A stretch of 64,000 bases of DNA from Aeromicrobium sp. (lineage in GTDB: Bacteria > Actinomycetota > Coriobacteriia > Anaerosomatales > Anaerosomataceae). Within the stretch, counting starts at the first letter, position 1, and each line of letters opens with the position of its first letter. The notes beneath the pieces were generated by a model. That model did not search any database, was not told the origin of the DNA, and was given only the letters and a program-made list of their open reading frames with translations. This document shows positions 1-64,000 of the stretch, in pieces. Location of the stretch: NCBI GenBank assembly GCA_015351705.1, contig JADIIM010000037.1:62001-126000 (forward strand), read 5' to 3'. Position numbers and translations under genes: made by a program.

Positions 1-62
1 TGATGGGCCGCTCGGCGGCCGATGAGCTGCACGGACTCGGGCTGATCGAGGACGGGGAGTGA
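1..62 (+). CDS. C-terminal end of an unidentified protein (cut by window start)
   Basis: The frame that ends with TGA at 60-62 is open back to the window edge and encodes about 19 residues ending in LGLIEDGE. This is too little to identify a family. The stop overlaps a possible GTG start of rpe (GTGA at 59-62), so the gene probably belongs to the same transcription unit as rpe. That the frame is real is inferred from this overlap and from the Shine-Dalgarno-like GGGGAG just before the stop, which would serve rpe. Confidence 0.4.
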   Translation, partial: MGRSAADELHGLGLIEDGE

Positions 63-67
63 GCGCA

Positions 68-742
68 ATGGCGAACGAACTGTACATTGCGCCCTCGATC
101 CTCTCGGCGGACTTCACCCGTCTTGCCGAGGAGGTCGCGCTCGTCGAGGCGGCCGGTGCTGACTTCGTCCACGTCGACGTCATGGACGGCCACTTCGTGC
201 CCAACCTCACCATCGGCCCGCCGGTCGTCCGCGCGCTCAAGCGGATCGCGACGCGGCCACTGGACGTGCACCTGATGGTTTCGGACCCCGACCGCACCGC
301 ACAGTGGTACGTCGAAGCCGGGGCCGACGTGGTGACCGTCCACGTGGAGGCTGCCACCCACCTGCACCGCACCGTCCAGGCCATCCGCGACGGCGGCGTG
401 AGCCCGGGCGTCACGTTGAACCCGGCCACCCCGGCGAGTGCCATCGCCGAGATCGTCCCGTACGTCGATCTGATCCTTGTGATGAGCGTGAACCCGGGAT
501 TCGGCGGACAGGCGTTCATCGAGTCGTCGGTCGCCAAGATCGCCGAGATCAGACGGATGTGCTCGGAGCGTGGGGTCTGTCCCCGCATCGAGGTCGACGG
601 CGGCATCGACCCGTCCACCGCGCCTCGCGTGGTCGCGGCGGGAGCAGACACGCTCGTTGCCGGCAACGCGATCTTCGGCCATGACGATCCGGCATCGGCG
701 CTTGCCGAGCTCAGGAGGAGCGCGCAGGCGCGCATGGTGTAG
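68..742 (+). CDS. rpe: Ribulose-phosphate 3-epimerase
   Basis: Interconverts ribulose-5-phosphate and xylulose-5-phosphate in the cytoplasmic pentose phosphate pathway. The protein is about 224 residues, the normal family length, and starts with the hallmark IAPSILSADF. Metal-binding residues are visible as H35 and D37 in the VHVDVMDGHFVPN motif and H68 in DVHLM; the EVDGGI motif near residue 176 supplies the last acidic ligand. ATG at 68 is preferred because GGGGAG (54-59) lies 8 bases upstream. A GTG at 59 overlapping the previous stop would add three residues. Ribulose-5-phosphate is also the substrate of RibB, so its position directly before the riboflavin operon fits metabolically, although the FMN riboswitch separates the two. 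Confidence 0.95.
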   Translation: MANELYIAPSILSADFTRLAEEVALVEAAGADFVHVDVMDGHFVPNLTIGPPVVRALKRIATRPLDVHLMVSDPDRTAQWYVEAGADVVTVHVEAATHLHRTVQAIRDGGVSPGVTLNPATPASAIAEIVPYVDLILVMSVNPGFGGQAFIESSVAKIAEIRRMCSERGVCPRIEVDGGIDPSTAPRVVAAGADTLVAGNAIFGHDDPASALAELRRSAQARMV

Positions 743-758
743 ACTACGCAGAGCGACT

Positions 759-872
759 TTCTTCAGGGCGGGGTGCGATTCCCCACCGGCGGTGACAGCC
801 CGCGAACCCCGACAGGGGCCGATCCGGTGAGATCCCGGAGCCGACAGTGACAGTCTGGATGGGAGAAGGAAG
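759..872 (+). ncRNA. FMN riboswitch (RFN element)
   Basis: The segment carries the conserved core: a GGGCGGGGTG-type 5' strand near 765-775, TTCCCCACCGGCGGT at about 779-793, ACAGCCCGCGA at 795-805, a GATCCGGTGAGA block near 821-832 and the closing GACAGT...GGATGGGAGAAGG to about 870. It lies directly upstream of ribD, the first gene of a full riboflavin operon. No rho-independent terminator is seen between the aptamer and the ATG at 882. The ribosome binding sequence (GAAGGAAGGG, about 865-874) overlaps the 3' end of the aptamer. Control of translation by hiding this site when FMN binds is therefore the likely mechanism, by inference. Confidence 0.93.
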
Positions 873-881
873 GGTACGTCC

Positions 882-2051
882 ATGCCGCTGTTCTCCGACC
901 CCTCGGTCGGGATAGCCGATCCGCTGCTGCGCCGCGCATACATCGTGGCCGAGCGCGGACGTGGCACCGTCAGCCCCAACCCGCTCGTGGGCTGTGTCGT
1001 CGCGCGCGACGGGCGCGTGGTCGCCGAGGGCCATCACGCCCGCGCCGGTGGCCCGCATGCCGAGGTGGTCGCGCTTGACGCCGCCGGTCCCGGGGCCCGT
1101 GGCGCCGACGTCTACGTCACGCTCGAGCCTTGCGACCACCATGGCCGCACCCCCCCGTGCACGGAGCGACTGCTCGCCGAGGGCGTCGCGAGTGTCACGA
1201 TCGGCATGCGAGACCCCGACACCTCGGTCTCCGGCGGTGGAGCGGAGCGCCTGGCCGCGGGAGGCGTCCGCGTGCGGTTCGCCGATGACCCCGGCCCGTT
1301 CCGCGCCCAGAACGAGGCGTGGCTCACGCGTCTCGTTCACCGGCGCCCGTTCGTGCGCGTCAAAGCGGCGCTCACCCTCGACGCCCGCCCGGCCCTGTCT
1401 GCAGGCACGCGCTCGGCGATCACCTCATCGGGCGGTCGCGACGTCACCATGCGTCTGCGTGCCGAGTCGACCGCGATCATGGTCGGTGCCGGCACGGTCG
1501 ACGTCGACGACCCGATCCTGACGGCACGAGGCCCCTTAGAAGAGCACGCCGCACGCACTCCGCGCCGGTACGTGCTCGCCCGCACGTCGCTACCCGCGCC
1601 CGGGGCCCGTGTGTTCCAGACACCTCCCGAGTGCGCGGCGGTGATCGCCTCGGGCGCCGCAGACCCAGACGCACTCGAGACCCTTCGCAACGCCGGGGTC
1701 CGGGTCATCGGGTATCCTGCCGATGGCGGCATCCTGGCCGCGCTCGAGGCGCTTGCGGCCGACGGCGTGGACGACGTCCTCGTCGAGCCCGGCCCCAGAC
1801 TCATGACGGCGCTGGTGGAGTCTGAAGTGATCGACGAACTCGTGACCATCACCGCCGGCGGGCTGGGCGGTGATGAGGCGCCTGCGTGGTACACGGGGCC
1901 GATCACCGGGGCTGCCGAGCGGCTCGTGCCGCTGTTCGTGCCGATCGAGTCCGGCATCGTCGGGACCGACGTCGTCACGGTGTGGCGCACGGTCGTCGGC
2001 TCGCCGTCAGGTATTGGAAAGGGGAGTGCGCTTCGATGTTCACTGGTCTGA
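882..2051 (+). CDS. ribD: Bifunctional riboflavin deaminase/reductase RibD
   Basis: Catalyses the second and third steps of riboflavin synthesis: deamination of the GTP-derived pyrimidine, then NADPH reduction of the ribosyl side chain. The N-terminal deaminase domain (about residues 12-130) has the zinc site H59-A-E61 and PCDHHGRTPPC with C84 and C93. The C-terminal reductase domain (about 150-370) contains the VKAALTLDA start and the VLVEPGP motif. The length of 389 residues is slightly above usual (about 360-380). It is the first gene behind the FMN riboswitch, and its last 16 bases overlap ribE, indicating translational coupling. Confidence 0.95.
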   Translation: MPLFSDPSVGIADPLLRRAYIVAERGRGTVSPNPLVGCVVARDGRVVAEGHHARAGGPHAEVVALDAAGPGARGADVYVTLEPCDHHGRTPPCTERLLAEGVASVTIGMRDPDTSVSGGGAERLAAGGVRVRFADDPGPFRAQNEAWLTRLVHRRPFVRVKAALTLDARPALSAGTRSAITSSGGRDVTMRLRAESTAIMVGAGTVDVDDPILTARGPLEEHAARTPRRYVLARTSLPAPGARVFQTPPECAAVIASGAADPDALETLRNAGVRVIGYPADGGILAALEALAADGVDDVLVEPGPRLMTALVESEVIDELVTITAGGLGGDEAPAWYTGPITGAAERLVPLFVPIESGIVGTDVVTVWRTVVGSPSGIGKGSALRCSLV

Positions 2052-2707
2052 TCGAGTGTGAGGGCGTCATCACGCGTGCGGAACGCACGGGTGGCGGGAT
2101 GCGGCTGGAGGTCTACTCGCCCGAGTTCGGTCGCGACATGGCGATCGGCGACTCCATCGCCGTGGACGGCGCATGTCTCACGGTCGTCAAGTTCATACGC
2201 GGTGCCTTCCTGGCCGACGTCTCCGCCGAGACGCTGGACCGGACGACCCTCGGCAGCCTGGCGCAGGGATCGAAGGTCAACCTTGAGCGCGCACTGAGGC
2301 TCTCGGACCGCCTGGGGGGCCACCTGGTGAGCGGGCACATCGACGGCGTCGGGCGGCTCGAGCTCAAGCAGCCCGCCGGCCGATTCACCGTCTACCAGTT
2401 CTGGGCCCCGCCGTCGGTCATGGAGTACGTGGTCGAGAAGGGGTCCGTCGCGGTGGACGGCATATCACTCACCGTCGCCAAGCTCGGCGCCGAGGGCTTC
2501 ACCGCTGCCGTCATCCCGCAGACGGAGTCGACGACAACGCTCAAAGACAAGCCCATCGGTGCTAGCGTGAATCTCGAGGCGGACGTACTCGGCAAGTATG
2601 TTAAGCGGTTCGTGGGCGCCTACCTCGGTGCGCCTGACGAGGCGGAACGACAGCCCCGTCGCGGCCTTGCCGACCTGTTGCGCGAGCTCTCCGACGGCGG
2701 GCGGTGA
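2036..2707 (+). CDS. ribE: Riboflavin synthase alpha chain
   Basis: Dismutates two molecules of 6,7-dimethyl-8-ribityllumazine to riboflavin plus the pyrimidine precursor. The protein has 223 residues and opens with the family signature MFTGLIE. It shows the internal duplication of the family: [14 protein letters not shown] (about 38-51) and its second copy [15 protein letters not shown] (about 135-149), each a lumazine-binding barrel. ATG at 2036 was chosen because MFTGLIE is invariant and GGGGAG lies about 10 bases upstream. The coding sequence starts inside the end of ribD and its stop overlaps the GTG of ribBA. Confidence 0.95.
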
Positions 2708-3933
2708 CCGGCGTGGCCGCACCGTTCTCCACGATCGAGGAAGCAGTCGCCGAGATTGCCGCGGGCCGGATGGTCATCGTCGTCGATGACGAGTCCCGGG
2801 AGAACGAGGGCGACTTCGTCATGGCCGCCGAGAAGGTCACCGCCGATGCGGTGAACTTCATGGCCACGCACGGCCGAGGGCTGATCTGTCTGCCGCTTAC
2901 CGGCGCGCGGATCGAGGAGCTGCGCATCCCGCCGATGTCGGACGTGAACACCTCCGAGCAGGGGACGGCGTTCCATGTCTCGATCGGCGCGAAGGGACGG
3001 ATCACCACCGGCATCAGTGCGTCGGACCGCGCTGCTACGATCCAGGCCGCGATCGATCCGCGCACGACTCCCGCGGACCTGTCGCGGCCGGGACACGTGT
3101 TCCCGCTGCGCGCACGAGACGGCGGGGTGCTTGAGCGGGCAGGCCACACCGAAGCCGCGGTCGACCTCGCCCGGCTTGCCGGCCTGTATCCGGCCGGCGT
3201 CATCTGCGAGATCATGAACGCCGACGGCACGATGGCGCGCCGCGCGGAACTTGAGCGGGTCGCCGCCGACCACGGCCTGCTCATGGTCACCGTGGAGGAC
3301 CTGATCCGGTACCGGCGCCGGACCGAACGGCTCGTCGAGCGTGTCGCCGAGGTGAAGATGCCCACGGTGTTCGGTATGTTCACTGCCTACGGATACCGCT
3401 CGATGCTTGACGACTCCACGCACATCGCGCTGGTCGCAGGGGATGTTGCGGGAGCGAGCGACGTGCTGGTGCGCGTGCACTCCGAGTGTCTCACCGGCGA
3501 CGTGTTCCACTCCCTGCGCTGCGACTGCGGAGATCAGCTCGAAGAAGCGATGCGTCGCGTCCAGGACGAGGGTCGGGGGGTGGTGCTCTACCTCCAGGGC
3601 CACGAGGGGCGCGGCATCGGCCTCGCAAACAAGCTCAAGGCCTACGTCCTCCAGGAGCACGGCGCCGACACGGTCGAAGCAAACGAAGCACTCGGGTTCC
3701 CTGCCGACCTACGTGACTACGGCATCGGTGCGCAGATCCTGGCGGACCTCGGACTTACCAGCGTGCGGCTCCTCACGAACAACCCCAAGAAGCTCATCGG
3801 GCTGGAGGGTTACGGACTGACGGTCACCGAGCAGGTCGCCCTGCAGGTGAGCTGTAAGCCCGAGAACATCACGTATCTGCGCACCAAGAAGGAGAAGCTC
3901 GCCCATCGGCTCGACCTGCCTGAGGAGCAGTGA
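2704..3933 (+). CDS. ribBA: Bifunctional DHBP synthase / GTP cyclohydrolase II
   Basis: Supplies both riboflavin precursors: dihydroxybutanone phosphate from ribulose-5-phosphate (N-terminal half) and the pyrimidine from GTP (C-terminal half). The RibB half (about 1-205) has the acidic metal motif with E33 and D37 (RENEGD). The RibA half (about 210-400) has the zinc cysteines C262, C273 and C275 and the GHEGRGIGL motif. Both halves look intact, unlike some paralogues in which one half is dead. It starts with GTG in a GTGA overlap with ribE. Confidence 0.95.
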
Positions 3934-3960
3934 GCCGAGGACTCGGAAAGGAGGCCGGTT

Positions 3961-4422
3961 ATGGCCACGTACGAAGGTGATCTGATCGGAACCGGTTTGA
4001 AGGTGGGCATCTGTGTGAGCCGGTTCAACGAACTGCTGTCGTCGCGTCTGGTGGGCGGTGCTACCGACGGGCTCACGCGTCACGGCGTCGCGGCTGGTGA
4101 TATCGACATCGCGTGGGTGCCGGGCGCCTTTGAGATCCCGCTCGTCGCTCAGAAGATGGCACGCTCAGGCTCGTACGACGTCGTCCTGGCGCTTGGCGTG
4201 GTGATCCGCGGAGGAACTCCGCACTTCGAGTATGTCGCCGCAGAGGTCTCCAAGGGCATCGCCAAGATCTCACTCGACAGCGGCGTGCCGGTCATGTTCG
4301 GCATCATCACCGCGGACACCATCGAGCAGGCGGTGGAGCGGGCGGGGACGAAGCACGGGAACAAGGGCTGGGATGCGGCGCTTGCCGGTATCGAGACGGT
4401 GAAGGTGCTCAAGGCCCTCTAG
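3961..4422 (+). CDS. ribH: 6,7-dimethyl-8-ribityllumazine synthase
   Basis: Condenses the pyrimidine with dihydroxybutanone phosphate to lumazine, the substrate of RibE. The protein has 153 residues, typical for icosahedral lumazine synthases. Visible motifs are the substrate-binding SRFNE near the N terminus, GAFEIPL, and GGTPHFEYV with the catalytic histidine H88. An AAAGGAGG site precedes the ATG by about 5 bases. It is the last gene of the rib operon, 27 bases after ribBA. Confidence 0.95.
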
Positions 4423-4706
4423 GCCCGGACGCGAGGGCGCCCGGCGCACCGTTTCCGGCGACCGGGCGTCCTACTGGGCTATCCAGTGGGTTCTCGCCAC
4501 CCTGTGGCTATCAACCGTGGATGTCCTGTCCTTTGGCTCGCGGGGCCTGGCCCCGGCGAGGGAACGTCACCATAGCACTCGGCCATGTCCCGGACAAGAG
4601 ACCGTCTGTTCGATTCGACGAGCGGTAGCCAGCCGGAGGCCGACGGCGCGCTTCACGGGAAGACCGGCGCGGGGTACCCTGGTACGGAACTCGGCCCTGA
4701 GGAGGT
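4423..4706. other. Intergenic region after the rib operon with three hairpins
   Basis: No convincing gene. Three inverted repeats are visible: CGCCCGG (4438-4444) with CCGGGCG (4462-4468); ACTGG (4473-4477) with CCAGT (4483-4487); and CTCGC-GGGGCC (4537-4546) with its complement ending at 4560. None is followed by a clear T-run, so these are weak terminator candidates for the rib operon. AGGAGG at 4700-4705 belongs to the next gene. Confidence 0.4.
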
Positions 4707-4712
4707 ATGGAC

Positions 4713-5381
4713 ATGCCCGACGACATCCAGCGCGACCGGCACTCCGTGCTCGAGGTCTTCGGGCTGAAGCTCGAGGTCAGTAATCCGCGACTCGCCGAGT
4801 TGCTGACCATGGATGCCGGCGACGCGCTCACGAGCGACGTCAAGGACATCTTCGGCGGCCCGATCGACCGTGAGGTCTTCGAGCAAGGGGCGCCGGAGGC
4901 GATGCTCACCACTACGACCCCGCGTGACAACCACGCCGAGATGGAACGGCGTCGATTCCGTGCCCGCGCCGAGGTTGTCGGCAACAGACTCGGGTTCGAC
5001 GTGCGGTCGGACGGGACGTGGACCTCACCGACGGGCGTCGAGATCTACACGCGAACGGTCGAGCGTCCGTTGTCGCTCGCCGCGGCGGTCCACTTCGTCT
5101 CCGAGGTCGCCGCTCTCGAGCGTCCGGAGTCCGAGCATTCGGTCTTGTTCGTCGTCGACAGCCAGCAGACCGCCGACGTCTTCAAGGTCGCGATCCGGCA
5201 GCGCAAGCTCTATCACCTGATGCGCACGGCGACCGCCGACAGTCTCGACGAGCTTGCCGACATCATGGGTCGCGGTGTCGTGGACCACCGTCGCGTCGTC
5301 GTCCTCCTCGCGCCGGTCGCCGACATCGATGTCGGCGAGATGCTCTCGGTCATCCACGCGAACCAGGGTGACGTGCTGTGA
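4713..5381 (+). CDS. Hypothetical protein, unknown family
   Basis: About 222 residues, probably cytoplasmic; I see no signal peptide or membrane segment and do not recognise the family. The N-terminal part is acidic and mixed (HSVLEVFGLKLEV). The C-terminal half alternates hydrophobic strands and helices: VLFVVDSQQTADVFKVAIRQ, then RVVVLLAPVADIDVGEML. This would suit a small alpha/beta fold resembling a nucleotide- or ligand-binding domain, but that is only inference. ATG at 4713 is preferred to 4707 because AGGAGG (4700-4705) is 7 bases from 4713 and only 1 base from 4707. Its stop overlaps the GTG of the PHP phosphatase gene, so the two are co-translated. Confidence 0.75.
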   Translation: MPDDIQRDRHSVLEVFGLKLEVSNPRLAELLTMDAGDALTSDVKDIFGGPIDREVFEQGAPEAMLTTTTPRDNHAEMERRRFRARAEVVGNRLGFDVRSDGTWTSPTGVEIYTRTVERPLSLAAAVHFVSEVAALERPESEHSVLFVVDSQQTADVFKVAIRQRKLYHLMRTATADSLDELADIMGRGVVDHRRVVVLLAPVADIDVGEMLSVIHANQGDVL

Positions 5382-6196
5382 TCGACCTCCACGTGCACAC
5401 CTGGCGGTGTCGCCACGCCACCGGGGAGGTAGGGGACTACGTGGCCGCGGCGATACAGGCAGGTGTGCGCACACTCGCGATCACCGAGCACATGCCGCTT
5501 GCGCCGGCGCTCATGGCGATCCCCGGCGCGGCTGGCTACGCCATGCCGGCAGCCGAGCTTCCCGAGTACGTCACCGAGATCACCGGCCGCAGGGAGTGCG
5601 CCGCGGATCGGGGTGTCGAGCTGCTACTCGGCATCGAAGCGGACCTCGTCCCTGAGTCGTTCGACCACGTTCGAGAGGTGCTGGCAGCCCATCCGTTCGA
5701 CGTCGTGCTCGGCTCCGTACACTTCATCGACGGCTGGGCGTTCGACGATCCTGAGCGTGCCGACGGCTATGCGGGTCGCGACATCGACGCCATGTGGGAA
5801 CGCTACTTCGCGGACGTCGTGACCGCAGCGCGAACCGGCCTTGCCGACGTCATCGGCCATATCGACCTGGTCAAGAAGTTCGGATACCGGCCCAATGGTC
5901 CGAGTGGCGCGCTGTACCACGATCTGGCGTGTGCGCTTGCCGAGACGGGTGTGGCCGTCGAGGTCAACACCGCGGGACTGCGCAAGCCGTGCGCGGAGAT
6001 CTACCCGGGAGACGAGCTTCTCGCGGCCCTGTCCGCCGCCGGGGTGCCCGTGACCATCGGGTCAGACGCCCATGCGCCCTCCGAGGTGGGTTATGGCGCT
6101 GTCGCAGCGATCACCGCGCTCGAACGGGCGGGGTACCGTTCGGCGCTCGTCTTCCGGCAGCGTGTGCCCGAGGAGGTCGCCCTCGATGATCTCTGA
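5378..6196 (+). CDS. PHP-domain phosphatase, HisJ (histidinol-phosphatase) family
   Basis: A metal-dependent PHP hydrolase of 272 residues. N-terminal metal motif DLHVHT (H5 and H7), ITEH near residue 36, a GSVHF-like motif near 112, GHIDLVKKFG near 161, and the closing GSDAHAP near 228 are all in place, so it should be active. HisJ-type members dephosphorylate histidinol phosphate, but no other histidine gene is nearby, so the substrate could be another small phosphate ester. The GTG start overlaps the preceding stop (GTGA), and the end overlaps the Nif3-family gene. Confidence 0.85.
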   Translation: MIDLHVHTWRCRHATGEVGDYVAAAIQAGVRTLAITEHMPLAPALMAIPGAAGYAMPAAELPEYVTEITGRRECAADRGVELLLGIEADLVPESFDHVREVLAAHPFDVVLGSVHFIDGWAFDDPERADGYAGRDIDAMWERYFADVVTAARTGLADVIGHIDLVKKFGYRPNGPSGALYHDLACALAETGVAVEVNTAGLRKPCAEIYPGDELLAALSAAGVPVTIGSDAHAPSEVGYGAVAAITALERAGYRSALVFRQRVPEEVALDDL

Positions 6197-7292
6197 GCGC
6201 GCGAGGCCCGTCGTCGGCGACGTAGTGCGTGTGCTGTCCGACGCGTATCCGCTCGGTACTGCCGAGCCGTGGGACAGGGTTGGTCTGATCGTCGGCGACC
6301 CCGCGTTGGTGGCTACCGGCGTACTGGTGACGCTGGACGCCACTGCCGAGGCTGTCGCCCGCGCAGTCGCCGCTGGTGCGAACGTCCTTGTCACGCACCA
6401 CCCGCCGTACCTTGAACCGCCCGCATCACTCGCGCCCGGTCCCGGCGCGGCCGGTGCCGCCATGGCCGCCGCACAGGCCGGGGTTGCGCTCGTTGCGATG
6501 CACACGAACCTTGACGCCTCGGTAGAAGGCGCCGAAGCGCTGCCCCGGCTGCTGGGGTTCACGCCGGTCGAACCGGTACGACACACCCTTGAACAGGTCT
6601 CCGTGGTAGTGGCGTATGTCCCGGAGGCAGACGGCGAGACCGTCCGGCTCGCGATGATCGCCGCGGGCGCAGGGGAGATCGGTGCGTACACCGGCTGTGC
6701 CTTCACCGCTCCCGGAACCGGACACTTCCACCCCGGTACTGCCGCACGACCGGTTGTTGCGGCGCGCACCGAGGGCGTTGCCGAGGTGCGTGTGGAGATG
6801 GTGGCGCCGCGGCATAGGGTGCCCGAAGTGCTGGCAGCCGCGCGCGCTGCACACCCCTACGAGGAGCCCGTACTGCTCGCCGTCGACGCCGTTCGAGGCC
6901 TCGCGGACATCGGCCTCGGCAGGATCTGCACATGGCGAGAGGGCGTCACTGTCCGCGATGCGGCCGTGCACGTGTCCCGCACACTCGGCGTGGGCGTCCG
7001 CGTCCATGGCCTCGCGACGGCGGCCGTCTCCCGCATCGCGGTGGCGGGCGGGTCGGCAGGCTCCCTCGTCCCGTCGCTTGTGGGCCGTGCGGACGTCCTG
7101 GTCGCCGGCGAGGTGCGCTATCATGACGCACTGGACGCCATGGCAGCGGGTATCGCGGTGATCGAGGCCGGACATGACTCCACCGAGTTTGCGCTGGTCG
7201 GGCTGCTCGCCCAGACCCTCGCCAACGGGCTTCCAACGCTTCGCGTCGTGACCGAACTCGAACAGACCGCCACGTGGACGCTGGAGGCATGA
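6186..7292 (+). CDS. Nif3-like dinuclear metal centre protein
   Basis: A member of the Nif3/YbgI/YqfO family (368 residues), a ring-forming protein with a two-metal site whose biochemical role is unsettled; some members have been linked to GTP cyclohydrolase 1 type 2 or metal handling. Metal motif LVTHHPPYL (about residues 62-70) and the late GHDSTE near 330 are present. The length and the central insert (about 135-230, ending HPYEEPVLLAVD) match the longer YqfO-type form with a PII-like middle domain. ATG at 6186 begins within the last codons of the phosphatase gene. Confidence 0.9.
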   Translation: MISERARPVVGDVVRVLSDAYPLGTAEPWDRVGLIVGDPALVATGVLVTLDATAEAVARAVAAGANVLVTHHPPYLEPPASLAPGPGAAGAAMAAAQAGVALVAMHTNLDASVEGAEALPRLLGFTPVEPVRHTLEQVSVVVAYVPEADGETVRLAMIAAGAGEIGAYTGCAFTAPGTGHFHPGTAARPVVAARTEGVAEVRVEMVAPRHRVPEVLAAARAAHPYEEPVLLAVDAVRGLADIGLGRICTWREGVTVRDAAVHVSRTLGVGVRVHGLATAAVSRIAVAGGSAGSLVPSLVGRADVLVAGEVRYHDALDAMAAGIAVIEAGHDSTEFALVGLLAQTLANGLPTLRVVTELEQTATWTLEA

Positions 7293-8015
7293 ATGACCGA
7301 CGGTGAGATCCTGCTTGCACTCGGCGAGCGTGACCTTGAGATCATGCGTGCTGAGCGCGCGCTCGATGAGCTGCCTGAGAAGACAGCCATCCTGAAGCTG
7401 CGGCACCGGATCGCGGAGATCGAACGTGCCCGCGAACAGGCGGACGCGTACTGCAGGAAGGCCGACTCGCTCGTCTCCCGCGCACAGGATGAGGCTGCGA
7501 GCGTCCAGGACAAGGCCGCTTCTGAGCAGGAGAAGGTACTCTCCGGCCAGGTGACCAACCCCAAGGAGTTGCAGAACCTCACCCGGGAGATCGCTGCCCT
7601 TGAGCGCAGACGCGACGCTCTCGAGCACGAAGCACTCGGACTGATGGAGAAGGCCGAGGCGGGTCGCGGGCAGCTCGCCAAGGTAGATGCTGCACTCGCC
7701 GAGGGACGGTCGAAGGAGGCCGCGCTCATCGAGCGGTTCAAGGAACGAGGCGGGCAGCTCCAGCACGAGACCGACCGGCTCCGCGCTGAGCGTGACGCCC
7801 TCGGCAAGCGATTGCCTGCTGACGTGCTCGCGCGATACGAGGCGGCCCGTGCGTCGAAGCACGGGATCGGGGTCGGGCGGCTTGCCAACGGCGTCTGCAG
7901 CGCGTGTCGCACGCAGCTTCCCGCTGACCGCACGCAGTCGCTCGCGCAGGGCCCCGAGATCGCCGAGTGTCCGAACTGCCGCCGCGTTCTCGTCGTTGGG
8001 GCCGAGTCCACGTGA
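7293..8015 (+). CDS. Coiled-coil zinc-ribbon protein (CdsZ-like)
   Basis: 240 residues. About 20-180 form a long charged coiled-coil hairpin rich in E, R, K, A and L. A C-terminal zinc ribbon has C202-x2-C205 and C226-x2-C229. This architecture (formerly DUF164) is common in Actinobacteria beside Nif3-family and RNase H genes, exactly as here. Family members have been called CdsZ and proposed to act in zinc-ribbon-type nucleic acid or ribosome processes; the function of this one is not evident from the sequence. The ATG directly follows the stop of the Nif3-like gene. Confidence 0.85.
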   Translation: MTDGEILLALGERDLEIMRAERALDELPEKTAILKLRHRIAEIERAREQADAYCRKADSLVSRAQDEAASVQDKAASEQEKVLSGQVTNPKELQNLTREIAALERRRDALEHEALGLMEKAEAGRGQLAKVDAALAEGRSKEAALIERFKERGGQLQHETDRLRAERDALGKRLPADVLARYEAARASKHGIGVGRLANGVCSACRTQLPADRTQSLAQGPEIAECPNCRRVLVVGAEST

Positions 8016-8476
8016 GCGACGCATGGGTCGTGAACACCGACGGGGGAGCGCGTGGCAACCCGGGACCGGGCGGCGTCGGCATCGTCGTGCGCTCACCTGA
8101 CGGCGTCGTCGCGTGTCAGGGTGGAGCATTCCTCGGCACGGTCACGAACAACGTCGCCGAGTACGAGGCCGTCATCTGGGGTCTGCGCGCGGCACGTGCG
8201 CTCGGCGCGCAGACTGTCGAGTTGCGGTCCGACAGCGAGCTCGTCGTGCGCCAGCTCACCGGCGTGTATCGCGTGAAGAACCAGGGACTCCTGCCGCTGT
8301 TCCGGGAGGCACAACGGCTGATCGGTCTGCTCTCGCACGTTGACATCATCCACGTGCGCCGTGAGCTGAACCGCGAGGCGGACGCACTCGCCAACGAGGC
8401 GATGGATGCGCGTGAGACCGTCGGGGACGCGCCCGAACCACCCTGCGGGGCACCTGATACGCTGTTCGGAGACTGA
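8012..8476 (+). CDS. Ribonuclease HI family protein
   Basis: Degrades the RNA strand of RNA-DNA hybrids. The 154-residue protein is a stand-alone RNase H domain of the RnhA/RNase H-like type: NTDGGARGNPGPGG with the first catalytic Asp, NVAEYEA with the Glu, LRSDSELV with the second Asp and NREADALAN with the last Asp. Many mycobacterial relatives carry a C-terminal phosphatase domain (RnhC); here it is missing. The GTG at 8012 overlaps the stop of the zinc-ribbon gene (GTGA), giving tight coupling. Confidence 0.9.
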   Translation: MSDAWVVNTDGGARGNPGPGGVGIVVRSPDGVVACQGGAFLGTVTNNVAEYEAVIWGLRAARALGAQTVELRSDSELVVRQLTGVYRVKNQGLLPLFREAQRLIGLLSHVDIIHVRRELNREADALANEAMDARETVGDAPEPPCGAPDTLFGD

Positions 8477-8493
8477 GTGGGAGGCGGAGAGTT

Positions 8494-8865
8494 GTGTACG
8501 ATCTGATGATCCGCGGACACTTCGACGCGGCGCACGCCTTGCACGGCTACCCGGGCGAATGCCGCAACCTCCACGGGCACACGTGGGATGTCGAGGTCGT
8601 CGTGCGTGGCACTGCGCTCGATGAGGTCGGCATCGTCTACGACTTCAAGACACTCAAAGACGACCTCGCCACGGTCCTCGGCCCACTCGATCACGCGTTC
8701 TTGAACGACATCCCACCGTTCGACACGCAGAATCCCACTGCCGAGAATCTGTCCCATCACATCTTCCATGCGCTCGCAGAGCGCGTTGGGAAGCAGGTGC
8801 GGGTGGTCGAGGTGTCGGTGTGGGAGTCGCCGATCGCACGCATCACATACCGGCCGGGGGAGTGA
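8494..8865 (+). CDS. queD: 6-carboxytetrahydropterin synthase QueD (PTPS family)
   Basis: A 123-residue T-fold protein converting dihydroneopterin triphosphate to 6-carboxytetrahydropterin, the entry to queuosine and other 7-deazapurines. Zinc ligands are H14 (in HFDAAHAL), H27 and H29. The catalytic motif is C23-x3-HGH, the arrangement of true QueD; the folate-type PTPS-III enzymes usually have Glu in place of this Cys. No queC, queE or queF is in the window, so the pathway assignment depends on genes elsewhere. GTG start with GGGAGG about 11 bases upstream. Confidence 0.9.
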   Translation: MYDLMIRGHFDAAHALHGYPGECRNLHGHTWDVEVVVRGTALDEVGIVYDFKTLKDDLATVLGPLDHAFLNDIPPFDTQNPTAENLSHHIFHALAERVGKQVRVVEVSVWESPIARITYRPGE

Positions 8866-9382
8866 CCCGCACGGTCACGGCGATCTGCGGAACGCGCGCG
8901 CCGGCGGCTGCGAACAGGTGAGAGAACAGAGGTGTCCCGAGAAACCTCGCCTGCGGGATTCCCTAGTCCCCAACTTCCCGTTTCTTACTCTCAGCAACTC
9001 CACGCGATCCGGCCAACTTGCGCTGTGCCTTCCCGCGGGGGCTCCATCGAGCAGCTACTGGTACGCTGGCTTTCAGGTTCCGCCCGGTCCGACTTCTCGG
9101 GACGCCACTCACGTTACGCGACCGTTCGCGCGCCGTCAACGGGTTCAGTGCAGATGCACCCAGAATCAGACGAACGGTGCTCCGAGGACTACAGGCGGTC
9201 GCGTGCGGCGGCGGAGCGGTATCGGACTTCTGATGCCGGGCGACCAGCGGACGTTGGCGATCCTCAGCGGCACTACGTCGGCTCTGCGATGCAGTCTCAG
9301 CGCCCTTAGCATGGACGAACACTTGTACGCCACCTATACTCACTGACAGCACGGACCGAGACACCGCACCTACGGAGGCCGC
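8866..9382. other. Long intergenic gap, no gene identified
   Basis: About 517 bases between queD and the DtxR-type gene. Open frames exist on both strands, for example plus 8932-9309 and a minus frame ending at 8963, but their translations are low in hydrophobic residues, rich in R and S, and lack any recognisable motif. The stretch 8940-9130 looks visibly less GC-rich than the flanking genes and could be a decayed insertion or an unrecognised RNA. The right end (from about 9312) holds the probable dtxR-feoB promoter. Confidence 0.6.
9312..9340 (+). promoter_or_regulatory. Probable promoter of the dtxR-feoB operon
   Basis: TGGACG (9312-9317), a 17-base spacer and TATACT (9335-9340), followed 43 bases later by the ATG at 9383 with ACGGAGG upstream. 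No obvious 19-base IdeR palindrome overlaps it, so iron autoregulation cannot be shown from the sequence. Confidence 0.5.
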
Positions 9383-10066
9383 ATGCCGAGTGCCACACTC
9401 GAGGAGTATCTCGAGGCCATCTACAAGGCCGCGGAGCGCGGTGAGGTGAGACCTGGCCAGCTCGCGGAGACCCTCGGCGTGTCCGCGCCGACGGTCACGG
9501 CGACACTCGGGCGCCTGCAGACACGTGGGCTGATCGAGCGCCCGGGAGGCGCGGTTGCGCTCACCCCCACCGGCAGGGAGGCTGCGCTCGATATCATCCG
9601 GCGCCATCGCCTCGCTGAGCGCTTCCTCGTCGACGTGCTCGGGCTTGGATGGGACGAGGTGCACGACGAGGCCTGCATCCTCGAGCACGCACTCACGCCA
9701 CGCGTGCAAGACGCGCTCGAGCGCTTCCTCGACAATCCCGAGGTCTGTCCGCACGGACATCCCATTCCTTCCAAGGACGGCGCCATCGCCACGCAGACCG
9801 GCAGACCGCTTGCCGAGGCGGTCTCGGGCGACGTGGTCAAGATCGTTCGTGTCGACGACGAGGACGGTGAACTGCTGTCCTACCTGGCGTCGCTCGGCAT
9901 GTTCCCGGGTACCGGTGTGCGCGTATGCGACATCGGCCCGTTCAAGGGCCCGCTCCTCGTCGAGGTCGGCACGGCACGCTACGCGCTCGGCCGAGACGTC
10001 GCGTCGAAGATCGTCGTGGCCCCGGACTCCGGCCCCGGGTGTCTTACCGAGGGCACCCGTAGGTGA
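9383..10066 (+). CDS. DtxR/IdeR-type iron-dependent repressor with FeoA-like C-terminal domain
   Basis: A 227-residue metal-activated transcription regulator. Winged helix at about 5-60 (recognition helix SAPTVTATLGRLQ), dimerisation and metal domain at about 65-140, and an SH3/FeoA-like domain at about 140-220. Metal ligands align with DtxR: C98-x2-E101-H102 for the primary site, H75-x3-E79 and H94 for the ancillary site. The Cys in C-x2-EH favours an iron sensor; MntR-type sensors have Glu there. Cysteine and histidines at 122-126 (CPHGH) are extra. It is co-transcribed with feoB by a GTGA overlap, so it likely senses Fe2+ and controls the ferrous iron transporter beside it. Confidence 0.9.
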   Translation: MPSATLEEYLEAIYKAAERGEVRPGQLAETLGVSAPTVTATLGRLQTRGLIERPGGAVALTPTGREAALDIIRRHRLAERFLVDVLGLGWDEVHDEACILEHALTPRVQDALERFLDNPEVCPHGHPIPSKDGAIATQTGRPLAEAVSGDVVKIVRVDDEDGELLSYLASLGMFPGTGVRVCDIGPFKGPLLVEVGTARYALGRDVASKIVVAPDSGPGCLTEGTRR

Positions 10067-12072
10067 GCTCGACATGCGGCACCGATGGATCCGGAGCGGT
10101 CATTCGCCCGGACGGGCATCCCGTCGTCGCGCTTGCGGGCAATCCCAACGTCGGGAAGTCCACGCTCTTCAACGCGCTTACGGGACTCGGCGTCTCCACC
10201 GCGCACTACCCGGGCACGACGCGTGAGGTTTCCACGGCCACCGCTCGTTTCGGTGACCGCCTGATCGGCGTCGTCGATCTTCCCGGGTCCTACGGGCTCG
10301 GAGGTCGCACGGAAGACGAGGTCATCGCGCGTCGGGCACTGATCGATCTGGCTCCGGACGTCGTGGTGGTGATCGTCGACCCACTGAATCTGGCGCGGAC
10401 GCTCTACCTTGCACTCGAGGTCCTCGACCTTGGCTTCCGGCTGGTCGTTGCGGTCAATCTGGCCGATGAGGCCCGCCGCGCCGGCGTCACCGTGGACACC
10501 ACCGCCCTCGCACTGCGGCTCGGCGTCCCGGTCGTCGAGACCGTGGCGACCCGGGGCATCGGTGTGGCCGATGCCGTCGATGCTGCGATCATGACTGCCG
10601 CGGCACCTCTCAGGGACGTGTCACATCGTTACGACGACGACCTCGAGGACCTCATCTCGCCCGTGATCGAGGCGTTCGCGTCAGCCGAGTGCACGCCGGG
10701 GGGTCTTGCGCCGCGAGGTGCGGCTCTCGCGCTCCTCGGCGATGTGCATGGCTTCGGTCCGCAGGCCGACGCGGGGGTCGGTGCAGCGGCCGATGCCGTC
10801 CGCTCGGCGATGGCGCGTCGATACGGGGAGTCCGCAGCCATCCACCTTGCGCGTGAACGGCATGGCCGGGCGGGCACACTGGCCGACGAGGTCACGGTCC
10901 GCAGCGGATCGCACGGCCGTGCTCCACGCGACCTCTGGTCCCTCACCACCGCGCCGATGACAGGCGTGCCGCTGGTCATCGCAGTGGCGGCCGCCATCTT
11001 CGGCTTCTTGTTCTTCATCGGCGATCTGCTGGCCGGTGCGTTCTCGCTGGCCTGGGAGGGCACCGCCTCACCGGTGATCACCGCGATGGTGACGACCCTT
11101 GCGGGTGAAGGGGTGACCTCGCGGGTGCTCCTGTGGGGATTCGATGCCGGTATCGAGGCATCACTGGCGATCGGGCTGCCGTACATCCTGACGTTCTACG
11201 TGCTGCTCGGCATGCTTGAGGACACCGGGTACCTGAATTCGCTCGCGTTTCTCACCGACCGCGTGATGCACCGGTTCGGACTGCACGGACGCGCTGTCGT
11301 TCCACTGGTGGCGGCAGCGGGGTGTAACGTCCCCGCACTCGTGGCGGCCAACGACCTTCCTACCAAGCGCGAGCGGCTGATCGCTTCGACGCTGGTCCTG
11401 TTCGTTCCGTGCAGTGCCCGGACTGCCGTCATCCTCGGTGCGGTGGGACACTACGTCGGTTGGCGGCCTGCCGCGTTGGTGGTGCTGATCCTGTTCGCGC
11501 AGTGGGTGGGGATCGCGCTCGTGCTGCAGCGGCTGCTTCCGGGCGAGTCGCGTGGCCTTGTCATGGAGATGTTCCCGTTCCGTAGGCCATCGCTTCGCCG
11601 TGTCATCGCCAAAGCCTGGGCCCAGTTCCGTGAGTTCCTGTTCATCGCCACACCCATCGTCATCGTGGGCAGTCTCGTCCTTGGAGGGCTGTACGAGAGC
11701 GGTTGGCTGATGTACCTCTCAGAGCCTCTGGCGCCTGTCGTCGAAGGCTGGCTCGGCCTCCCTGCGGTCGCCGGGCTCACGCTGATCGTAGGGATGCTCC
11801 GCAAGGAGCTTGCGCTGCAGCTGCTCGTGGCTCTCGCGGTCGCGACATCGGGGTTCGCCGGGGCCGAGTTGACTGCGCTCATGGCCCCCGCGGCTATCGT
11901 GGTCTACGCTCTGGTGAACGCCATCGCGCTCCCGTGCATCTCGTCGGTCGCGGTGTTCGCCCGCCGTCATGGCCTGGCGCGTTCGCTCGTGGTCCTGGCG
12001 CTGAGCGTTGCTCTCGCACTCGTGATGGGCGGCGTCATGGCGCGCCTCCTGCCCGCGCTGGGCATGATGTGA
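10063..12072 (+). CDS. feoB: Ferrous iron transport protein B
   Basis: GTP-gated Fe2+ permease in the cytoplasmic membrane, 669 residues. The N-terminal G domain has G1 GNPNVGKST (about 26-34), G3 DLPG near 70 and G4 NLAD near 130, followed by a helical GDI-like spacer to about 285. The membrane part (about 300-665) has two gate-like repeats including AAGCNVPALVA near 420 with its conserved cysteine, and LRKELALQ near 570. No separate feoA is seen; the FeoA-like domain is fused to the adjacent repressor. GTG start inside the stop of the repressor gene. Confidence 0.95.
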   Translation: MSSTCGTDGSGAVIRPDGHPVVALAGNPNVGKSTLFNALTGLGVSTAHYPGTTREVSTATARFGDRLIGVVDLPGSYGLGGRTEDEVIARRALIDLAPDVVVVIVDPLNLARTLYLALEVLDLGFRLVVAVNLADEARRAGVTVDTTALALRLGVPVVETVATRGIGVADAVDAAIMTAAAPLRDVSHRYDDDLEDLISPVIEAFASAECTPGGLAPRGAALALLGDVHGFGPQADAGVGAAADAVRSAMARRYGESAAIHLARERHGRAGTLADEVTVRSGSHGRAPRDLWSLTTAPMTGVPLVIAVAAAIFGFLFFIGDLLAGAFSLAWEGTASPVITAMVTTLAGEGVTSRVLLWGFDAGIEASLAIGLPYILTFYVLLGMLEDTGYLNSLAFLTDRVMHRFGLHGRAVVPLVAAAGCNVPALVAANDLPTKRERLIASTLVLFVPCSARTAVILGAVGHYVGWRPAALVVLILFAQWVGIALVLQRLLPGESRGLVMEMFPFRRPSLRRVIAKAWAQFREFLFIATPIVIVGSLVLGGLYESGWLMYLSEPLAPVVEGWLGLPAVAGLTLIVGMLRKELALQLLVALAVATSGFAGAELTALMAPAAIVVYALVNAIALPCISSVAVFARRHGLARSLVVLALSVALALVMGGVMARLLPALGMM

Positions 12073-12174
12073 GGCTTCGGATGCCGTAGCGCTCCACGCG
12101 TGTGAGCAGGAGAATGTCGATACCTGTGTCCGTTTCCGATCCTGCGTTGTGCTCGTCGTGATGTCAGAGGCGTC

Positions 12175-12203
12175 TTGTATACCGAACATACGTTCGATAT
12201 ACT
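12175..12203 (+). promoter_or_regulatory. SOS promoter with LexA box inside the spacer
   Basis: -35 TTGTAT (12175-12180), exactly 17 bases, then -10 TATACT (12198-12203). CGAACATACGTTCG lies at 12183-12196, a perfect match to the Gram-positive and actinobacterial LexA consensus CGAAC-N4-GTTCG. It occupies the spacer between the two promoter hexamers, so bound LexA would physically exclude RNA polymerase. It drives the DUF6504-like gene and dnaE2. Directly seen: the hexamers and the palindrome. LexA binding is by established consensus. Confidence 0.9.
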
Positions 12204-12210
12204 GATGATG

Positions 12211-12253
12211 CCGGGCGTGGACCCCTGAAGCTCCTTCCACGCCCGGTCTTTCT
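12211..12253 (+). terminator. Hairpin with T-rich tail in the SOS leader
   Basis: CCGGGCGTGG (12211-12220) pairs perfectly with CCACGCCCGG (12237-12246) across a 16-base loop, followed by TCTTTCT. It begins about where the SOS transcript should start and ends 27 bases before the ATG at 12274. It could terminate feoB read-through, attenuate the SOS transcript or protect its 5' end. Which of these applies cannot be told from the sequence. Confidence 0.6.
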
Positions 12254-12273
12254 CCCTCAAAAGGACGTCTCCC

Positions 12274-12711
12274 ATGGGCCGGAACCGCGCGATCAGATCG
12301 TTCGACCCCCGTAAGACCGGGCAGCCGCTCGATCTGTTCACCGCGACCGACACCCGTACGCCGGTGATCATCGAGCTGTTGCGATGTCCCTGGATAGTCC
12401 GTGGGTCCGACCTCGAGCACGGTGATCCGAGCCCTGCGGGAACAGACTCCGGACTCGGCGGGAAGCGGCGTGAGTGGGGAATCGAGGTCGTGTGGGACGG
12501 CGAGCGGGCCGCACCGCGAAGCTTTCTGCTCGATGGACGGCGCTATCCCGTGGACGCGGTGGTGCAGACGTGGGCGATCGAGCGCGCGTGGTGGGACCTG
12601 CGGCGACGCACGAGTCGGCGCTGTTTTCGCGTGCTTGCACGCGGCGGTCTCTACGACCTCGCGTACGACCGCATCGCTAACCGGTGGCTGCTCACCGGCA
12701 TCGTGGACTAG
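12274..12711 (+). CDS. Small DUF6504-like protein of the SOS mutasome locus
   Basis: 145 residues, first gene after the LexA-controlled promoter and 7 bases before dnaE2. The C-terminal half resembles DUF6504, a short actinobacterial family found next to error-prone polymerase genes: PRSFLLDGRRYPVDAV, a WW pair (WAIERAWWDL), then CFRVLARGGLYDLAYD and a final WLLTGIVD. The N terminus carries QPLDLF at residues 17-22 in a charged, probably flexible segment, close to the QLxLF type of sliding-clamp-binding motif. AAAGGA precedes the ATG by 8 bases. No enzyme motif is seen. A clamp-tethered accessory factor for DnaE2 is a plausible role, but inferred. Family assignment is from memory of the pattern. 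Confidence 0.75.
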   Translation: MGRNRAIRSFDPRKTGQPLDLFTATDTRTPVIIELLRCPWIVRGSDLEHGDPSPAGTDSGLGGKRREWGIEVVWDGERAAPRSFLLDGRRYPVDAVVQTWAIERAWWDLRRRTSRRCFRVLARGGLYDLAYDRIANRWLLTGIVD

Positions 12712-12718
12712 AGCCGTC

Positions 12719-15700
12719 ATGGCGGGCTTCGTACATCTCCACGTGCACTCGCACTTCAGCTTCATGGACGGTGCCGCGTCGCCCGCTGCGCTGCTCCAGC
12801 ATGCGGCGGGGTATGGCATGGGCGCGCTCGCGCTCACCGACCACCAGGGACTCTACGGTGCCATCCGCTTCTACCGTGCGGCGCTTGAGGCGGGCGTGAA
12901 GCCGATCATCGGTGCCGAGATCGTGATCGAGGCCGCGGGACTCAAGGCCGACGCCGCGATCGAGGGCGACCTGCCACCCGGGCTACGGTTGCCGCTCTCG
13001 GCGCCGGTGGGCTTCGGTCGGGCGGCCGGCGCGGGCTTCCACCTCACGCTGCTCGCGCAGGACATCACCGGCTATCGCAACCTGTGCCGGTTGCTTTCAC
13101 GTACCCACGTGCGCGCCGGCGACGAGCCGTCGGTGGTCACGCTCGCCGATCTCGAGCAGTGCTCGGACGGCCTCATCGGCCTTTCGGGTTGCCCATGCGG
13201 GGAGGCGGGCTCGGCGGTGCTCACCGGCCTCGGTGCGCGCAGTGAGCGGGCGCTCCGCCGTCTGGCACGCTGCTTCGCCCCGGGCAACTTCTACGTGGAG
13301 CTCATGCACCTGCTCACGCCCGACTCTCCGCGTTACATCGCCTCGCTCGTGGCGCTTGCCGGGCGATGCGGGCTGCCGGTGGTCGCCACCAACAACGTCC
13401 ACTATGCGAAGCGGCGCGACTTCCGCATCCACGACGTGCTTGCTTCGGCAGGAGCGCGCACGATGCTTCCGGGGCCGTACGACCGCCCCAACGCCGAACT
13501 CTGGCTCAAGCCCGCCGGTGAGATGCGACGGCTCTTCGCCGACGTGCCGCAGGCGTGTGACGCCACGCTCGAGATCGCCGAGCGCTGCTCGCTCGACCTT
13601 GGCCTCGGCTCGTTCCACTTCCCGGCGGCCGACGTGCCGAGGGGGGAGACGCCGTACTCCGTGCTCTCCAAGGCCGCCTGGCGCGGGCTGGAGCAACGCT
13701 ACCGGCCGGTCACGCCCGAAGCGGTCAGGAGGCTGCAGTACGAGCTCAGCGTCATCCAGGATCTCGGCTTCCCGGAGTACTTCCTCACGGTGAAAGACAT
13801 CGTGGACTTCGCCAAACGCGAGGGTATCCGCTGTAGCGGGCGGGGGAGCGCGGGCGATTCGATCGTCACGTACGTGCTCGGCATCACCGACGCCGACCCC
13901 ATCGCGCACGACCTGCTCTTCGAGCGCTTCCTGAATCCCGAGCGGCGGCAGATGCCTGACATCGACGTGGACTTCGACTCGCGCCGTCGCGACGAGGTGA
14001 TCGCGTACATCTACGAACGGTTCGGGCACGACCATGTCGCGATGGTGGCCACCGTCAACACCATGACGGCCCGGAGCGCCGTGCGCACGGCAGCCAAAGC
14101 ACTCGGCCATACACCCGATGAGATCAACGCGTTCTCGCGCTACCTGCCGTGGGTGAGCGCGCACCGGCTCCCCGAGGTGCTCGAGACGTACCCTGAATGC
14201 CGCGACCATCCACTGCTCGCGCCAAAGCACCAGTTACTCGTGGAACTTGCGACCGAGCTCGACCACACGCCCATGCACCTCGGCACGCACCTCGGCGGGT
14301 TCATCATCACGCGCGAGCCTATCGATAGCTGGATGCCGCTGCAGTGGGCGGCCAAAGGTGTTGTGGTCTCGCAGTACGACAAGGACGACATCGAGGCGCT
14401 CGGCCTGGTGAAGATGGACATCTTGGGACTCCGCACCCACTCGGCCATCAGCGACACGGTGCGGATGGCGCGTGAACGGGTGGGCGAGGCCGCGGTGCCC
14501 GAGCCGTTCGAGTTGCCGCACGACGACCCGCGCGTGTACGCCACGATCGCCGCGGCCGACACCGTGGGGATGTTCCAGCTCGAGAGCAGCGGTCAGCGCA
14601 ATCTCGCGATGCGCCTCAAGGAACGCGACTTCGAGGACATCATCGCCGCGATCTCGCTCTTCCGCCCCGGCCCGCTCGAGGCCGAGATGATCACACCGTT
14701 CATCCGCAGGCGCCACGGCATCGAACCGGTCACGGTGCCACATCCGGCGATGGGCGAGGTGCTGCGTTCGAGCTACGGCGTGATCGTCTACCAGGAGCAG
14801 GTGCTGCAGGTCGCCCAGGCCGTGGCCGGCTTCACACTCGCCGAGGCCGACTCGCTCCGGCGGGCGATGACCAAGGGCCGTAGTCGTGCGGCGATGGAGG
14901 CTATCAAGACACACTTCGTGGAACGCGCGTGCTCACTCGGCGTCACGCACGACGTGGCCGAGGAGGTCTTCCGGCAGCTCGAGGGGTTCGCAGCGTACGG
15001 CTTCTGCAAGGCGCATGCGGCGTGCTTCGCGGTGGTCTCGTACGCCACCGCCTGGCTCAAGACCTACTACCCGGCCGAGTTCGCCTCGGCGATCTTGAAC
15101 AACGAGCCGATGGGCTTCTACAGCCCGCGGGTCGTGCTCGACGACGTGCGGCGCCACGGTATCAGCGTGCTGCCGCCGCACATCAACGCCTCTTCGGCGG
15201 AGTTCACGGTGGAGCAGGACGGGGGCGCGGTGCGCGTCGGCCTCGGGAGCCTGCTTCACATGACCTCGCGCCTGCTGTCTGTGCTGGAAGCCGAGCGGGC
15301 CGTACGCCCGTTTGCCGACCTCGCCGACTTCCTCAAGCGGACGCGCGCCGAAGAGCCGGCCGCACGAAGCCTCATACGCGTCGGGGCTCTCGACGGCCTG
15401 GGGATGACCGATGCCGGACGCCCGCCCACGCGCGACGAGATGCTCGCGCTCGTGCCGGAGCTCAAGGCGGTCATCGCCAGGCAGGGCGTGGCCGGTGACG
15501 ACACGCTGCTGATCGCACCTGCGCGTGCGCGGGGGCCTGTCGACACCGGTCACGTCTCGGGCTGGACGCCCGCGATGCGGCTCTCGGCCGAGCTCGAGTG
15601 CCTCGGGCTCGCCATCACCGCGCACCCGCTCTCACTCGCGCGGGCCGACCTCGAGCGGCGCGGGGTCACCTGGGCGCGCGACCTGCCCGCGTGTGACGAC

Positions 15701-16069
15701 CGCCAGCGCATCCGCGTATGCGGCGTGCGGGAGCGCGCGCAGACGCCCCGGACGCGCTCAGGGAAACGCACATGCTTCCTCACGATGGAGGACCCCACCG
15801 GCTTGATCGACGTGGTCGTCTTCGAGGACGCGCTCAACCGCTACGGCGACGTGATCGTGAAGAACCGCGCGTACCTCGTGGAGGGGATGCTGCAGAACAA
15901 CTGCGAGCGCGGCATCGCGCTCATCGCCGAGCTGATCGAGCCGTACGTGGTCCGCGATGACCAACGAGAACTCGTGCGCCTGAGGCGTGGAGTGGGCGCC
16001 GGCCCGCTCGGCCCCACGCTCGGCGGAGCAGGGGCGCCTGAGAGCGAGTGCGGGGAGGCCATTGCGTAG
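12719..16069 (+). CDS. dnaE2: Error-prone DNA polymerase III alpha subunit DnaE2
   Basis: C-family polymerase of 1116 residues used for damage-induced mutagenesis. N-terminal PHP domain begins HLHVHSHFSFMDG (H6, H8, H10). The palm has PDIDVDFDSRRRDEVI with the catalytic Asp pair at about D416 and D418; KAHAACFAVVSYATAWLKTYYP lies in the fingers; a C-terminal OB-fold domain spans about 980-1095 (CFLTMEDPTG, VVVFED). The position behind a LexA box, the short length and the small neighbouring gene distinguish it from the replicative DnaE1. ImuA and ImuB, the usual partners, are not in the window; a DinB-type polymerase converges on it. ATG at 12719 starts at the conserved PHP start. Confidence 0.92.
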   Translation: MAGFVHLHVHSHFSFMDGAASPAALLQHAAGYGMGALALTDHQGLYGAIRFYRAALEAGVKPIIGAEIVIEAAGLKADAAIEGDLPPGLRLPLSAPVGFGRAAGAGFHLTLLAQDITGYRNLCRLLSRTHVRAGDEPSVVTLADLEQCSDGLIGLSGCPCGEAGSAVLTGLGARSERALRRLARCFAPGNFYVELMHLLTPDSPRYIASLVALAGRCGLPVVATNNVHYAKRRDFRIHDVLASAGARTMLPGPYDRPNAELWLKPAGEMRRLFADVPQACDATLEIAERCSLDLGLGSFHFPAADVPRGETPYSVLSKAAWRGLEQRYRPVTPEAVRRLQYELSVIQDLGFPEYFLTVKDIVDFAKREGIRCSGRGSAGDSIVTYVLGITDADPIAHDLLFERFLNPERRQMPDIDVDFDSRRRDEVIAYIYERFGHDHVAMVATVNTMTARSAVRTAAKALGHTPDEINAFSRYLPWVSAHRLPEVLETYPECRDHPLLAPKHQLLVELATELDHTPMHLGTHLGGFIITREPIDSWMPLQWAAKGVVVSQYDKDDIEALGLVKMDILGLRTHSAISDTVRMARERVGEAAVPEPFELPHDDPRVYATIAAADTVGMFQLESSGQRNLAMRLKERDFEDIIAAISLFRPGPLEAEMITPFIRRRHGIEPVTVPHPAMGEVLRSSYGVIVYQEQVLQVAQAVAGFTLAEADSLRRAMTKGRSRAAMEAIKTHFVERACSLGVTHDVAEEVFRQLEGFAAYGFCKAHAACFAVVSYATAWLKTYYPAEFASAILNNEPMGFYSPRVVLDDVRRHGISVLPPHINASSAEFTVEQDGGAVRVGLGSLLHMTSRLLSVLEAERAVRPFADLADFLKRTRAEEPAARSLIRVGALDGLGMTDAGRPPTRDEMLALVPELKAVIARQGVAGDDTLLIAPARARGPVDTGHVSGWTPAMRLSAELECLGLAITAHPLSLARADLERRGVTWARDLPACDDRQRIRVCGVRERAQTPRTRSGKRTCFLTMEDPTGLIDVVVFEDALNRYGDVIVKNRAYLVEGMLQNNCERGIALIAELIEPYVVRDDQRELVRLRRGVGAGPLGPTLGGAGAPESECGEAIA

Positions 16070-16079
16070 TCACTCGGCA

Positions 16080-16132
16080 GGGCGGGAAAGCCCTCAGGAG
16101 GCATGTCCTCCTGAGGGCTGCGGGCTCCGCCC
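16080..16132. terminator. Bidirectional terminator between dnaE2 and dinB
   Basis: A perfect 13-base stem, 16089-16101 with 16107-16119, around a 5-base loop. It is nested in an outer GGGCGG/CCGCCC pair (about 16080-16085 and 16127-16132). It sits midway between the convergent stops of dnaE2 (16069) and dinB (16163). There is no T-run, so it is a GC-rich hairpin rather than a classical terminator. Confidence 0.7.
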
Positions 16133-16162
16133 GAGGACTATGAAGCGGTGGCCTCCCCGCAC

Positions 16163-17368
16163 TCACTCCTGCTCTTCAGACTCGTGCTCGAGATGTCCGA
16201 AGCCGATCGCGTCCTCACCAAAACGCTCGCGCACGCGATCGATGCTCTCGGCGAGCGCTCGGGAGCGTTGTCGCTCCTCGGCGGGCGTCGGTGCGAACAA
16301 GTCGAGTTGCTCGGCGGGTGCCGAGAACCCCGACACACCGAACCCGAGCAACCGCAGACCCGCCCCGGGTGTCCACACACGGCGCACCAGATCGAGCGCA
16401 GCGGGGACGAGCTCGGCCTCGAGGTCGGTCGGCGAGGGGAGTGTCTCGCTTGCACTGCGCGTGGTGAAGTCGCCGTAGCGTACCTTGACCGTCACGGTCC
16501 GTCCGGCCAGCTCCGCACGACGCAGACGTGACGCCACCTTGATGGCCAGGTCACGCAGCGCCGGTTCCACCTCGGCCCACTGCCGGATGTCCGTGGCGAA
16601 GGTGTGCTCGTGCGAGACCGACTTCACCGACCGTCCTTCGCCCACGGGTCGGTCGTCGATGCCCGCCGCTTTGCGCACGACGTCCGGCCCCCACGAGCCG
16701 AGGAGGTCCAGTGCCGTGTGCTCGTCGAGCGCAGCTAGTTGTCCGAGCGTCTTGATGCCCGCAGCACGCAGCCGCGATGCCGTGGACTGCCCGATCCCCG
16801 AAAGGGCGGTGACGGGCATCGGAGTGAGGAAGGACGCCTCGTCGCCAGGCCGGACCACCGTGATCCCGTGAGGCTTCTCGTGATCGGACGCGATCTTCGC
16901 CACCGTCTTGGACGTGGCCACACCCAGCGAACAGGACAGGCCGAGGGCGTCCACGTGACCCTGGATCGCGCGCGCGACATCTGCGGGGTCCGGATCCTCG
17001 GAGCGGACAGGGGTCACGTCGAGATACGCCTCGTCTATCGACACCTGCTGGACGCGCGGTGTGAACGATCGGAGGATCTCCATCACGCGGTCCGAAAGCT
17101 CCCGGTAACGCGCGAAGCGCGCGGGCGCCCAGATGGCATCCGGGCATCGCCTGGCCGCCTGAGCAGAGGGCATCGCGGAGTGCACCCCGTAACGTCGTGC
17201 CTCGTACGACGCGGTCGCAACGACGCCGCGGCCCTTCGCAGACCCGCCGACGATCACGGGCAGTCCACGCCAGTCAGGGTGGTCGAGTTGCTCGACAGCG
17301 GCGAAGAAGGCGTCCATGTCCACGTGGACTACGCCGCGTGCGTTCCAGGTGTCGCGTGTCTCAGTCAT
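16163..17368 (-). CDS. dinB: DNA polymerase IV (Y family)
   Basis: Translesion polymerase of 401 residues. The palm motif VDMDAFFAAVE (D17), YGVHSAMP near 60 and the catalytic SIDE (D112 and E113) are intact, so it should be active, unlike ImuB. Helix-hairpin-helix and little-finger regions follow, then QLDLF at 354-358, a textbook clamp-binding pentapeptide, and a 43-residue tail. Minus strand, converging on dnaE2. TACACT (17380-17375 on the minus strand) lies only 6 bases before the ATG, suggesting a leaderless mRNA. No LexA box is seen upstream, so it may not be SOS-induced. Confidence 0.93.
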   Translation of the reverse strand: MTETRDTWNARGVVHVDMDAFFAAVEQLDHPDWRGLPVIVGGSAKGRGVVATASYEARRYGVHSAMPSAQAARRCPDAIWAPARFARYRELSDRVMEILRSFTPRVQQVSIDEAYLDVTPVRSEDPDPADVARAIQGHVDALGLSCSLGVATSKTVAKIASDHEKPHGITVVRPGDEASFLTPMPVTALSGIGQSTASRLRAAGIKTLGQLAALDEHTALDLLGSWGPDVVRKAAGIDDRPVGEGRSVKSVSHEHTFATDIRQWAEVEPALRDLAIKVASRLRRAELAGRTVTVKVRYGDFTTRSASETLPSPTDLEAELVPAALDLVRRVWTPGAGLRLLGFGVSGFSAPAEQLDLFAPTPAEERQRSRALAESIDRVRERFGEDAIGFGHLEHESEEQE

Positions 17369-17427
17369 GTCCCGAGTGTAGGTGGCTCGCGCCCAGGACG
17401 GTAGACTGGCCTCAAGGAGGTGGGCCG

Positions 17428-18300
17428 ATGCTCATCGGTGCGCACGTAGGTGTGTCAGGAGGCTATCCGCAGGCGGTGGACTACGCGGTCTCGGTCGGGT
17501 GCGAGTGCATGCAGGTATTCGCGAAGAGCCCTCGGCAATGGAGCGCACGCCCGCTCGACCCGGAGGTCGCGTCGGCCTTCCGCCGCCGCTGCGCCGAGGT
17601 AGGCATGGGTCCGGTGGTCGTGCACACGGCGTACCTCATCAACCTCGGAAGCGTCGACGACGCGCTCTGGGAGCGTTCGTGGCGTGCGCTCGCCGACGAA
17701 CTCGCGCGTGCTGAGACGCTCGGCGCTGCGCTCGTGGTGACGCACCTCGGCACGCAGTTTCGCGCCGATCCCGGCGGCACGCACACGAGGATCGCCGCGG
17801 GCGTGGCCGCCGCACTTCGTCTCGCGGGGCCGTCCGACGTACGCCTCCTGCTCGAGAACACGGCCGGCGCTGGCACCACGTACGGCAGCGGGCCCGAGGA
17901 GCTCGGCGCGGTCCTATCCGGACTCGGCGATGACCGGGAACGCGTCGGCGTCTGCCTCGACACCTGTCATGCGCATGCTGCCGGGTACGACCTGTCGGAT
18001 CGGCAGGTCTGGCGTGATCTTGTCGACTCGTTCGAGCGATGCTGCGATATGCCGATCGAAGCGGTCCACGCCAACGACTGCGCATTCCCACCCGGTGAGC
18101 ACAAGGACCGTCACGCCTGGATAGGCGACGGCACTATAGGGAAGGACGGATTCGCTGCGATGTTCGATGCCCTTGCCGGCACTGGCGTTCCTGTCATCCT
18201 CGAGATGCCCGGAGAAGTGCCGGTGAAGGACGAGGAGAACCTCAGGCGTCTGAGGGAGTTGCGTGCCGCTTCCGCGGCGCACGCGTCACGCGCCGTATGA
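17428..18300 (+). CDS. nfo: Deoxyribonuclease IV (AP endonuclease, Nfo)
   Basis: Cleaves DNA at abasic sites in base excision repair; 290 residues, the usual size. TIM-barrel zinc enzyme: GAHVGVSGG at the start, VVHTAYLINLGS near 70, LENTAG near 142, VCLDTCHAHAAGYD near 174, HANDC near 212, HAWIGDGTIGKDGF near 228 and a final LEMPGE. ATG at 17428 has AAGGAGG (17414-17420) 7 bases upstream; TAGACT at 17402-17407 is a likely -10. Divergent from dinB and convergent with the exonuclease/GIY-YIG gene, whose 3' end overlaps its own by 59 bases. Confidence 0.93.
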   Translation: MLIGAHVGVSGGYPQAVDYAVSVGCECMQVFAKSPRQWSARPLDPEVASAFRRRCAEVGMGPVVVHTAYLINLGSVDDALWERSWRALADELARAETLGAALVVTHLGTQFRADPGGTHTRIAAGVAAALRLAGPSDVRLLLENTAGAGTTYGSGPEELGAVLSGLGDDRERVGVCLDTCHAHAAGYDLSDRQVWRDLVDSFERCCDMPIEAVHANDCAFPPGEHKDRHAWIGDGTIGKDGFAAMFDALAGTGVPVILEMPGEVPVKDEENLRRLRELRAASAAHASRAV

Positions 18301-19924
18301 TCGCATCGATCCGTCGGACCGCGTCGGCGACATCGTCATCGACCGGCACGACAACGGGCCGATGCTCATGGAGGTATCCGTCGATGAGCAGCATGTCCCT
18401 GAGTCTTCGCGCCGTTATCGGAAGCGGGCGGCCTGCCCGGCGCCTGGCCCGGTGGAGTGCACGCGCAAGAATGGCGAGCGCCGATCCCGAGGCGACGTCG
18501 TCACGTCCCACACGTACCGTCGTGTGCAGCCATCCGTGCACGAGCACGTGCAAGGCGAGCGCGCGCTCGTCACCCTCGATCACAACGCGCACCGGCACCT
18601 CGGCAGCACGCGCCGCGACCCCGAGTGCGCTCAGCGTGCGGTCCAGGGCCCGAGCGGCATCACGGTAACGGATCGCGTCCTCGTACCGCTCGTCGGTCAC
18701 CGCGCGCTCGCGATGGGCGTTCAGTGATTCGCGGAACGTGGTGCCGCCACCGTTGAAGATCGCGAGCGCATCGGTCACCCGGCGACGGTAGGCGTCCTCC
18801 GAGGTGTCCACGGCATCGCGGTCATGCAGACAGCACGTCATGTCCGGACAGCGGGAGGTGCCACAGGCGTCAAGCGACCGCGTGCAGCGGCGCAGCCGGA
18901 AGTGGGTCGACAGCGCCTGCGCCAGCGTGACGGCGGCCCACTCATTAGCGACCGGACCGAAGATGACGCCAGACCGCAGTCGACGGCGCGTGACGCGGAA
19001 CGCCGGGTACTCCGCGTCAGGATCGATGTGGAGATACAGTGGCTCTCGCAGTCGATGCTGATCACGGTTGTACCGGGGACGGTAGTGATCGAGCAGCCGG
19101 CTCTCCAGGAGCAGCGCATCCAGCCGAGATGTGCAGGATATGTGGTCGATGCAGGCGGTGTGCGCGGCATACGCCGCCCGCTCGGCATCGGCAGGTGAGT
19201 AGAAGTGGCTGCGGACCCGGGCACGAAGGTCCTTCGCACGACCCACGTACACGACATCCCCAGACTCGTCGCGGAAGAGGTACAGGCCGGGACCATCGGG
19301 GAGGTGGGTGGCGAGCGAGAGCTTGCGTGAGAGGGTGCCGTGACGAGCAAGGCCACACAGCACCGCGGCCTGCTCGGCGTTGAACACGCCGCGTTCGGCG
19401 AGCATGGGGATCATCGAGATGAACACCTCGGCGGTGGCCAGCGCATCAGGCAGCGCCCGGTGGTTGGGGACGGCGGTCGCGCCGCATGTAGCGGCAAGCA
19501 CCCGGAGGTTGTAGTGGGTCATGCCGGGAAGCAGACGGCGTGCAAGAGACAGGGTGTCGAGCACAGGGCGTTGGAAGGGGTGACCCACCCAGCGCTCGGC
19601 TTCGTAATCGAGGAAACCGAGGTCGAAGCGATGATTGTGGGCCACCAGCACCGCGCCCTCCGCGAACGTCGCGAAGGACCGTATGGCCTCTCTGACGTCA
19701 GGAGACGTCTCCAGCATCCCGTCGGTGATGCCGGTCAACTCGGCGACGACCGGCGGGACGGGCTCCCTCGGCCGCACAAGCGTTTCGAACGTGTCGGTGA
19801 TGCGGCCGCCCTGGATGCGCGCGGCTCCGATCTCGATGATATCGCTCGTTCCTGGCCGACCGCCCGTGGCCTCGATGTCGACAGCCACGAACGTGCCGGT
19901 GATGAGGTCGGTGGGGCCTAGCAT
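18242..19924 (-). CDS. Fused DnaQ-like exonuclease / GIY-YIG (UvrC-like) protein
   Basis: 560 residues on the minus strand. The N-terminal DEDD exonuclease domain (about 10-180) begins FVAVDIEATGG (D16 and E18), with HNHRFDLGFL near 98 and an HRALPDA-type final motif near 155. A GIY-YIG nuclease domain (about 210-290) has GPGLYLF and VYVGRAKDLRARVRSHF. A UvrB/UvrC-like segment near 410-440 follows. This resembles the actinobacterial exonuclease plus UvrC-like fusion (such as M. tuberculosis Rv2191), a repair nuclease of uncertain substrate. The C-terminal RNase H fold of true UvrC is missing. The AAAGGTG site is about 12 bases from the ATG. Confidence 0.88.
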   Translation of the reverse strand: MLGPTDLITGTFVAVDIEATGGRPGTSDIIEIGAARIQGGRITDTFETLVRPREPVPPVVAELTGITDGMLETSPDVREAIRSFATFAEGAVLVAHNHRFDLGFLDYEAERWVGHPFQRPVLDTLSLARRLLPGMTHYNLRVLAATCGATAVPNHRALPDALATAEVFISMIPMLAERGVFNAEQAAVLCGLARHGTLSRKLSLATHLPDGPGLYLFRDESGDVVYVGRAKDLRARVRSHFYSPADAERAAYAAHTACIDHISCTSRLDALLLESRLLDHYRPRYNRDQHRLREPLYLHIDPDAEYPAFRVTRRRLRSGVIFGPVANEWAAVTLAQALSTHFRLRRCTRSLDACGTSRCPDMTCCLHDRDAVDTSEDAYRRRVTDALAIFNGGGTTFRESLNAHRERAVTDERYEDAIRYRDAARALDRTLSALGVAARAAEVPVRVVIEGDERALALHVLVHGWLHTTVRVGRDDVASGSALAILARALHRARRRAGRPLPITARRLRDMLLIDGYLHEHRPVVVPVDDDVADAVRRIDAIIRRVTRAPRKRHATPSDA

Positions 19925-20016
19925 CTGTGATCAGGACACCTTTCGTCGTTTCCGATGCTATCACGGCCGAACATCCGGCGTGGGTGTGTCGCGCGTCACC
20001 GACGGGCGGGGTACCA

Positions 20017-20022
20017 TATGAT
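20017..20022 (+). promoter_or_regulatory. -10 element for the acidic protein gene
   Basis: TATGAT at 20017-20022, about 47 bases before the ATG at 20069. No good -35 hexamer is seen at the usual distance. Confidence 0.35.
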
Positions 20023-20068
20023 GAAGCCCGTGCCATGTTCATGTGCCGCACCGAGGAGAGGTGTCCCC

Positions 20069-21250
20069 ATGTCGTTCTACGTCGTGGAGCGCGATCCTGA
20101 CGACGGTTCCCTGCGCTCAGTCACCCCCGGACTCGCCGATCGCGCGGCAGCTGTGCAGGTGCTGCAGGACTTGCTCGCCGCCGGGACCGTGACGGTCACC
20201 GGGGACCTGTTCGTGCTCGACCTGGACAGCGCCGCACCGGTGATCGTGCTGCCTCCGGTGCCCATGCCGCCTGCCGAGCCGCTCACCGAGCCGATGCTCG
20301 ATGAGACACCAGGCATCGAGGAGACCTCTGGTCTCGATGAGGCCGCCACCGCACTCAGTGCGCCGGACGTCTTCGACACACCCGCCGAGGACGCGCCTGA
20401 CCAGGAGGGCCCGATCGAGACAGGCGACGACCTCGCTTCTGCCCTCCGACGGGCCGCCACCTCCCTCGAGTCCGAAGGGGTCGTCGCGCCCGAGTCGGTC
20501 TCGGGCCTTGACGCCGCCGATGACGACACCGCTGCGGATTCCGAGGAGCCTCGGATCGAACCGGTCGGCGAGGACTGGCCGTGGATGGGCGTCACCGCCG
20601 TTGAGGAAGTGCTCCCTGATGTCGACGCAGAGGATCTCGAGCCGGCTGGCGACGTCGAGCCTGATGCTGCGGCTCACTCCGAACTCGATGAGGGTGCAGC
20701 TGAGCCAGAACTCGAAGACGAGGTCGTGGCCGAGGCGGGCCACGACGCGGTCGAGCCCGTTGTCAACGATGATGAGGGACTCGATCACGAGGAGCCGTCC
20801 GTCGCTGACCAGGTGAGCGCACTCCTCGGCTCGCTCGCCGAGCCCGTTGTCAGTCATGTCGCAGAGCCCGCCGGTGTAGCTGAGGCTTCGGCCCCCGAGC
20901 CTGTCGTTGCCTCAGACCTCGATGAGCCGTCGGTCGAAGACTCCCCGCTGATCGTGCCGTCTGCTATCGACGACGAGGTATACCTCCCACGCCCTGTCAT
21001 CCTCGGTGACTACGAGGATGCGGCAGAGACCGCTCCTCAGGAGGCACCCGCCGAGGCGGCTACCGAGGTGCCTGCCGAGACCGCTCCGGCTGACCCGGAC
21101 GTCGCGCTTCCAGAGATCGACTACGTGCCGTCCGGTGAGCTCGACCTCGATACGTACACCTGCGATGACTGCGTATACGTCTACACCTGCCCCAAGGTGG
21201 GAGAGTCCTCGCCCAAGGAGTGCGGCTCGTTCCAGTGGAAGTCCAACTGA
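20069..21250 (+). CDS. Acidic low-complexity protein with C-terminal cysteine cluster
   Basis: 393 residues. The first 70 residues form a small ordered-looking domain (SFYVVERDPDDGSL, RAAAVQVLQDLLAAGTVTVTGDLFVLDL). Residues about 75-345 are a long stretch rich in E, D, A, P and V with almost no K, surely disordered and strongly negative. The end is LDTYTCDDCVYVYTCP with C365, C368, C374 and C385, a spacing that could bind zinc or an Fe-S cluster. No family recognised. ATG at 20069 has GAGGAGAGG about 7 bases upstream; a rho-independent terminator follows the stop. The chelatase-like gene lies just downstream, but the terminator argues for a separate transcript. Confidence 0.8.
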   Translation: MSFYVVERDPDDGSLRSVTPGLADRAAAVQVLQDLLAAGTVTVTGDLFVLDLDSAAPVIVLPPVPMPPAEPLTEPMLDETPGIEETSGLDEAATALSAPDVFDTPAEDAPDQEGPIETGDDLASALRRAATSLESEGVVAPESVSGLDAADDDTAADSEEPRIEPVGEDWPWMGVTAVEEVLPDVDAEDLEPAGDVEPDAAAHSELDEGAAEPELEDEVVAEAGHDAVEPVVNDDEGLDHEEPSVADQVSALLGSLAEPVVSHVAEPAGVAEASAPEPVVASDLDEPSVEDSPLIVPSAIDDEVYLPRPVILGDYEDAAETAPQEAPAEAATEVPAETAPADPDVALPEIDYVPSGELDLDTYTCDDCVYVYTCPKVGESSPKECGSFQWKSN

Positions 21251-21273
21251 CCACAACTTCTAGGTGACATGGG

Positions 21274-21309
21274 CGACCCGTCTACCATATAGTGTAGACG
21301 GGTCGTTTC
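21274..21309 (+). terminator. Rho-independent terminator after the acidic protein gene
   Basis: A 12-base perfect stem, CGACCCGTCTAC (21274-21285) with GTAGACGGGTCG (21294-21305), loop CATATAGT, then TTTCT. It lies 24 bases after the stop at 21250 and just before the RBS of the next gene, so it could also limit read-through into that gene. Confidence 0.85.
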
Positions 21310-21326
21310 TCATCCTGGAGGGGTGC

Positions 21327-23285
21327 ATGGCTCGGGAGGACGCCTCTGCGTATCCGTTCAGCGCCGTCGTCGCGCAGGACGCGCTCAAGACCGCGCTCCT
21401 GATCAACGCGATCGATCCGCGTGTCGGGGGTGTTCTCATCCGCGGCGAGAAGGGGACCGCCAAGTCCACCGCCGTCCGTGGCATGACGACCGTGCTGCCC
21501 GAGATCGACGTGGTCGAGGGGTGCCGCTTCGGCTGCGACCCCGGTGACCGCCGGGAACTGTGCCCTGACTGTGCCGAGGCCCGCGCCGCCGGTCCTCTCC
21601 CGCGCATCCGACGGCGCCCGGCGATCGTGGATCTGCCCGTCTCGGCAACCGAGGACCGTGTCGTCGGCACCCTCGATCTGGAGGCCGCGCTCAAGCATGG
21701 TGAGCGACGGTTCGAGCCCGGGCTGCTCGCGCGCGCCAACCGCGGCATCCTGTACATCGACGAGGTCAACCTTCTGGACGATCACCTCGTCGACACGCTC
21801 CTGGATGCGGCTGCCAGTGGGCGCAACATCGTCGAGCGTGAGGGCATCCGTTACGAACACCCCGCCCGGTTCGTGCTCGTAGGGACCATGAACCCCGAGG
21901 AGGGTGAGCTGCGCCCCCAGCTGCTCGACCGCTTCGGACTGTGCGTTGATGTGCGGGGCATCACCGATGCCGATGTCCGTGTCGAGGTCATGCGCCGGCG
22001 GCGCGCCTACGAAGACGACCCCGTCGGCTTCGCGCGCGCCTGGGAGCCGGAACAGCAGTCGTTGCGCGAGGTCCTCACAGGCGCGATACACACGCTTCCT
22101 GACGTTGAGCTCGACGACGACCTGCTGTTCCTCATCGCCTCTGTCTGTGCGTCCATGGAGGTCGACGGCCACCGTGCTGACCTGGTCATGGCGCGCGCCG
22201 CCACGGCGTACGCTGTTCTCGGCGGTCGTCGGGAGGTGACGCCCGCAGACGTTCAAGCGGTCGCCCCGATGGTGCTTGCACACCGCATGCGCAAGACGCC
22301 GTTCGCTGAAGATCGTCTCGATGAGGAGCGTCTCCAGCAGGTGATCTCGCAGTCCAGCAGCGCCACGGACTCCACACAGGGCGAGTCTCCCACTCGGCCC
22401 GAGCCTGCCGACGGGTCCCTTCCGGCCCCGGTGCAAGCGGAGTCATCGGTCGGAGAAGCTGCGGCGGCCCCGGATGTCGAGGCCGAGCTCGTTGTCGGCA
22501 TGGACCGGGTCAGACGCTCGCGCAGCGGCCGTCGGCAGGAGACCACTACCAGTGATCGGTCCGGCCGATACGTCCGTGCCGAGGAGCCTCGCCCTGGCGC
22601 ACCTGTCGACCTCGCCCTGGACGCGACCATCAGGGCCGCGGCCCCAAACCAGGCCGGACGGCAGGGCGACCTCGCTATCAATGTCGGCCCTGCCGACGTC
22701 CGCTCCAAGGTCCGTACCCGGCGGGTCGGCGCGTCGATCGTCTTCTGCGTCGACGCGAGCGGCTCCATGGGTGCCGCCAACCGTATGGAGGCCGCCAAAG
22801 CAGCTGTCTTCGAGTTGCTCGTCGACGCCTACCAGCGTCGCGACCGGGTGGGTCTCGTGGCATTCCGGGGTGACGGAGCCGAGGTCGTGCTTCCGCCCAC
22901 GGGCAGTGTGGAGCTCGCGCAACTCAGGTTGCGGTCGCTGCCCACCGGCGGCGCGACGCCTGTTGCCCACGGGATCCTCAAGTCACTCGACGTCCTTGCC
23001 GCCGAGACCCGCCGAGACGACAGCGTCGTGCCCTGGATGGTCCTGTTGACTGACGGCAAGGCCAACGTCGGCCTCGCCGACGGGCTTGGCAGCGAGGATG
23101 CCAGGCTCGCCGCGACCCGTCTGCGCGAGGCCTCGATCAACACGCTCGTGATCGATACCTCTGGTCCGGGGAGCGGCATCGCCGCCCGGGAGCTTGCGCG
23201 TGCCGCTGGGGCCGAGTACGTCCGTGTCGGAGCGCCATCGGGTGTCAGCCTCGCAAGCGCCGTACGCCAGAGACTTGCGGGCTGA
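21327..23285 (+). CDS. Magnesium-chelatase-like AAA+ / VWA protein (ChlI-ChlD fusion)
   Basis: 652 residues combining the two small subunits of tetrapyrrole metal chelatases. The AAA+ part (about 1-320) has Walker A GEKGTAKST (40-48), Walker B ILYIDEVN near 140, the family cysteine segment CRFGCDPGD...CPDC near 68-90 and a GTMNPEEGELRPQLLDRFG sensor region. A charged linker (about 335-440) leads to a VWA domain with MIDAS D476-x-S478-x-S480. The large chelatase subunit (BchH/CobN-like) is not in the window, so metal insertion into a porphyrin or corrin is not proven; MoxR/VWA pairs also remodel other proteins. ATG at 21327, CTGGAGGGG upstream. Confidence 0.88.
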   Translation: MAREDASAYPFSAVVAQDALKTALLINAIDPRVGGVLIRGEKGTAKSTAVRGMTTVLPEIDVVEGCRFGCDPGDRRELCPDCAEARAAGPLPRIRRRPAIVDLPVSATEDRVVGTLDLEAALKHGERRFEPGLLARANRGILYIDEVNLLDDHLVDTLLDAAASGRNIVEREGIRYEHPARFVLVGTMNPEEGELRPQLLDRFGLCVDVRGITDADVRVEVMRRRRAYEDDPVGFARAWEPEQQSLREVLTGAIHTLPDVELDDDLLFLIASVCASMEVDGHRADLVMARAATAYAVLGGRREVTPADVQAVAPMVLAHRMRKTPFAEDRLDEERLQQVISQSSSATDSTQGESPTRPEPADGSLPAPVQAESSVGEAAAAPDVEAELVVGMDRVRRSRSGRRQETTTSDRSGRYVRAEEPRPGAPVDLALDATIRAAAPNQAGRQGDLAINVGPADVRSKVRTRRVGASIVFCVDASGSMGAANRMEAAKAAVFELLVDAYQRRDRVGLVAFRGDGAEVVLPPTGSVELAQLRLRSLPTGGATPVAHGILKSLDVLAAETRRDDSVVPWMVLLTDGKANVGLADGLGSEDARLAATRLREASINTLVIDTSGPGSGIAARELARAAGAEYVRVGAPSGVSLASAVRQRLAG

Positions 23286-23304
23286 TCCGAACAGGCGAGC
23301 GAGC

Positions 23305-23647
23305 GCGGGAGTGGGCCTGTAAGCCGGATTCTGTCGCGTGCGACCATCTATCTGGGACCGACGTCACCGTCGGCCTCGCGCGGGCAACCCGAGCGTCGAC
23401 CGGGCCGGTCTTGACCGCTCCTATTCGCCCTTGCTCCGGGTGGGGTTTGCCAAGCCGCCACGTCACCGTGACGCTGGTGCGCTCTTACCGCACCGTTTCA
23501 GCTTTTCCGGCCCCGGGGGACCGGAGTCTTCTTTTCTGTGGCACTTTCCGTCGGCTCGCGCCGCCCTGGCGTTACCAGGCACCCTGCCCTGTGGAGTCCG
23601 GACTTTCCTCACACCCGAAGGTGCGCGGCCGCACAGCCCACTCCCGC
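23305..23647 (-). ncRNA. rnpB: RNase P RNA (bacterial type A)
   Basis: Catalytic RNA that trims tRNA 5' ends. On the minus strand the conserved core GAGGAAAGTCCGGACTCC lies near 23613-23593, followed by ACAGGGCAGGGTGCC. The 3' part has ACAGAATCCGGCTTACAGG near 23334-23316. The 5' and 3' ends form a perfect 12-base P1 helix, 23305-23316 with 23636-23647, which fixes the limits. A -10 TAGAAT lies 6 bases beyond the 5' end. The 3' end is only about 20 bases from the stop of the chelatase gene on the opposite strand. Confidence 0.95.
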
Positions 23648-23653
23648 ACGCAC

Positions 23654-23659
23654 ATTCTA
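23654..23659 (-). promoter_or_regulatory. -10 element of rnpB
   Basis: TAGAAT on the minus strand, 6 bases from the start of P1, placing the transcription start at about 23647. This agrees with the 5' end predicted from the P1 helix. No strong -35 hexamer. Confidence 0.6.
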
Positions 23660-23746
23660 GCAGGGTATGACATACAGCCCACGGGAAGGAATACACTCAT
23701 GTGCAGGGGTTGCATGCGAGCGTTCATCCGACTGAGGGGGTGCGTG

Positions 23747-24433
23747 ATGAACAACTACCTGGATCGTGACGATCTGCTGCTCATCGGCGATGGAGCGCTC
23801 ATCACGTGCGGCGTGAGTGCTATGGCCATGGCTGTCGTGCTCTTGCTGAGTGAGGTCCTATCGGCTCAGAGTGAGGTACCCGTCTGGTTGCAGACCGTGA
23901 GCTCCACAGCCTTCTTCGGCTCGGCGCTCGCGGGACCGGTTCTGGCATGGCTTGCGAGCAAGCGGAAGATCACCGCGCTGGTAGTGCTGGGTGCCGTGTT
24001 GGGTGGGGTTCTGATCGTGGTCTCTTTCGCGATTCTGGCAGCGCTCACCGGCGTCTTCCAGCTCGCGTTGCGGGGGATCAAGACCGAAGGTCCATGGGGA
24101 CTCGCGGCGCTTAGCGTCCTCGCACTGGCTGGTCTCGCGTTCGTCGCCGTGAGGCTCATCCGAGACGCGTTGGCTGACCGCCGGAAACCGCAGCCCGAGC
24201 ATCCAACACTTGACGTACTCCGCATTGCGTCCGCCGCGATCGTTGTCGTGTACATAGCGGCAATCGTGCTCGTCGCGTTCATCCCGGGCCGCGCCGAAGT
24301 GATCGAGGCCATCACGTTCATGCTCATCAGCGCCGTGAGCGGCGCATGTCTGGTGGCTGGCCCGGCGATGCTAACGCACGCGATCAAGAATCGTCAGCAG
24401 CCGACGCTCGATGCTGGAGTGAACCCGACGTAG
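23747..24433 (+). CDS. Multi-pass membrane protein, unknown function
   Basis: 228 residues with about six hydrophobic segments: near 14-36 (LITCGVSAMAMAVVLLL), 48-66, 72-100 (ALVVLGAVLGGVLIVVSFAI), 112-132, 155-178 (IVVVYIAAIVLVAF) and 185-205. No recognised motif. ATG at 23747 follows GAGGGGG by about 7 bases; an upstream ATG at 23714 would add 11 residues. It converges on glnS with only 11 bases between the stops. Base use is somewhat less GC-rich than in neighbours, as usual for membrane proteins. Confidence 0.8.
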   Translation: MNNYLDRDDLLLIGDGALITCGVSAMAMAVVLLLSEVLSAQSEVPVWLQTVSSTAFFGSALAGPVLAWLASKRKITALVVLGAVLGGVLIVVSFAILAALTGVFQLALRGIKTEGPWGLAALSVLALAGLAFVAVRLIRDALADRRKPQPEHPTLDVLRIASAAIVVVYIAAIVLVAFIPGRAEVIEAITFMLISAVSGACLVAGPAMLTHAIKNRQQPTLDAGVNPT

Positions 24434-24444
24434 CCGACGAAGGC

Positions 24445-26142
24445 CTACGCGTCCTGACGACCCTGCGCCTGCAGCTTCGCCCACGTGTCCTTAAGCGTGA
24501 GCGTGCGGTTGAACACGGGCGCACCGGGCGCCGAGTCGGGATCCGGACAGAAGTAGCCGAGCCGCTCGAACTGCACCGTCTGGCCCACGGGCACCTCGGC
24601 AAGCGACGGTTCCACGAAGCAGCTCGCGAGCACGACTTCCGACTGCGGGTTGAGGTCCTCGAAGAGGTCGCTGCCGCCTGAGCCAGGGTTCGGGCTCGCG
24701 AAGAGGTGGTCGTAAAGGCGCACCTCGGCGGGGACCGCGTGTGCGGCCGAAAGCCAGTGGAGCGTGGCCTTCACCTTGCGACCGTCGGGCGCGTTTCCGC
24801 CACGGGTCTCCGGATCGTACGTGCAGCGGATCTCGGTGATGCGGCCGTCGGCGTCCTTCACCACGTGGGTGCACGTGATGAAGTAGGCCGAGCGCAGCCG
24901 AACTTCGCGGCCGGGCGCAAGGCGGAAGAACTTCTTGGGCGGGTCCTCCATGAAGTCGTCCCGCTCGATCCAGAGTTCGCGCGCAAACGGCACCGTGCGC
25001 GTGCCCGCAGACTCGTCCTCGGGGTTGTTCACGACCTCCATGTGCTCGACGGTGTCCTCCGGGTAGTTCTCGATGACGACCTTCACCGGGTCGAGCACGC
25101 CGAAGCGGCGCAGCGCGGTGCGGTTCAAGACGTCGCGGACCGCATGCTCGAGCATCTCGATCTCGACGACGCTGTCGGCACGCGCGACGCCGATCATCCC
25201 CGCGAAGTCGCGCAGTCCCTCGGCGGGGAAGCCGCGACGGCGGATTCCCGAGAGGGTGGGCATGCGCGGATCGCTCCAGCCGCGCACGTGGCCCTCGTTC
25301 ACAAGCTTCAGGAGCACGCGCTTGGAGAGCACGGTGTGCGTGAGATTGAGGCGCGCGAACTCGTACTGGTGCGGCACCGCCGGCACCGGGAGGTTCTCGA
25401 TGAACCAGTCGTAGAGCGGCCGGTGGTCCTGGAACTCCAGGGTGCAGATGGAGTGCGTGATGCCCTCGATCGCGTCGGACTGCCCGTGCGCGAAGTCGTA
25501 ACTCGGGTAGATGCACCAGGCGTCGCCCGTGCGCGGGTGCGCGACGTGCAGGATGCGGTACATCACGGGGTCGCGGAAGTTGATGTTGGGCGAGGCCATG
25601 TCGATCTTGGCGCGGAGCACGCGCGCGCCGTTCTCGAACTCACCGGCGCGCATGCGATCGAACAGGTCGAGGTTCTCCTCCACGGACCGGTCACGCCAGG
25701 GACTCGGCGTGCCCGGCTCGGTCAGCGTGCCGCGATGTGCGCGGATCTCCTCGGCGGAGAGGTCGTCCACGTACGCCTTGCCCTCACGGATGAGGTGGAG
25801 CGCCCATTCGTAGAGCTGCTCGAAGTAGTCCGACGCGTAGTACAAGTGCTCGCCCCAGTCGAAGCCGAGCCAGCGCACGTCGGTCATGATCGAGTCGATG
25901 TACTCCTGCTCCTCCTTGACCGGGTTCGTGTCGTCGAAGCGCAGATGGCAACGGCCGCCGAATTCGTCGGCGATGCCGAAGTTCAGGCAGATGGACTTGG
26001 CGTGCCCGATGTGAAGGTAGCCGTTAGGCTCCGGAGGGAAGCGCGTCACGACGGTCTCATGGCGGCCTTCCCGCAGGTCAGCGGCCACGATGTCGCGGAT
26101 GAAGTCGCTGCGGGGCGAGGGGGGTGTCGTCTGTGTGTCCAT
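24445..26142 (-). CDS. glnS: Glutaminyl-tRNA synthetase
   Basis: Charges tRNA-Gln with glutamine directly; 565 residues, class I synthetase. ATP-binding HIGH motif in [16 protein letters not shown] (about 36-51), GlnRS-type RFDDTNP near 70 and a KMSKS-equivalent VLSKR near 265; a two-barrel anticodon-binding domain forms the C-terminal third. The FPPEPNG form separates it from GltX. The ATG at 26142 (MDTQTTPP) is chosen; an in-frame ATG at 26160 would add six residues. There is no Shine-Dalgarno site, but TATCCT lies 8 bases upstream, so the mRNA may be leaderless. It is downstream of the tRNA-Gln and tRNA-Glu genes on the same strand. Confidence 0.93.
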
Positions 26143-26183
26143 GGTGGCCGAGGATAGCATATGGCGCTCACAGCGTGGACGCA

Positions 26184-26211
26184 GAGACCCCCTCGTTGCC
26201 GAGGGGGTCTC
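26184..26211. terminator. Strong hairpin between tRNA-Glu and glnS
   Basis: GAGACCCCCTCG (26184-26195) pairs perfectly with CGAGGGGGTCTC (26200-26211) around TTGC. On the minus strand it follows the CCA of tRNA-Glu by 8 bases, so it can end the tRNA transcript and separate it from glnS. No T-run follows on that strand. Confidence 0.65.
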
Positions 26212-26219
26212 GTGATCTT

Positions 26220-26295
26220 TGGTAGCCCGTACGGGATTCGAACCCGTGATCTCCGCCTTGAGAGGGCGGTGTCCTAACCGCTAGACGAACGGGCC
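26220..26295 (-). tRNA. tRNA-Glu (anticodon CTC)
   Basis: A complete cloverleaf on the minus strand: acceptor GGCCCGT with ACGGGCT, anticodon stem CCGCC/GGCGG around loop CTCTCAA giving anticodon CTC, T-loop GGTTCGAATCC, and a genome-encoded CCA at the 3' end (26222-26220). It reads GAG codons only by strict pairing. It lies 5 bases after tRNA-Gln. Confidence 0.95.
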
Positions 26296-26300
26296 ATGTG

Positions 26301-26376
26301 TGGCTGGGGTACTAGGGCTCGAACCTAGACTCTTCGGAACCAGAATCCGACGTGTTGCCAGTTACACCATACCCCA
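26301..26376 (-). tRNA. tRNA-Gln (anticodon CTG)
   Basis: A complete cloverleaf on the minus strand: acceptor TGGGGTA with TACCCCA, anticodon stem TCGGA/TCCGA around loop TTCTGGT giving anticodon CTG, T-loop GGTTCGAGCC and encoded CCA (26303-26301). The weak T1-A72 acceptor end is typical of tRNA-Gln recognised by GlnRS, whose gene is next downstream. Confidence 0.95.
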
Positions 26377-26445
26377 CCGCGCTCCGGGCGCAGCCAGGGC
26401 GCGAATAGGAATCCTACCTGGGAGGTTCGTGGGTGTCAACCCGTC

Positions 26446-27918
26446 CTATCGGCTGCGCGCGAGCTCTGCGGCGGCCCGCAACCTCCTGAGTGCCACCGTG
26501 CGATCGAGCAGGGCCAGCGACTCGAAGAGCGGGGGAGAGACGAGGCTTCCGGTCACCGCCACGCGCACGGCCTGGAACACGGGTTTCGGCTTCATGCCGA
26601 GTGCCTCGGGAAGAGAGCGAAGCGCCGCTTCGATGCCCTCGGCGGTCCACGCGGTCACGCCATCGAGCGCCGCCGTCGCAGCCTCGAGCACTCCGGGCGC
26701 GCCCTCGGCGGCCAGTGCCTTGTCCGCGGCGACAGGATCGATCTCCACCGCGTCGCCGAACAGGAACGTCACGGCAGGAGCGATCTCGGTCATGCGCTTC
26801 ACGCGCTCCGACACCAGCGGCGCGAGCTCCTCAAGCCACGCTCGCCGTGCGCCCAACGTCTCCCGCGTGCCCAGACCAGCTTCCGCAAGCCAGGGGACCA
26901 TGCGCTCGACAAGCTGCTCGGGCGACATCTCCCTTATGTAGACGCCGTTCATCCATTCGAGCTTCTCAACGTCGAAGATCGCGGGGTTCTTCGAGATCCG
27001 CTCGAGGGCGAAGTTCTCCTGGAGCGTCTCGGCGGAGATGATCGTGGTCTCCCCGTCCAGCGACCATCCGAGCAGCGCAAGGTAGTTGAGCAACGCTTCG
27101 GGCAGGATGCCTTCGTCGTGGAACGCCTCGACCGACGTGGCCCCGTGGCGCTTGGAGAGCTTCTTCCCATCCGGGCCGAGGATCATGGAGAGGTGCGCGA
27201 ACTGCGGCACTGCGGCGTCCAGCGCCTCGAAGACCAGTACCTGCTTCGGCGTGTTGGAGAGGTGGTCGTCGCCGCGGATCACGTGGGTGATCGCCATGGC
27301 GGCGTCGTCCACCACTGTCGCGAAGTTGTATGTCGGCGTCCCGTCACTGCGTACGAGAACGAAGTCGTCGACGGACATCGCGGGGAACACCGTCTCACCA
27401 CGCACCACGTCGTCCACCACGATCTCCCCACGGTCCTGCGGTACCGCCAGACGCCACACGCATGACTCACCCGCGTCGATGCGCTCCCGGGCAACGTCCG
27501 AGCCCAGACGCCGGCAGGTGCCGTCGTAGCCGCCGCTGCTCTCACCGGAACGGGCGGCGGCGCGTTTGGCCTCGAGCTCCTCCTGCGTGCAGAAGCACGG
27601 ATACGTATGCCCTGAGGCCTTGAGCGACTCAAGCGCCTCGGCATAGTGCGCCGCCCGTTTCATCTGGAAGTACGGCCCGTACGCCCCATCGACCTCGGGA
27701 CCTTCATCCCAGTCCAGGCCCAGCCAGCGCATGGACCGGAGGATCTGCTCTGTGTTCTCGGGCGTGGAGCGCTCCGGGTCGGTGTCATCGATACGCAGCA
27801 CGAAGACCCCGCCTGCGCGGCGGGCGAACGCCCAGTTGTAGATGGCGGTTCGGGCGCCGCCGATGTGAAGGAGGCCGGTCGGGCTGGGGGCGAAGCGTAC
27901 GCGGACCTGCTGAGTCAC
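26446..27918 (-). CDS. gltX: Glutamyl-tRNA synthetase
   Basis: Charges tRNA-Glu; 490 residues. HIGH-type motif in RFAPSPTGLLHIGGARTA (about 8-25), RIDDTDPERS near 43, the zinc-region CFCTQEELEAKRAA near 112 and KMSKS-type KLSKRHG near 248. The C-terminal all-helical anticodon domain places it in the bacterial discriminating/non-discriminating GluRS group; which of the two cannot be read from the sequence. GTG start with AGAGGA about 6 bases upstream. It is followed on the same strand by tRNA-Gln, tRNA-Glu and glnS. Confidence 0.95.
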   Translation of the reverse strand: MTQQVRVRFAPSPTGLLHIGGARTAIYNWAFARRAGGVFVLRIDDTDPERSTPENTEQILRSMRWLGLDWDEGPEVDGAYGPYFQMKRAAHYAEALESLKASGHTYPCFCTQEELEAKRAAARSGESSGGYDGTCRRLGSDVARERIDAGESCVWRLAVPQDRGEIVVDDVVRGETVFPAMSVDDFVLVRSDGTPTYNFATVVDDAAMAITHVIRGDDHLSNTPKQVLVFEALDAAVPQFAHLSMILGPDGKKLSKRHGATSVEAFHDEGILPEALLNYLALLGWSLDGETTIISAETLQENFALERISKNPAIFDVEKLEWMNGVYIREMSPEQLVERMVPWLAEAGLGTRETLGARRAWLEELAPLVSERVKRMTEIAPAVTFLFGDAVEIDPVAADKALAAEGAPGVLEAATAALDGVTAWTAEGIEAALRSLPEALGMKPKPVFQAVRVAVTGSLVSPPLFESLALLDRTVALRRLRAAAELARSR

Positions 27919-27962
27919 GGGAATCCTCTCGGACGGAGCGGGATGGCTGGATGCGCGGTACG

Positions 27963-28391
27963 TCAGGCGTCGTGGGCCTCAGGTTCCGCCTCGCGCGGCA
28001 TGCCGCGCTTGAGGAGGTACCAGGTGATGCCGACCGAGAGGATGAGCACCGACAACGCGAGAGCCTTCTCAAGCATGTCCGGGCCCGTCTCGAAGATGAC
28101 CAGCTTACGCACGACAGCGACAAGCCCGGCCTCAAGGACCACGCTGATCACGTTCTTGTGCTGCATGTAGGCGACTGCGATGCGGATCAGCTCGATCACG
28201 ATGAAGACGATGAGCACCGTGTCGATGGTCCGAGTGATGCCCTCCGGTGTCATGAACCCGTCGGCGCGAGTGACCTCGAGCATCTTGAGCACGATGTCGA
28301 CCACGCCCAGCGCAGCGAGGATGACAAGAAGCACGGTCACGGCGCCCTCGATGTAGACGACGACGCGATTGAGTCTGTCTATGTAGAGCAT
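27963..28391 (-). CDS. PsiE-like small membrane protein
   Basis: 142 residues with four hydrophobic helices: near 10-31 (VVYIEGAVTVLLVILAALGV), 50-72 (IDTVLIVFIVIELIRIAVAY), 78-95 and 105-125, and a charged C-terminal tail. The pattern fits the phosphate-starvation-inducible PsiE family, whose biochemical role is unknown. ATG at 28391 has GGGAG five bases upstream; another ATG at 28403 would add four residues. It is divergent from metK, with the metK promoter and riboswitch between them. Confidence 0.75.
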   Translation of the reverse strand: MLYIDRLNRVVVYIEGAVTVLLVILAALGVVDIVLKMLEVTRADGFMTPEGITRTIDTVLIVFIVIELIRIAVAYMQHKNVISVVLEAGLVAVVRKLVIFETGPDMLEKALALSVLILSVGITWYLLKRGMPREAEPEAHDA

Positions 28392-28457
28392 CGGCACTCC
28401 CATGGGTCGGTTGACCCGTACATGATAGCGCGTCGAACCATCCTCCGAAGCGGACGC

Positions 28458-28486
28458 TTGGCTTCCGGCATGCCGCATGCTATCGT
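28458..28486 (+). promoter_or_regulatory. metK promoter
   Basis: TTGGCT (28458-28463), a 17-base spacer and TATCGT (28481-28486). The predicted start near 28493 is just before the riboswitch P1 strand at 28497. Confidence 0.55.
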
Positions 28487-28496
28487 CACAGTCGTT

Positions 28497-28626
28497 CTCA
28501 TCACGAGGCAGCGCCTGCAAACGCTGCAAAAGGGTCGAGGGACCGCACCCGATGACGCCCCGGCAACCGACGTGAACACGACGCACGGTGCCCCATTGCG
28601 GCAGGCGGCAACGCCTGGAAGATGAG
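28497..28626 (+). ncRNA. SAM riboswitch (SAM-I clan) upstream of metK
   Basis: P1 is formed by CTCATC (28497-28502) and GATGAG (28621-28626). Inside are ACGAG after P1, GAGGGAC near 28536-28542, CCCGATGACGCC with CGGCAACC at about 28548-28568, and GGTGCCCCATT near 28588, ending in the GGAAGATGAG typical of S-box RNAs. An extra GCAGC/GCTGC stem (about 28509-28527) sits where the P2 arm starts, so the RNA may be a SAM-I, SAM-IV or intermediate form. A terminator follows at 28655. The gene behind it makes S-adenosylmethionine, so the logic is feedback. Confidence 0.88.
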
Positions 28627-28654
28627 GGAAGATCGCGGCACGCTATGCCACACG

Positions 28655-28691
28655 ACGTCCCTTGTCTGTCCGGACAGGGGACGTTTCTCTG
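28655..28691 (+). terminator. Riboswitch-controlled terminator before metK
   Basis: ACGTCCC (28655-28661) pairs with GGGACGT (28678-28684) and the stem continues inward (TTGTC with GACAG) to a short loop; TTCTCTGTT follows. Lying between the SAM aptamer and metK, it is the expression platform: with SAM bound, transcription should stop here. Confidence 0.85.
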
Positions 28692-28749
28692 TTCGGGTCG
28701 ACCGAAAGCGCCTGCGGGAACGCGGGCCCGGAGCCACGAAGGAGGCTCG

Positions 28750-29997
<1,248 letters not shown>

Positions 29998-30009
29998 CAT
30001 GACCGCTCC

Positions 30010-30045
30010 GCGAAGGCCGTCGACCTCGATGTCGGCGGCCTTCGC
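30010..30045 (+). terminator. Hairpin between metK and priA
   Basis: GCGAAGGCCG (30010-30019) pairs with CGGCCTTCGC (30036-30045); an inner CGAC/GTCG extends it. It lies 13 bases after the metK stop. TATGCT (30046-30051) follows directly and may be the priA -10. Confidence 0.55.
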
Positions 30046-30058
30046 TATGCTGTCCCGT

Positions 30059-32296
30059 ATGGATATCGCAAAGACCATCGCCCGCGTCGTCGTCGACGTC
30101 CCGGCCCGCGCGCTGAGCGACCCGTTCGACTACCGCGTTCCGCCCGCGCTGGCCGCCGAGGTCTCGGTCGGCTGTCCTGTTGTCGTGCCGTTCGGACCCC
30201 GACACTGCCTCGGCTACGTCGTCTCACTCGAGCAGTCGTCTGCCTTCGACGACAGACTGCGCGACCTCGAGGGCGTCGTCGGCGCTCCGGTGTTCGACGA
30301 GCACGCGATCACCCATGCCCGTTGGATCGCACGCGAGTACCTGGCGCCGCTGTCCGAGTCGCTGAAGCTGTTCCTGCCACCTGGCGGCGCACCGCGCGTC
30401 CACGCGGAGCCCGGTGGTGGATGGACCCTTGTGGGGCGACAGATGAGCCCCACATCGGACCGGCTCGTCACCCTGACCGGCGACCACCGGCCCCGGTCCA
30501 ACGCAGTGGTCCAGCGCGCGGTGCTCGCCGCTCTGGAGGCCGGTCCCGTCACGGTCGCCGAGCTCGCCGCCGAGGTCCGCGGTGCGGCCGCTGCGGTCCG
30601 CACCCTGGAACGTGCGGGTGCGGTCAGCGTCTCCGATCGTCGGCGATACCGGCGCCCTGGGGGACCGAACCCGCAGTCGACGCGCCACCCGCACACCGAC
30701 GAACAGGCCCAGGCGATCACCCGCATCCTCGCGATGGTGGAGTCCGGCGGCGGTGTGGCCCTCCTGGACGGCATCACCGGTTCAGGGAAGACGGAGGTGT
30801 ACCTCTCGGCCATCGAACACGTCCTTGCCGAGGGGCGCTCGGCGATCGTGCTCGTCCCTGAGATCTCCCTCACGCCGCAGACAGTGGGCCGGTTCCGTGC
30901 ACGGCTCGGCGGTGACGTCGCCGTCATCCACAGTCGCCTTTCCGCCGGCGAGCGCTTCGACCAGTGGCAGCTCGCCCTCTCCGGGCAGGTGAAGGTCGTC
31001 GTCGGTGCGCGGTCCGCCCTCTTCGCGCCGGTCCGCGACCTCGCACTGGTCATCATCGACGAAGAGCACGAGCCGTCGTACAAGCAAGGTCAGTCGCCGC
31101 GCTACCACACGCGCGACGTTGCGGAGCACATCTGCGCAGTACGCGGCGCGGTCCTCGTCCTGGGATCCGCCACGCCGAGCCTGGAGACGATGACCCTCGC
31201 AGACGAGGGAGTCTACGAACGGCTCCCGCTGACCCGCCGCGTGGGGGGAGGGTCACCCGCACCCATCGAGGTCGTGGACATGGCCCGTGAGTTCGCCGAG
31301 GGACATCGCTCCATCTACTCGCGTTCACTCACGCAGCACCTTCGCAGCGTGGCGGAGCGCGGTGAGAAGGCGGTGCTGTTCCTGAACCGCCGTGGCTTCG
31401 CCTCCTTCCTGCTATGCCGGGAGTGCGGCTTCGTGCCCACGTGTGAGTCGTGCAGCGTCTCGCTGACTTACCACGAAGACATCGCATCGCTTCAGTGTCA
31501 TCACTGTGGCGCCGCCCGTCCGGTGCCACCGACGTGCCCACGTTGCGGTAGCGCGTACCTCCGGCGCTTCGGTGCCGGCACCCAGCGTGCCGAGACGGAC
31601 CTGCACACCCTGCTGCCGGGACTGCCGGTCATCCGCATGGACGCCGACACCACTGCCCGCAAAGGCGGTCACGAACAGACTCTCCGCTCCTTTGAGGCGC
31701 TCGAGTCCGGCGTCCTACTCGGCACGCAGATGATCGCCAAGGGCCTGGACTACCCCGAAGTCACGCTCGTTGGCGTCCTCAACGCGGACTCCAGCATGCA
31801 CGTGCCCGACTTCCGCGCCGCCGAGCGGACGTATCAGCTGCTCGAGCAGGTAGCCGGACGCGCGGGACGGGGACCGGCCGGCGGGCACGTGGTGGTGCAG
31901 ACGTACTGGCCGGATCACCCCGCCGTACGGGCCCTCGTCATGCGCCGGCCGGCGTTGCTCTACGACGAGGAGCGCGCCGTGCGCCATGAGCTGGGGTTCC
32001 CACCGTACGGACGGATCGCGAACATCGGGTTCAGCGGCAGCGACCTGCGCGATGTCCGGAGTGCAGCCACGACGACCGCCGAGGCGCTGCGAACGGGCCT
32101 GCCGGACGGGCTCACGATCGTGGGGCCCGCTCCCGCCCCGATCGAGCGTATCAAGGGCAACTGGCGGTGGCACATGCTCGTCAAGGGGCCTCCACGCTCT
32201 GACGTCTCCGGCGCGCTCGTCCCTCTCCTCGCAAAGGTGGCGCCTCCTGATGGCGTGACGCGCGTGGTCGACATCGACCCTGCCGGCATGCTGTGA
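30059..32296 (+). CDS. priA: Primosomal protein N' (replication restart helicase PriA)
   Basis: Superfamily 2 DNA helicase that restarts stalled forks; 745 residues. N-terminal DNA-binding 3'BD and winged-helix domains (about 1-220), Walker A DGITGSGKTEVY near 237, DEEH in IIDEEHEPSYKQ near 335, and the zinc cluster with paired cysteines CRECGFVPTCESC and CHHCG...CPRCG between about 450 and 505. Unlike in many Actinobacteria, where helicase motifs of PriA are degenerate, Walker A and DEEH are intact here. ATG at 30059 is 7 bases after TATGCT with no Shine-Dalgarno site, a leaderless arrangement. Confidence 0.93.
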   Translation: MDIAKTIARVVVDVPARALSDPFDYRVPPALAAEVSVGCPVVVPFGPRHCLGYVVSLEQSSAFDDRLRDLEGVVGAPVFDEHAITHARWIAREYLAPLSESLKLFLPPGGAPRVHAEPGGGWTLVGRQMSPTSDRLVTLTGDHRPRSNAVVQRAVLAALEAGPVTVAELAAEVRGAAAAVRTLERAGAVSVSDRRRYRRPGGPNPQSTRHPHTDEQAQAITRILAMVESGGGVALLDGITGSGKTEVYLSAIEHVLAEGRSAIVLVPEISLTPQTVGRFRARLGGDVAVIHSRLSAGERFDQWQLALSGQVKVVVGARSALFAPVRDLALVIIDEEHEPSYKQGQSPRYHTRDVAEHICAVRGAVLVLGSATPSLETMTLADEGVYERLPLTRRVGGGSPAPIEVVDMAREFAEGHRSIYSRSLTQHLRSVAERGEKAVLFLNRRGFASFLLCRECGFVPTCESCSVSLTYHEDIASLQCHHCGAARPVPPTCPRCGSAYLRRFGAGTQRAETDLHTLLPGLPVIRMDADTTARKGGHEQTLRSFEALESGVLLGTQMIAKGLDYPEVTLVGVLNADSSMHVPDFRAAERTYQLLEQVAGRAGRGPAGGHVVVQTYWPDHPAVRALVMRRPALLYDEERAVRHELGFPPYGRIANIGFSGSDLRDVRSAATTTAEALRTGLPDGLTIVGPAPAPIERIKGNWRWHMLVKGPPRSDVSGALVPLLAKVAPPDGVTRVVDIDPAGML

Positions 32297-32305
32297 CGTG
32301 GGTGT

Positions 32306-32311
32306 AGAATA
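32306..32311 (+). promoter_or_regulatory. -10 element before def
   Basis: TAGAAT at about 32306-32311, ten bases after the priA stop. The def ATG follows about 60 bases later. The -35 region is weak. Confidence 0.4.
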
Positions 32312-32371
32312 GCGCTGCGCACGCGGCATCGGATTTGCACGTCCAGAGCACCGTCGATGGAGACCACACGC

Positions 32372-32857
32372 ATGGAAGTCCTGCACCACCCCAATCCTGT
32401 ACTGAAGAGCCATGCGGCCGACGTCGATCCGTCCGCCGACGGCTCACTCCGCGACCTTGTCCGTGCGATGGCCGAGACCATGTACGAAGAGAACGGCATC
32501 GGGCTCGCAGCGCCCCAGGTGGGCGTGGACAAGCGTGTCATCGTCTTCGATGTGGACGACAAGCTGGCTGCGCTGTGCAACCCGGTCATCGTGGAGGCCA
32601 GCGACGACACCGAGGTCGACGACGAGGGATGCCTCTCCGTTCCGGGGATCACCGTGCCTGTCGCACGCTCCGTCCGCGTGGTGTGCAAAGGCCAGACGAT
32701 CGAAGGCCGCGAGATCACCATCGAGGCGGCCGACCTGCTCGCGCGGGTGCTCCAGCATGAGATCGACCATCTCGATGGCGTCCTCATACTCGATCGTGCG
32801 CCCGCCGAGGTGCGCTCTTCGATCATTCGCGCATACCACGAGGCCAACCGACTCTAG
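32372..32857 (+). CDS. def: Peptide deformylase
   Basis: Removes the formyl group from new proteins; 161 residues. The three family motifs are present: GIGLAAPQVG (about 45-54), EGCLSVPG with the metal Cys near 88-95, and QHEIDHLDG, the HExxH metal motif near 130-138. ATG at 32372 has GGAG about 9 bases upstream; ATG at 32357 would add five residues but has no ribosome site. First gene of a def-fmt-rsmB set. Confidence 0.95.
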   Translation: MEVLHHPNPVLKSHAADVDPSADGSLRDLVRAMAETMYEENGIGLAAPQVGVDKRVIVFDVDDKLAALCNPVIVEASDDTEVDDEGCLSVPGITVPVARSVRVVCKGQTIEGREITIEAADLLARVLQHEIDHLDGVLILDRAPAEVRSSIIRAYHEANRL

Positions 32858-32877
32858 AGCCGAAACGGGGGAGCGCC

Positions 32878-33798
32878 GTGCGCGTCGTCTTCATGGGCAC
32901 GCCGTCGTTCGCCGTGCCATCGCTTCTGGCTCTTCACGCTGCACACGAGGTGGAGGCCGTCTTCACGCGTCCCGACGCTGTCGCCGGCAGGGGCGGATCA
33001 CGGCGACCGTGTGACGTTGCACGCACAGCGCGCGAACTCGGCATTCCGGTCATGCAGCCGCAGACCCTGCGCGGAGCGGCGACCGCGTCTCTTGCCGAGA
33101 TCGGTCCCGATGTCGTGTGTGTCGCCGCGTACGGCATGCTCCTGCCACCGGAGACGCTCGCCGTGCCGCGGTACGGGTGCATCAACGTCCACGCTTCCTT
33201 GCTCCCACGACACCGAGGCGCGGCGCCGGTGCAGCGAGCCATACTCGCCGGGGATGCCACCACCGGCGTCAGCATCATGCTGATGGAGGAGGGCCTCGAC
33301 ACCGGACCGTATGCGATGCAGCGGACCGTGGAGATCGGTGATCGGTATGCCGCCGATGTGGAGAGCGAGCTCGCTCTCGCGGGCGCCGATGCGCTGGTCG
33401 CCGTCCTTGCCACGCTCGATACCGGTACTGCGACCTGGACGCAGCAGGACGACACCCTGGCGACGTATGCGACGAAGGTGACCAAAGACGACGTGGCGCT
33501 GCTGCCAGAGATATCCGTCCGGGAAGCGCTCCTGCGTGTTCGCGCCTCGTCAAGGAGCGCGCCGGCGCGCGCCTGCCTCGGCGATCGCGAGATGACGGTC
33601 GTGCGCGCCAGTATCACCTCTGCCACCGCAGGTCCCGGGGCTGTCTGCATCCATGAGGGCGCTCCTGTGCTCGGCTTCGCCGACGGGGCGCTCAGGCTCG
33701 ACGTCGTGCGCCCGGCTGGAAAGGGCGACATGCCCGGGTCCTCGTGGGTTCTCGGCGCACGTCTGCCCGAGGGTGTCTGCTGGCGGTGCACCCGGTGA
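32878..33798 (+). CDS. fmt: Methionyl-tRNA formyltransferase
   Basis: Formylates initiator Met-tRNA; 306 residues. Motifs: VVFMGTPSFAVPSL at the N terminus, the formyl-folate site INVHASLLPRHRGAAPVQRAI (about 102-122) with its Asn-His pair, and a Fmt C-terminal domain from about 205. The GTG start has GGGGGAG about 5 bases before it. Lies between def and rsmB, the common bacterial order for formylation and deformylation. Confidence 0.95.
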   Translation: MRVVFMGTPSFAVPSLLALHAAHEVEAVFTRPDAVAGRGGSRRPCDVARTARELGIPVMQPQTLRGAATASLAEIGPDVVCVAAYGMLLPPETLAVPRYGCINVHASLLPRHRGAAPVQRAILAGDATTGVSIMLMEEGLDTGPYAMQRTVEIGDRYAADVESELALAGADALVAVLATLDTGTATWTQQDDTLATYATKVTKDDVALLPEISVREALLRVRASSRSAPARACLGDREMTVVRASITSATAGPGAVCIHEGAPVLGFADGALRLDVVRPAGKGDMPGSSWVLGARLPEGVCWRCTR

Positions 33799-35138
33799 GC
33801 GTGGCCAGATCGCGCATGGCCGCTCTTCGCGTGCTCCAGCGGGTACGGCGCGATAGCGCGTACACCGGTCCAGCACTCGCGCGCGAGCTTGCGTCGGCAG
33901 GCCTCGATGCGCACGAGGCGGCGTATGTGACCGCGATCGTGCACGGCGTCCTGTCCACGCTCGGCGTTCTCGATGAAGCGCTCGCCCGACACCTGCGCAC
34001 CGTCGCCGAGCCTCGGATCACCGACGTCTTGCGCCTCGGCGCATACGAGTTGCTCTTCGGGGCGGCCCCGGCCTACGCAGTGGTCGACGAAGCCGTTTCG
34101 GCCGCACGGAAGGTCAGACCTCAAGCGTCGCGTCTCGTGAACGCCGTGTTGCGCCGCCTCGCCGACGAAGCGCCGGAGTTCCCCTGGGGAGACCCCGCGA
34201 CCGACCGGGATGCGCTCGGACGTCTGACGGGGCATCCGCGGTGGATCGTCGACCTGCTCCTGGACTCGTACGGCCCTGACGACGGCCGTCGCGCGCTGGA
34301 GGCCGGGGCCGCGCCGGCGCCCTCGTACATCCGCCTTGACCCGTTCGCGGCGTCGCGTGAGGAGACGCTCGCACGCCTGGCGTCAGCCGATCCTCATCCG
34401 GCGCCACCCGATCCCGACTGCTTCACGCTTCGCACGCCCGCTGCCGCCTTTCGTGATGCGCAGTCATCCGGATGGTTCGCTATGGACGCGGCCGCACAGT
34501 TCGCGCCGGCGGCATGCTCCCCACGGCAGGGGGAGCGCATCGTCGACATCGGCGCCGGGCGCGGCAACAAGACCGTCTGTCTTCAATCGATCGCGGTCCG
34601 CAGCGGTGGAGCCGCGGAGATCAGCGCCGTCGACGTCCACGCAGGCAAGACGGCCGTGCTCCGCGAGCGGCTCGCGGCCTCCGGAGTACCCGCTGTCTCG
34701 GTCATCCAGGCGGACGCCACGCGTCTCGGAGAGGTGCTGGAACCACACTGCGCCGATGCGGCCATGCTCGACGCACCGTGCACGGGGCTCGGCACGCTGC
34801 GCCGGTACCCTGAGAAGCGCTGGCGGATCACCCCAGACGACATCGGCAGGATGGCGAGTCTTCAGACGGAGCTCCTCACCGCGGCCGCGATCCTGGTCCG
34901 GCCCGGGGGGCGGCTGGTGTATTCTACCTGTAGTGTCGCGCCCGGAGAGAACGGCAGTGTGGTAGCCGCGTTCCTCGCCGCCGAGGCCGGATCCCGCTTC
35001 CGGGTGCGTCCCGTCGACGACCTCGTCCCGCCCGAGTGGGTGCGGTTTGTCGACGCCGAGGGGTGTTTTCAGTCGTGGCCCGAGGTCGATGGCCCCGACG
35101 GGCACTTCGTTGCGGTGCTGCAACGCACCGCCGACTGA
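33795..35138 (+). CDS. rsmB: 16S rRNA (cytosine-967-C5)-methyltransferase RsmB
   Basis: 447 residues. An N-terminal NusB-like RNA-binding domain (about 1-135) is followed by a Rossmann methyltransferase: SAM motif VDIGAGRGNKT near 250, DAPCTGLGTLRRYPEKRW near 323 and VYSTCSVAPGEN with the catalytic Cys near 375. GTG at 33795 is preferred because it overlaps the fmt stop (GTGA), a pattern used repeatedly in this window; a GTG at 33786 is also possible. Confidence 0.93.
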   Translation: MSVARSRMAALRVLQRVRRDSAYTGPALARELASAGLDAHEAAYVTAIVHGVLSTLGVLDEALARHLRTVAEPRITDVLRLGAYELLFGAAPAYAVVDEAVSAARKVRPQASRLVNAVLRRLADEAPEFPWGDPATDRDALGRLTGHPRWIVDLLLDSYGPDDGRRALEAGAAPAPSYIRLDPFAASREETLARLASADPHPAPPDPDCFTLRTPAAAFRDAQSSGWFAMDAAAQFAPAACSPRQGERIVDIGAGRGNKTVCLQSIAVRSGGAAEISAVDVHAGKTAVLRERLAASGVPAVSVIQADATRLGEVLEPHCADAAMLDAPCTGLGTLRRYPEKRWRITPDDIGRMASLQTELLTAAAILVRPGGRLVYSTCSVAPGENGSVVAAFLAAEAGSRFRVRPVDDLVPPEWVRFVDAEGCFQSWPEVDGPDGHFVAVLQRTAD

Positions 35139-35164
35139 CCGCTTGTCGACGGAGGAGGGGACCT

Positions 35165-36130
35165 ATGCGTACCACGCGTATCGTCGAGATGCTCGAGGTG
35201 ACCGAGGCTGCGGCGCTTGCCGCTGGGCGTTGGATGGGCAAGGGCGACAAGGACGCCGCTGACAAGGCAGCTGTCGAGGCAATGCGCACCGCCTTCGATC
35301 ACATCGACATCGATGGGGAGATCGTCATCGGCGAAGGGGAGCGTGACGAGGCCCCCATGCTCTACATCGGCGAGAAGGTCGGAGCAGGCGGGGAGGCGAT
35401 CGACATCGCGGTCGATCCGCTGGAGGGCACCAACCTCTGCGCCTACGGTCAGCCCAACTCGCTCGCCACCCTCGCGTTCGCACCGAAGGGCACCCTCCTG
35501 AACGCGCCCGACACCTACATGTGGAAGATCGCCACCGGTCCTGCGGCCGCGGATGTCATCCACATCGATGCGAGCCCCACGGAGAACGTCCGCAACGTCG
35601 CCCGCGCGCTCAAGCGCCCTGTCGAGGACATCGTGGTGTGCATCCTGGACCGCGACCGGCACTCTGATCTCATCACCGAGGTGCGCGCCGCGGGTGCGCG
35701 CATACGCCTGATCACCGACGGCGACGTCCACGGCGCGGTGGCAACGGCTATCGAAGGAACCGGGATCCACCTCTACATGGGAGCGGGGGGCGCCCCCGAA
35801 GGCGTGTTGGCGGCTGCAGCGATGCGCTGCATCGGTGGCTGCTTCATGGGGCGTTTCGCGTTCCGGAGCCCCGAGGAGCGCGCCCGCGCCGAGAAGATGG
35901 CGCACTGCGACATCGACGGCGTGCTCGACATGGACTGCCTCGTGAACACCGACGAGGCCGCGTTCATCGCCACCGGCGTCACCGACGGGGAGATGCTCCG
36001 CGGCGTCAAGTACTTCGGTCAGGGCTCCCGCACCCACTCCATCACCATGGAGAACGCGACCGGTACCGTTCGGTTCGTGGAGACGGTCTATCGCGCGGGC
36101 AGCGAGAAGTTCTGGGTCCGGATGGACTGA
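35165..36130 (+). CDS. glpX: Class II fructose-1,6-bisphosphatase
   Basis: Gluconeogenic phosphatase; 321 residues. Metal and phosphate motifs IDGEIVIGEGERDEAPMLY (about 46-64) and VDPLEGTNLC near 85 are intact, as is MGAGGAPEGVLAAAA near 205. This is the GlpX type, the usual form in Actinobacteria. AGGAGGGG precedes the ATG. Its stop is only 13 bases from the stop of the convergent FmdB-type gene, with no clear terminator between. Confidence 0.94.
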   Translation: MRTTRIVEMLEVTEAAALAAGRWMGKGDKDAADKAAVEAMRTAFDHIDIDGEIVIGEGERDEAPMLYIGEKVGAGGEAIDIAVDPLEGTNLCAYGQPNSLATLAFAPKGTLLNAPDTYMWKIATGPAAADVIHIDASPTENVRNVARALKRPVEDIVVCILDRDRHSDLITEVRAAGARIRLITDGDVHGAVATAIEGTGIHLYMGAGGAPEGVLAAAAMRCIGGCFMGRFAFRSPEERARAEKMAHCDIDGVLDMDCLVNTDEAAFIATGVTDGEMLRGVKYFGQGSRTHSITMENATGTVRFVETVYRAGSEKFWVRMD

Positions 36131-36143
36131 GCCCCGCGCCCGG

Positions 36144-36437
36144 CTACGATCCCGCTGCCGGGCACGAACCGCATGCGTCGGATGCCGCCGCGCACGGCGC
36201 CGCAGTGCCGCTGTCTGCCGTCTTAGGCGCTGAGCCGGAGCCGGCGTCTTCCGCCGCCCGGGGGCGGTAGTCGGTGTTGTGGAAGCCGGAGCCTTTGAAG
36301 ACGACCCCGACGGGCGTGAACAGACGCTTGGCCGGCGTATCGCACTCCGGACACACCACGGGTGTCTCGTCGCTGGCCGACCGTGTGATCTCGAAGACCT
36401 GAGCGCACTCGGCGCACCGGTAGTCGTAACGCGGCAT
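36144..36437 (-). CDS. FmdB-family zinc-ribbon protein
   Basis: 97 residues. The N-terminal FmdB/CxxC ribbon is MPRYDYRCAECAQVFE (two Cys) and CPECDTPAKRLFTP (two Cys). The linker VGVVFKGSGFHNTDYR is typical of the family. The tail is A/S/G-rich with three more cysteines (PCAAAS, DACGSC). Members are small putative regulatory proteins of unknown role. ATG at 36437 has GGAGG a few bases upstream on the minus strand. Confidence 0.85.
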   Translation of the reverse strand: MPRYDYRCAECAQVFEITRSASDETPVVCPECDTPAKRLFTPVGVVFKGSGFHNTDYRPRAAEDAGSGSAPKTADSGTAAPCAAASDACGSCPAAGS

Positions 36438-36535
36438 CGTTCCTCCATGAGATGGATCGCTGGTCGTGCGGATTCGCAGCATAGCGTCGCGCTGCCCCGC
36501 GGACAAGTGCGCCCACGCGATCGTCGCGTCGTTGG

Positions 36536-36541
36536 TATACT
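36536..36541 (+). promoter_or_regulatory. -10 element of a leaderless gene (PASTA protein)
   Basis: Consensus TATACT at 36536-36541, exactly 7 bases before the ATG at 36549, with no Shine-Dalgarno site. Transcription would begin at or next to the A of the start codon. Confidence 0.6.
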
Positions 36542-36548
36542 CACGAGC

Positions 36549-37628
36549 ATGCCCACACCCTCACACAGACGTCGGCTCGTACCACGCTCGGCTATCATCG
36601 CCGGCATCGTCATCGTCATACTCATCACCGGCGCCATCGCGGCCGGCATCGCGTGGTCGAACTCACGGGCGGTCGTGGTTCCGGACGTCCAGGGCCTGCC
36701 GCTGGACATCGCCGAGCGCGCCCTTGAGGTCGTGAACCTCTCCACCGAGGTCGCGGGAACGCGCGTGTCCACCGACGTCCCCGAAGGCGCTGTCATCAGC
36801 CAGGACCCGCTACCCGGCACCGAGTCGCGCCGCGGTGACGTGGTCCGGCTGATCCTCTCGGCCGGGCCCCAGACCTTCCCCCTGCCCGACGTCATCGGCA
36901 TGGATGTCGATGAAGCACGCGACGAGCTCGTCAGGCGCGGGCTGGTGGTCAATGTCGTCGGCATCTCCGCCGAGACGACAGAGAGCATCGTGCTTGAGAT
37001 GTTCCCTTCCCCTGGCACGAGCGTGAACACCGGGGACGCCATCCGGCTGTCGGTCCCTGGTGCGTCTGGTGACACGGACATGCTCCTGCCCTACGACCTG
37101 AGCGGCGTCTCCGTGGTGCTCGACCCCGCGCCCGCCGAGGCGTCTGACGCCACCGATCCCGCGCTCGACGTGGCGCGGAGGCTCAGCGCTCTCCTTCAGG
37201 CCGCAGGCGCTACGGTGTCCGTCACCCGGTCGACCACGGAGACAGCGCCCCCTGTAGATGACCGACTGGACCGCATCGCCGCGGCCGGCCCCACCGTCGT
37301 CGTCGGAATCGACGTAGGACGGACAGGGGAGCCCGGATTGCGCGTGTTGCATGTCGGACCTGCCGGTGGTGACGCTGCGGCATCCACACGCTCCCGTGTG
37401 CTCGCCGCCGCCATCACCCGCGCCTCGCGGGTCCCCGGGCTCGCGGTGCTCGAACCGCGTCCCGCGACCGACCCGATCACCGAGGGGACGACCGCTCTGA
37501 CGGCTCGCGTGATCGCCGGCGACATCGCCGCTGACGCCGACCGCGTGCGTATGGCCGATCCCGGCTGGGCCGACATCGTCGCTCGGGCCATCTACCGCGG
37601 TCTCGGCACGTTCCTCGCTGCAGACTGA
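36549..37628 (+). CDS. Membrane-anchored PASTA protein with a degenerate amidase-like domain
   Basis: 359 residues. Short basic N terminus, one membrane anchor (about 14-36), then outside the membrane two PASTA domains: about 40-102 (VVVPDVQGLPLDIAERAL) and 108-172 (LPDVIGMDVDEARDELVRRG), which usually bind peptidoglycan. The rest (about 185-355) follows the outline of N-acetylmuramoyl-L-alanine amidases (Amidase_3): VVLDPAPAE, LDVARRLSALLQAAGATVSVTR, DRLDRIAAAG. The zinc ligands are lost: the usual DPGHGG is DPAPAE at 192-197 and the usual IHxN is IDVG at 254-257. So it is probably not an enzyme but a wall-binding or signalling protein. Upstream of an M23 peptidase gene. Confidence 0.82.
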   Translation: MPTPSHRRRLVPRSAIIAGIVIVILITGAIAAGIAWSNSRAVVVPDVQGLPLDIAERALEVVNLSTEVAGTRVSTDVPEGAVISQDPLPGTESRRGDVVRLILSAGPQTFPLPDVIGMDVDEARDELVRRGLVVNVVGISAETTESIVLEMFPSPGTSVNTGDAIRLSVPGASGDTDMLLPYDLSGVSVVLDPAPAEASDATDPALDVARRLSALLQAAGATVSVTRSTTETAPPVDDRLDRIAAAGPTVVVGIDVGRTGEPGLRVLHVGPAGGDAAASTRSRVLAAAITRASRVPGLAVLEPRPATDPITEGTTALTARVIAGDIAADADRVRMADPGWADIVARAIYRGLGTFLAAD

Positions 37629-37679
37629 CCTTTGCTCGTGTAGACTGTCCGGGTACTGACCCGGGGAAACGGAGACGTC

Positions 37680-38696
37680 GTGCGCGGTTCTCGCATCCGA
37701 CTCCTTCTGATAGTGACGCTTGTTCTCTCGCTCGGCCTTTCGTCGATCGCGCTCGCCTCACAGACCGAGGTCCAGAAGCTCCAGGCGCAGATCAAAGACC
37801 TCCAGACGCAGGCGAAGAGCGCCGGTGAGGCGTACTCGGCCGCATACTGGGCGCTCGACAAGACGCGCGCCGAGCTCGCGCGGGTCGACGACGATATCCG
37901 TGTAGCCGAGGAGGAGCTCGCCGCAGCCACCGCCCGGCTCTCCCAGCGCGCGGTCGACATGTACCGTGCCGGTGGCGTGGACTATCTCGCCATCCTGCTC
38001 TCCACCGACGACTTCGACTCCATGCTGGCCCGTCTGGAATACGTCCAGCGCATCGGTCGACAGGACGCCGATGCGATCGCGGCCGTCGAGCGCCTGCGGG
38101 CCGACCTGGACACCCGCAAGTCCGAGCTCGATGCGCTCAAAGAGACACAGGCGTCCGAGGCCGCCAGCCTCAAGAAGGAGGCCGAGCGGATCGAGTCCAA
38201 GCTCAAGGCCCAGCAGAAGGAGTACGACCAGCTGCAGGCCAAGCTCAAGGCTGCCATCGCCGCCGAGAAGGCCCGTACCGGCACCACCTCGGCCAAGGCC
38301 GGACCGAACGGCATGGTGTTCCCGGTCGCGGGCCCCAACTACTACAGTGACACCTGGGGAGCGGCGCGCTCCGGCGGCCGTACCCACAAGGGCACGGACA
38401 TCATGGCAGCTACGGGGACTCCGTGTGTAGCCGTTCTCGCCGGGACCGTCCGCACGAAGTCCAACGCCCTCGGCGGAAAGACGATCTGGCTCACCGCCGA
38501 CAACGGGTGGGCGTTCTACTACGCGCATCTCGACGGATACGCAGTGACGTCCGGGCGCGTCAAGGCCGGCCAGGTGATCGGCTATGTGGGCAGCACCGGC
38601 AACGCATCGGCCAGCGCACCGCACCTGCACTTCGAGATCCACCCCAACGGCGGTGCTGCCGTCAATCCCTATCCCTACCTGCGCCAGATGCAGTAG
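37680..38696 (+). CDS. Secreted M23 (LytM) peptidase with coiled coil, EnvC-like
   Basis: 338 residues. Signal peptide about 1-26 (LLLIVTLVLSLGLSSIALA), coiled coil about 28-200 with a break near 85-110 (VDYLAILLSTDDFDSMLARL), and a C-terminal LytM domain. The zinc site is complete: THKGTDIM (HxxxD, about 239-246) and HLHFEIH near 318-324, so it can be an active endopeptidase. This resembles EnvC/PcsB-type hydrolases that act in cell separation. GTG start at 37680 with CGGAGA upstream; TAGACT at 37641-37646 is a likely -10. Confidence 0.9.
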   Translation: MRGSRIRLLLIVTLVLSLGLSSIALASQTEVQKLQAQIKDLQTQAKSAGEAYSAAYWALDKTRAELARVDDDIRVAEEELAAATARLSQRAVDMYRAGGVDYLAILLSTDDFDSMLARLEYVQRIGRQDADAIAAVERLRADLDTRKSELDALKETQASEAASLKKEAERIESKLKAQQKEYDQLQAKLKAAIAAEKARTGTTSAKAGPNGMVFPVAGPNYYSDTWGAARSGGRTHKGTDIMAATGTPCVAVLAGTVRTKSNALGGKTIWLTADNGWAFYYAHLDGYAVTSGRVKAGQVIGYVGSTGNASASAPHLHFEIHPNGGAAVNPYPYLRQMQ

Positions 38697-38806
38697 CGGG
38701 ACGCCCCGCCACCCGGACTCCCGATACCACCTCGATCAACCACCCGCCTTCATCGCATACAAGGCTTGTGCCCGTAGCGCCCCTGTGCGACCATGCGGCT
38801 GTTCAT

Positions 38807-38903
38807 CCGTTTCGGGAGCTGCGCCACGCGGCTGAGAGGCGACACCATGTCGCGACCGATCGACTGGGCCGGTAATGCGGGCCAGCAACACGGGAGGTGG
38901 CGG
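38807..38903 (+). ncRNA. TPP (thiamine pyrophosphate) riboswitch
   Basis: Conserved elements in order: TTCGGGAGCTGCG (38811-38823), GGCTGAGAGG (38830-38839) with the THI-box CUGAGA, GACCGATCGACTGGGCC (about 38854-38870), GGTAATGC (38871-38878) and AACACGGGAGG (38887-38897). P1 may be closed by CCGTT (38807-38811) with GGCGG (38899-38903). It heads a thiamine transporter and thiamine pyrophosphokinase, which is the expected regulon. Confidence 0.88.
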
Positions 38904-38936
38904 ACCTCGATGTCACGCTGCCCATCAGTCACAGCG

Positions 38937-38976
38937 CTCCCGTCCTCGAGGCGCGTCCGTGCGCCGGGACAGGAGG
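38937..38976 (+). promoter_or_regulatory. Hairpin hiding the thiT ribosome binding site
   Basis: CTCC-C-GTCC (38937-38945) pairs with GGAC-A-GGAG (38967-38975), with one mismatch, covering the AGGAGG at 38971-38976 that lies 5 bases before the ATG. It is a likely translation-off platform of the TPP riboswitch; no rho-independent terminator is present. Confidence 0.6.
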
Positions 38977-38981
38977 CCGTC

Positions 38982-39560
38982 ATGCAGGTCACACGTGTCA
39001 GGATCGCCGCCGAGGTGGGACTGAGCCTCGCGCTCGCCGCGGTTCTACATCTCGTCGCCGTCTGGCAGCTGCCGCAGGGAGGCAGCTACTCACTCGCCAT
39101 GACCCCCTTGTTCGTGCTCGCCATCCTGCGAGGCGCCCGCATCGGCCTGACGGCCGGCGCTCTCTACGGCCTGGTCGACTTCCTGATCAAACCGTACCCA
39201 CCGCTTCATCCCGCGCAGTGGATACTCGACTACCCGCTCGCCTACGCGCTGGTCGGACTCGCCGGCCTGTTCTCGTCCCGTTGGCTGCGGTTGTCGTCCG
39301 AGTCTCACCCCGTGACGGCTCTATGGAGTGCCATCATCCCCGGGATCGCGCTCGGCGCACTCGGCCGATATGTGTCGCATGTCCTTTCGGGCCTCGTGTT
39401 CTTCTCCAGCTACGCCGTCGAGGCGGGCCAAGCGCCGCTCATCTACTCCCTGGGCTACAACGCGTTCGTCCTCGTATCGGCCGCCGCCTGCGCCGTGGTG
39501 GCGTCCGCGGTACTGCCACAACTCTACCGCCTGCTCCGGCCGTCGGGTGATCGCGCATGA
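38982..39560 (+). CDS. thiT: Thiamine transporter, ECF substrate-binding subunit ThiT
   Basis: 192 residues, about six membrane segments (near 7-24, 33-50, 55-70, 82-100, 120-145 and 158-182). The S-component signatures fit ThiT: a GGSYSLAMTPLFVLAILRG stretch, G-rich helix GALYGLVDFL and the late YSLGYNAF region. The ATPase and EcfT parts must be encoded elsewhere. It is controlled by the TPP riboswitch upstream. ATG at 38982 has AGGAGG at 38971-38976; the longer upstream frame runs through the riboswitch and is not used. Confidence 0.85.
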   Translation: MQVTRVRIAAEVGLSLALAAVLHLVAVWQLPQGGSYSLAMTPLFVLAILRGARIGLTAGALYGLVDFLIKPYPPLHPAQWILDYPLAYALVGLAGLFSSRWLRLSSESHPVTALWSAIIPGIALGALGRYVSHVLSGLVFFSSYAVEAGQAPLIYSLGYNAFVLVSAAACAVVASAVLPQLYRLLRPSGDRA

Positions 39561-40216
39561 GCGGCACGGGAACGGTCGTCATCGGCGCGGCGCGGGCGTC
39601 TGAGCCCGACACCTTCACGCGCGCACTCATCGAAGGCGCCGGTCTCCTGGTCGCCGTGGACGGGGGACTCTCGGCGTGCCTGGGGGCAGGCCGCGTCCCT
39701 GACGTATGCATCGGGGACTTCGACTCGGCGCCTGTCAGCGCCGTGGAGCGTGCGGAGAACGACGGCTGCCGGATGATCCGTCACCCTGCCGAGAAGGACG
39801 CTTCGGACCTGGACCTCGCACTAGACCTCGCACGTGCCGAGGGCTGGAGCGGTCTGACGCTCACGGGCATCCTCGCCGGACGCCTCGACCACACTCTCGC
39901 ATCGCTCGGAGCGGTCGCGCGCAACGCCGACCTCGGCATCGTCGTCCGCGAGCCGGACGTCGACGTGCATCCACTCGCTCAGCACGGACCGTCCGCCGTG
40001 GCCCTGAGCACACGTCCGGGGGAGATCCTGTCGATCTTCGCCATCGGCGGCGAGGCGACAGTGACCGCATCGGGAGTCCGCTACCCGCTCAGCGCGCATC
40101 CGCTGTCTCCGTGCACCTCACTCGGCCTGAGCAACGTCGCGGTCGCTCCCGTACAGCACATCAGCGTCCAGAGCGGTCGCGTGCTCATCATCGTTCCACG
40201 GGCTGAGTCCCGCTGA
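39557..40216 (+). CDS. thiN: Thiamine diphosphokinase
   Basis: Converts thiamine to thiamine pyrophosphate with ATP; 219 residues. Motifs: VAVDGGLSACL (about 33-43), CIGDFDS (about 54-60), KDASDLDLALDLA near 79-91 and LTGILAGRLDHTLASLG near 99-115. The ATG overlaps the thiT stop (ATGA). Transport plus pyrophosphorylation under one TPP riboswitch makes a compact salvage operon. Confidence 0.9.
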   Translation: MSGTGTVVIGAARASEPDTFTRALIEGAGLLVAVDGGLSACLGAGRVPDVCIGDFDSAPVSAVERAENDGCRMIRHPAEKDASDLDLALDLARAEGWSGLTLTGILAGRLDHTLASLGAVARNADLGIVVREPDVDVHPLAQHGPSAVALSTRPGEILSIFAIGGEATVTASGVRYPLSAHPLSPCTSLGLSNVAVAPVQHISVQSGRVLIIVPRAESR

Positions 40217-40299
40217 TCACTACAGCGTGGTGACCCGCAAGCCGATAGACTGATGGTAGACGCACACGTGCGCTCTGTGGGCGTGGGCTTGGGGGTTGC

Positions 40300-42081
40300 G
40301 TGGAACTGCACCACAACAGCAGGATCGTATTCAGGCTGCTCGCGGTCGCGTGTGTCGTCATGCTGGTCGCGGGCGTCCTCATCGACTCCGCGTTGCTCGC
40401 CGCAGCCTCGGCCGCGCTTGCCGTGGGGCTCCTGCTGCCGCTGACGCTCCCTCACCATGCGTCTCCCGCCACAGTGCCCGTCGACAACGATGCCGCGGGC
40501 AGCGACCGCCCGCAACCTGAGCCGGCCGCCCCGTCAGCGGGTGCGCCGATCCCCGGGCCGATGGAGCTCACACGTGCACCGATCTCGCTTGAGCCCGAGG
40601 CGGTGCTCGGCGCGGTCGCTGATGCGGTCGCCTCGGCAGGAGACCCCCTCGCCGTGTCGCTGTGGTTAGACGATGAGGCCAGCTCCACGATCAGGCACGT
40701 CGCAGCGATCGGCAGGATGCCCCCCTCGTCACAACCCATCACGCGTGAGGGCGACGACCCGATCGCACGCGCATGCAGCGACGGCGCCGCTCACCTCGAA
40801 CAGGTGGCCCTGGTGCGCGGCCGGGGAGAGCCTCTCGGCCTGTGGCGTTTCGCGCTGCCCCTGACGGCGGGCGCGCATCACGGAGCCGTTGCGATCGACC
40901 TCGGGCGTGACGGCGCCCCTGACGCAGCGTTCCTCCCGCAGGCCACCGCACCGCTGCGTGCGGCACTCGCGGGTGCGCTTGCGCTCCACATCTCACGCGC
41001 CGAGCTCGAGACCGCGCGTGAGCTTGTCGGCATAGCGCGCAGTCTCTCCCGGGTGCTCGATCCGCGTGAGGTGCTTGCACTGGCCCTTGAGCATGCGATG
41101 CACATCAGCGACGCCGCCACAGGCAGCGTGATGCTGCTGGAAGAGGAGTCGGGTCGGCTCACCATAGCCGAGTCTGTCGGGCTCCCCGCAGACGTGGTCG
41201 AGCGCACGACGCTGTCCACCGGCGAGGGGATCGCCGGGTGGGTGCTCGCCACGGGCCAGCCGCTCCTCGTCGAGGACCTGCCGGCGCGGACCCCGGCAGC
41301 GCGGCGACACGGCGTGCGCTCTGCGGTCTCCGTCCCGATCGCCGACGATGACGGGACCCTCGGCGTGCTCAACGTCGGCAGCCGATCGTTTCCTGCGCGC
41401 TTCACCGACTCCCACCTTGCCGCCCTTGAGTTGCTCGGCCGACAGACGGCGACCGCGCTCCGCAACGCACGTGCGATCGGTGAGTCCCGCGCGTTGTACT
41501 TCGACACGTTGAAGGCACTGGCGCTCGCCCTCGAGACCAAGGACCCATACTCGTCGGGTTCCACCGAGCGTGTCCTGGAGCTCGCCGATGCGCTCGGCGA
41601 CGTCTTCTCGCTACCCGCAGAGGAGCGTGACGCTCTGCGGATCGCCGCACTGTTGCACGACATCGGCATGGCGTCGGTGGGGGAGGCCGTGGTCGCGTCC
41701 GACAAGACCCTCACGACCGTGGAACGCGCACTGCTCAAACTGCATCCACAGATCGCCGCGGACATCCTTGCCGAGGCGCCCGCGCTACGCCGGGTAGTAC
41801 CGATCGTCTACCACCATCATGAGTGGTACGACGGAACCGGATACGTGGGCGGTGCGACCGGCGAGGGGATCCCGCTCGGCGCGCGCATCCTGTCAGTCGC
41901 TGACGCCTACGTGGCGATGACCTCCGACCGCCCGTACCGCTCCGCGATGAACAGGCGCGACGCATTGCGCGAGCTTCGGGACAAAGCGGGGACCCAGTTC
42001 GACCCCGCCGTCGTCGATGCGATGCTCGACATCATGCGTGACGGGTCGAACCGGGTCCCCGGTCCTGACAGAGAGCGCTGA
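40300..42081 (+). CDS. Membrane GAF / HD-GYP-type protein with altered motifs
   Basis: 593 residues. Two hydrophobic helices (about 9-25 and 28-47), a poorly conserved GAF-like region (about 85-225), a clear GAF domain (about 240-390) and a C-terminal HD-GYP domain (about 400-585). The HD pair H453-D454, LKLHP near 480, H505-H506-H507-E508 and DAYVAM near 532 are kept. However, the metal His of the usual GHxxRV is S421, the Lys of HDIGK is Met, and GYP reads GYV (514-516). HD-GYP proteins hydrolyse cyclic di-GMP; the changes make activity here uncertain. GTG start. Confidence 0.85.
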   Translation: MELHHNSRIVFRLLAVACVVMLVAGVLIDSALLAAASAALAVGLLLPLTLPHHASPATVPVDNDAAGSDRPQPEPAAPSAGAPIPGPMELTRAPISLEPEAVLGAVADAVASAGDPLAVSLWLDDEASSTIRHVAAIGRMPPSSQPITREGDDPIARACSDGAAHLEQVALVRGRGEPLGLWRFALPLTAGAHHGAVAIDLGRDGAPDAAFLPQATAPLRAALAGALALHISRAELETARELVGIARSLSRVLDPREVLALALEHAMHISDAATGSVMLLEEESGRLTIAESVGLPADVVERTTLSTGEGIAGWVLATGQPLLVEDLPARTPAARRHGVRSAVSVPIADDDGTLGVLNVGSRSFPARFTDSHLAALELLGRQTATALRNARAIGESRALYFDTLKALALALETKDPYSSGSTERVLELADALGDVFSLPAEERDALRIAALLHDIGMASVGEAVVASDKTLTTVERALLKLHPQIAADILAEAPALRRVVPIVYHHHEWYDGTGYVGGATGEGIPLGARILSVADAYVAMTSDRPYRSAMNRRDALRELRDKAGTQFDPAVVDAMLDIMRDGSNRVPGPDRER

Positions 42082-42083
42082 CG

Positions 42084-42272
42084 CTAGCCGCGCGTGACCT
42101 TGCCGGCCTTCAGGCACTTCGTGCACACGTTGATTCTCTTCACGGTGCCGTCGACCACCGCGGAGACCTTCTGCACGTTCGGGTAGAACATGCGGTTGGT
42201 CACGCGGTGGGAGTGACTCACATTGCGGCCCGCGCTGGGGTGCTTACCGCACACGCTGCATACCTTGGACAT
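42084..42272 (-). CDS. rpmB: 50S ribosomal protein L28
   Basis: 62 residues, zinc-type L28 with CSVC near the N terminus and CTKC near the C terminus. The [17 protein letters not shown] core is diagnostic. ATG at 42272, AAGGACGGG upstream on the minus strand. Its stop is 2 bases from the stop of the convergent HD-GYP gene. TGCTACCAT at the minus-strand side of 42330-42340 is a probable extended -10. Confidence 0.95.
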
Positions 42273-42390
42273 CGGTCCCGTCCTTCGATGGATCGAGGCG
42301 GCATCGGCCGCCGGTGTCGGCAAAAGCGCACCGATGGTAGCACACGGTTCCTGCAGGGTAAAGCGGTCGGACGGCGCAGGGATGTTTCGC

Positions 42391-42396
42391 TATACT
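42391..42396 (+). promoter_or_regulatory. -10 element of the asp23-fakA operon
   Basis: TATACT at 42391-42396, with CGGACG 17 bases upstream as a weak -35. The Asp23-type gene starts at 42454 behind AAAGGAGGG. Confidence 0.5.
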
Positions 42397-42453
42397 ACCC
42401 TCACGCCGCGGAGATTCGTGCGGCGGCGCCGACACCGCAAAGGAGGGACCTGC

Positions 42454-42819
42454 ATGGCTCATGAGCCGCCGGGTACCGTAACGATCTCCAATGACGTTCT
42501 CAAGGACATCGCTGGCTACGTCGCGCTCGAGTGCTACGGCGTGGTGGGCATGGCGAGCCCCACGCTGCGCGATGGCGTCGCGCAGCTCCTCTCGCGGGAG
42601 AAACTGCGCAAGGGCGTCATGATCTCCAACAGCGACGAACGCAGCGTCCTCGTCGACCTGTACGTTGTGATCGAGCACGGCACCAACCTCACTCAGGTGT
42701 CCCGGAACCTCTCGGACCGCGTCCGGTACGCGCTGACCCACGACGCCGATGTCCAGGTCGCGGACGTGCGCGTCCACGTCCAGGGACTCAAGGTCCGACG
42801 GCCCGCGGAGAACGCATGA
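42454..42819 (+). CDS. Asp23/Gls24 family protein
   Basis: 121 residues. Family core ISNDVLKDIAGYVALECYGVVGM near 10-32, VDLYVVIEHGTNL near 70 and VRVHVQGL at the end. These proteins coat or attach to the membrane in Gram-positives and are linked to envelope stress; the one next to fakA (YloU type) is the usual partner in this gene order. AAAGGAGGG precedes the ATG by 6 bases. The stop overlaps the next ATG (ATGA). Confidence 0.9.
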   Translation: MAHEPPGTVTISNDVLKDIAGYVALECYGVVGMASPTLRDGVAQLLSREKLRKGVMISNSDERSVLVDLYVVIEHGTNLTQVSRNLSDRVRYALTHDADVQVADVRVHVQGLKVRRPAENA

Positions 42820-44423
42820 GCACCGGCACCCGTCCTGCAGCCGTAGAGCTCTTCGCCGCTGCGACGAAGGCGCTCACCGACCGGGTCGAGGAGGTCAACC
42901 GCCTCAACGTCTTCCCGGTTCCTGACGGTGACACGGGCACGAACATGTCGCTGACACTCGAGGCGGTGCAGACCGACCTCGACAAGCTGGCGCACGATGC
43001 GCCCATCGCCGAGGTCGCCCAGGCGATCACACACGGGTCGCTGATGGGCGCGCGTGGGAACTCCGGCGTCATCCTGAGCCAGATGCTCCGCGGACTGTGT
43101 GAGGTCGCGGGTCAGGCGGACGAGCTCACGCCGGAGGTGATCGCAGCTGCGCTCGAGCGGTCCACCACCGTCGCGTTCCAGGCCGTGCGCAAGCCTGTTG
43201 AGGGCACGATGCTCACCGTCCTCAAGGACGCCGCCACCGCAGCCGGAGCGGGCGTGAAGGCCGGGCTCAAGCTGGACGAGCTCCTAGAGGCGGTCGTCGA
43301 AGCCGCGTTCGAATCGGTGCGCCGTGGCCCCGATCTTCTGCCCGTCCTCAAGGAGAACGGCGTCGTGGATGCGGGCGGGTTCGGCCTTGCGATCCTCGCC
43401 GAGGGCTTCGTCGCCGCGCTCGAAGGCCATGAGGTCCGCGACCATGACGTCTCGACCGCCCCTGGGCCGCTCGGCGTCCAGGTCGTGGACGACTGGGACG
43501 ACGCCGAGTACCTGTACTGCACCGAGTTCCTGCTGCACGGTGTCGAGGCCGACCGGTCGGTGCTTGCAGACTACATCGCCGGGGTCGGCGGGTCGGAGCT
43601 TGTCGTCGGCGACAGCGATACGTACAAGATCCATGTCCATACCGACGATCCCGGCGGCGTGCTGGCCTGGGCGACCCGGATGGGCGAGGTCTCTGAGGTC
43701 CACGTGAACAACATGCGTCGTCAGACCGCCGAGCGCAGTGAGGCGATCCGCCACGACGCCCCGCCCTCGAAGCCCGTCGGCTTCGTGGCCGTCGCTGCCG
43801 GCCATGGTCTTGCCGAGATCCTCACGAGTCTCGGCGCCGATGTCGTGGTCAGCGGCGGTCAGACCATGAACCCGTCCACCGCGGAACTACTCGAGGCGGT
43901 CGGCCGGGTCGACGCGGCATCTGTGGTCATCCTGCCCAACAACAGGAACATCATCATGGCCGCACAGCAGGTCATCAGCGTCTCCGACCGGCCCGTGGCG
44001 GTCGTGCCTACCACCGCCATCCCGCAGGCGTTCGCGGCACTACTCGCGTACGACGGCTCGGACGATCTCGAGTCGATCTCCGTCGAGATGGCCGATGCAG
44101 CCGCGCAGGTCCGCACGGCCGAGGTCACCACCGCCGTCAAGGATGCCAACGGCAAGGCGGGCCCGATCAAGGCCGGTCAGGTCATCGGCATCGTGGACCA
44201 CGAGATCGAGGTCACCGGCGACGACATCGCCGAAGTCACCCTCGCGGTGGTGGAGCGCATCATCGATGACGGTGAGACTGTGACGGTGCTCGGGGGAGAG
44301 GACCTCGATGATGCCGCCCTTGAGACGATAGCGGCCCGCCTCTCCGAGGCGCACCCTGATTGCGAGGTCGAGGCCCATCGGGGCGATCAGCCCCTGTACC
44401 CTGTCATCGTGTCCGTCGAGTAA
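42816..44423 (+). CDS. fakA: DAK2-domain fatty acid kinase FakA-like protein
   Basis: 535 residues. N-terminal DhaL-like ATP domain (about 1-200) with NVFPVPDGDTGTNM (about 27-40) and GSLMGARGNSGVILSQ near 70, then a middle domain and a C-terminal DegV-like half (about 330-535) with GGQTMNPST and LPNNRNI. FakA phosphorylates fatty acids bound by FakB (DegV) proteins, letting cells use free fatty acids for phospholipids through PlsX. A DegV gene follows 10 bases later and plsX is in the same window. Confidence 0.88.
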   Translation: MSTGTRPAAVELFAAATKALTDRVEEVNRLNVFPVPDGDTGTNMSLTLEAVQTDLDKLAHDAPIAEVAQAITHGSLMGARGNSGVILSQMLRGLCEVAGQADELTPEVIAAALERSTTVAFQAVRKPVEGTMLTVLKDAATAAGAGVKAGLKLDELLEAVVEAAFESVRRGPDLLPVLKENGVVDAGGFGLAILAEGFVAALEGHEVRDHDVSTAPGPLGVQVVDDWDDAEYLYCTEFLLHGVEADRSVLADYIAGVGGSELVVGDSDTYKIHVHTDDPGGVLAWATRMGEVSEVHVNNMRRQTAERSEAIRHDAPPSKPVGFVAVAAGHGLAEILTSLGADVVVSGGQTMNPSTAELLEAVGRVDAASVVILPNNRNIIMAAQQVISVSDRPVAVVPTTAIPQAFAALLAYDGSDDLESISVEMADAAAQVRTAEVTTAVKDANGKAGPIKAGQVIGIVDHEIEVTGDDIAEVTLAVVERIIDDGETVTVLGGEDLDDAALETIAARLSEAHPDCEVEAHRGDQPLYPVIVSVE

Positions 44424-44433
44424 GGGGAGCATC

Positions 44434-45285
44434 ATGGCGAAGATCGGCATCGTGTGTGACAGCACCTGCGACCTGGGCCCCGCATGGCTCGCCGAGCGCG
44501 ACGTGGTCATGGTGCCGCTGAAGGTCAGTTTCGGTGCCGAGACCTATCGTGACTGGATCGATCTCGATCCCGACGCCTTCTATGAGAAGCTCGGCGCTTC
44601 CGCGGAGCTGCCCAAGACCTCTCAGCCGTCGCCCGCCGAGTTCGCGGATGTCTACCGTCGACTCGCCGATGAGGGATGTGAGGGGATCGTCTCGATCCAT
44701 CTGTCCTCGCCGCTCTCGGGCACCATCGAGTCGGCACTGATGGCCGCCAAGCTGGTGACGGTCCCGGTGCGTGTGGTCGACACACGGCTGGTCTCGGCCG
44801 CCGAGGCGCTCGCCATCGATGCCGCCATCACCGCGCGCGACGCGGGGGGCGGTCTGGATGAGGTCGAGCATGCGGCGCGATCGACCGCCGAGCGCTCCCG
44901 GCTGCTCTTCGCACTGGACACCCTGGACTACCTGGTCAAGGGTGGCCGCGCAGGAAAAGCGCAGGGCCTCGCCGCATCGCTGCTCAACATCAAGCCGGTG
45001 CTGACCTTCAATGCCGAGGGCATCATCGAGCCGTTCAAGAAGGCGAAGGGGACCAAGAAGGCCATCGCAGAGATCGCAGCGCAGATCGCCGAGGCGTCGG
45101 CGGCAGGACGCGTGCGCGTCATCATACTGCACGCCCAGGCACCCGACCTGGTCGAAGAGCTCACCTCGGCACTCACGTCCGCTGGTGCTGACTTCGAGAT
45201 CGCCCACACCGTCGGTGTCGGAGCCGTCATCGGGACGTACGCGGGCCCGCGCGCGATCGGTGCCGCATTCCATACGCTGCAGTAG
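44434..45285 (+). CDS. DegV family fatty-acid-binding protein (FakB-like)
   Basis: 283 residues. Two-lobed DegV fold: IVCDSTCDL near 6-14, the TSQPSPAEF substrate motif near 62, SIHLSSPLSGT near 88 and GRAGKAQGLAASLLNIKPVL near 172. Binds a fatty acid so that FakA can phosphorylate it; chain preference cannot be read. Directly downstream of the FakA-like gene. GGGGAG lies before the ATG. Confidence 0.9.
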   Translation: MAKIGIVCDSTCDLGPAWLAERDVVMVPLKVSFGAETYRDWIDLDPDAFYEKLGASAELPKTSQPSPAEFADVYRRLADEGCEGIVSIHLSSPLSGTIESALMAAKLVTVPVRVVDTRLVSAAEALAIDAAITARDAGGGLDEVEHAARSTAERSRLLFALDTLDYLVKGGRAGKAQGLAASLLNIKPVLTFNAEGIIEPFKKAKGTKKAIAEIAAQIAEASAAGRVRVIILHAQAPDLVEELTSALTSAGADFEIAHTVGVGAVIGTYAGPRAIGAAFHTLQ

Positions 45286-45294
45286 GTGGTCCCG

Positions 45295-47409
45295 ATGAGC
45301 GGCGCACCCGCTCCGCTCCCGCCGCGGATCGGCGGCATCCACCTGTCGGGTCGGCCCGTGAGCGGGCTCCGATTCGTCGATACACGGCGCGCCGAGGCGC
45401 TTGAACGTCTCGGCATCCGGACGATCGGCGACCTCGTCACCCACTATCCCTTCAGGTACCTCGACCTCTCCACCGTCTCCGACCTGCGAACGGTCCCCAC
45501 GGGTGCCGAGGCGACGGTCGTGGGGCGCGTGCACGACATCACCGTCAAGCGGCCCCGTCCGCGTCTTACGATCACCGAGGTGGCAATCGTCGACGGCACC
45601 GGTGCGCTTGTCGGTGTCTGGTTCAACCAGCCTCATATCGCTCAGAGCTTCAGGGTGGGGGAGCGCGTCGCCTTCGCCGGCACGGTGCTGTTCGAGTACG
45701 GCCTCAAGCAGATCAAGACGCCGTTCGTCGAGAAGCTCCCTGACGGCGACACCGGACCGGACATCGCTCGCATACTGCCCATCCATCGGGCGACCGACGG
45801 GCTGTCCACGAACTGGATCCGGCGCCTGGTGATCGAGGCCCTTGCGAGCGCAGGAGACGTGCCGGACCCGTTGCCGGCGGCACTGCGTGTTCGTCGCGAG
45901 CTCGTTCCGCTCCGGGCGGCATACGCCTGGATACACTTCCCGCCCGATGCCGCCGCACTTCAGGCCGCACGCCGTCGGCTCGCCTTTGACGAGCTGTTCA
46001 CCATCCGCCTTGCCATGGCGGTGCGCCGCAGCCGGTTCGTCGACCAGCGCGCCGGCCACGGGCATCACACCGACGGGGAGGCACTCTCGGCTCTGAGACG
46101 GGCCCTGCCGTTCCCTCTGACAACTGACCAGACCGGCGCGGTCAGCGCGGTTCTCGACGACATGGCCGCGCCGCGCCCCATGAACCGCATGCTTCTCGGA
46201 GATGTCGGCACCGGCAAGACCGCCGTCGCGGCCCACGCACTTGCCGTCTGCGCCGACTCAGGGACACAGGCGGCCATGATGGCGCCGACCGAGGTGCTCG
46301 CCGAGCAGTACGCCCGCGCGGTAGGGCCGCTGCTCGAAGCGGCAGGCGTTTCCTGGGCCCTGCTCACCGGCTCCACTCCCGCACCGGAGCGCCGACGCAT
46401 ACTCTCGTCACTCGCCGACGGAACGACGAGCGTCGCCTTCGGCACGCATGCGTTGATCCAACCAGACGTGCGCTATCACGCGCTCAGTCTGGTGGTCGTG
46501 GACGAGCAACACCGGTTCGGCGTCGGGCAGCGGCTCGCGCTGCGAGAGAAGGGGGAGACGCCGGACCTCCTCGTCATGACCGCCACCCCGATCCCGCGCA
46601 GCCTGGCGCTGACCCTGTACGGCGACCTCGACACAACGTATCTGAGGGAGCGCCCCGGCGGACGTGGCCCTGGTCACGTCAGCACCAGGATCGTGCCCAT
46701 GACGGGCCGCCAGGACGCGTATGACGCGGTACGGCGCACCGTCTCGCAGGGGCGTCGCGCGTACATCGTGTGTGCACTCGTTGACGAGAGTGACACCACG
46801 GCTGCTCGCGCCGCGACCAGCGAGGCCCGCCGCCTCCAGCGATCGGTGTTTCCTGACCTGCGCGTCGGACTGCTCACGGGAGCGCTTCGCCCCGCAGAGA
46901 AGCGTGCGGTCATGGAGAAGTTCCGGTCTGGAGAGGTCGATGTCCTCGTCGCCACCACGGTCATCGAGGTCGGCGTGGACGTCCCGGACGCCACGCTCAT
47001 GATCATCGAGGACGCCGAGCGTTTCGGCCTTGCCCAGTTGCACCAACTCCGCGGTCGGGTCGGCCGGGGCGAGCATCCCGGTGAGGTGCTCTTGTTCGCC
47101 GACCCCAAGACGGCGGAGGGGCGTGCGCGCATGGATGCCATCGCGTCCACCGCTGACGGGTTCACACTCGCCGAGGAGGACCTGCGCCTGCGCGGTGAAG
47201 GGGACATTCTCGGCCTGCGACAGTCCGGTCTTCCGGCGCTGCGGGTGGCCTCGGTCTCCACCGACGCCGCACTTCTCGAGTGCGCCGGTGATGACGCTGC
47301 CGCTATCATCGCGGAGGACCCCGGACTGCGCGCTCCGGTACACGCGCCGCTCCTGCGGATGCTTCTCGAACGCCTCGGGGACGGATGGGAGTGGGTGAGC
47401 AGCGGGTGA
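45295..47409 (+). CDS. recG: ATP-dependent DNA helicase RecG
   Basis: Fork-regression and junction helicase; 704 residues. Wedge/OB domain near 60-190, Walker A LGDVGTGKTAVA near 300, APTEVLAEQ near 330, DEQH in VVDEQHRFGVGQR near 400, TATPIPRSLA near 425 and the RecG-type QLHQLRGRVGRG near 580. ATG at 45295 has AGGTGG 6 bases upstream; a GTG at 45286 is the alternative. Confidence 0.94.
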   Translation: MSGAPAPLPPRIGGIHLSGRPVSGLRFVDTRRAEALERLGIRTIGDLVTHYPFRYLDLSTVSDLRTVPTGAEATVVGRVHDITVKRPRPRLTITEVAIVDGTGALVGVWFNQPHIAQSFRVGERVAFAGTVLFEYGLKQIKTPFVEKLPDGDTGPDIARILPIHRATDGLSTNWIRRLVIEALASAGDVPDPLPAALRVRRELVPLRAAYAWIHFPPDAAALQAARRRLAFDELFTIRLAMAVRRSRFVDQRAGHGHHTDGEALSALRRALPFPLTTDQTGAVSAVLDDMAAPRPMNRMLLGDVGTGKTAVAAHALAVCADSGTQAAMMAPTEVLAEQYARAVGPLLEAAGVSWALLTGSTPAPERRRILSSLADGTTSVAFGTHALIQPDVRYHALSLVVVDEQHRFGVGQRLALREKGETPDLLVMTATPIPRSLALTLYGDLDTTYLRERPGGRGPGHVSTRIVPMTGRQDAYDAVRRTVSQGRRAYIVCALVDESDTTAARAATSEARRLQRSVFPDLRVGLLTGALRPAEKRAVMEKFRSGEVDVLVATTVIEVGVDVPDATLMIIEDAERFGLAQLHQLRGRVGRGEHPGEVLLFADPKTAEGRARMDAIASTADGFTLAEEDLRLRGEGDILGLRQSGLPALRVASVSTDAALLECAGDDAAAIIAEDPGLRAPVHAPLLRMLLERLGDGWEWVSSG

Positions 47410-47972
47410 GAGTGGTCGCCGGCAGATGGAAGGGGCGTCGGATCGACGCACCCAAAGGGACCGCCACCCGCCCGACGAGCGACCGCGTCCGTGAGGCGGT
47501 CTTCTCGGCGATCGATGCACGCATCGGAACGCTCGCGGGCACGAGCGTTCTCGACCTGTACGCGGGAAGTGGTGCGCTGGGGATCGAAGCGCTTTCGCGT
47601 GGTGCCGTGCACGTAGACTTCGTCGAGAGCGACCGAGGCGCCGCCTCGGTCATCCGCCGCAATCTCGACAACCTCGGTGCGGCCGCGAACGAGTACGACA
47701 TCCACACCCAGCCGGTGGAACGGTTCGTGGCACGTCGGCGGACTGTCCGGCCGGTGTCGTTGCTTCTTGCCGACCCGCCCTATAGGATAGACGCGGCCCT
47801 GTTCCACCAGGTACTGGAAGCGCTCGCGGGTTCTGGACTCATCGCCCGGGGCGCGCTTGTCGTGTACGAGCACGCTGCTGATGCCGCATCTGTATGGCCG
47901 GAAGGGTTCGCCGACGACGGGTTCCGGCGCTACGGAGACACGGCCGTGTCATATGCCGTCTACGAAGGGTGA
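47406..47972 (+). CDS. rsmD: 16S rRNA (guanine-966-N2)-methyltransferase RsmD
   Basis: 188 residues. Starts RVVAGRWKGRRIDAP, the RsmD hallmark, then SAM-binding VLDLYAGSGALGIEALSRG near 45-63 and catalytic DPPY near 124. The GTG at 47406 overlaps the recG stop (GTGA) and gives the family's normal start. The order recG-rsmD-coaD is common in Gram-positives. Confidence 0.93.
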   Translation: MRVVAGRWKGRRIDAPKGTATRPTSDRVREAVFSAIDARIGTLAGTSVLDLYAGSGALGIEALSRGAVHVDFVESDRGAASVIRRNLDNLGAAANEYDIHTQPVERFVARRRTVRPVSLLLADPPYRIDAALFHQVLEALAGSGLIARGALVVYEHAADAASVWPEGFADDGFRRYGDTAVSYAVYEG

Positions 47973-47981
47973 GCGACACCG

Positions 47982-48473
47982 GTGAACCGCGCGATATGCC
48001 CGGGCACGTTCGACCCGGTCACTAACGGACACCTTGACGTCATCGAACGCGCATCGGCGCTGTTCGCCGAGGTGGTCGTTGCGGTGGCCCTCAGTCCGGA
48101 CAAGGGCGGCGGTCCGCTGTTCACCCTCGACGAGCGCTGCGGCTTCATCGAGAGGGCGGTCGCGCATCTCAGCAACGTTGTTGTACGCCCGTTCGACGGA
48201 CTTCTAGTAGAATTCGCACAGGAGATGGACGCGAAGGCCGTGATCAAGGGCCTTCGGGCCGTCACGGACTTTGAACGCGAGTTCCAGATGGCGCAGCTGA
48301 ACTACCGGATCGACAAGACCGTCGAGACGATGTTTATCATGTCCATCCCGGAGTACGCGTATCTCAGTTCATCGGCGGTCAAGGAGATCGCCCGCTACGG
48401 CGGGTCAGTGAAAGGGCTCGTGCCAGACGAAGTATGTGAGGCGCTCGCTTCACGATCGCACCAGTCCCACTAG
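47982..48473 (+). CDS. coaD: Phosphopantetheine adenylyltransferase
   Basis: Penultimate enzyme of coenzyme A synthesis; 163 residues. Nucleotidyltransferase motif PGTFDPVTNGHLDVI (about 6-20), KGLRAVTDFEREFQM near 90-104 and the late YAYLSSSAVKEIARYGG. GTG start. It supplies CoA needed by the acyl carrier and acyl-CoA genes further down. Confidence 0.95.
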   Translation: MNRAICPGTFDPVTNGHLDVIERASALFAEVVVAVALSPDKGGGPLFTLDERCGFIERAVAHLSNVVVRPFDGLLVEFAQEMDAKAVIKGLRAVTDFEREFQMAQLNYRIDKTVETMFIMSIPEYAYLSSSAVKEIARYGGSVKGLVPDEVCEALASRSHQSH

Positions 48474-48483
48474 GGAGGTACGC

Positions 48484-48945
48484 ATGGACATCTTGGCGCT
48501 GATAGACCGTATCGAGGAACTCGTCGACAGCGGTCGCGGCGTGCCGTTCACTGGCGGCAAGATCGTCGACCCCGAGAAGATCTACGAGCTCATCGACGAG
48601 ATCCGCGCCCAGTTCCCTGACGAGCTGAAGCAGGCCCGGTGGATCGTCAAGGAGCGTCAGGAGATGCTCGAGGAGGCCGAGAAGGAAGCGAATCGCGTCC
48701 TCGAGGAGGCCAAGGCACGCGCCGAGGCGATGGCCGCCGAGCAGGAGATCGTCAAGCTCGCCGAGCAGCAGCGGGCCGAGATCCTTGACGACGCGCGTGC
48801 TCGCGAGCGTGAGATCCGCCTCGGCGCGGAGGACTACGCCGATGAGATGCTCGCCAACCTCGAGGTCAACCTCGGCAAGCTTCTGACCGCCGTCCAGCGT
48901 GGACGCGACCGCCTCCAGGGCAAGGTCGCCCAGCGCGGTCAGTGA
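48484..48945 (+). CDS. DivIVA/SepIVA-like coiled-coil protein
   Basis: 153 residues, nearly all helical. An N-terminal segment MDILALIDRIEELVD and a conserved-looking KIYELIDEIRAQFPDELKQARWIVKE (around 38-62) are followed by a long E/A/R coiled coil. It lies between coaD and DUF177, the place occupied in mycobacteria by SepIVA (Rv2927c), an essential septation factor with a DivIVA-like domain, though this protein is shorter. A role in cell growth or division is inferred from order and shape. GGGAGG before the ATG. Confidence 0.8.
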   Translation: MDILALIDRIEELVDSGRGVPFTGGKIVDPEKIYELIDEIRAQFPDELKQARWIVKERQEMLEEAEKEANRVLEEAKARAEAMAAEQEIVKLAEQQRAEILDDARAREREIRLGAEDYADEMLANLEVNLGKLLTAVQRGRDRLQGKVAQRGQ

Positions 48946-48946
48946 C

Positions 48947-49483
48947 ATGGGCCCGCAGGCCTACCGCGTCGACGTCCGCGACATCCTCGAGGACCTCGGC
49001 GGTACGCGCTCCCTCAACGAGCAGATCGAGATCGGCGTCCTGACGCTCGGGCCGCAGGACTACCTGCCGCTGCGACCGGCTCATGTCGTCGGCACGATCA
49101 CCAACACGGGCACCGGGCTGGTGCTTGACGGCTCGGTGGACATCGAAGTGACGGCGGTGTGCAGCCGCTGCCTTGAGGAGTTCCCCCTCACGGTCATCGG
49201 TGAGCTTGAAGGGTTCTATATCGCCCACGGCCACGAGTACGACCTCCCCGAAGAGCAGGAGGTCGCCTACGTGGAGGAGAACGGCGTCGACATCCTGGAG
49301 CCGGTGCTCTCAGCCCTCGCACTCGCGATGCCCTTCGCTCCCGTACATGCCGAGGACTGCCCCGGCATCTGCGCAACGTGTGGCGCTGACCTCGCCGCGG
49401 GCTCCTGCACCTGCGCGCCCGATCTCTCCGGATCGCCATTCGCCGCCCTCAAGGACATCTTCGAGGGCGACGGATCACCCTAG
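48947..49483 (+). CDS. DUF177 (YceD) family protein
   Basis: 178 residues. The DUF177 core includes [13 protein letters not shown] near 66-78 and a C-terminal cysteine knot [17 protein letters not shown]...C near 142-160, a probable zinc site. The family sits upstream of rpmF in most bacteria and is linked to 23S rRNA or L32 metabolism. ATG at 48947, starting almost at the stop of the coiled-coil gene. Confidence 0.92.
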
Positions 49484-49505
49484 CGCATGCTCGCTCGGCC
49501 GGTGC

Positions 49506-49568
49506 TTGTCGCACGACGGCCGTGTGCTATCATGTCGGCTTGGCTCCGGCCAGGTCCGGAGACATGAT
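49506..49568 (+). promoter_or_regulatory. Promoter and inverted repeat in front of rpmF
   Basis: TTGTCG (49506-49511), 16 bases, then TATCAT (49528-49533) form a probable promoter. Overlapping it, ATCATGT (49529-49535) pairs with ACATGAT (49562-49568) and the inner CTCCGG (49544-49549) with CCGGAG (49556-49561), with an 8-base bulge. This could be an RNA leader structure in read-through transcripts or a protein-binding site at the -10. Confidence 0.55.
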
Positions 49569-49617
49569 CACGTTCGTTCGCCGCGTCGACCAGCGGCGCG
49601 TGGAAGGAGTACCACCG

Positions 49618-49794
49618 ATGGCCGTACCCAAGAGGAAGACGACCCGCGCGGTCCGTGACGCACGTCGCTCCACCCATCACGTCAAGGCGCCCTCGCGCTC
49701 GGTGTGCCCGCAGTGCCACGAGCCGAAGCTCCCACACCGTGTGTGCCCGTCGTGCGGCTACTACGACGGCAAAGAGATCATCGACACCGAGTAA
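49618..49794 (+). CDS. rpmF: 50S ribosomal protein L32
   Basis: 58 residues. [18 protein letters not shown] is the family start, and [18 protein letters not shown] carries the four zinc cysteines. GGAAGGAG precedes the ATG. A strong terminator follows, so rpmF closes the DUF177-rpmF unit and is cut off from the lipid genes that usually follow it. Confidence 0.96.
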
Positions 49795-49802
49795 TGCCAC
49801 AT

Positions 49803-49836
49803 CCGGCGCCGGAACCCCGGCGCCGGTGCTTTCTTG
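49803..49836 (+). terminator. Rho-independent terminator after rpmF
   Basis: A 10-base perfect stem, CCGGCGCCGG (49803-49812) with CCGGCGCCGG (49817-49826), loop AACC, then TGCTTTCTT. Confidence 0.85.
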
Positions 49837-49856
49837 CTGTATCGGGAGGCGACGGA

Positions 49857-51950
49857 GTGCTCGACGCGTTCTTCGCGCCACGCTCGATCGCCGTGGTCGG
49901 AGCTTCGCGCGATGAGGCGAAGGTCGGCTACGCGGTGTTCGCGAACCTTCTTGCCGGCGGGTTCGCGGGCACGGTCTTTCCGATCAACCCCTCGGCGGAG
50001 CCCATCCTGGGCAGGCCCGCCTATCCGTCTCTGACGGCGTTGCCCGAGGTCGTCGACCTCGCCGTGGTCGTCGTGCCTGCGCAGGCCACCATCCCCGTGA
50101 TCGAGGAGTGCGGTGCACGTGGCGTGCCTGCTGCTGTGGTCATCTCGGCGGGTTTTCGGGAGACAGGCCCGGCAGGTGCGGATCTCGAACGCCGCATGCT
50201 CGAGGCCGCCCGCGCAGGCGGAGTCCGCATCCTCGGGCCCAACTGCCTGGGCTTCATCGCCACCGCCTCCGGTGTCAACGCATCGTTCGCCCCTCTCATG
50301 CCGGCGCCCGGCACGATCTCGTTCCTGTCCCAGTCGGGTGCGCTGGGAACGGCTGTCCTTGACTGGGCGGCAGGGGAGGGCATAGGTCTCGCGCACTTCG
50401 TGAGCCTCGGCAACAAGGCCGACATCTCCGAGGTGGATCTGATCCGCGCGTGGGGTGACGAGCCCGCGACCGGCGTCGTCGTCGCCTATCTCGAAGGGAT
50501 CGCCGACGGGGAGGGATTCGTCCTGGCGGCCCAGGAACTGGGCCGACGGGCGCCGCTGATCGCCCTGATGGCCGGCTCGTCTGAGGCGGGGGCGCGCGCG
50601 GTCTCGTCCCACACCGGTACGCTCGCCGGCTCTAAGGCCGCCTACACCGCCGCGTTCCGCAAGGCGGGCGTCATCGAAGCCGCAACCGTCCAAGAGCTCT
50701 TCGACTTCGCAGAGGGATTCTCGCGACAGCCGCTGCCCGCCGGCCCTGGTGTGGCGATCCTCACCAACGCCGGTGGCCCGGCCATCCTCGCCACCGACGC
50801 CTGCGAACGGGTTGGCGTGCGGCTCGCCCGCCTGGGTGCCGATACCGTCGAGGCCCTCAGGGGCGTGCTCCCCGCCGCCGCCGCGCTCTACAACCCGGTC
50901 GATGTCCTTGGGGACGCGGACGCATCACGCTACGAGACGGCCGCCCGCATCCTCGTCCGGGACCCTGCGGTGAACTCGCTCCTCGTCGTTCTCACGCCGC
51001 AGGCCATGACGCAGGCCGAAGACACGGCGCGGGCCGTGGCCGCCGTCGCCTCGGACGCGGGGGTCACCACGCTCGCGGTCTTCATGGGTGACCGCAGCGT
51101 CGCCGCCGCGGTACGCGCTCTCAAGGACGCGGGCATCGCGGCGTACTCGTTCCCCGAGCAAGCGGTCGCGACGCTCGGCGCTATGGAACGTCATGCCGCT
51201 CAGCGCATGCGCGCACCCGACCCGCCGATGGGCGTCCCTGCCGACTACCACATCGTGCGCGCCGCCATCGACCATGCGCGTGAGGCAGGACGAACGTTCA
51301 TCACCGAGGAGAGCGCTGGGCGTATCGCTCGCGCCTACGGTCTGCCGGTGCCCGGATCTGGGCTCGCGCGAGACCGGACGGAGGCCCAGGTGCTGGCCGG
51401 GCGGATCGGGTACCCCGTCGTCCTGAAGATCGCGAGTCCGGACATCCTGCACAAGACCGATATCGGCGGTATCGCGCTCGACATCGTCGACGCAGCGGCG
51501 CTCGAAGTCGCATACGAGCGCATGATGTCGAGCGTGCGTCACCGGATGCCGGACGCGCACGTCTGGGGCGTAACGGTGCAGCGCCAGCTGCCGCCCGGCC
51601 ATGAGGTCATCGTCGGCGTTCACCGGGACCCGTCGTTCGGCCCGGTGCTCATGTTCGGCCTCGGCGGCGTGTACGTCGAAGTGCTCAAAGACGTCGCGTT
51701 CCGGCTCTGCCCGGTGACGCCTACCGAAGCGCGTTCCATGATCGAGGAGATCCGCGGCTACGGCGTGCTCCGCGGGGTCCGTGGTGCGGCCCCGGCGGAC
51801 ATCGACTCGATCGTCGACGCGATATGCCGCGTTTCGGCGCTCGCCATCGACTTCCCTGAGGTCACTGAGCTCGACATCAACCCCCTCATAGTCGGACGAC
51901 GCGGCGATGGAGCGTTCGCGGCGGACATCCGGATCGGGATCGGAGGATAA
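49857..51950 (+). CDS. ADP-forming acetate/acyl-CoA synthetase (alpha-beta fusion)
   Basis: 697 residues, fused form of NDP-forming acyl-CoA synthetase. CoA-binding and ligase domains (about 1-450): SIAVVGASRD, GPNCLGFIA near 120, FLSQSGALG near 155, and the phosphohistidine loop SSHTGTLAGSKAAY near 245. ATP-grasp domain (about 470-697): VVLKIASPDILHKTDIGG near 522 and ELDINPLIV near the end. In anaerobes it makes ATP from acyl-CoA, or activates acids. GTG at 49857 with GGGAGG upstream. It lies between rpmF and plsX and is followed by a DRTGG protein. Confidence 0.9.
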   Translation: MLDAFFAPRSIAVVGASRDEAKVGYAVFANLLAGGFAGTVFPINPSAEPILGRPAYPSLTALPEVVDLAVVVVPAQATIPVIEECGARGVPAAVVISAGFRETGPAGADLERRMLEAARAGGVRILGPNCLGFIATASGVNASFAPLMPAPGTISFLSQSGALGTAVLDWAAGEGIGLAHFVSLGNKADISEVDLIRAWGDEPATGVVVAYLEGIADGEGFVLAAQELGRRAPLIALMAGSSEAGARAVSSHTGTLAGSKAAYTAAFRKAGVIEAATVQELFDFAEGFSRQPLPAGPGVAILTNAGGPAILATDACERVGVRLARLGADTVEALRGVLPAAAALYNPVDVLGDADASRYETAARILVRDPAVNSLLVVLTPQAMTQAEDTARAVAAVASDAGVTTLAVFMGDRSVAAAVRALKDAGIAAYSFPEQAVATLGAMERHAAQRMRAPDPPMGVPADYHIVRAAIDHAREAGRTFITEESAGRIARAYGLPVPGSGLARDRTEAQVLAGRIGYPVVLKIASPDILHKTDIGGIALDIVDAAALEVAYERMMSSVRHRMPDAHVWGVTVQRQLPPGHEVIVGVHRDPSFGPVLMFGLGGVYVEVLKDVAFRLCPVTPTEARSMIEEIRGYGVLRGVRGAAPADIDSIVDAICRVSALAIDFPEVTELDINPLIVGRRGDGAFAADIRIGIGG

Positions 51951-51952
51951 GT

Positions 51953-53017
51953 GTGAAGAGCATCATCGTCACATCCACCAAGCCGTACACCGGGAAGAGC
52001 GGCATCGCCCTCACGTTGATCGGCATGCTCACCGACCTCGGCCATGAGGTCGGGTACTTCAAACCCTATGGGACGATGCCCGTCCTTGCCGACGGTGTGC
52101 TCACCGACGAGGACGCCCTCTACATCAACCGCACCCTGGCACGGCCTGCCGCTATCGAGAGCATCTGCCCGGTCGTCAGGTCCCAGGGATTCGTCGAGGC
52201 CCTTCTCGCGGGCGACCCGCCCCCCGCCCATGATGGTGTCCTCCGGGCCTTCGCCACCTGTGCCGATGGTCGCGACCTCATGGTCATCGAGGGCCCCACG
52301 GAGCCGGCCCAGGGCGCCGCCGCCGGTCTGTCCGTGCCTGCGGTGGCCGAGATGTTCGATGCCCGGGTGCTCCTCATCGACCGCCCGAAGCCGAACGACC
52401 TGCCGGAGGACGCGCTCGCGGTGGGACGTCAACTCGGCGATCGGCTCGCCGGTGTGGTGCTCAACGGTATCGACGAGTCGCGTCTGCCCGTCACCCGCGA
52501 CCGTATCGCGCCGTTCCTGGCTGCGCACGGTCTGCCGGTGTTCGGCGTGATCCCGTACGACCCCGAACTCGGCTCGGTCACCGTGGCCGAGATCGTCGAC
52601 GCTCTCGGCGCGACCGTGCTGACCGCGGCCGACCGGCTCGCCGGGACTGTCGAGAGCTTCATGGTAGGTGCGATGGGGCAGGAGAAGGCGCTGCGGTTCT
52701 TCAGGCGCAAAGCGCGCAAAGCGGTCATCACCGGAGGAGATCGCGCCGACGTCCAGCTCGCTGCCCTGGAGACCAACACCCGCTGCATCATCCTGACCGG
52801 CAGCCTCCCACCGAGTCCGGTCGTGGCCTCGCGTGCGGAGGAGCTCGGTGTTCCGATGCTGCTGGTCGAGACCGACACGCTCACAGCCGTAGAGCGCATG
52901 GACGCTCTGATCGGCCGCATCCGGCTTCACGACCGTGCCAAGGCTGGTAGAATACGCGAACTGTTCGAGCGCGACGTCGACACGCAGCGCCTAATGGCCG
53001 CGTTCGGCATCGACTGA
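51953..53017 (+). CDS. BioD-like P-loop / DRTGG-domain protein
   Basis: 354 residues. N-terminal P-loop domain: TSTKPYTGKSGIALTL with the GKS site (about 7-22), a dethiobiotin-synthetase-like fold to about 200. Then a DRTGG-type domain (about 210-320: ADRLAGTVESFMVGAMG, VITGGDRADVQLAAL). This pair matches the N-terminal regulatory part of long phosphotransacetylases but lacks the catalytic PTA domain. It is often found next to ADP-forming acyl-CoA synthetase, as here. A nucleotide-sensing regulator of that enzyme is a reasonable guess. GTG start, 2 bases after the previous stop. Confidence 0.82.
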   Translation: MKSIIVTSTKPYTGKSGIALTLIGMLTDLGHEVGYFKPYGTMPVLADGVLTDEDALYINRTLARPAAIESICPVVRSQGFVEALLAGDPPPAHDGVLRAFATCADGRDLMVIEGPTEPAQGAAAGLSVPAVAEMFDARVLLIDRPKPNDLPEDALAVGRQLGDRLAGVVLNGIDESRLPVTRDRIAPFLAAHGLPVFGVIPYDPELGSVTVAEIVDALGATVLTAADRLAGTVESFMVGAMGQEKALRFFRRKARKAVITGGDRADVQLAALETNTRCIILTGSLPPSPVVASRAEELGVPMLLVETDTLTAVERMDALIGRIRLHDRAKAGRIRELFERDVDTQRLMAAFGID

Positions 53018-53035
53018 CCCCGCGAGGAGCCCGTC

Positions 53036-54028
53036 ATGCCTGAGATAACCGCGACCGTGGCCGTGGACGCCATGGGTGGCGACCATGCGCCCTCGGTCGT
53101 CATCAAGGGAGTCGCCGCCGCACTCGCCGACGATCAGTCCCTCGCCGTGCTGCTCGTTGGACCTGATGAGATCGTCTCCCCGCACGCCACTGAGCGATGC
53201 CGCCCGGTACCCGCGTCCGAGGTCATCGCGATGGACGAGCACCCCGCCTCGGCGGTCCGCCAGAAGAAGGACTCCTCGATCGTGGTTGGCTGCAAGGCGG
53301 TCCGTGACGGCCGGGCCGACGCGTTCTTCAGCGCAGGGAGCACCGGTGCCTGCATGGCCGCGGCCACGCTCGGCATGGGGCGCATCCCCGGCGTGAGCAG
53401 GCCGGCCATCGCAGCCGTCATCCCGGGAGCGGCCGGCCCCACCGTCCTGCTCGATGTCGGCGCCAACGCCGACGTCAAGGCGGATATGCTGGTGCAGTTC
53501 GCTCTCATGGGTCGCGCGTACTCGCGCACCGTCCTCTGCGTCGCCGAGCCGCGGGTCGGGCTGCTCAACATCGGTGAGGAGGAGACGAAGGGGTCGCTCC
53601 TCGCCCAGGAGGCGCATGCGTTGATGCGCGGGATACCCGGCTTCATCGGTAACGTCGAGGGACGCGACGTCCCCGCCGGCACGGTCGATGTGGTGGTCAC
53701 CGACGGCTTCACGGGCAACGTCACACTGAAGGTCCTCGAAGGACTCTCGAAGGTCCTGTTCTCAGAGATCCGCGCCGCGGTGTCCGAGACCGCCGTCAGC
53801 CGCCTGGCGGCGGTCGCGATCGCACCCTCCCTCCGACGGCTGAAAGGCCGCCTGGATCCTGACGCATACGGCGGAGCGCCGCTTCTCGGCGTGAACGGCG
53901 TGTGCCTCATCGGCCACGGGAGCTCGAACGCGCGTGCGATCCACAGCGGAGTCGCCACCGCCGCACGCGCCGCTCGCGGGCGGCTCACCTCGGCTATCCA
54001 GGAGGGCATCACACCCGTCGACGCCTGA
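53036..54028 (+). CDS. plsX: Phosphate acyltransferase PlsX
   Basis: Makes acyl-phosphate from acyl-ACP for phospholipid synthesis and links to the FakA/FakB route; 330 residues. VAVDAMGGDHAP at the start, KKDSSIVVG near 80, FFSAGSTGACMA near 97, LLDVGANADVK near 137 and VVTDGFTGNVTLK near 222 are typical. First gene of the fatty acid run; fabH follows after about 100 bases. Confidence 0.95.
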   Translation: MPEITATVAVDAMGGDHAPSVVIKGVAAALADDQSLAVLLVGPDEIVSPHATERCRPVPASEVIAMDEHPASAVRQKKDSSIVVGCKAVRDGRADAFFSAGSTGACMAAATLGMGRIPGVSRPAIAAVIPGAAGPTVLLDVGANADVKADMLVQFALMGRAYSRTVLCVAEPRVGLLNIGEEETKGSLLAQEAHALMRGIPGFIGNVEGRDVPAGTVDVVVTDGFTGNVTLKVLEGLSKVLFSEIRAAVSETAVSRLAAVAIAPSLRRLKGRLDPDAYGGAPLLGVNGVCLIGHGSSNARAIHSGVATAARAARGRLTSAIQEGITPVDA

Positions 54029-54065
54029 GGCTCAGCGGTGGTGCGCGCACACGCCGACGAACGTG

Positions 54066-54071
54066 TACACT
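54066..54071 (+). promoter_or_regulatory. -10 element before fabH
   Basis: TACACT at 54066-54071, about 58 bases before the fabH ATG at 54129. No clear operator palindrome beside it. Confidence 0.35.
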
Positions 54072-54128
54072 ACTCGGACACCACGCCCGGCCATCAGTCC
54101 ATGACCCGTCAAGGAGCCCGCGCCCCGG

Positions 54129-55121
54129 ATGTCATACGCAGCGATCATCGGCATCGGATCGTACCTGCCCGAGCGGCGGTTGACCAACGCCGACCTGGAG
54201 CGACTCGTCGACACGAGCGACGAGTGGATACTCACGCGAACGGGCATCGCCGAGCGGCGCCTGGCAGGGGAGGACGAGGCCACATCCGATCTCGCGATCG
54301 CCGCTGCGCGCGCCGCGATCGCCGATGCCGGTGTCGCGCCTGAAGACATCGACCTGCTGGTCCTCGGCACGTCCAGTCCCGATCACGTGTTCCCTTCCAC
54401 CGCCGCGCTCACCCAGACCGGCCTCGGCCTCCGCTGCCCGGCCGTGGACGTCATGGCCGCGTGCACGAGCTTCATCTACGCGCTTCAGCACGCGACAGCC
54501 ACCATCGAGTCCCGCAGGGCCCGGACGGTGCTCGTCATCGGCGCCGACGCACTCACGCGTCATGTCGACTTCACGGACCGGCGCACGTGCGTGCTCTTCG
54601 GTGACGGCGCCGGAGCCGTCGTCGTCCAGGCGTCCGATGAGCCCGGCGTCATGGGCATCGACCTCGGAACGGACGGCAGCGGAGCCGACGTCCTGACCAT
54701 ACCCGCCGGCGGATCCGCGCTTCCGTGCACGCCGGATCGCCTTGCCCAGGGCCTGCATCATGTACGCATGAACGGTGCCGAGGTCTTCAAGTTCGCGGTC
54801 CGGGTCATTCCCGAGACCACACGCCGCGCGTTGGCCGCATCCGGCCTCGGCGTCGACGATGTCACCTGGCTCGTGCCCCACCAGGCCAACCAGCGCATAC
54901 TCGACACCGTGGCCGAGCGTCTTGGTGTGCCTCGCGAGCGAGTGGTATCCACGATCGCGAATGTGGGTAACACGTCCGCCGCGTCGATACCGCTTGCGCT
55001 GGACGACCTGTATACTGTCGGCAATCTGCGCCCGGGAGACGTACTTGCGCTCGTCGGGTTCGGCGCCGGGCTTACCTGGGGCGCTGTGATCGTGAGATGG
55101 ACGAAGGGGCCCGCTCGATGA
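54129..55121 (+). CDS. fabH: 3-oxoacyl-ACP synthase III
   Basis: Starts each fatty acid chain by condensing acetyl-CoA (or branched acyl-CoA) with malonyl-ACP; 330 residues. Catalytic triad C112 (AACTSFIYAL), H251 (LVPHQANQR) and N281 (NVGNTSAAS) is complete. TRTGIAERR and FGDGAGAVV are also typical. Primer choice cannot be read from the sequence. Its stop overlaps the fabK ATG. Confidence 0.95.
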   Translation: MSYAAIIGIGSYLPERRLTNADLERLVDTSDEWILTRTGIAERRLAGEDEATSDLAIAAARAAIADAGVAPEDIDLLVLGTSSPDHVFPSTAALTQTGLGLRCPAVDVMAACTSFIYALQHATATIESRRARTVLVIGADALTRHVDFTDRRTCVLFGDGAGAVVVQASDEPGVMGIDLGTDGSGADVLTIPAGGSALPCTPDRLAQGLHHVRMNGAEVFKFAVRVIPETTRRALAASGLGVDDVTWLVPHQANQRILDTVAERLGVPRERVVSTIANVGNTSAASIPLALDDLYTVGNLRPGDVLALVGFGAGLTWGAVIVRWTKGPAR

Positions 55122-56077
55122 CGATACGTACCCGCGTGACCGACCTGCTCGGTATCGAGCATCCCGTCCTGCAAGGCGGGATGGCCTGGACGGCCACCGC
55201 TGAGCTCGCCGCCGCTGTCAGCAACGCCGGCGGCCTCGGCGTGATCGGCGCGGGCCACATGCCCACCGACCTGCTGCGTGAGCAGATCCGCAACGCCAAG
55301 ACACTCACCGACCGACCCTTCGGCGTGAACCTCATGCTCCTCACCCCGCACATCGACGAACTCGTGGACATGGTCCTTGCCGAGGGCGTCCACGCCGTCA
55401 CCACCGGCGCCGGGAACCCCGGCAAGTACATGCCGGCGTTCAAGGAGCGCGGCATCAAGGTGCTGCCCATCGCGCCGAGCGTCGCGCTTGCCAAGCGACT
55501 CGAGTCCATCGGCGCTGACGCCATCATCGGCGAGGGGATGGAGGCTGGCGGACACATCGGCGAGCTGACCACCATGGTCCTCACCCCGCAACTGGTCGAC
55601 GCGGTGAGCGTGCCGGTCATCGCCGCCGGTGGCATCGCCGACGGCCGCGGCGTGGCTGCGGCCTTCGCGCTCGGCGCCGAAGGCGTCCAACTCGGCACGC
55701 GCTTCATGTGTGCCGAGGAGTGCACCATCCATCCGGACGTCAAGGCGCGCGTGATCAAGGCGCGTGACCGCGACACCGTCGTCACCGGCTACTCCACCGG
55801 ACACCCGGTCCGCGTCATCAAGAACAAGCTCAGCCGCATGCTCGAAGAGCTCGACCGTGACAATCGCCCGGAAGACCTCGAGGCGCTCGGCGCGGGCAGG
55901 CTCGCGCTCGCGATGCGCGAGGGCGATCTGGACATGGGCTCGGTCATGGCCGGCCAGGCCGCCGCGATGGTGTGCCGGGTGGAGCCCGCAGCTGAGATCG
56001 TCCGCTCCCTCGTCGAGGAGGCCGAGGCCGCACTGCGCGCCTTGCCGTCCGTCTGCGAGAACCAGGCGCGCCGATGA
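55118..56077 (+). CDS. fabK: Enoyl-ACP reductase II (FabK)
   Basis: FMN-dependent last step of the elongation cycle; 319 residues. The nitronate-monooxygenase-like barrel shows HPVLQGGMAWTA near 13, NAGGLGVIGAGHM near 36, GEGMEAGGHIGELT near 139, the flavin-binding AAGGIADGRGVAAAFALGAEGVQLGTRF (about 172-199) and a CRVEP region near the end. The context fabH-fabK-fabD-fabG fixes its role. ATGA overlaps on both sides. Confidence 0.92.
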   Translation: MTIRTRVTDLLGIEHPVLQGGMAWTATAELAAAVSNAGGLGVIGAGHMPTDLLREQIRNAKTLTDRPFGVNLMLLTPHIDELVDMVLAEGVHAVTTGAGNPGKYMPAFKERGIKVLPIAPSVALAKRLESIGADAIIGEGMEAGGHIGELTTMVLTPQLVDAVSVPVIAAGGIADGRGVAAAFALGAEGVQLGTRFMCAEECTIHPDVKARVIKARDRDTVVTGYSTGHPVRVIKNKLSRMLEELDRDNRPEDLEALGAGRLALAMREGDLDMGSVMAGQAAAMVCRVEPAAEIVRSLVEEAEAALRALPSVCENQARR

Positions 56078-56994
56078 CGGGACGTGTCGCCTTCGTCTTC
56101 CCGGGCCAGGGCTCGCAGCGTGTCGGCATGCTCGACGCGCTGCCGGCCTCGGATCGACTTGAGCAGCTTCTGGCGTTCGCGTCTGAGTGCGCCGGGCTGC
56201 CGCTTCAGCAGATCGCCGCAGACGGACCCGACGCGACGCTTGCCGATACACGAGCGGCACAGCCGCTCTTGTTGCTTTCCGGCTGGGCGTGGGGCCGCGC
56301 GCTCCTCGAGTCCGGGGTCACACCTGCAGCGGTCGCGGGGCACAGCCTCGGCGAGATCACCGCGCTCGCATTCGCAGGTGTCCTGGACATCACCGACGCC
56401 TTGCGCCTCGTCTGCGTGCGGTCACGGCTCATGGCGGAGGCCGCTGAACGCGTCCCGGGGACGATGGCCGCAGTCATCGGGATGGATGCGGCGACCATCC
56501 ACGACGCAGTGTCCGGACTGAGCGGCGTCTGGGTCGCCAACGACAACGCTCCGGGGCAGATCGTGCTCTCCGGAACGCACGCCGGCATCGAGTCCGCCAC
56601 TCGCGCGCTGTCGGCAGCAGGCGCCCGCAAGATCGTTCCCCTTGCAGTGGCCGGCCCGTTCCACAGCCCGCTCATGGCCTCCGCGGCCGAGGCCTTCGCC
56701 GAGGTCCTTGATCGGACCGGGTTCCTCGACGCGGCTGTTCCCGTCTACCAGAACACCACAGCGGCACCGGCGTCCGATGCCGCTGCCCTCAAGGCGCACC
56801 TTGCCGCTCAGATCACCTCTCCTGTGCGCTGGACCGAGACGATGACCGCGTTCGTGGTCGACGGGATCGGCACGCTCGTCGAGAGCGGCCCGGGCGCGGT
56901 GCTGACCGGGCTCGCACGCCGTATGGACGGGCTGGAGGCGTTCTCCGCCGAGTCCGCAGGCATCGATCGCATCAGGGAGGTGGTCGCGTCATGA
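56074..56994 (+). CDS. fabD: Malonyl-CoA:ACP transacylase
   Basis: Loads malonyl units on ACP; 306 residues. FVFPGQGSQ near 8-16, the nucleophile S91 in AGHSLGEITA, the R near 117 (VCVRSRLMAEAA) and the base His in AGPFHSPLM near 196. ATG overlaps the fabK stop and the end overlaps fabG. Confidence 0.95.
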   Translation: MTGRVAFVFPGQGSQRVGMLDALPASDRLEQLLAFASECAGLPLQQIAADGPDATLADTRAAQPLLLLSGWAWGRALLESGVTPAAVAGHSLGEITALAFAGVLDITDALRLVCVRSRLMAEAAERVPGTMAAVIGMDAATIHDAVSGLSGVWVANDNAPGQIVLSGTHAGIESATRALSAAGARKIVPLAVAGPFHSPLMASAAEAFAEVLDRTGFLDAAVPVYQNTTAAPASDAAALKAHLAAQITSPVRWTETMTAFVVDGIGTLVESGPGAVLTGLARRMDGLEAFSAESAGIDRIREVVAS

Positions 56995-57740
56995 CGCGAC
57001 TCGAAGGACGTGTCGCACTCGTCACCGGTGGCTCGCGGGGCATCGGCGCCGCCATCTGCCGCCGTCTTGCCGCCGAGGGCGCTGTGGTCGCCGTCAACTA
57101 CGCGGGAAGCGCGGATGCCGCGGCGGCCGTGGTGGACGACATCGTTTCGGCGGGCGGAGCGGCCGCGGCCTTCCAGGCCGACGTCAGCGATGCGCGGGCG
57201 TGCGACGCTCTGATCGCGACGGTCGTCGAGCGGTATGGACGGCTCGACATCCTGGTCAACAACGCCGGCATCAACCGCGACGGGCTGCTCGTCAGGATGT
57301 CTGACGATGATTGGAACGCCGTGATCGGCACAGACCTGTCAGGCGCATTCTACCTGACGCGAGCCGCCGCCAAGCTCATGATGAAGGCGCGCAGCGGTTC
57401 GATCGTCAACGTTGCCTCGGTGATCGGACTCGTGGGTAATGCGGGCCAGGCCAACTATGCGGCGGCCAAGGCTGGGCTCATCGGGATGACCAAGTCCGTT
57501 GCCCGTGAGCTCGCGTCCCGTGGCGTACGTGCCAATGCCGTCGCACCGGGCTTCATCACCACCGACATGACCGATGCGCTCCCTGAGGCGGCACGCGATG
57601 CTGCGCTCGCCACCATCGCCGCCCGGCGCTTCGGCAGCCCTGACGACATCGCCGCCTGCGTTGCGTTCCTGGCCTCCGATGACGCCTCATACATCACCGG
57701 TCAGACCGTAGCGGTGGACGGCGGGATGACGTTCGCGTAA
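56991..57740 (+). CDS. fabG: 3-oxoacyl-ACP reductase FabG
   Basis: NADPH-dependent short-chain dehydrogenase; 249 residues. Cofactor motif TGGSRGIG (12-19), NNAG (90-93), and the catalytic S143, Y156 and K160. The final AVDGGMTFA is typical of FabG. ATGA overlap with fabD. Confidence 0.95.
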   Translation: MTRLEGRVALVTGGSRGIGAAICRRLAAEGAVVAVNYAGSADAAAAVVDDIVSAGGAAAAFQADVSDARACDALIATVVERYGRLDILVNNAGINRDGLLVRMSDDDWNAVIGTDLSGAFYLTRAAAKLMMKARSGSIVNVASVIGLVGNAGQANYAAAKAGLIGMTKSVARELASRGVRANAVAPGFITTDMTDALPEAARDAALATIAARRFGSPDDIAACVAFLASDDASYITGQTVAVDGGMTFA

Positions 57741-57782
57741 TGTCTGCACGCCAGCGCACCAGCGGGGAAGGAGGTGTTTCGC

Positions 57783-58025
57783 ATGGAGCACGATGAGATC
57801 TATGCAAAGGTCAAGGAGGTCATCCTCGATCAGCTCTCCGTTGATGAGGACGACATGAGCCCTGAGGCCTCGTTCATCGATGACCTCGGCGCCGACTCGC
57901 TCGACATCGTCGAGCTCGTCATGGCACTCGAGGACACGTTCGGCATCTCCATCCCTGATGAGGAGGCCGAGTCCATCAAGACCGTGGGCGACGCGGTCGA
58001 GTACATCGCCGCCAACCAGGAATAG
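57783..58025 (+). CDS. acpP: Acyl carrier protein
   Basis: 80 residues, acidic. The phosphopantetheine site is S39 in [16 protein letters not shown] at 57783 is chosen because AAGGAGGTG (about 57767-57775) lies 7 bases upstream; the GTG at 57774 is inside that site. A strong hairpin follows the gene. Confidence 0.95.
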
Positions 58026-58048
58026 CAGCGCGGCCGCAGGGCCGCTTG

Positions 58049-58080
58049 AAGGCGGCGTCACACACCCGTGGCGCCGCCTT
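58049..58080 (+). terminator. Hairpin after acpP
   Basis: A 13-base stem (one T-G pair), 58049-58061 with 58068-58080, loop ACACCC. It has only a short T stretch, so it may terminate part of the transcripts or protect the acpP mRNA end and give ACP in excess over the genes downstream. Confidence 0.65.
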
Positions 58081-58101
58081 CTGCAAGCGACAGGGGCCTC
58101 C

Positions 58102-59067
58102 ATGATCGAGATGCCACGCCTCACCATCGGCTCGAGGACCGCCCGGCTTCCCATCGTGCAGGGCGGCATGGCTGTGCGCATCTCGCTCGGGCCGCTCGCC
58201 ACGGCCGTCGCGCAGGCCGGTGGCGTCGGCCTCATCGCCGGATCGGGTCTGAGCGTCGGCGAACTCGCCGCCGAGGTCCGCCGTGCCCGGGCAGCCACGG
58301 ACGGCGTCGTCGGTGTGAACATCATGGTGGCCGTACGCATCTTCAAGGACCTCGTGCACGCCGCGCTTGCCGAGGGCGCCGACCTGGTGGTCGCCGGGGC
58401 CGGCTTCTCCCGCGACGTCTTCACGTGGTGTCGTGATGCCGGAGCAGAGTGCGTCCCGATCGTCGGCTCCGCACGCGTCGCCCGGCTCGCCGAGCGGTTC
58501 GGGGCCTCCGCGGTGGTCGTCGAGGGGTGCGACGCCGGCGGTCATCTCGGCACCGATCGTCACGTCTTCGACCTGCTCCCTGAGATCCTCGAGGCCGTCG
58601 ACATCCCGGTGATCACCGCTGGCGGTCTCGCTACTGGAGCCGACATCAAGCGCGCGCTCGACGCAGGTGCGGCCGGTGTGCAGATGGGCTCGGTCTTCGC
58701 GGCCACAGTCGAGTCCTCGGCGCCCGAGGCGTTCAAGCAGATGTACGTGGAGGCCACCGCCGAGGACATCATCGAGACCAAGAGCCCCGTCGGCCTGCCC
58801 GGGCGTGCGATCGCCAACCCTCTGACCGACCGGATCGCCCGCGGCGACTACCCCGCGATCGAACGGTGTCGGGCGTGCCTGAAGGAGTGCGGCAAAGAGT
58901 ACTGCATCATCGATGCGCTCGAGACCGCGCAGCGCGGCGACGTCGACCGTGGGCTCGTGTTCGCCGGCACGTCGGCGGCGCAGATCCACGACATCCCCAC
59001 CGTCGCGGTCCTGATGGAGCGCCTGCAGGCCGAGTGGCGGCAGGCGACCGAAGGAGGAGACGCATGA
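58102..59067 (+). CDS. Second FabK-like flavin reductase with cysteine cluster
   Basis: 321 residues, same nitronate monooxygenase/FabK fold as the 55118 gene but clearly diverged: LPIVQGGMAVRISLGPLA near 15, AGGVGLIAGSGLS near 38, VEGCDAGGHLGTDR near 140, TAGGLATGADIKRALDAGAAGVQMGS near 172-197. Near 255-275 it has CRACLKECGKEYC, a C-x2-C-x3-C-x4-C cluster that the first copy lacks; this is known in FabK-like proteins of anaerobes and may hold a metal or Fe-S centre. It may be a second enoyl reductase or serve another flavin reaction. ATGA overlap with fabF. Confidence 0.88.
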   Translation: MIEMPRLTIGSRTARLPIVQGGMAVRISLGPLATAVAQAGGVGLIAGSGLSVGELAAEVRRARAATDGVVGVNIMVAVRIFKDLVHAALAEGADLVVAGAGFSRDVFTWCRDAGAECVPIVGSARVARLAERFGASAVVVEGCDAGGHLGTDRHVFDLLPEILEAVDIPVITAGGLATGADIKRALDAGAAGVQMGSVFAATVESSAPEAFKQMYVEATAEDIIETKSPVGLPGRAIANPLTDRIARGDYPAIERCRACLKECGKEYCIIDALETAQRGDVDRGLVFAGTSAAQIHDIPTVAVLMERLQAEWRQATEGGDA

Positions 59068-60293
59068 GACGAGTCGTCGTCACCGGACTCGGGGTCGTAA
59101 GCCCCATCGGCATCGGCCCTGACGCTGTCATGGACTCGGTCGCCAACGCCAGGAGCGGTGTCGGGCCGATCACCGCGTTCGACGCATCTGCGTATCCCAC
59201 CCGGTTCGCCGCGACCGTGGACGACTGGGACCCCACGCCCTGGATCGAACCCAAGGAGGCCCGTCGTCTCGCGCGGTTCCAGCAGTTCGCCGTGGCCGCT
59301 GCCGACCAGGCGGTCGCCGACGCCGGTCTTGCGATCTCCGAGGAGATGGCGCCGCGCGTGGGCGTCATCGTCGGCTCGGGCATCGGGGGCCTCGGCACGA
59401 TGGAGGAGCAGAAGGACGTCCTCGACGAGCGCGGCCCGGGCCGAGTCAGCCCCTTCCTCGTCCCGATGATGATCGTCGACCTCGCGGCCGGGCACATCTC
59501 CATCCGCCACGGCGCGAAGGGCATCAACTACGCCCCCGTCTCGGCATGTGCCACCGGCAACCACTCGATCGGGGAGGCGGGGGAGGCCATCGCCCGCGGC
59601 GCTGCCGACGTGGTGATCGCTGGCGGCTTCGACTGCGGTGTAACCCCGCTCGGACTGGCCGGGTTCTGCGCGGCGCGCTCGCTGTCAACGCGCAACGACG
59701 AGCCGCAGGCCGCATCGAGGCCGTTCGATGCCGACCGCGACGGATTCGTCATGGGTGAGGGCGGCGGGATCCTCGTGCTCGAAGAGCTCGAGCACGCGCG
59801 CGCACGCGGCGCGCACATCTACGCCGAGCTCGCAGGCTACGGCGCGTCGGCCGACGCCTACCATCTCACCGCACCGGCCCCCGACGGCGACGGCGCCCGG
59901 CGGGCGATGCTCGCCGCGCTTGAGCGGGCGGGCATGAACGCCTCTGAGATCGACTACGTCAACGCACACGGCACCTCCACGGAGCTCGGAGACGCCGCCG
60001 AGACCGGTGCGGTCAAGGCGGTCTTCGGGTCCGATGCGCCGCCCGTGTCATCCACCAAGTCGATGTCCGGACACCTGCTCGGCGGCGCCGGCGCCCTTGA
60101 GGCGGTCATCTCCGTGCGTGCGATGACCGACGGGCTCCTGCCGCCCACCATCAACTACGCAACGCCGGACCCTGCCTGCGACCTCGACTACGTTCCCAAC
60201 GAGGCGCGACCGGCCTCGCCCGCGGCGGTCATGAGCAACTCCTTCGGCTTCGGCGGCCACAACGCCACACTCATCTTCAGACGGCTCGGGTGA
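59064..60293 (+). CDS. fabF: 3-oxoacyl-ACP synthase II
   Basis: Chain-elongating condensing enzyme; 409 residues. Catalytic C162 (SACATGNHSIGEA), first His in NAHGTST near 302, second in KSMSGHLLGGAGALE near 338, and the SNSFGFGGHNA end. Translationally coupled to the second FabK-like gene; rnc starts 6 bases after its stop. Confidence 0.95.
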   Translation: MRRVVVTGLGVVSPIGIGPDAVMDSVANARSGVGPITAFDASAYPTRFAATVDDWDPTPWIEPKEARRLARFQQFAVAAADQAVADAGLAISEEMAPRVGVIVGSGIGGLGTMEEQKDVLDERGPGRVSPFLVPMMIVDLAAGHISIRHGAKGINYAPVSACATGNHSIGEAGEAIARGAADVVIAGGFDCGVTPLGLAGFCAARSLSTRNDEPQAASRPFDADRDGFVMGEGGGILVLEELEHARARGAHIYAELAGYGASADAYHLTAPAPDGDGARRAMLAALERAGMNASEIDYVNAHGTSTELGDAAETGAVKAVFGSDAPPVSSTKSMSGHLLGGAGALEAVISVRAMTDGLLPPTINYATPDPACDLDYVPNEARPASPAAVMSNSFGFGGHNATLIFRRLG

Positions 60294-60299
60294 GCACGC

Positions 60300-61010
60300 A
60301 TGGATGACGAGCGCCGCACACGCGCTGAACGCATCGCCGGCCACCGGTTCGCGACGCCTGCGCTTCTCGATGCCGCGCTCACTCATCCGTCCTACGCAGC
60401 GGAGCATCCGGGCGCGACGGGGTACGACCGGCTGGAGTTCCTTGGTGACGCCGTGCTCGGGTTCATCGTCTCAGACGAGCTGTATCGCGCCTTCCCCGGT
60501 GCGCCTGAGGGCGAGCTGACGCTACGGAAGCACCACGCGGTCTCAGGTGAGTCCCTGTCCGGCACGGCTGACGCGCTCGGCATCGGCGATCTCGTGCGTC
60601 TTGGCCGCGGGGCCGAATCGGCGGGCGAGCGCCTGCGTGCGTCTGTTCTCGAGAACGTGTTCGAGGCACTCGTGGGTGCGCTGTTCCTCGACGGCGGCCT
60701 GCCTGCCGCACGAGCGTTCGTCACCAGCTCGCTCGACGCCCGCTATTGCGCCGACATCGTTCCCGCTGCCGACCCCAAGTCCGCGCTCCAGCAACTCACG
60801 CAGGCCCGGCACCAGGCCCTCCCCGAGTACCGCATCGTCGACGTGCAGGGGCCGCCGCACCGCCGCACCTTCTTCGCCGAGGTAACGCTCGGCGGTGAGG
60901 TGTGCGGACGGGGGAGCGGCGCCTCGAAGCAGTCCGCCGAGAAGGCTGCCGCCGCCTCTGCGCTCAGCGCGCTCGACGACCCGGCCGATGAGCCGCCGGA
61001 CACACCCTGA
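60300..61010 (+). CDS. rnc: Ribonuclease III
   Basis: Cuts double-stranded RNA in rRNA processing; 236 residues. RNase III signature RLEFLGDAVLGF (about 43-54), the second acidic motif ENVFEALVGALFLDGG near 120-135, and a C-terminal double-stranded RNA-binding domain (about 158-228). The order fab genes-rnc-smc is common in Gram-positives. Confidence 0.95.
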   Translation: MDDERRTRAERIAGHRFATPALLDAALTHPSYAAEHPGATGYDRLEFLGDAVLGFIVSDELYRAFPGAPEGELTLRKHHAVSGESLSGTADALGIGDLVRLGRGAESAGERLRASVLENVFEALVGALFLDGGLPAARAFVTSSLDARYCADIVPAADPKSALQQLTQARHQALPEYRIVDVQGPPHRRTFFAEVTLGGEVCGRGSGASKQSAEKAAAASALSALDDPADEPPDTP

Positions 61011-61100
61011 CGTCGTCGCCCCTGTGATAGGATACGGTGCGTCCCGACCGGTCGCTCACGCCGGTCACTGTACCCCACGACCAGCGGAAAAGGGCCTCGC

Positions 61101-64000
61101 TTGTACCTGAAGTCGCTCACCTTGAAGGGGTTCAAGTCGTTCGCTGACCGCTCCCGGCTGACCCTCGAGCCCGGTGTGACCGTCGTCGTCGGACCGAACG
61201 GCTCCGGCAAGTCCAACATATCCGACGCTGTGCTGTGGGTGCTCGGCGAGCAGTCCGCCAAAGCGCTGCGCGGCAATGCGATGGAAGACGTCATCTTCGC
61301 CGGCTCCTCGGCGCGACAGGCCGTCGGTGTCGCTGAGGTCGACCTGGTCCTCGACAATCGCGACGGCCAGCTGCCGCTCGAGTTCTCCGAGGTGACGATC
61401 ACCCGCCGGATGTTCAGGAGCGGCGAGAGCGAGTACCTGATCAACCAGTCGCCGTCGCGGCTCATGGACGTCCAGGAGCTGCTGCACGACACGGGCCTCG
61501 GGCGTGACACCCACTCGATCATCAGCCAGGGTCGCATCGACGAGATCCTCAACTCGAAGCCGGAGGACCGGCGCGCGCTCATCGAAGAGGCGGCCGGCGT
61601 CCTCAAACACAAGAAGCGCAAGGACCGCGCCATCCGTAAGCTCACCGCGATGGACGTCCATGTGGAGCGCATCCGAGATGTGCTCGGCGAGATCGACCGT
61701 CAGCTGCGCCCGCTCCAGCGCCAGGCCGACAAGGCGGCCGAGTACCGCACGATCACCGCTGAGTTGCGTGAGCTTGAGGTCGCGCTGGCCGTCGCCGACC
61801 TGCGGACGCTCCAGGAGTCGTGGGACGTGCTCGAGAAGCAGGAACGTGAGCACGACGCGGGTGTCGAGCTGGCACGCTACCGGCTCACCGAGAAGCAGCG
61901 CGAACTGCAGACGTTCCAGTCCCTCCTCGAGGAGAAGGGGCTGTTCGTCGGCGACCTCTCGGAACAGCGACGCCGTCTCCAGTCCGTCCTCGAACGGGCG
62001 AACTCCGGACTGCTGCTGCTCGAGGAGAAGGGCAAGAACCTCATCGAGCGGCTCTCCGAGCTCAGGCAGAAGGTTCACCAGAGCGGCATGCGTTTCGAGT
62101 CCCGCACCGCCGAGCTCGAGCAGATCGCCGAGGAGCGCGCGATCACCGACGCGAAGATCCAGACGCTGTACGCACAACTGCGCGAGCTCCAGCGCGAGGC
62201 GGAGAGCGTCAAGAAGCAGCGCCTCGCGGCCGACGAGTTGCTCGCCGAGGTCATGACCCAGGCGCGCCGCACGCGCAAGGACGTCGACGACGCACGGATC
62301 GGCCTCTCCGAGATCGACCATGCCCTCGCCGGCTTCTCGCTCGAGTCCGAGATGCTCTCGGAGCGGGCCCAGGCCGTCCGCGACGGGCGCACCGCTCTCA
62401 TGCAGACGCTCTCGTCACGCCGGAACCGTCTCGAGCACCTCGCGGCCCGGATCGATCACACGCGCAAAGAGGTGTCGCTCGCGTCCTCGGACGTGGACAA
62501 GCGCGTGCGCCTGACCGAGTCACGCAGTGCCGCACTCGACACGCTCCGCGCTGAGCTCACGGACGTCCGCGCCGAGATCCGTGCGCTCGAAGAGGTCGAC
62601 CGCGCGTTCGAGGCAGCATCGCCGGCGCTCGCCGCGATGCTCGCCCGCGACGCCGAGCTTCCTGACGTCATCGGCCCCGTGACCGACCACATCACCGTGC
62701 CTGCTGCGTACGAACGTGTCGTCGAGCGCATCCTCGGCGCCGATGTCTTCTGCATCCTCGTCAAACACCGGAGCGCCCTCGCACCCACCGTCGAGGTCCT
62801 TGAGCGGCAGGGTGCACACGACTTCTCGCTGCTGCCGATCGACGGCGCGACACGATCGGGCGGCCTTCCGCCGGACGGTCCCGGTGTCCGGCTCGTCGAT
62901 GTCATCGAGTGTGGACCGGATGTCCGCGCCGCCCTGGAGGCGGTTGTCGGGGACGTACGGATCGTTGACACCCTTGACCAGGCGCTCTCCGATGAGCCCT
63001 CGCCGTGGCGGCTGGCCACGGCCGCCGGGCACACGGTCTGGCCAACAGGCAAGGTCCGTGTCGGGCCGTCGCTCGACGACGACGCGGGCGTCCTCGGCCG
63101 TCGTCGTGCTCTCGGCGATCTCCAGGAGCGCGCCTCGGCGCTCCTGGCCCAGGTCGGCCAGTCCGAGGCCGAACTGGTGGAGGCACGTGAGGCCCTCGCC
63201 GCCGCCCAACAGGACGCGCTCGAGCTCGGCCAGACCCTTGCCGCCCTCACCGGTGAGGAGGCGTCTCTGAGGGAAGATGTCGGCCGTCTCGAGCAGTCCA
63301 TCACCGAGAGCGATACCGAGGCCGCCTCCATCGACCTTCGCCTGAGGCAGATCGAAGAGAAGACGATGAAGGACCGTCCCCAGCAGCGGCAGCTCGCCGA
63401 CCGCATCGCCGAGGGACTCGCCCGCATCGAGCAACTTGAGGACGACACCATCGCGCGGCGCGAGGAGCGCGAGACGCGCTTCCGTGAGGAGACCGAGGTC
63501 GCCAACCGCCTTGCAGCGTGCCAGGTGGAGATCGCTGCGGTGTCCGAGCGCGAGGTCCACCTGAAGCGGCGCTACGCATCGCTGACGTCCGAGACGAAGG
63601 AGCTCGGCGTCACGGTGGAGCAGTCGAAGACGACCGAGGCCTCCCTTGAGGCCCTCCTGGAGCGCATCCAGCCCCTCCACGAGTTGTGGACGGTGCTTCT
63701 CGAGCGGGCCGAGCACTGGGCGGACAAGCTGCGGGACCGCGCCCGGTTCGAGCAGGCCGACTCCGAGTCGCTGCGGCAGACCATCCACGATGGACAGGAC
63801 GCCGTCGCAGTCGCTCAGGCCGCGGTGGACGAGGCGCTCGAGGCGGTCAACGCCATCCGCGTCGAGAAGGCGGCGCTCGAGGTCCAGGTCACCGCCGCGG
63901 TCAGGCGGATCGTCGACGACCTCGGCATGCCCGTGGAGCGCGCACTCGACCAGCCCGCTATCGAGGACCGCCAGTCAGCGGCCATCCGCGCCGACCGCCT
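61101..64000 (+). CDS. smc: Chromosome segregation protein SMC (cut by window end)
   Basis: Condensin ATPase; about 966 residues are inside the window and the frame is open to the last base. N-terminal ATPase head with Walker A GPNGSGKSN (31-39), first coiled coil from about 165 to 500, hinge about 505-660 (LPDVIGPVTDHITVPAAYE to VRVGPSLDDD), second coiled coil after 670. The C-terminal head (signature and Walker B) is beyond the window. The start is TTG at 61101 (family start YLKSLTLKGFKSFAD), with AAAAGGG upstream; no ATG or GTG fits. Confidence 0.95.
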   Translation, partial: MYLKSLTLKGFKSFADRSRLTLEPGVTVVVGPNGSGKSNISDAVLWVLGEQSAKALRGNAMEDVIFAGSSARQAVGVAEVDLVLDNRDGQLPLEFSEVTITRRMFRSGESEYLINQSPSRLMDVQELLHDTGLGRDTHSIISQGRIDEILNSKPEDRRALIEEAAGVLKHKKRKDRAIRKLTAMDVHVERIRDVLGEIDRQLRPLQRQADKAAEYRTITAELRELEVALAVADLRTLQESWDVLEKQEREHDAGVELARYRLTEKQRELQTFQSLLEEKGLFVGDLSEQRRRLQSVLERANSGLLLLEEKGKNLIERLSELRQKVHQSGMRFESRTAELEQIAEERAITDAKIQTLYAQLRELQREAESVKKQRLAADELLAEVMTQARRTRKDVDDARIGLSEIDHALAGFSLESEMLSERAQAVRDGRTALMQTLSSRRNRLEHLAARIDHTRKEVSLASSDVDKRVRLTESRSAALDTLRAELTDVRAEIRALEEVDRAFEAASPALAAMLARDAELPDVIGPVTDHITVPAAYERVVERILGADVFCILVKHRSALAPTVEVLERQGAHDFSLLPIDGATRSGGLPPDGPGVRLVDVIECGPDVRAALEAVVGDVRIVDTLDQALSDEPSPWRLATAAGHTVWPTGKVRVGPSLDDDAGVLGRRRALGDLQERASALLAQVGQSEAELVEAREALAAAQQDALELGQTLAALTGEEASLREDVGRLEQSITESDTEAASIDLRLRQIEEKTMKDRPQQRQLADRIAEGLARIEQLEDDTIARREERETRFREETEVANRLAACQVEIAAVSEREVHLKRRYASLTSETKELGVTVEQSKTTEASLEALLERIQPLHELWTVLLERAEHWADKLRDRARFEQADSESLRQTIHDGQDAVAVAQAAVDEALEAVNAIRVEKAALEVQVTAAVRRIVDDLGMPVERALDQPAIEDRQSAAIRADR

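Follow-up and report, generated by a model that had tools for sequence, protein, structure and literature searches.

An SOS-controlled imuB-C-dnaE2 operon with a putative clamp-binding motif on ImuB-C in an actinobacterial lineage

Introduction

In the many bacteria without Pol V, mycobacteria among them, SOS mutagenesis hinges on the access of the error-prone polymerase DnaE2 to the sliding clamp. To our knowledge, no structure has been solved and no function established for ImuB-C, a small domain found alongside DnaE2. In ImuB, a QLPLW motif (residues 352–356) is followed by RecA-NT, a linker and ImuB-C (residues 422–525) (PMC11791113), and the clamp motif of ImuB is essential in mycobacteria (PMC10421592). 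The ImuB-C barrel, which has no close relative in the PDB, has been modelled on the PHP domain of the mycobacterial DnaE2 (PMC12926913). Timinskas et al. (February 2026; PMC12926913) further described DnaE2 "linked only to ImuB-C" in Actinobacteria, without ImuA or ImuB. Here, we analyse a locus of this composition in which a clamp-like motif is found on ImuB-C.

Results

The locus lies in the window, which is the whole stretch of 64,000 nucleotides that was analysed, from a genome of the order Anaerosomatales in the class Coriobacteriia (the order and the class in the following). Matches that carry a name assign the lineage to Coriobacteriia, and two of these records bear the label Anaerosomatales. 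The operon consists of the following features:

12183–12196, plus strand: LexA (SOS) box CGAACATACGTTCG, a perfect LexA-type palindrome 90 nt upstream of imuB-C
12274–12711, plus strand: imuB-C, a 145-aa ORF for a standalone ImuB C-terminal domain protein (DUF6504) with an N-terminal extension
12719–16069, plus strand: dnaE2, an error-prone C-family polymerase of 1116 aa, identified by profile matches and by its position in the DnaE2 clade of the tree

The initial annotation had named the 145-residue protein as the SOS partner of DnaE2, and the box upstream of imuB-C, with dnaE2 starting 7 nt downstream of the gene, bears this out. The same box pattern is found in this genome upstream of recA, lexA (three times), uvrA, and a UvrD-like helicase gene. 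Comparison of the loci of the order revealed a homologous SOS box 46–115 nt upstream of imuB-C in 53 of the 54 with enough upstream sequence, and dnaE2 follows imuB-C on the same strand in all 53 with enough contig. The two genes are separated by 1–32 nt in 48 of these 53 loci, with inserts of 1.1–3.9 kb in three and starts that were not located in two. By eye, the insert of about 3.9 kb (L119:3244–7117) contains Xre/RES-type toxin-antitoxin-like ORFs, and the 1.1-kb inserts (L111:3276–4361 and L112:3243–4330) contain a DUF305-like gene and encode a small SHOCT-like protein. A second GAAC-N4-GTTC site of the window, at 48273–48284 within a CoaD-like ORF (47982–48473), probably arose by chance.

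The window protein is an ImuB-C and thus belongs to a known domain family. The Pfam model DUF6504 (PF20114) matches residues 73–144 of the 145-aa protein with 29.1 bits (cut-off 24.2) and was matched by all 40 aligned orthologues; the relatives in Agreia and Deinococcus are labelled "DUF6504 family protein" in PLSDB. The start at 12274 is supported by the 53 orthologues checked, each of which has an ATG or GTG at the corresponding position, preceded in most by a Shine-Dalgarno-like sequence. Within the protein, the following parts were distinguished:

12322–12339, plus strand: QPLDLF, a putative sliding-clamp-binding motif, residues 17–22
12355–12417, plus strand: conserved helix and PW[IV]xRAS[ED]L segment of the extension, residues 28–48
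12475–12705, plus strand: seven-stranded ImuB-C barrel (AlphaFold2), a putative DnaE2-docking domain, residues 68–144

The structure predicted by AlphaFold2 from 40 orthologues agrees with the flexible N terminus and compact C-terminal domain proposed earlier: residues 1–60 are poorly ordered (block means of 48–78) with a short helix at residues 28–37, and residues 68–144 form seven strands with block means of up to 97. The docking role assigned to this barrel is taken from PMC12926913. A fold search against the PDB gave no match with E ≤ 0.001, and PADLOC gave no match. A PDB sequence search with the ImuB-C alignment returned nothing but the REST corepressor, a match rejected as chance (E ≥ 0.3). 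The MGRNxAIKxF segment of the extension, roughly 10 residues, may resemble the N-terminal arm of YolD/YqjX. A RecA-NT hidden in the extension is unsupported, since hhalign against the DinB tails paired the LDLF motif alone (13 columns, probability 11.6).

The absence of imuA and imuB beside dnaE2, pointed out in the initial annotation, extends to the whole genome, a 2.07-Mb assembly that is 96.75% complete. The IMS and IMS_C profiles each match a single gene genome-wide, the DinB gene of the window, so that no ImuB (inactive Y-family core) was found with these models; the NCBIfam ImuA model matches recA only, and the RecA family is represented by one gene. An ImuB or ImuA hidden elsewhere in the genome is ruled out by these four models. 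The genomes of the order contain at most one IMS gene each and thus lack ImuB; because this holds across the order, the missing ImuA and ImuB are unlikely to be due to an assembly gap. Genome-wide, one DUF6504 gene and two DnaE genes were found in the assembly. Across the order, DUF6504 is present in 56 of the 68 genomes, 48 of which have at least two DnaE; in six of the other eight carriers DnaE2 adjoins in the fetched locus, so that the missing polymerase there is DnaE1, and two loci are cut by contig ends. A single DnaE is present in nine of the 12 genomes of the order without DUF6504, and profile searches found neither DUF6504 nor a second DnaE in the 81 class genomes outside the order. 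DUF6504 therefore tracks the second DnaE, and dnaE2 with a standalone imuB-C in a genome without imuA and imuB is the composition of the DnaE2-[ImuB-C] module.

To place the window polymerase, a tree was built with E. coli DnaE1, the DnaE1s of the class, and Rhizobium and Burkholderia DnaE2s encoded in annotated imuA-imuB operons. The polymerase falls inside the DnaE2 clade together with the Rhizobium and Burkholderia DnaE2s (UFBoot 100), where it shares a branch with the DnaE2s found next to a standalone ImuB-C and is separate from the DnaE2A references and a Streptomyces DnaE2. The NCBIfam call between DnaE1 and DnaE2 is ambiguous, with both models under the cut-off. The polymerase has no C-terminal tau-binding domain, the OB-fold match ending at residue 1075 of 1116. 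All nine positions of the PHP metal site are kept in 19 of the 47 DnaE2s of the order, and the other 28, including that of the window, carry a single D-to-N substitution. A PHP metal site this complete is not usual among error-prone polymerases; PMC3919608 mentions a subgroup of actinobacterial DnaE2s in which the site is intact.

Alignment of 55 orthologues indicated that the QPLDLF noticed at residues 17–22 belongs to a conserved order-wide pattern, G-(Q)-P-L-[DE]-L-F. G16 is found in 53 sequences, Q17 in 35 (64%), P18 and L19 in 37 each, and D/E20 in 52; L21 is invariant (55), and F22 is present in 50 (91%) with Leu in the other five. The columns on either side (13–15 and 23–26) are highly variable. 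In the 20 orthologues without Q17 (36%), the accompanying DnaE2s have no compensating motif. A clamp-like motif occurs in 67% of the orthologous extensions by a strict pattern and in 100% by a loose one, compared with 1.6% and 13% of shuffled sequences. The window protein matches the Q-x-[LM]-[SD]-L-F type of clamp motif within a predicted flexible region, with the Gln kept in 64% of the orthologues. QPLDLF is one residue longer than the pentapeptide QL[SD]LF, and its six-residue spacing equals that of QAMSLF, the clamp-binding motif of E. coli delta (PMC2705854). In the clamp motifs of DnaE2 and DnaE3, it is the last two positions that are conserved (PMC3919608).

We further compared the site at which DnaE polymerases usually carry their own clamp motif.

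15485–15520, plus strand: canonical clamp-motif site of DnaE2 (residues 923–934), motif absent (GVAGDDTLLIAP)

This site, between the HhH and OB domains, reads GQ[VT]SMF in the DnaE1s of the class and GVAGDD-L or similar in the DnaE2s of the order, among which the sole regex match (L124) falls within a helix away from the canonical site. For comparison, we collected DUF6504 loci from other Actinomycetota families, 80 in all, of which 57 have DnaE2 nearby. A Q-x-x-[LMFI] hexapeptide such as QLALDL, QLTLTI or QLGLAL occupies the canonical site in 44 of the 45 Actinomycetota DnaE2s beside a minimal ImuB-C (42 by script and two, L286 and L290, by eye, with QLTLAD accepted), whereas a clamp motif is found there in none of the 46 DnaE2s of the order, and these counts, which probably reflect one evolutionary event and hence are not independent, are suggestive of a motif shift rather than statistical proof of it. 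QLPLxL has been reported in some actinobacterial DnaE2s (PMC3919608). An HMM of the extension found only four of the 80 ImuB-Cs of the phylum (L267, L273, L315, and L316), and these, together with a Rubrobacter tropicus plasmid, represent the DnaE2 branches nearest to the order in the tree. In L267 the DnaE2 motif is lost too, and L251, basal in the group, lacks both the extension and the DnaE2 motif. The Rubrobacter-type relatives carry EEPLF or EPLF in the extension, and most of their DnaE2s keep QxELPL, which is an intermediate state. The distribution of these sequences fits a history in which the extension would have been gained and clamp binding would then have moved onto it, a single time.

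Discussion

The most probable explanation, in our view, is that ImuB-C is produced in the SOS response, binds DnaE2 with its barrel and the clamp with QPLDLF, and so tethers the polymerase. The two genes form one operon under LexA repression, and DNA damage would lead to synthesis of both proteins. The barrel (residues 68–144) would bind the PHP domain of DnaE2, as modelled for the homologous domain of ImuB, and QPLDLF in the flexible N terminus would bind the hydrophobic pocket of the clamp; a DnaE2 lacking its own clamp motif would thereby be brought to the fork by ImuB-C. Such a protein would combine the two minimal ImuB functions, tethering to the clamp and docking of DnaE2, in the absence of a Y-polymerase core and of ImuA. 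By analogy with ImuB, we infer both contacts of ImuB-C, with DnaE2 and with the clamp, as well as the mutagenic outcome. The clamp-tethered adaptor proposed in the initial annotation thus stands as the leading hypothesis in view of what was observed, namely the tight SOS-boxed operon, the absence of ImuA and ImuB, the motif conserved through the order, and the vacated site in DnaE2; the missing Gln in 36% of the orthologues speaks against it. The wider proposal, that the clamp motif of DnaE2 moved to ImuB-C in one actinobacterial lineage and left a mutasome of two proteins, where the essential work of ImuB falls to the 145-residue adaptor alone, has in our judgement an even chance of being correct.

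The main rival reading involves the neighbouring polymerase gene:

16163–17368, minus strand: dinB, a Y-family polymerase convergent with dnaE2 and without an SOS box, a possible extra partner
16196–16261, minus strand: RecA-NT-like tail of DinB (RALAESIDRVRERFGEDAIGFG), likeness by eye
16295–16309, minus strand: QLDLF clamp motif of DinB, noticed in the initial annotation and located here at residues 354–358

DinB, apparently an active Y-family polymerase, could be the clamp tether through QLDLF and its RecA-NT-like tail, with the extension of ImuB-C docking elsewhere, in a system of the DnaE2-[ImuB-C]-PolY-RecA type. This four-part type is described in Actinobacteria (PMC12926913), dinB adjoins dnaE2 convergently in all 41 loci of the order whose fetched sequence includes it, and in nearly all of these DinBs a QLxL[FL] motif precedes a RecA-NT-like helix. 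We nevertheless regard this reading as unlikely. None of the 40 loci of the order that could be tested has an SOS box upstream of dinB, compared with 53 of 54 that have one upstream of imuB-C, which speaks against DinB as an SOS co-member; the convergent orientation precludes co-transcription with dnaE2, and DinB persists in genomes of the order that have neither DUF6504 nor a second DnaE. The conserved DLF of the ImuB-C extension would also be left unexplained.

Alternatively, the extension from GRNxAIKxF through LF to PWIxRASEL might serve to dock DnaE2 or some other protein and contain no clamp motif, in which case ImuB-C would act allosterically or target DnaE2 to damaged DNA, and DnaE2 would work clamp-free or reach the clamp via another protein. 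An LF in the extension need not mean clamp binding, because it is present in Rubrobacter-type proteins whose DnaE2s keep their own Q motif; Q17 is variable, the remainder of the extension is conserved too, and DNA binding has been proposed for the ImuB-C barrel (PMC3765255). Against this, the conserved LF, in most cases preceded by Gln and located in an arm predicted as disordered, is in keeping with the known clamp motifs (PMC3919608), and loss of the DnaE2 motif coincides exactly with the lineage that has Gln in the extension, which makes a pure docking arm rather improbable. Finally, short motifs arise often, with strict clamp-like matches at about 0.03 per 145 aa in the six-frame ORFs of the window, but the conservation of QPLDLF through the order between variable flanks makes it very improbable that the motif is a chance sequence without a role in an ordinary operon.

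The tether carried by ImuB-C, which we favor, has to be set beside the systems already described. Like the window, the DnaE2B-[ImuB-C] module of the Arthrobacter alpinus type (PMC12926913) combines DnaE2 with a standalone ImuB-C and has no ImuA or ImuB. The initial annotation had considered a stripped-down, two-part mutasome to be undescribed; this main claim of novelty fails, since the two-part DnaE2-[ImuB-C] composition is already published in PMC12926913, and what stands is the clamp motif on ImuB-C. In the minimal DnaE2-[ImuB-C] examples sampled (A. alpinus itself was not among them), ImuB-C lacks an extension and DnaE2 bears the clamp-like motif, whereas in the window ImuB-C bears it. The main text of PMC12926913 does not describe a clamp-bearing ImuB-C extension with the matching loss in DnaE2, and its supplements may list the motif. 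If true, the shift of the motif from DnaE2 to ImuB-C may represent an intermediate stage in the transfer of clamp tethering to accessory factors. With its single motif and small barrel, such a pair of proteins would provide the simplest setting in which to test the role of ImuB-C, and to ask whether clamp binding and DnaE2 docking suffice without ImuA, RecA-NT, or a Y-family core. Lineages can be compared naturally through the complementary gain and loss of the motif. A two-gene DUF6504-dnaE2 operon also occurs on the 64-kb plasmid pCOWG of Agreia sp. COWG (L326), beside an SOS response-associated peptidase gene and with a near-consensus LexA-like palindrome, ATTCGAACACATATTCGA, just upstream.

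With the ImuA-ImuB-DnaE2 mutasome of M. tuberculosis and Caulobacter, the window shares SOS control, DnaE2, and an ImuB-C barrel that follows a clamp motif; it differs in having no Y-polymerase core, no ImuA, and no demonstrable RecA-NT-like helix in the extension. The SOS-regulated ImuY-containing system resembles the window in pairing DnaE2 with a standalone ImuB-C of about 80 aa, but its ImuB-C is minimal and an inactive Y-family protein, ImuY, is added. The Rubrobacter tropicus plasmid (L330) encodes a homologous extended ImuB-C of 147 aa, annotated as "hypothetical protein", whose gene overlaps dnaE2 (annotated as DNA polymerase III alpha) and is divergent from the adjoining lexA. Unlike in the window, its extension reads EEPLF without the Gln and its DnaE2 keeps QQELPL.
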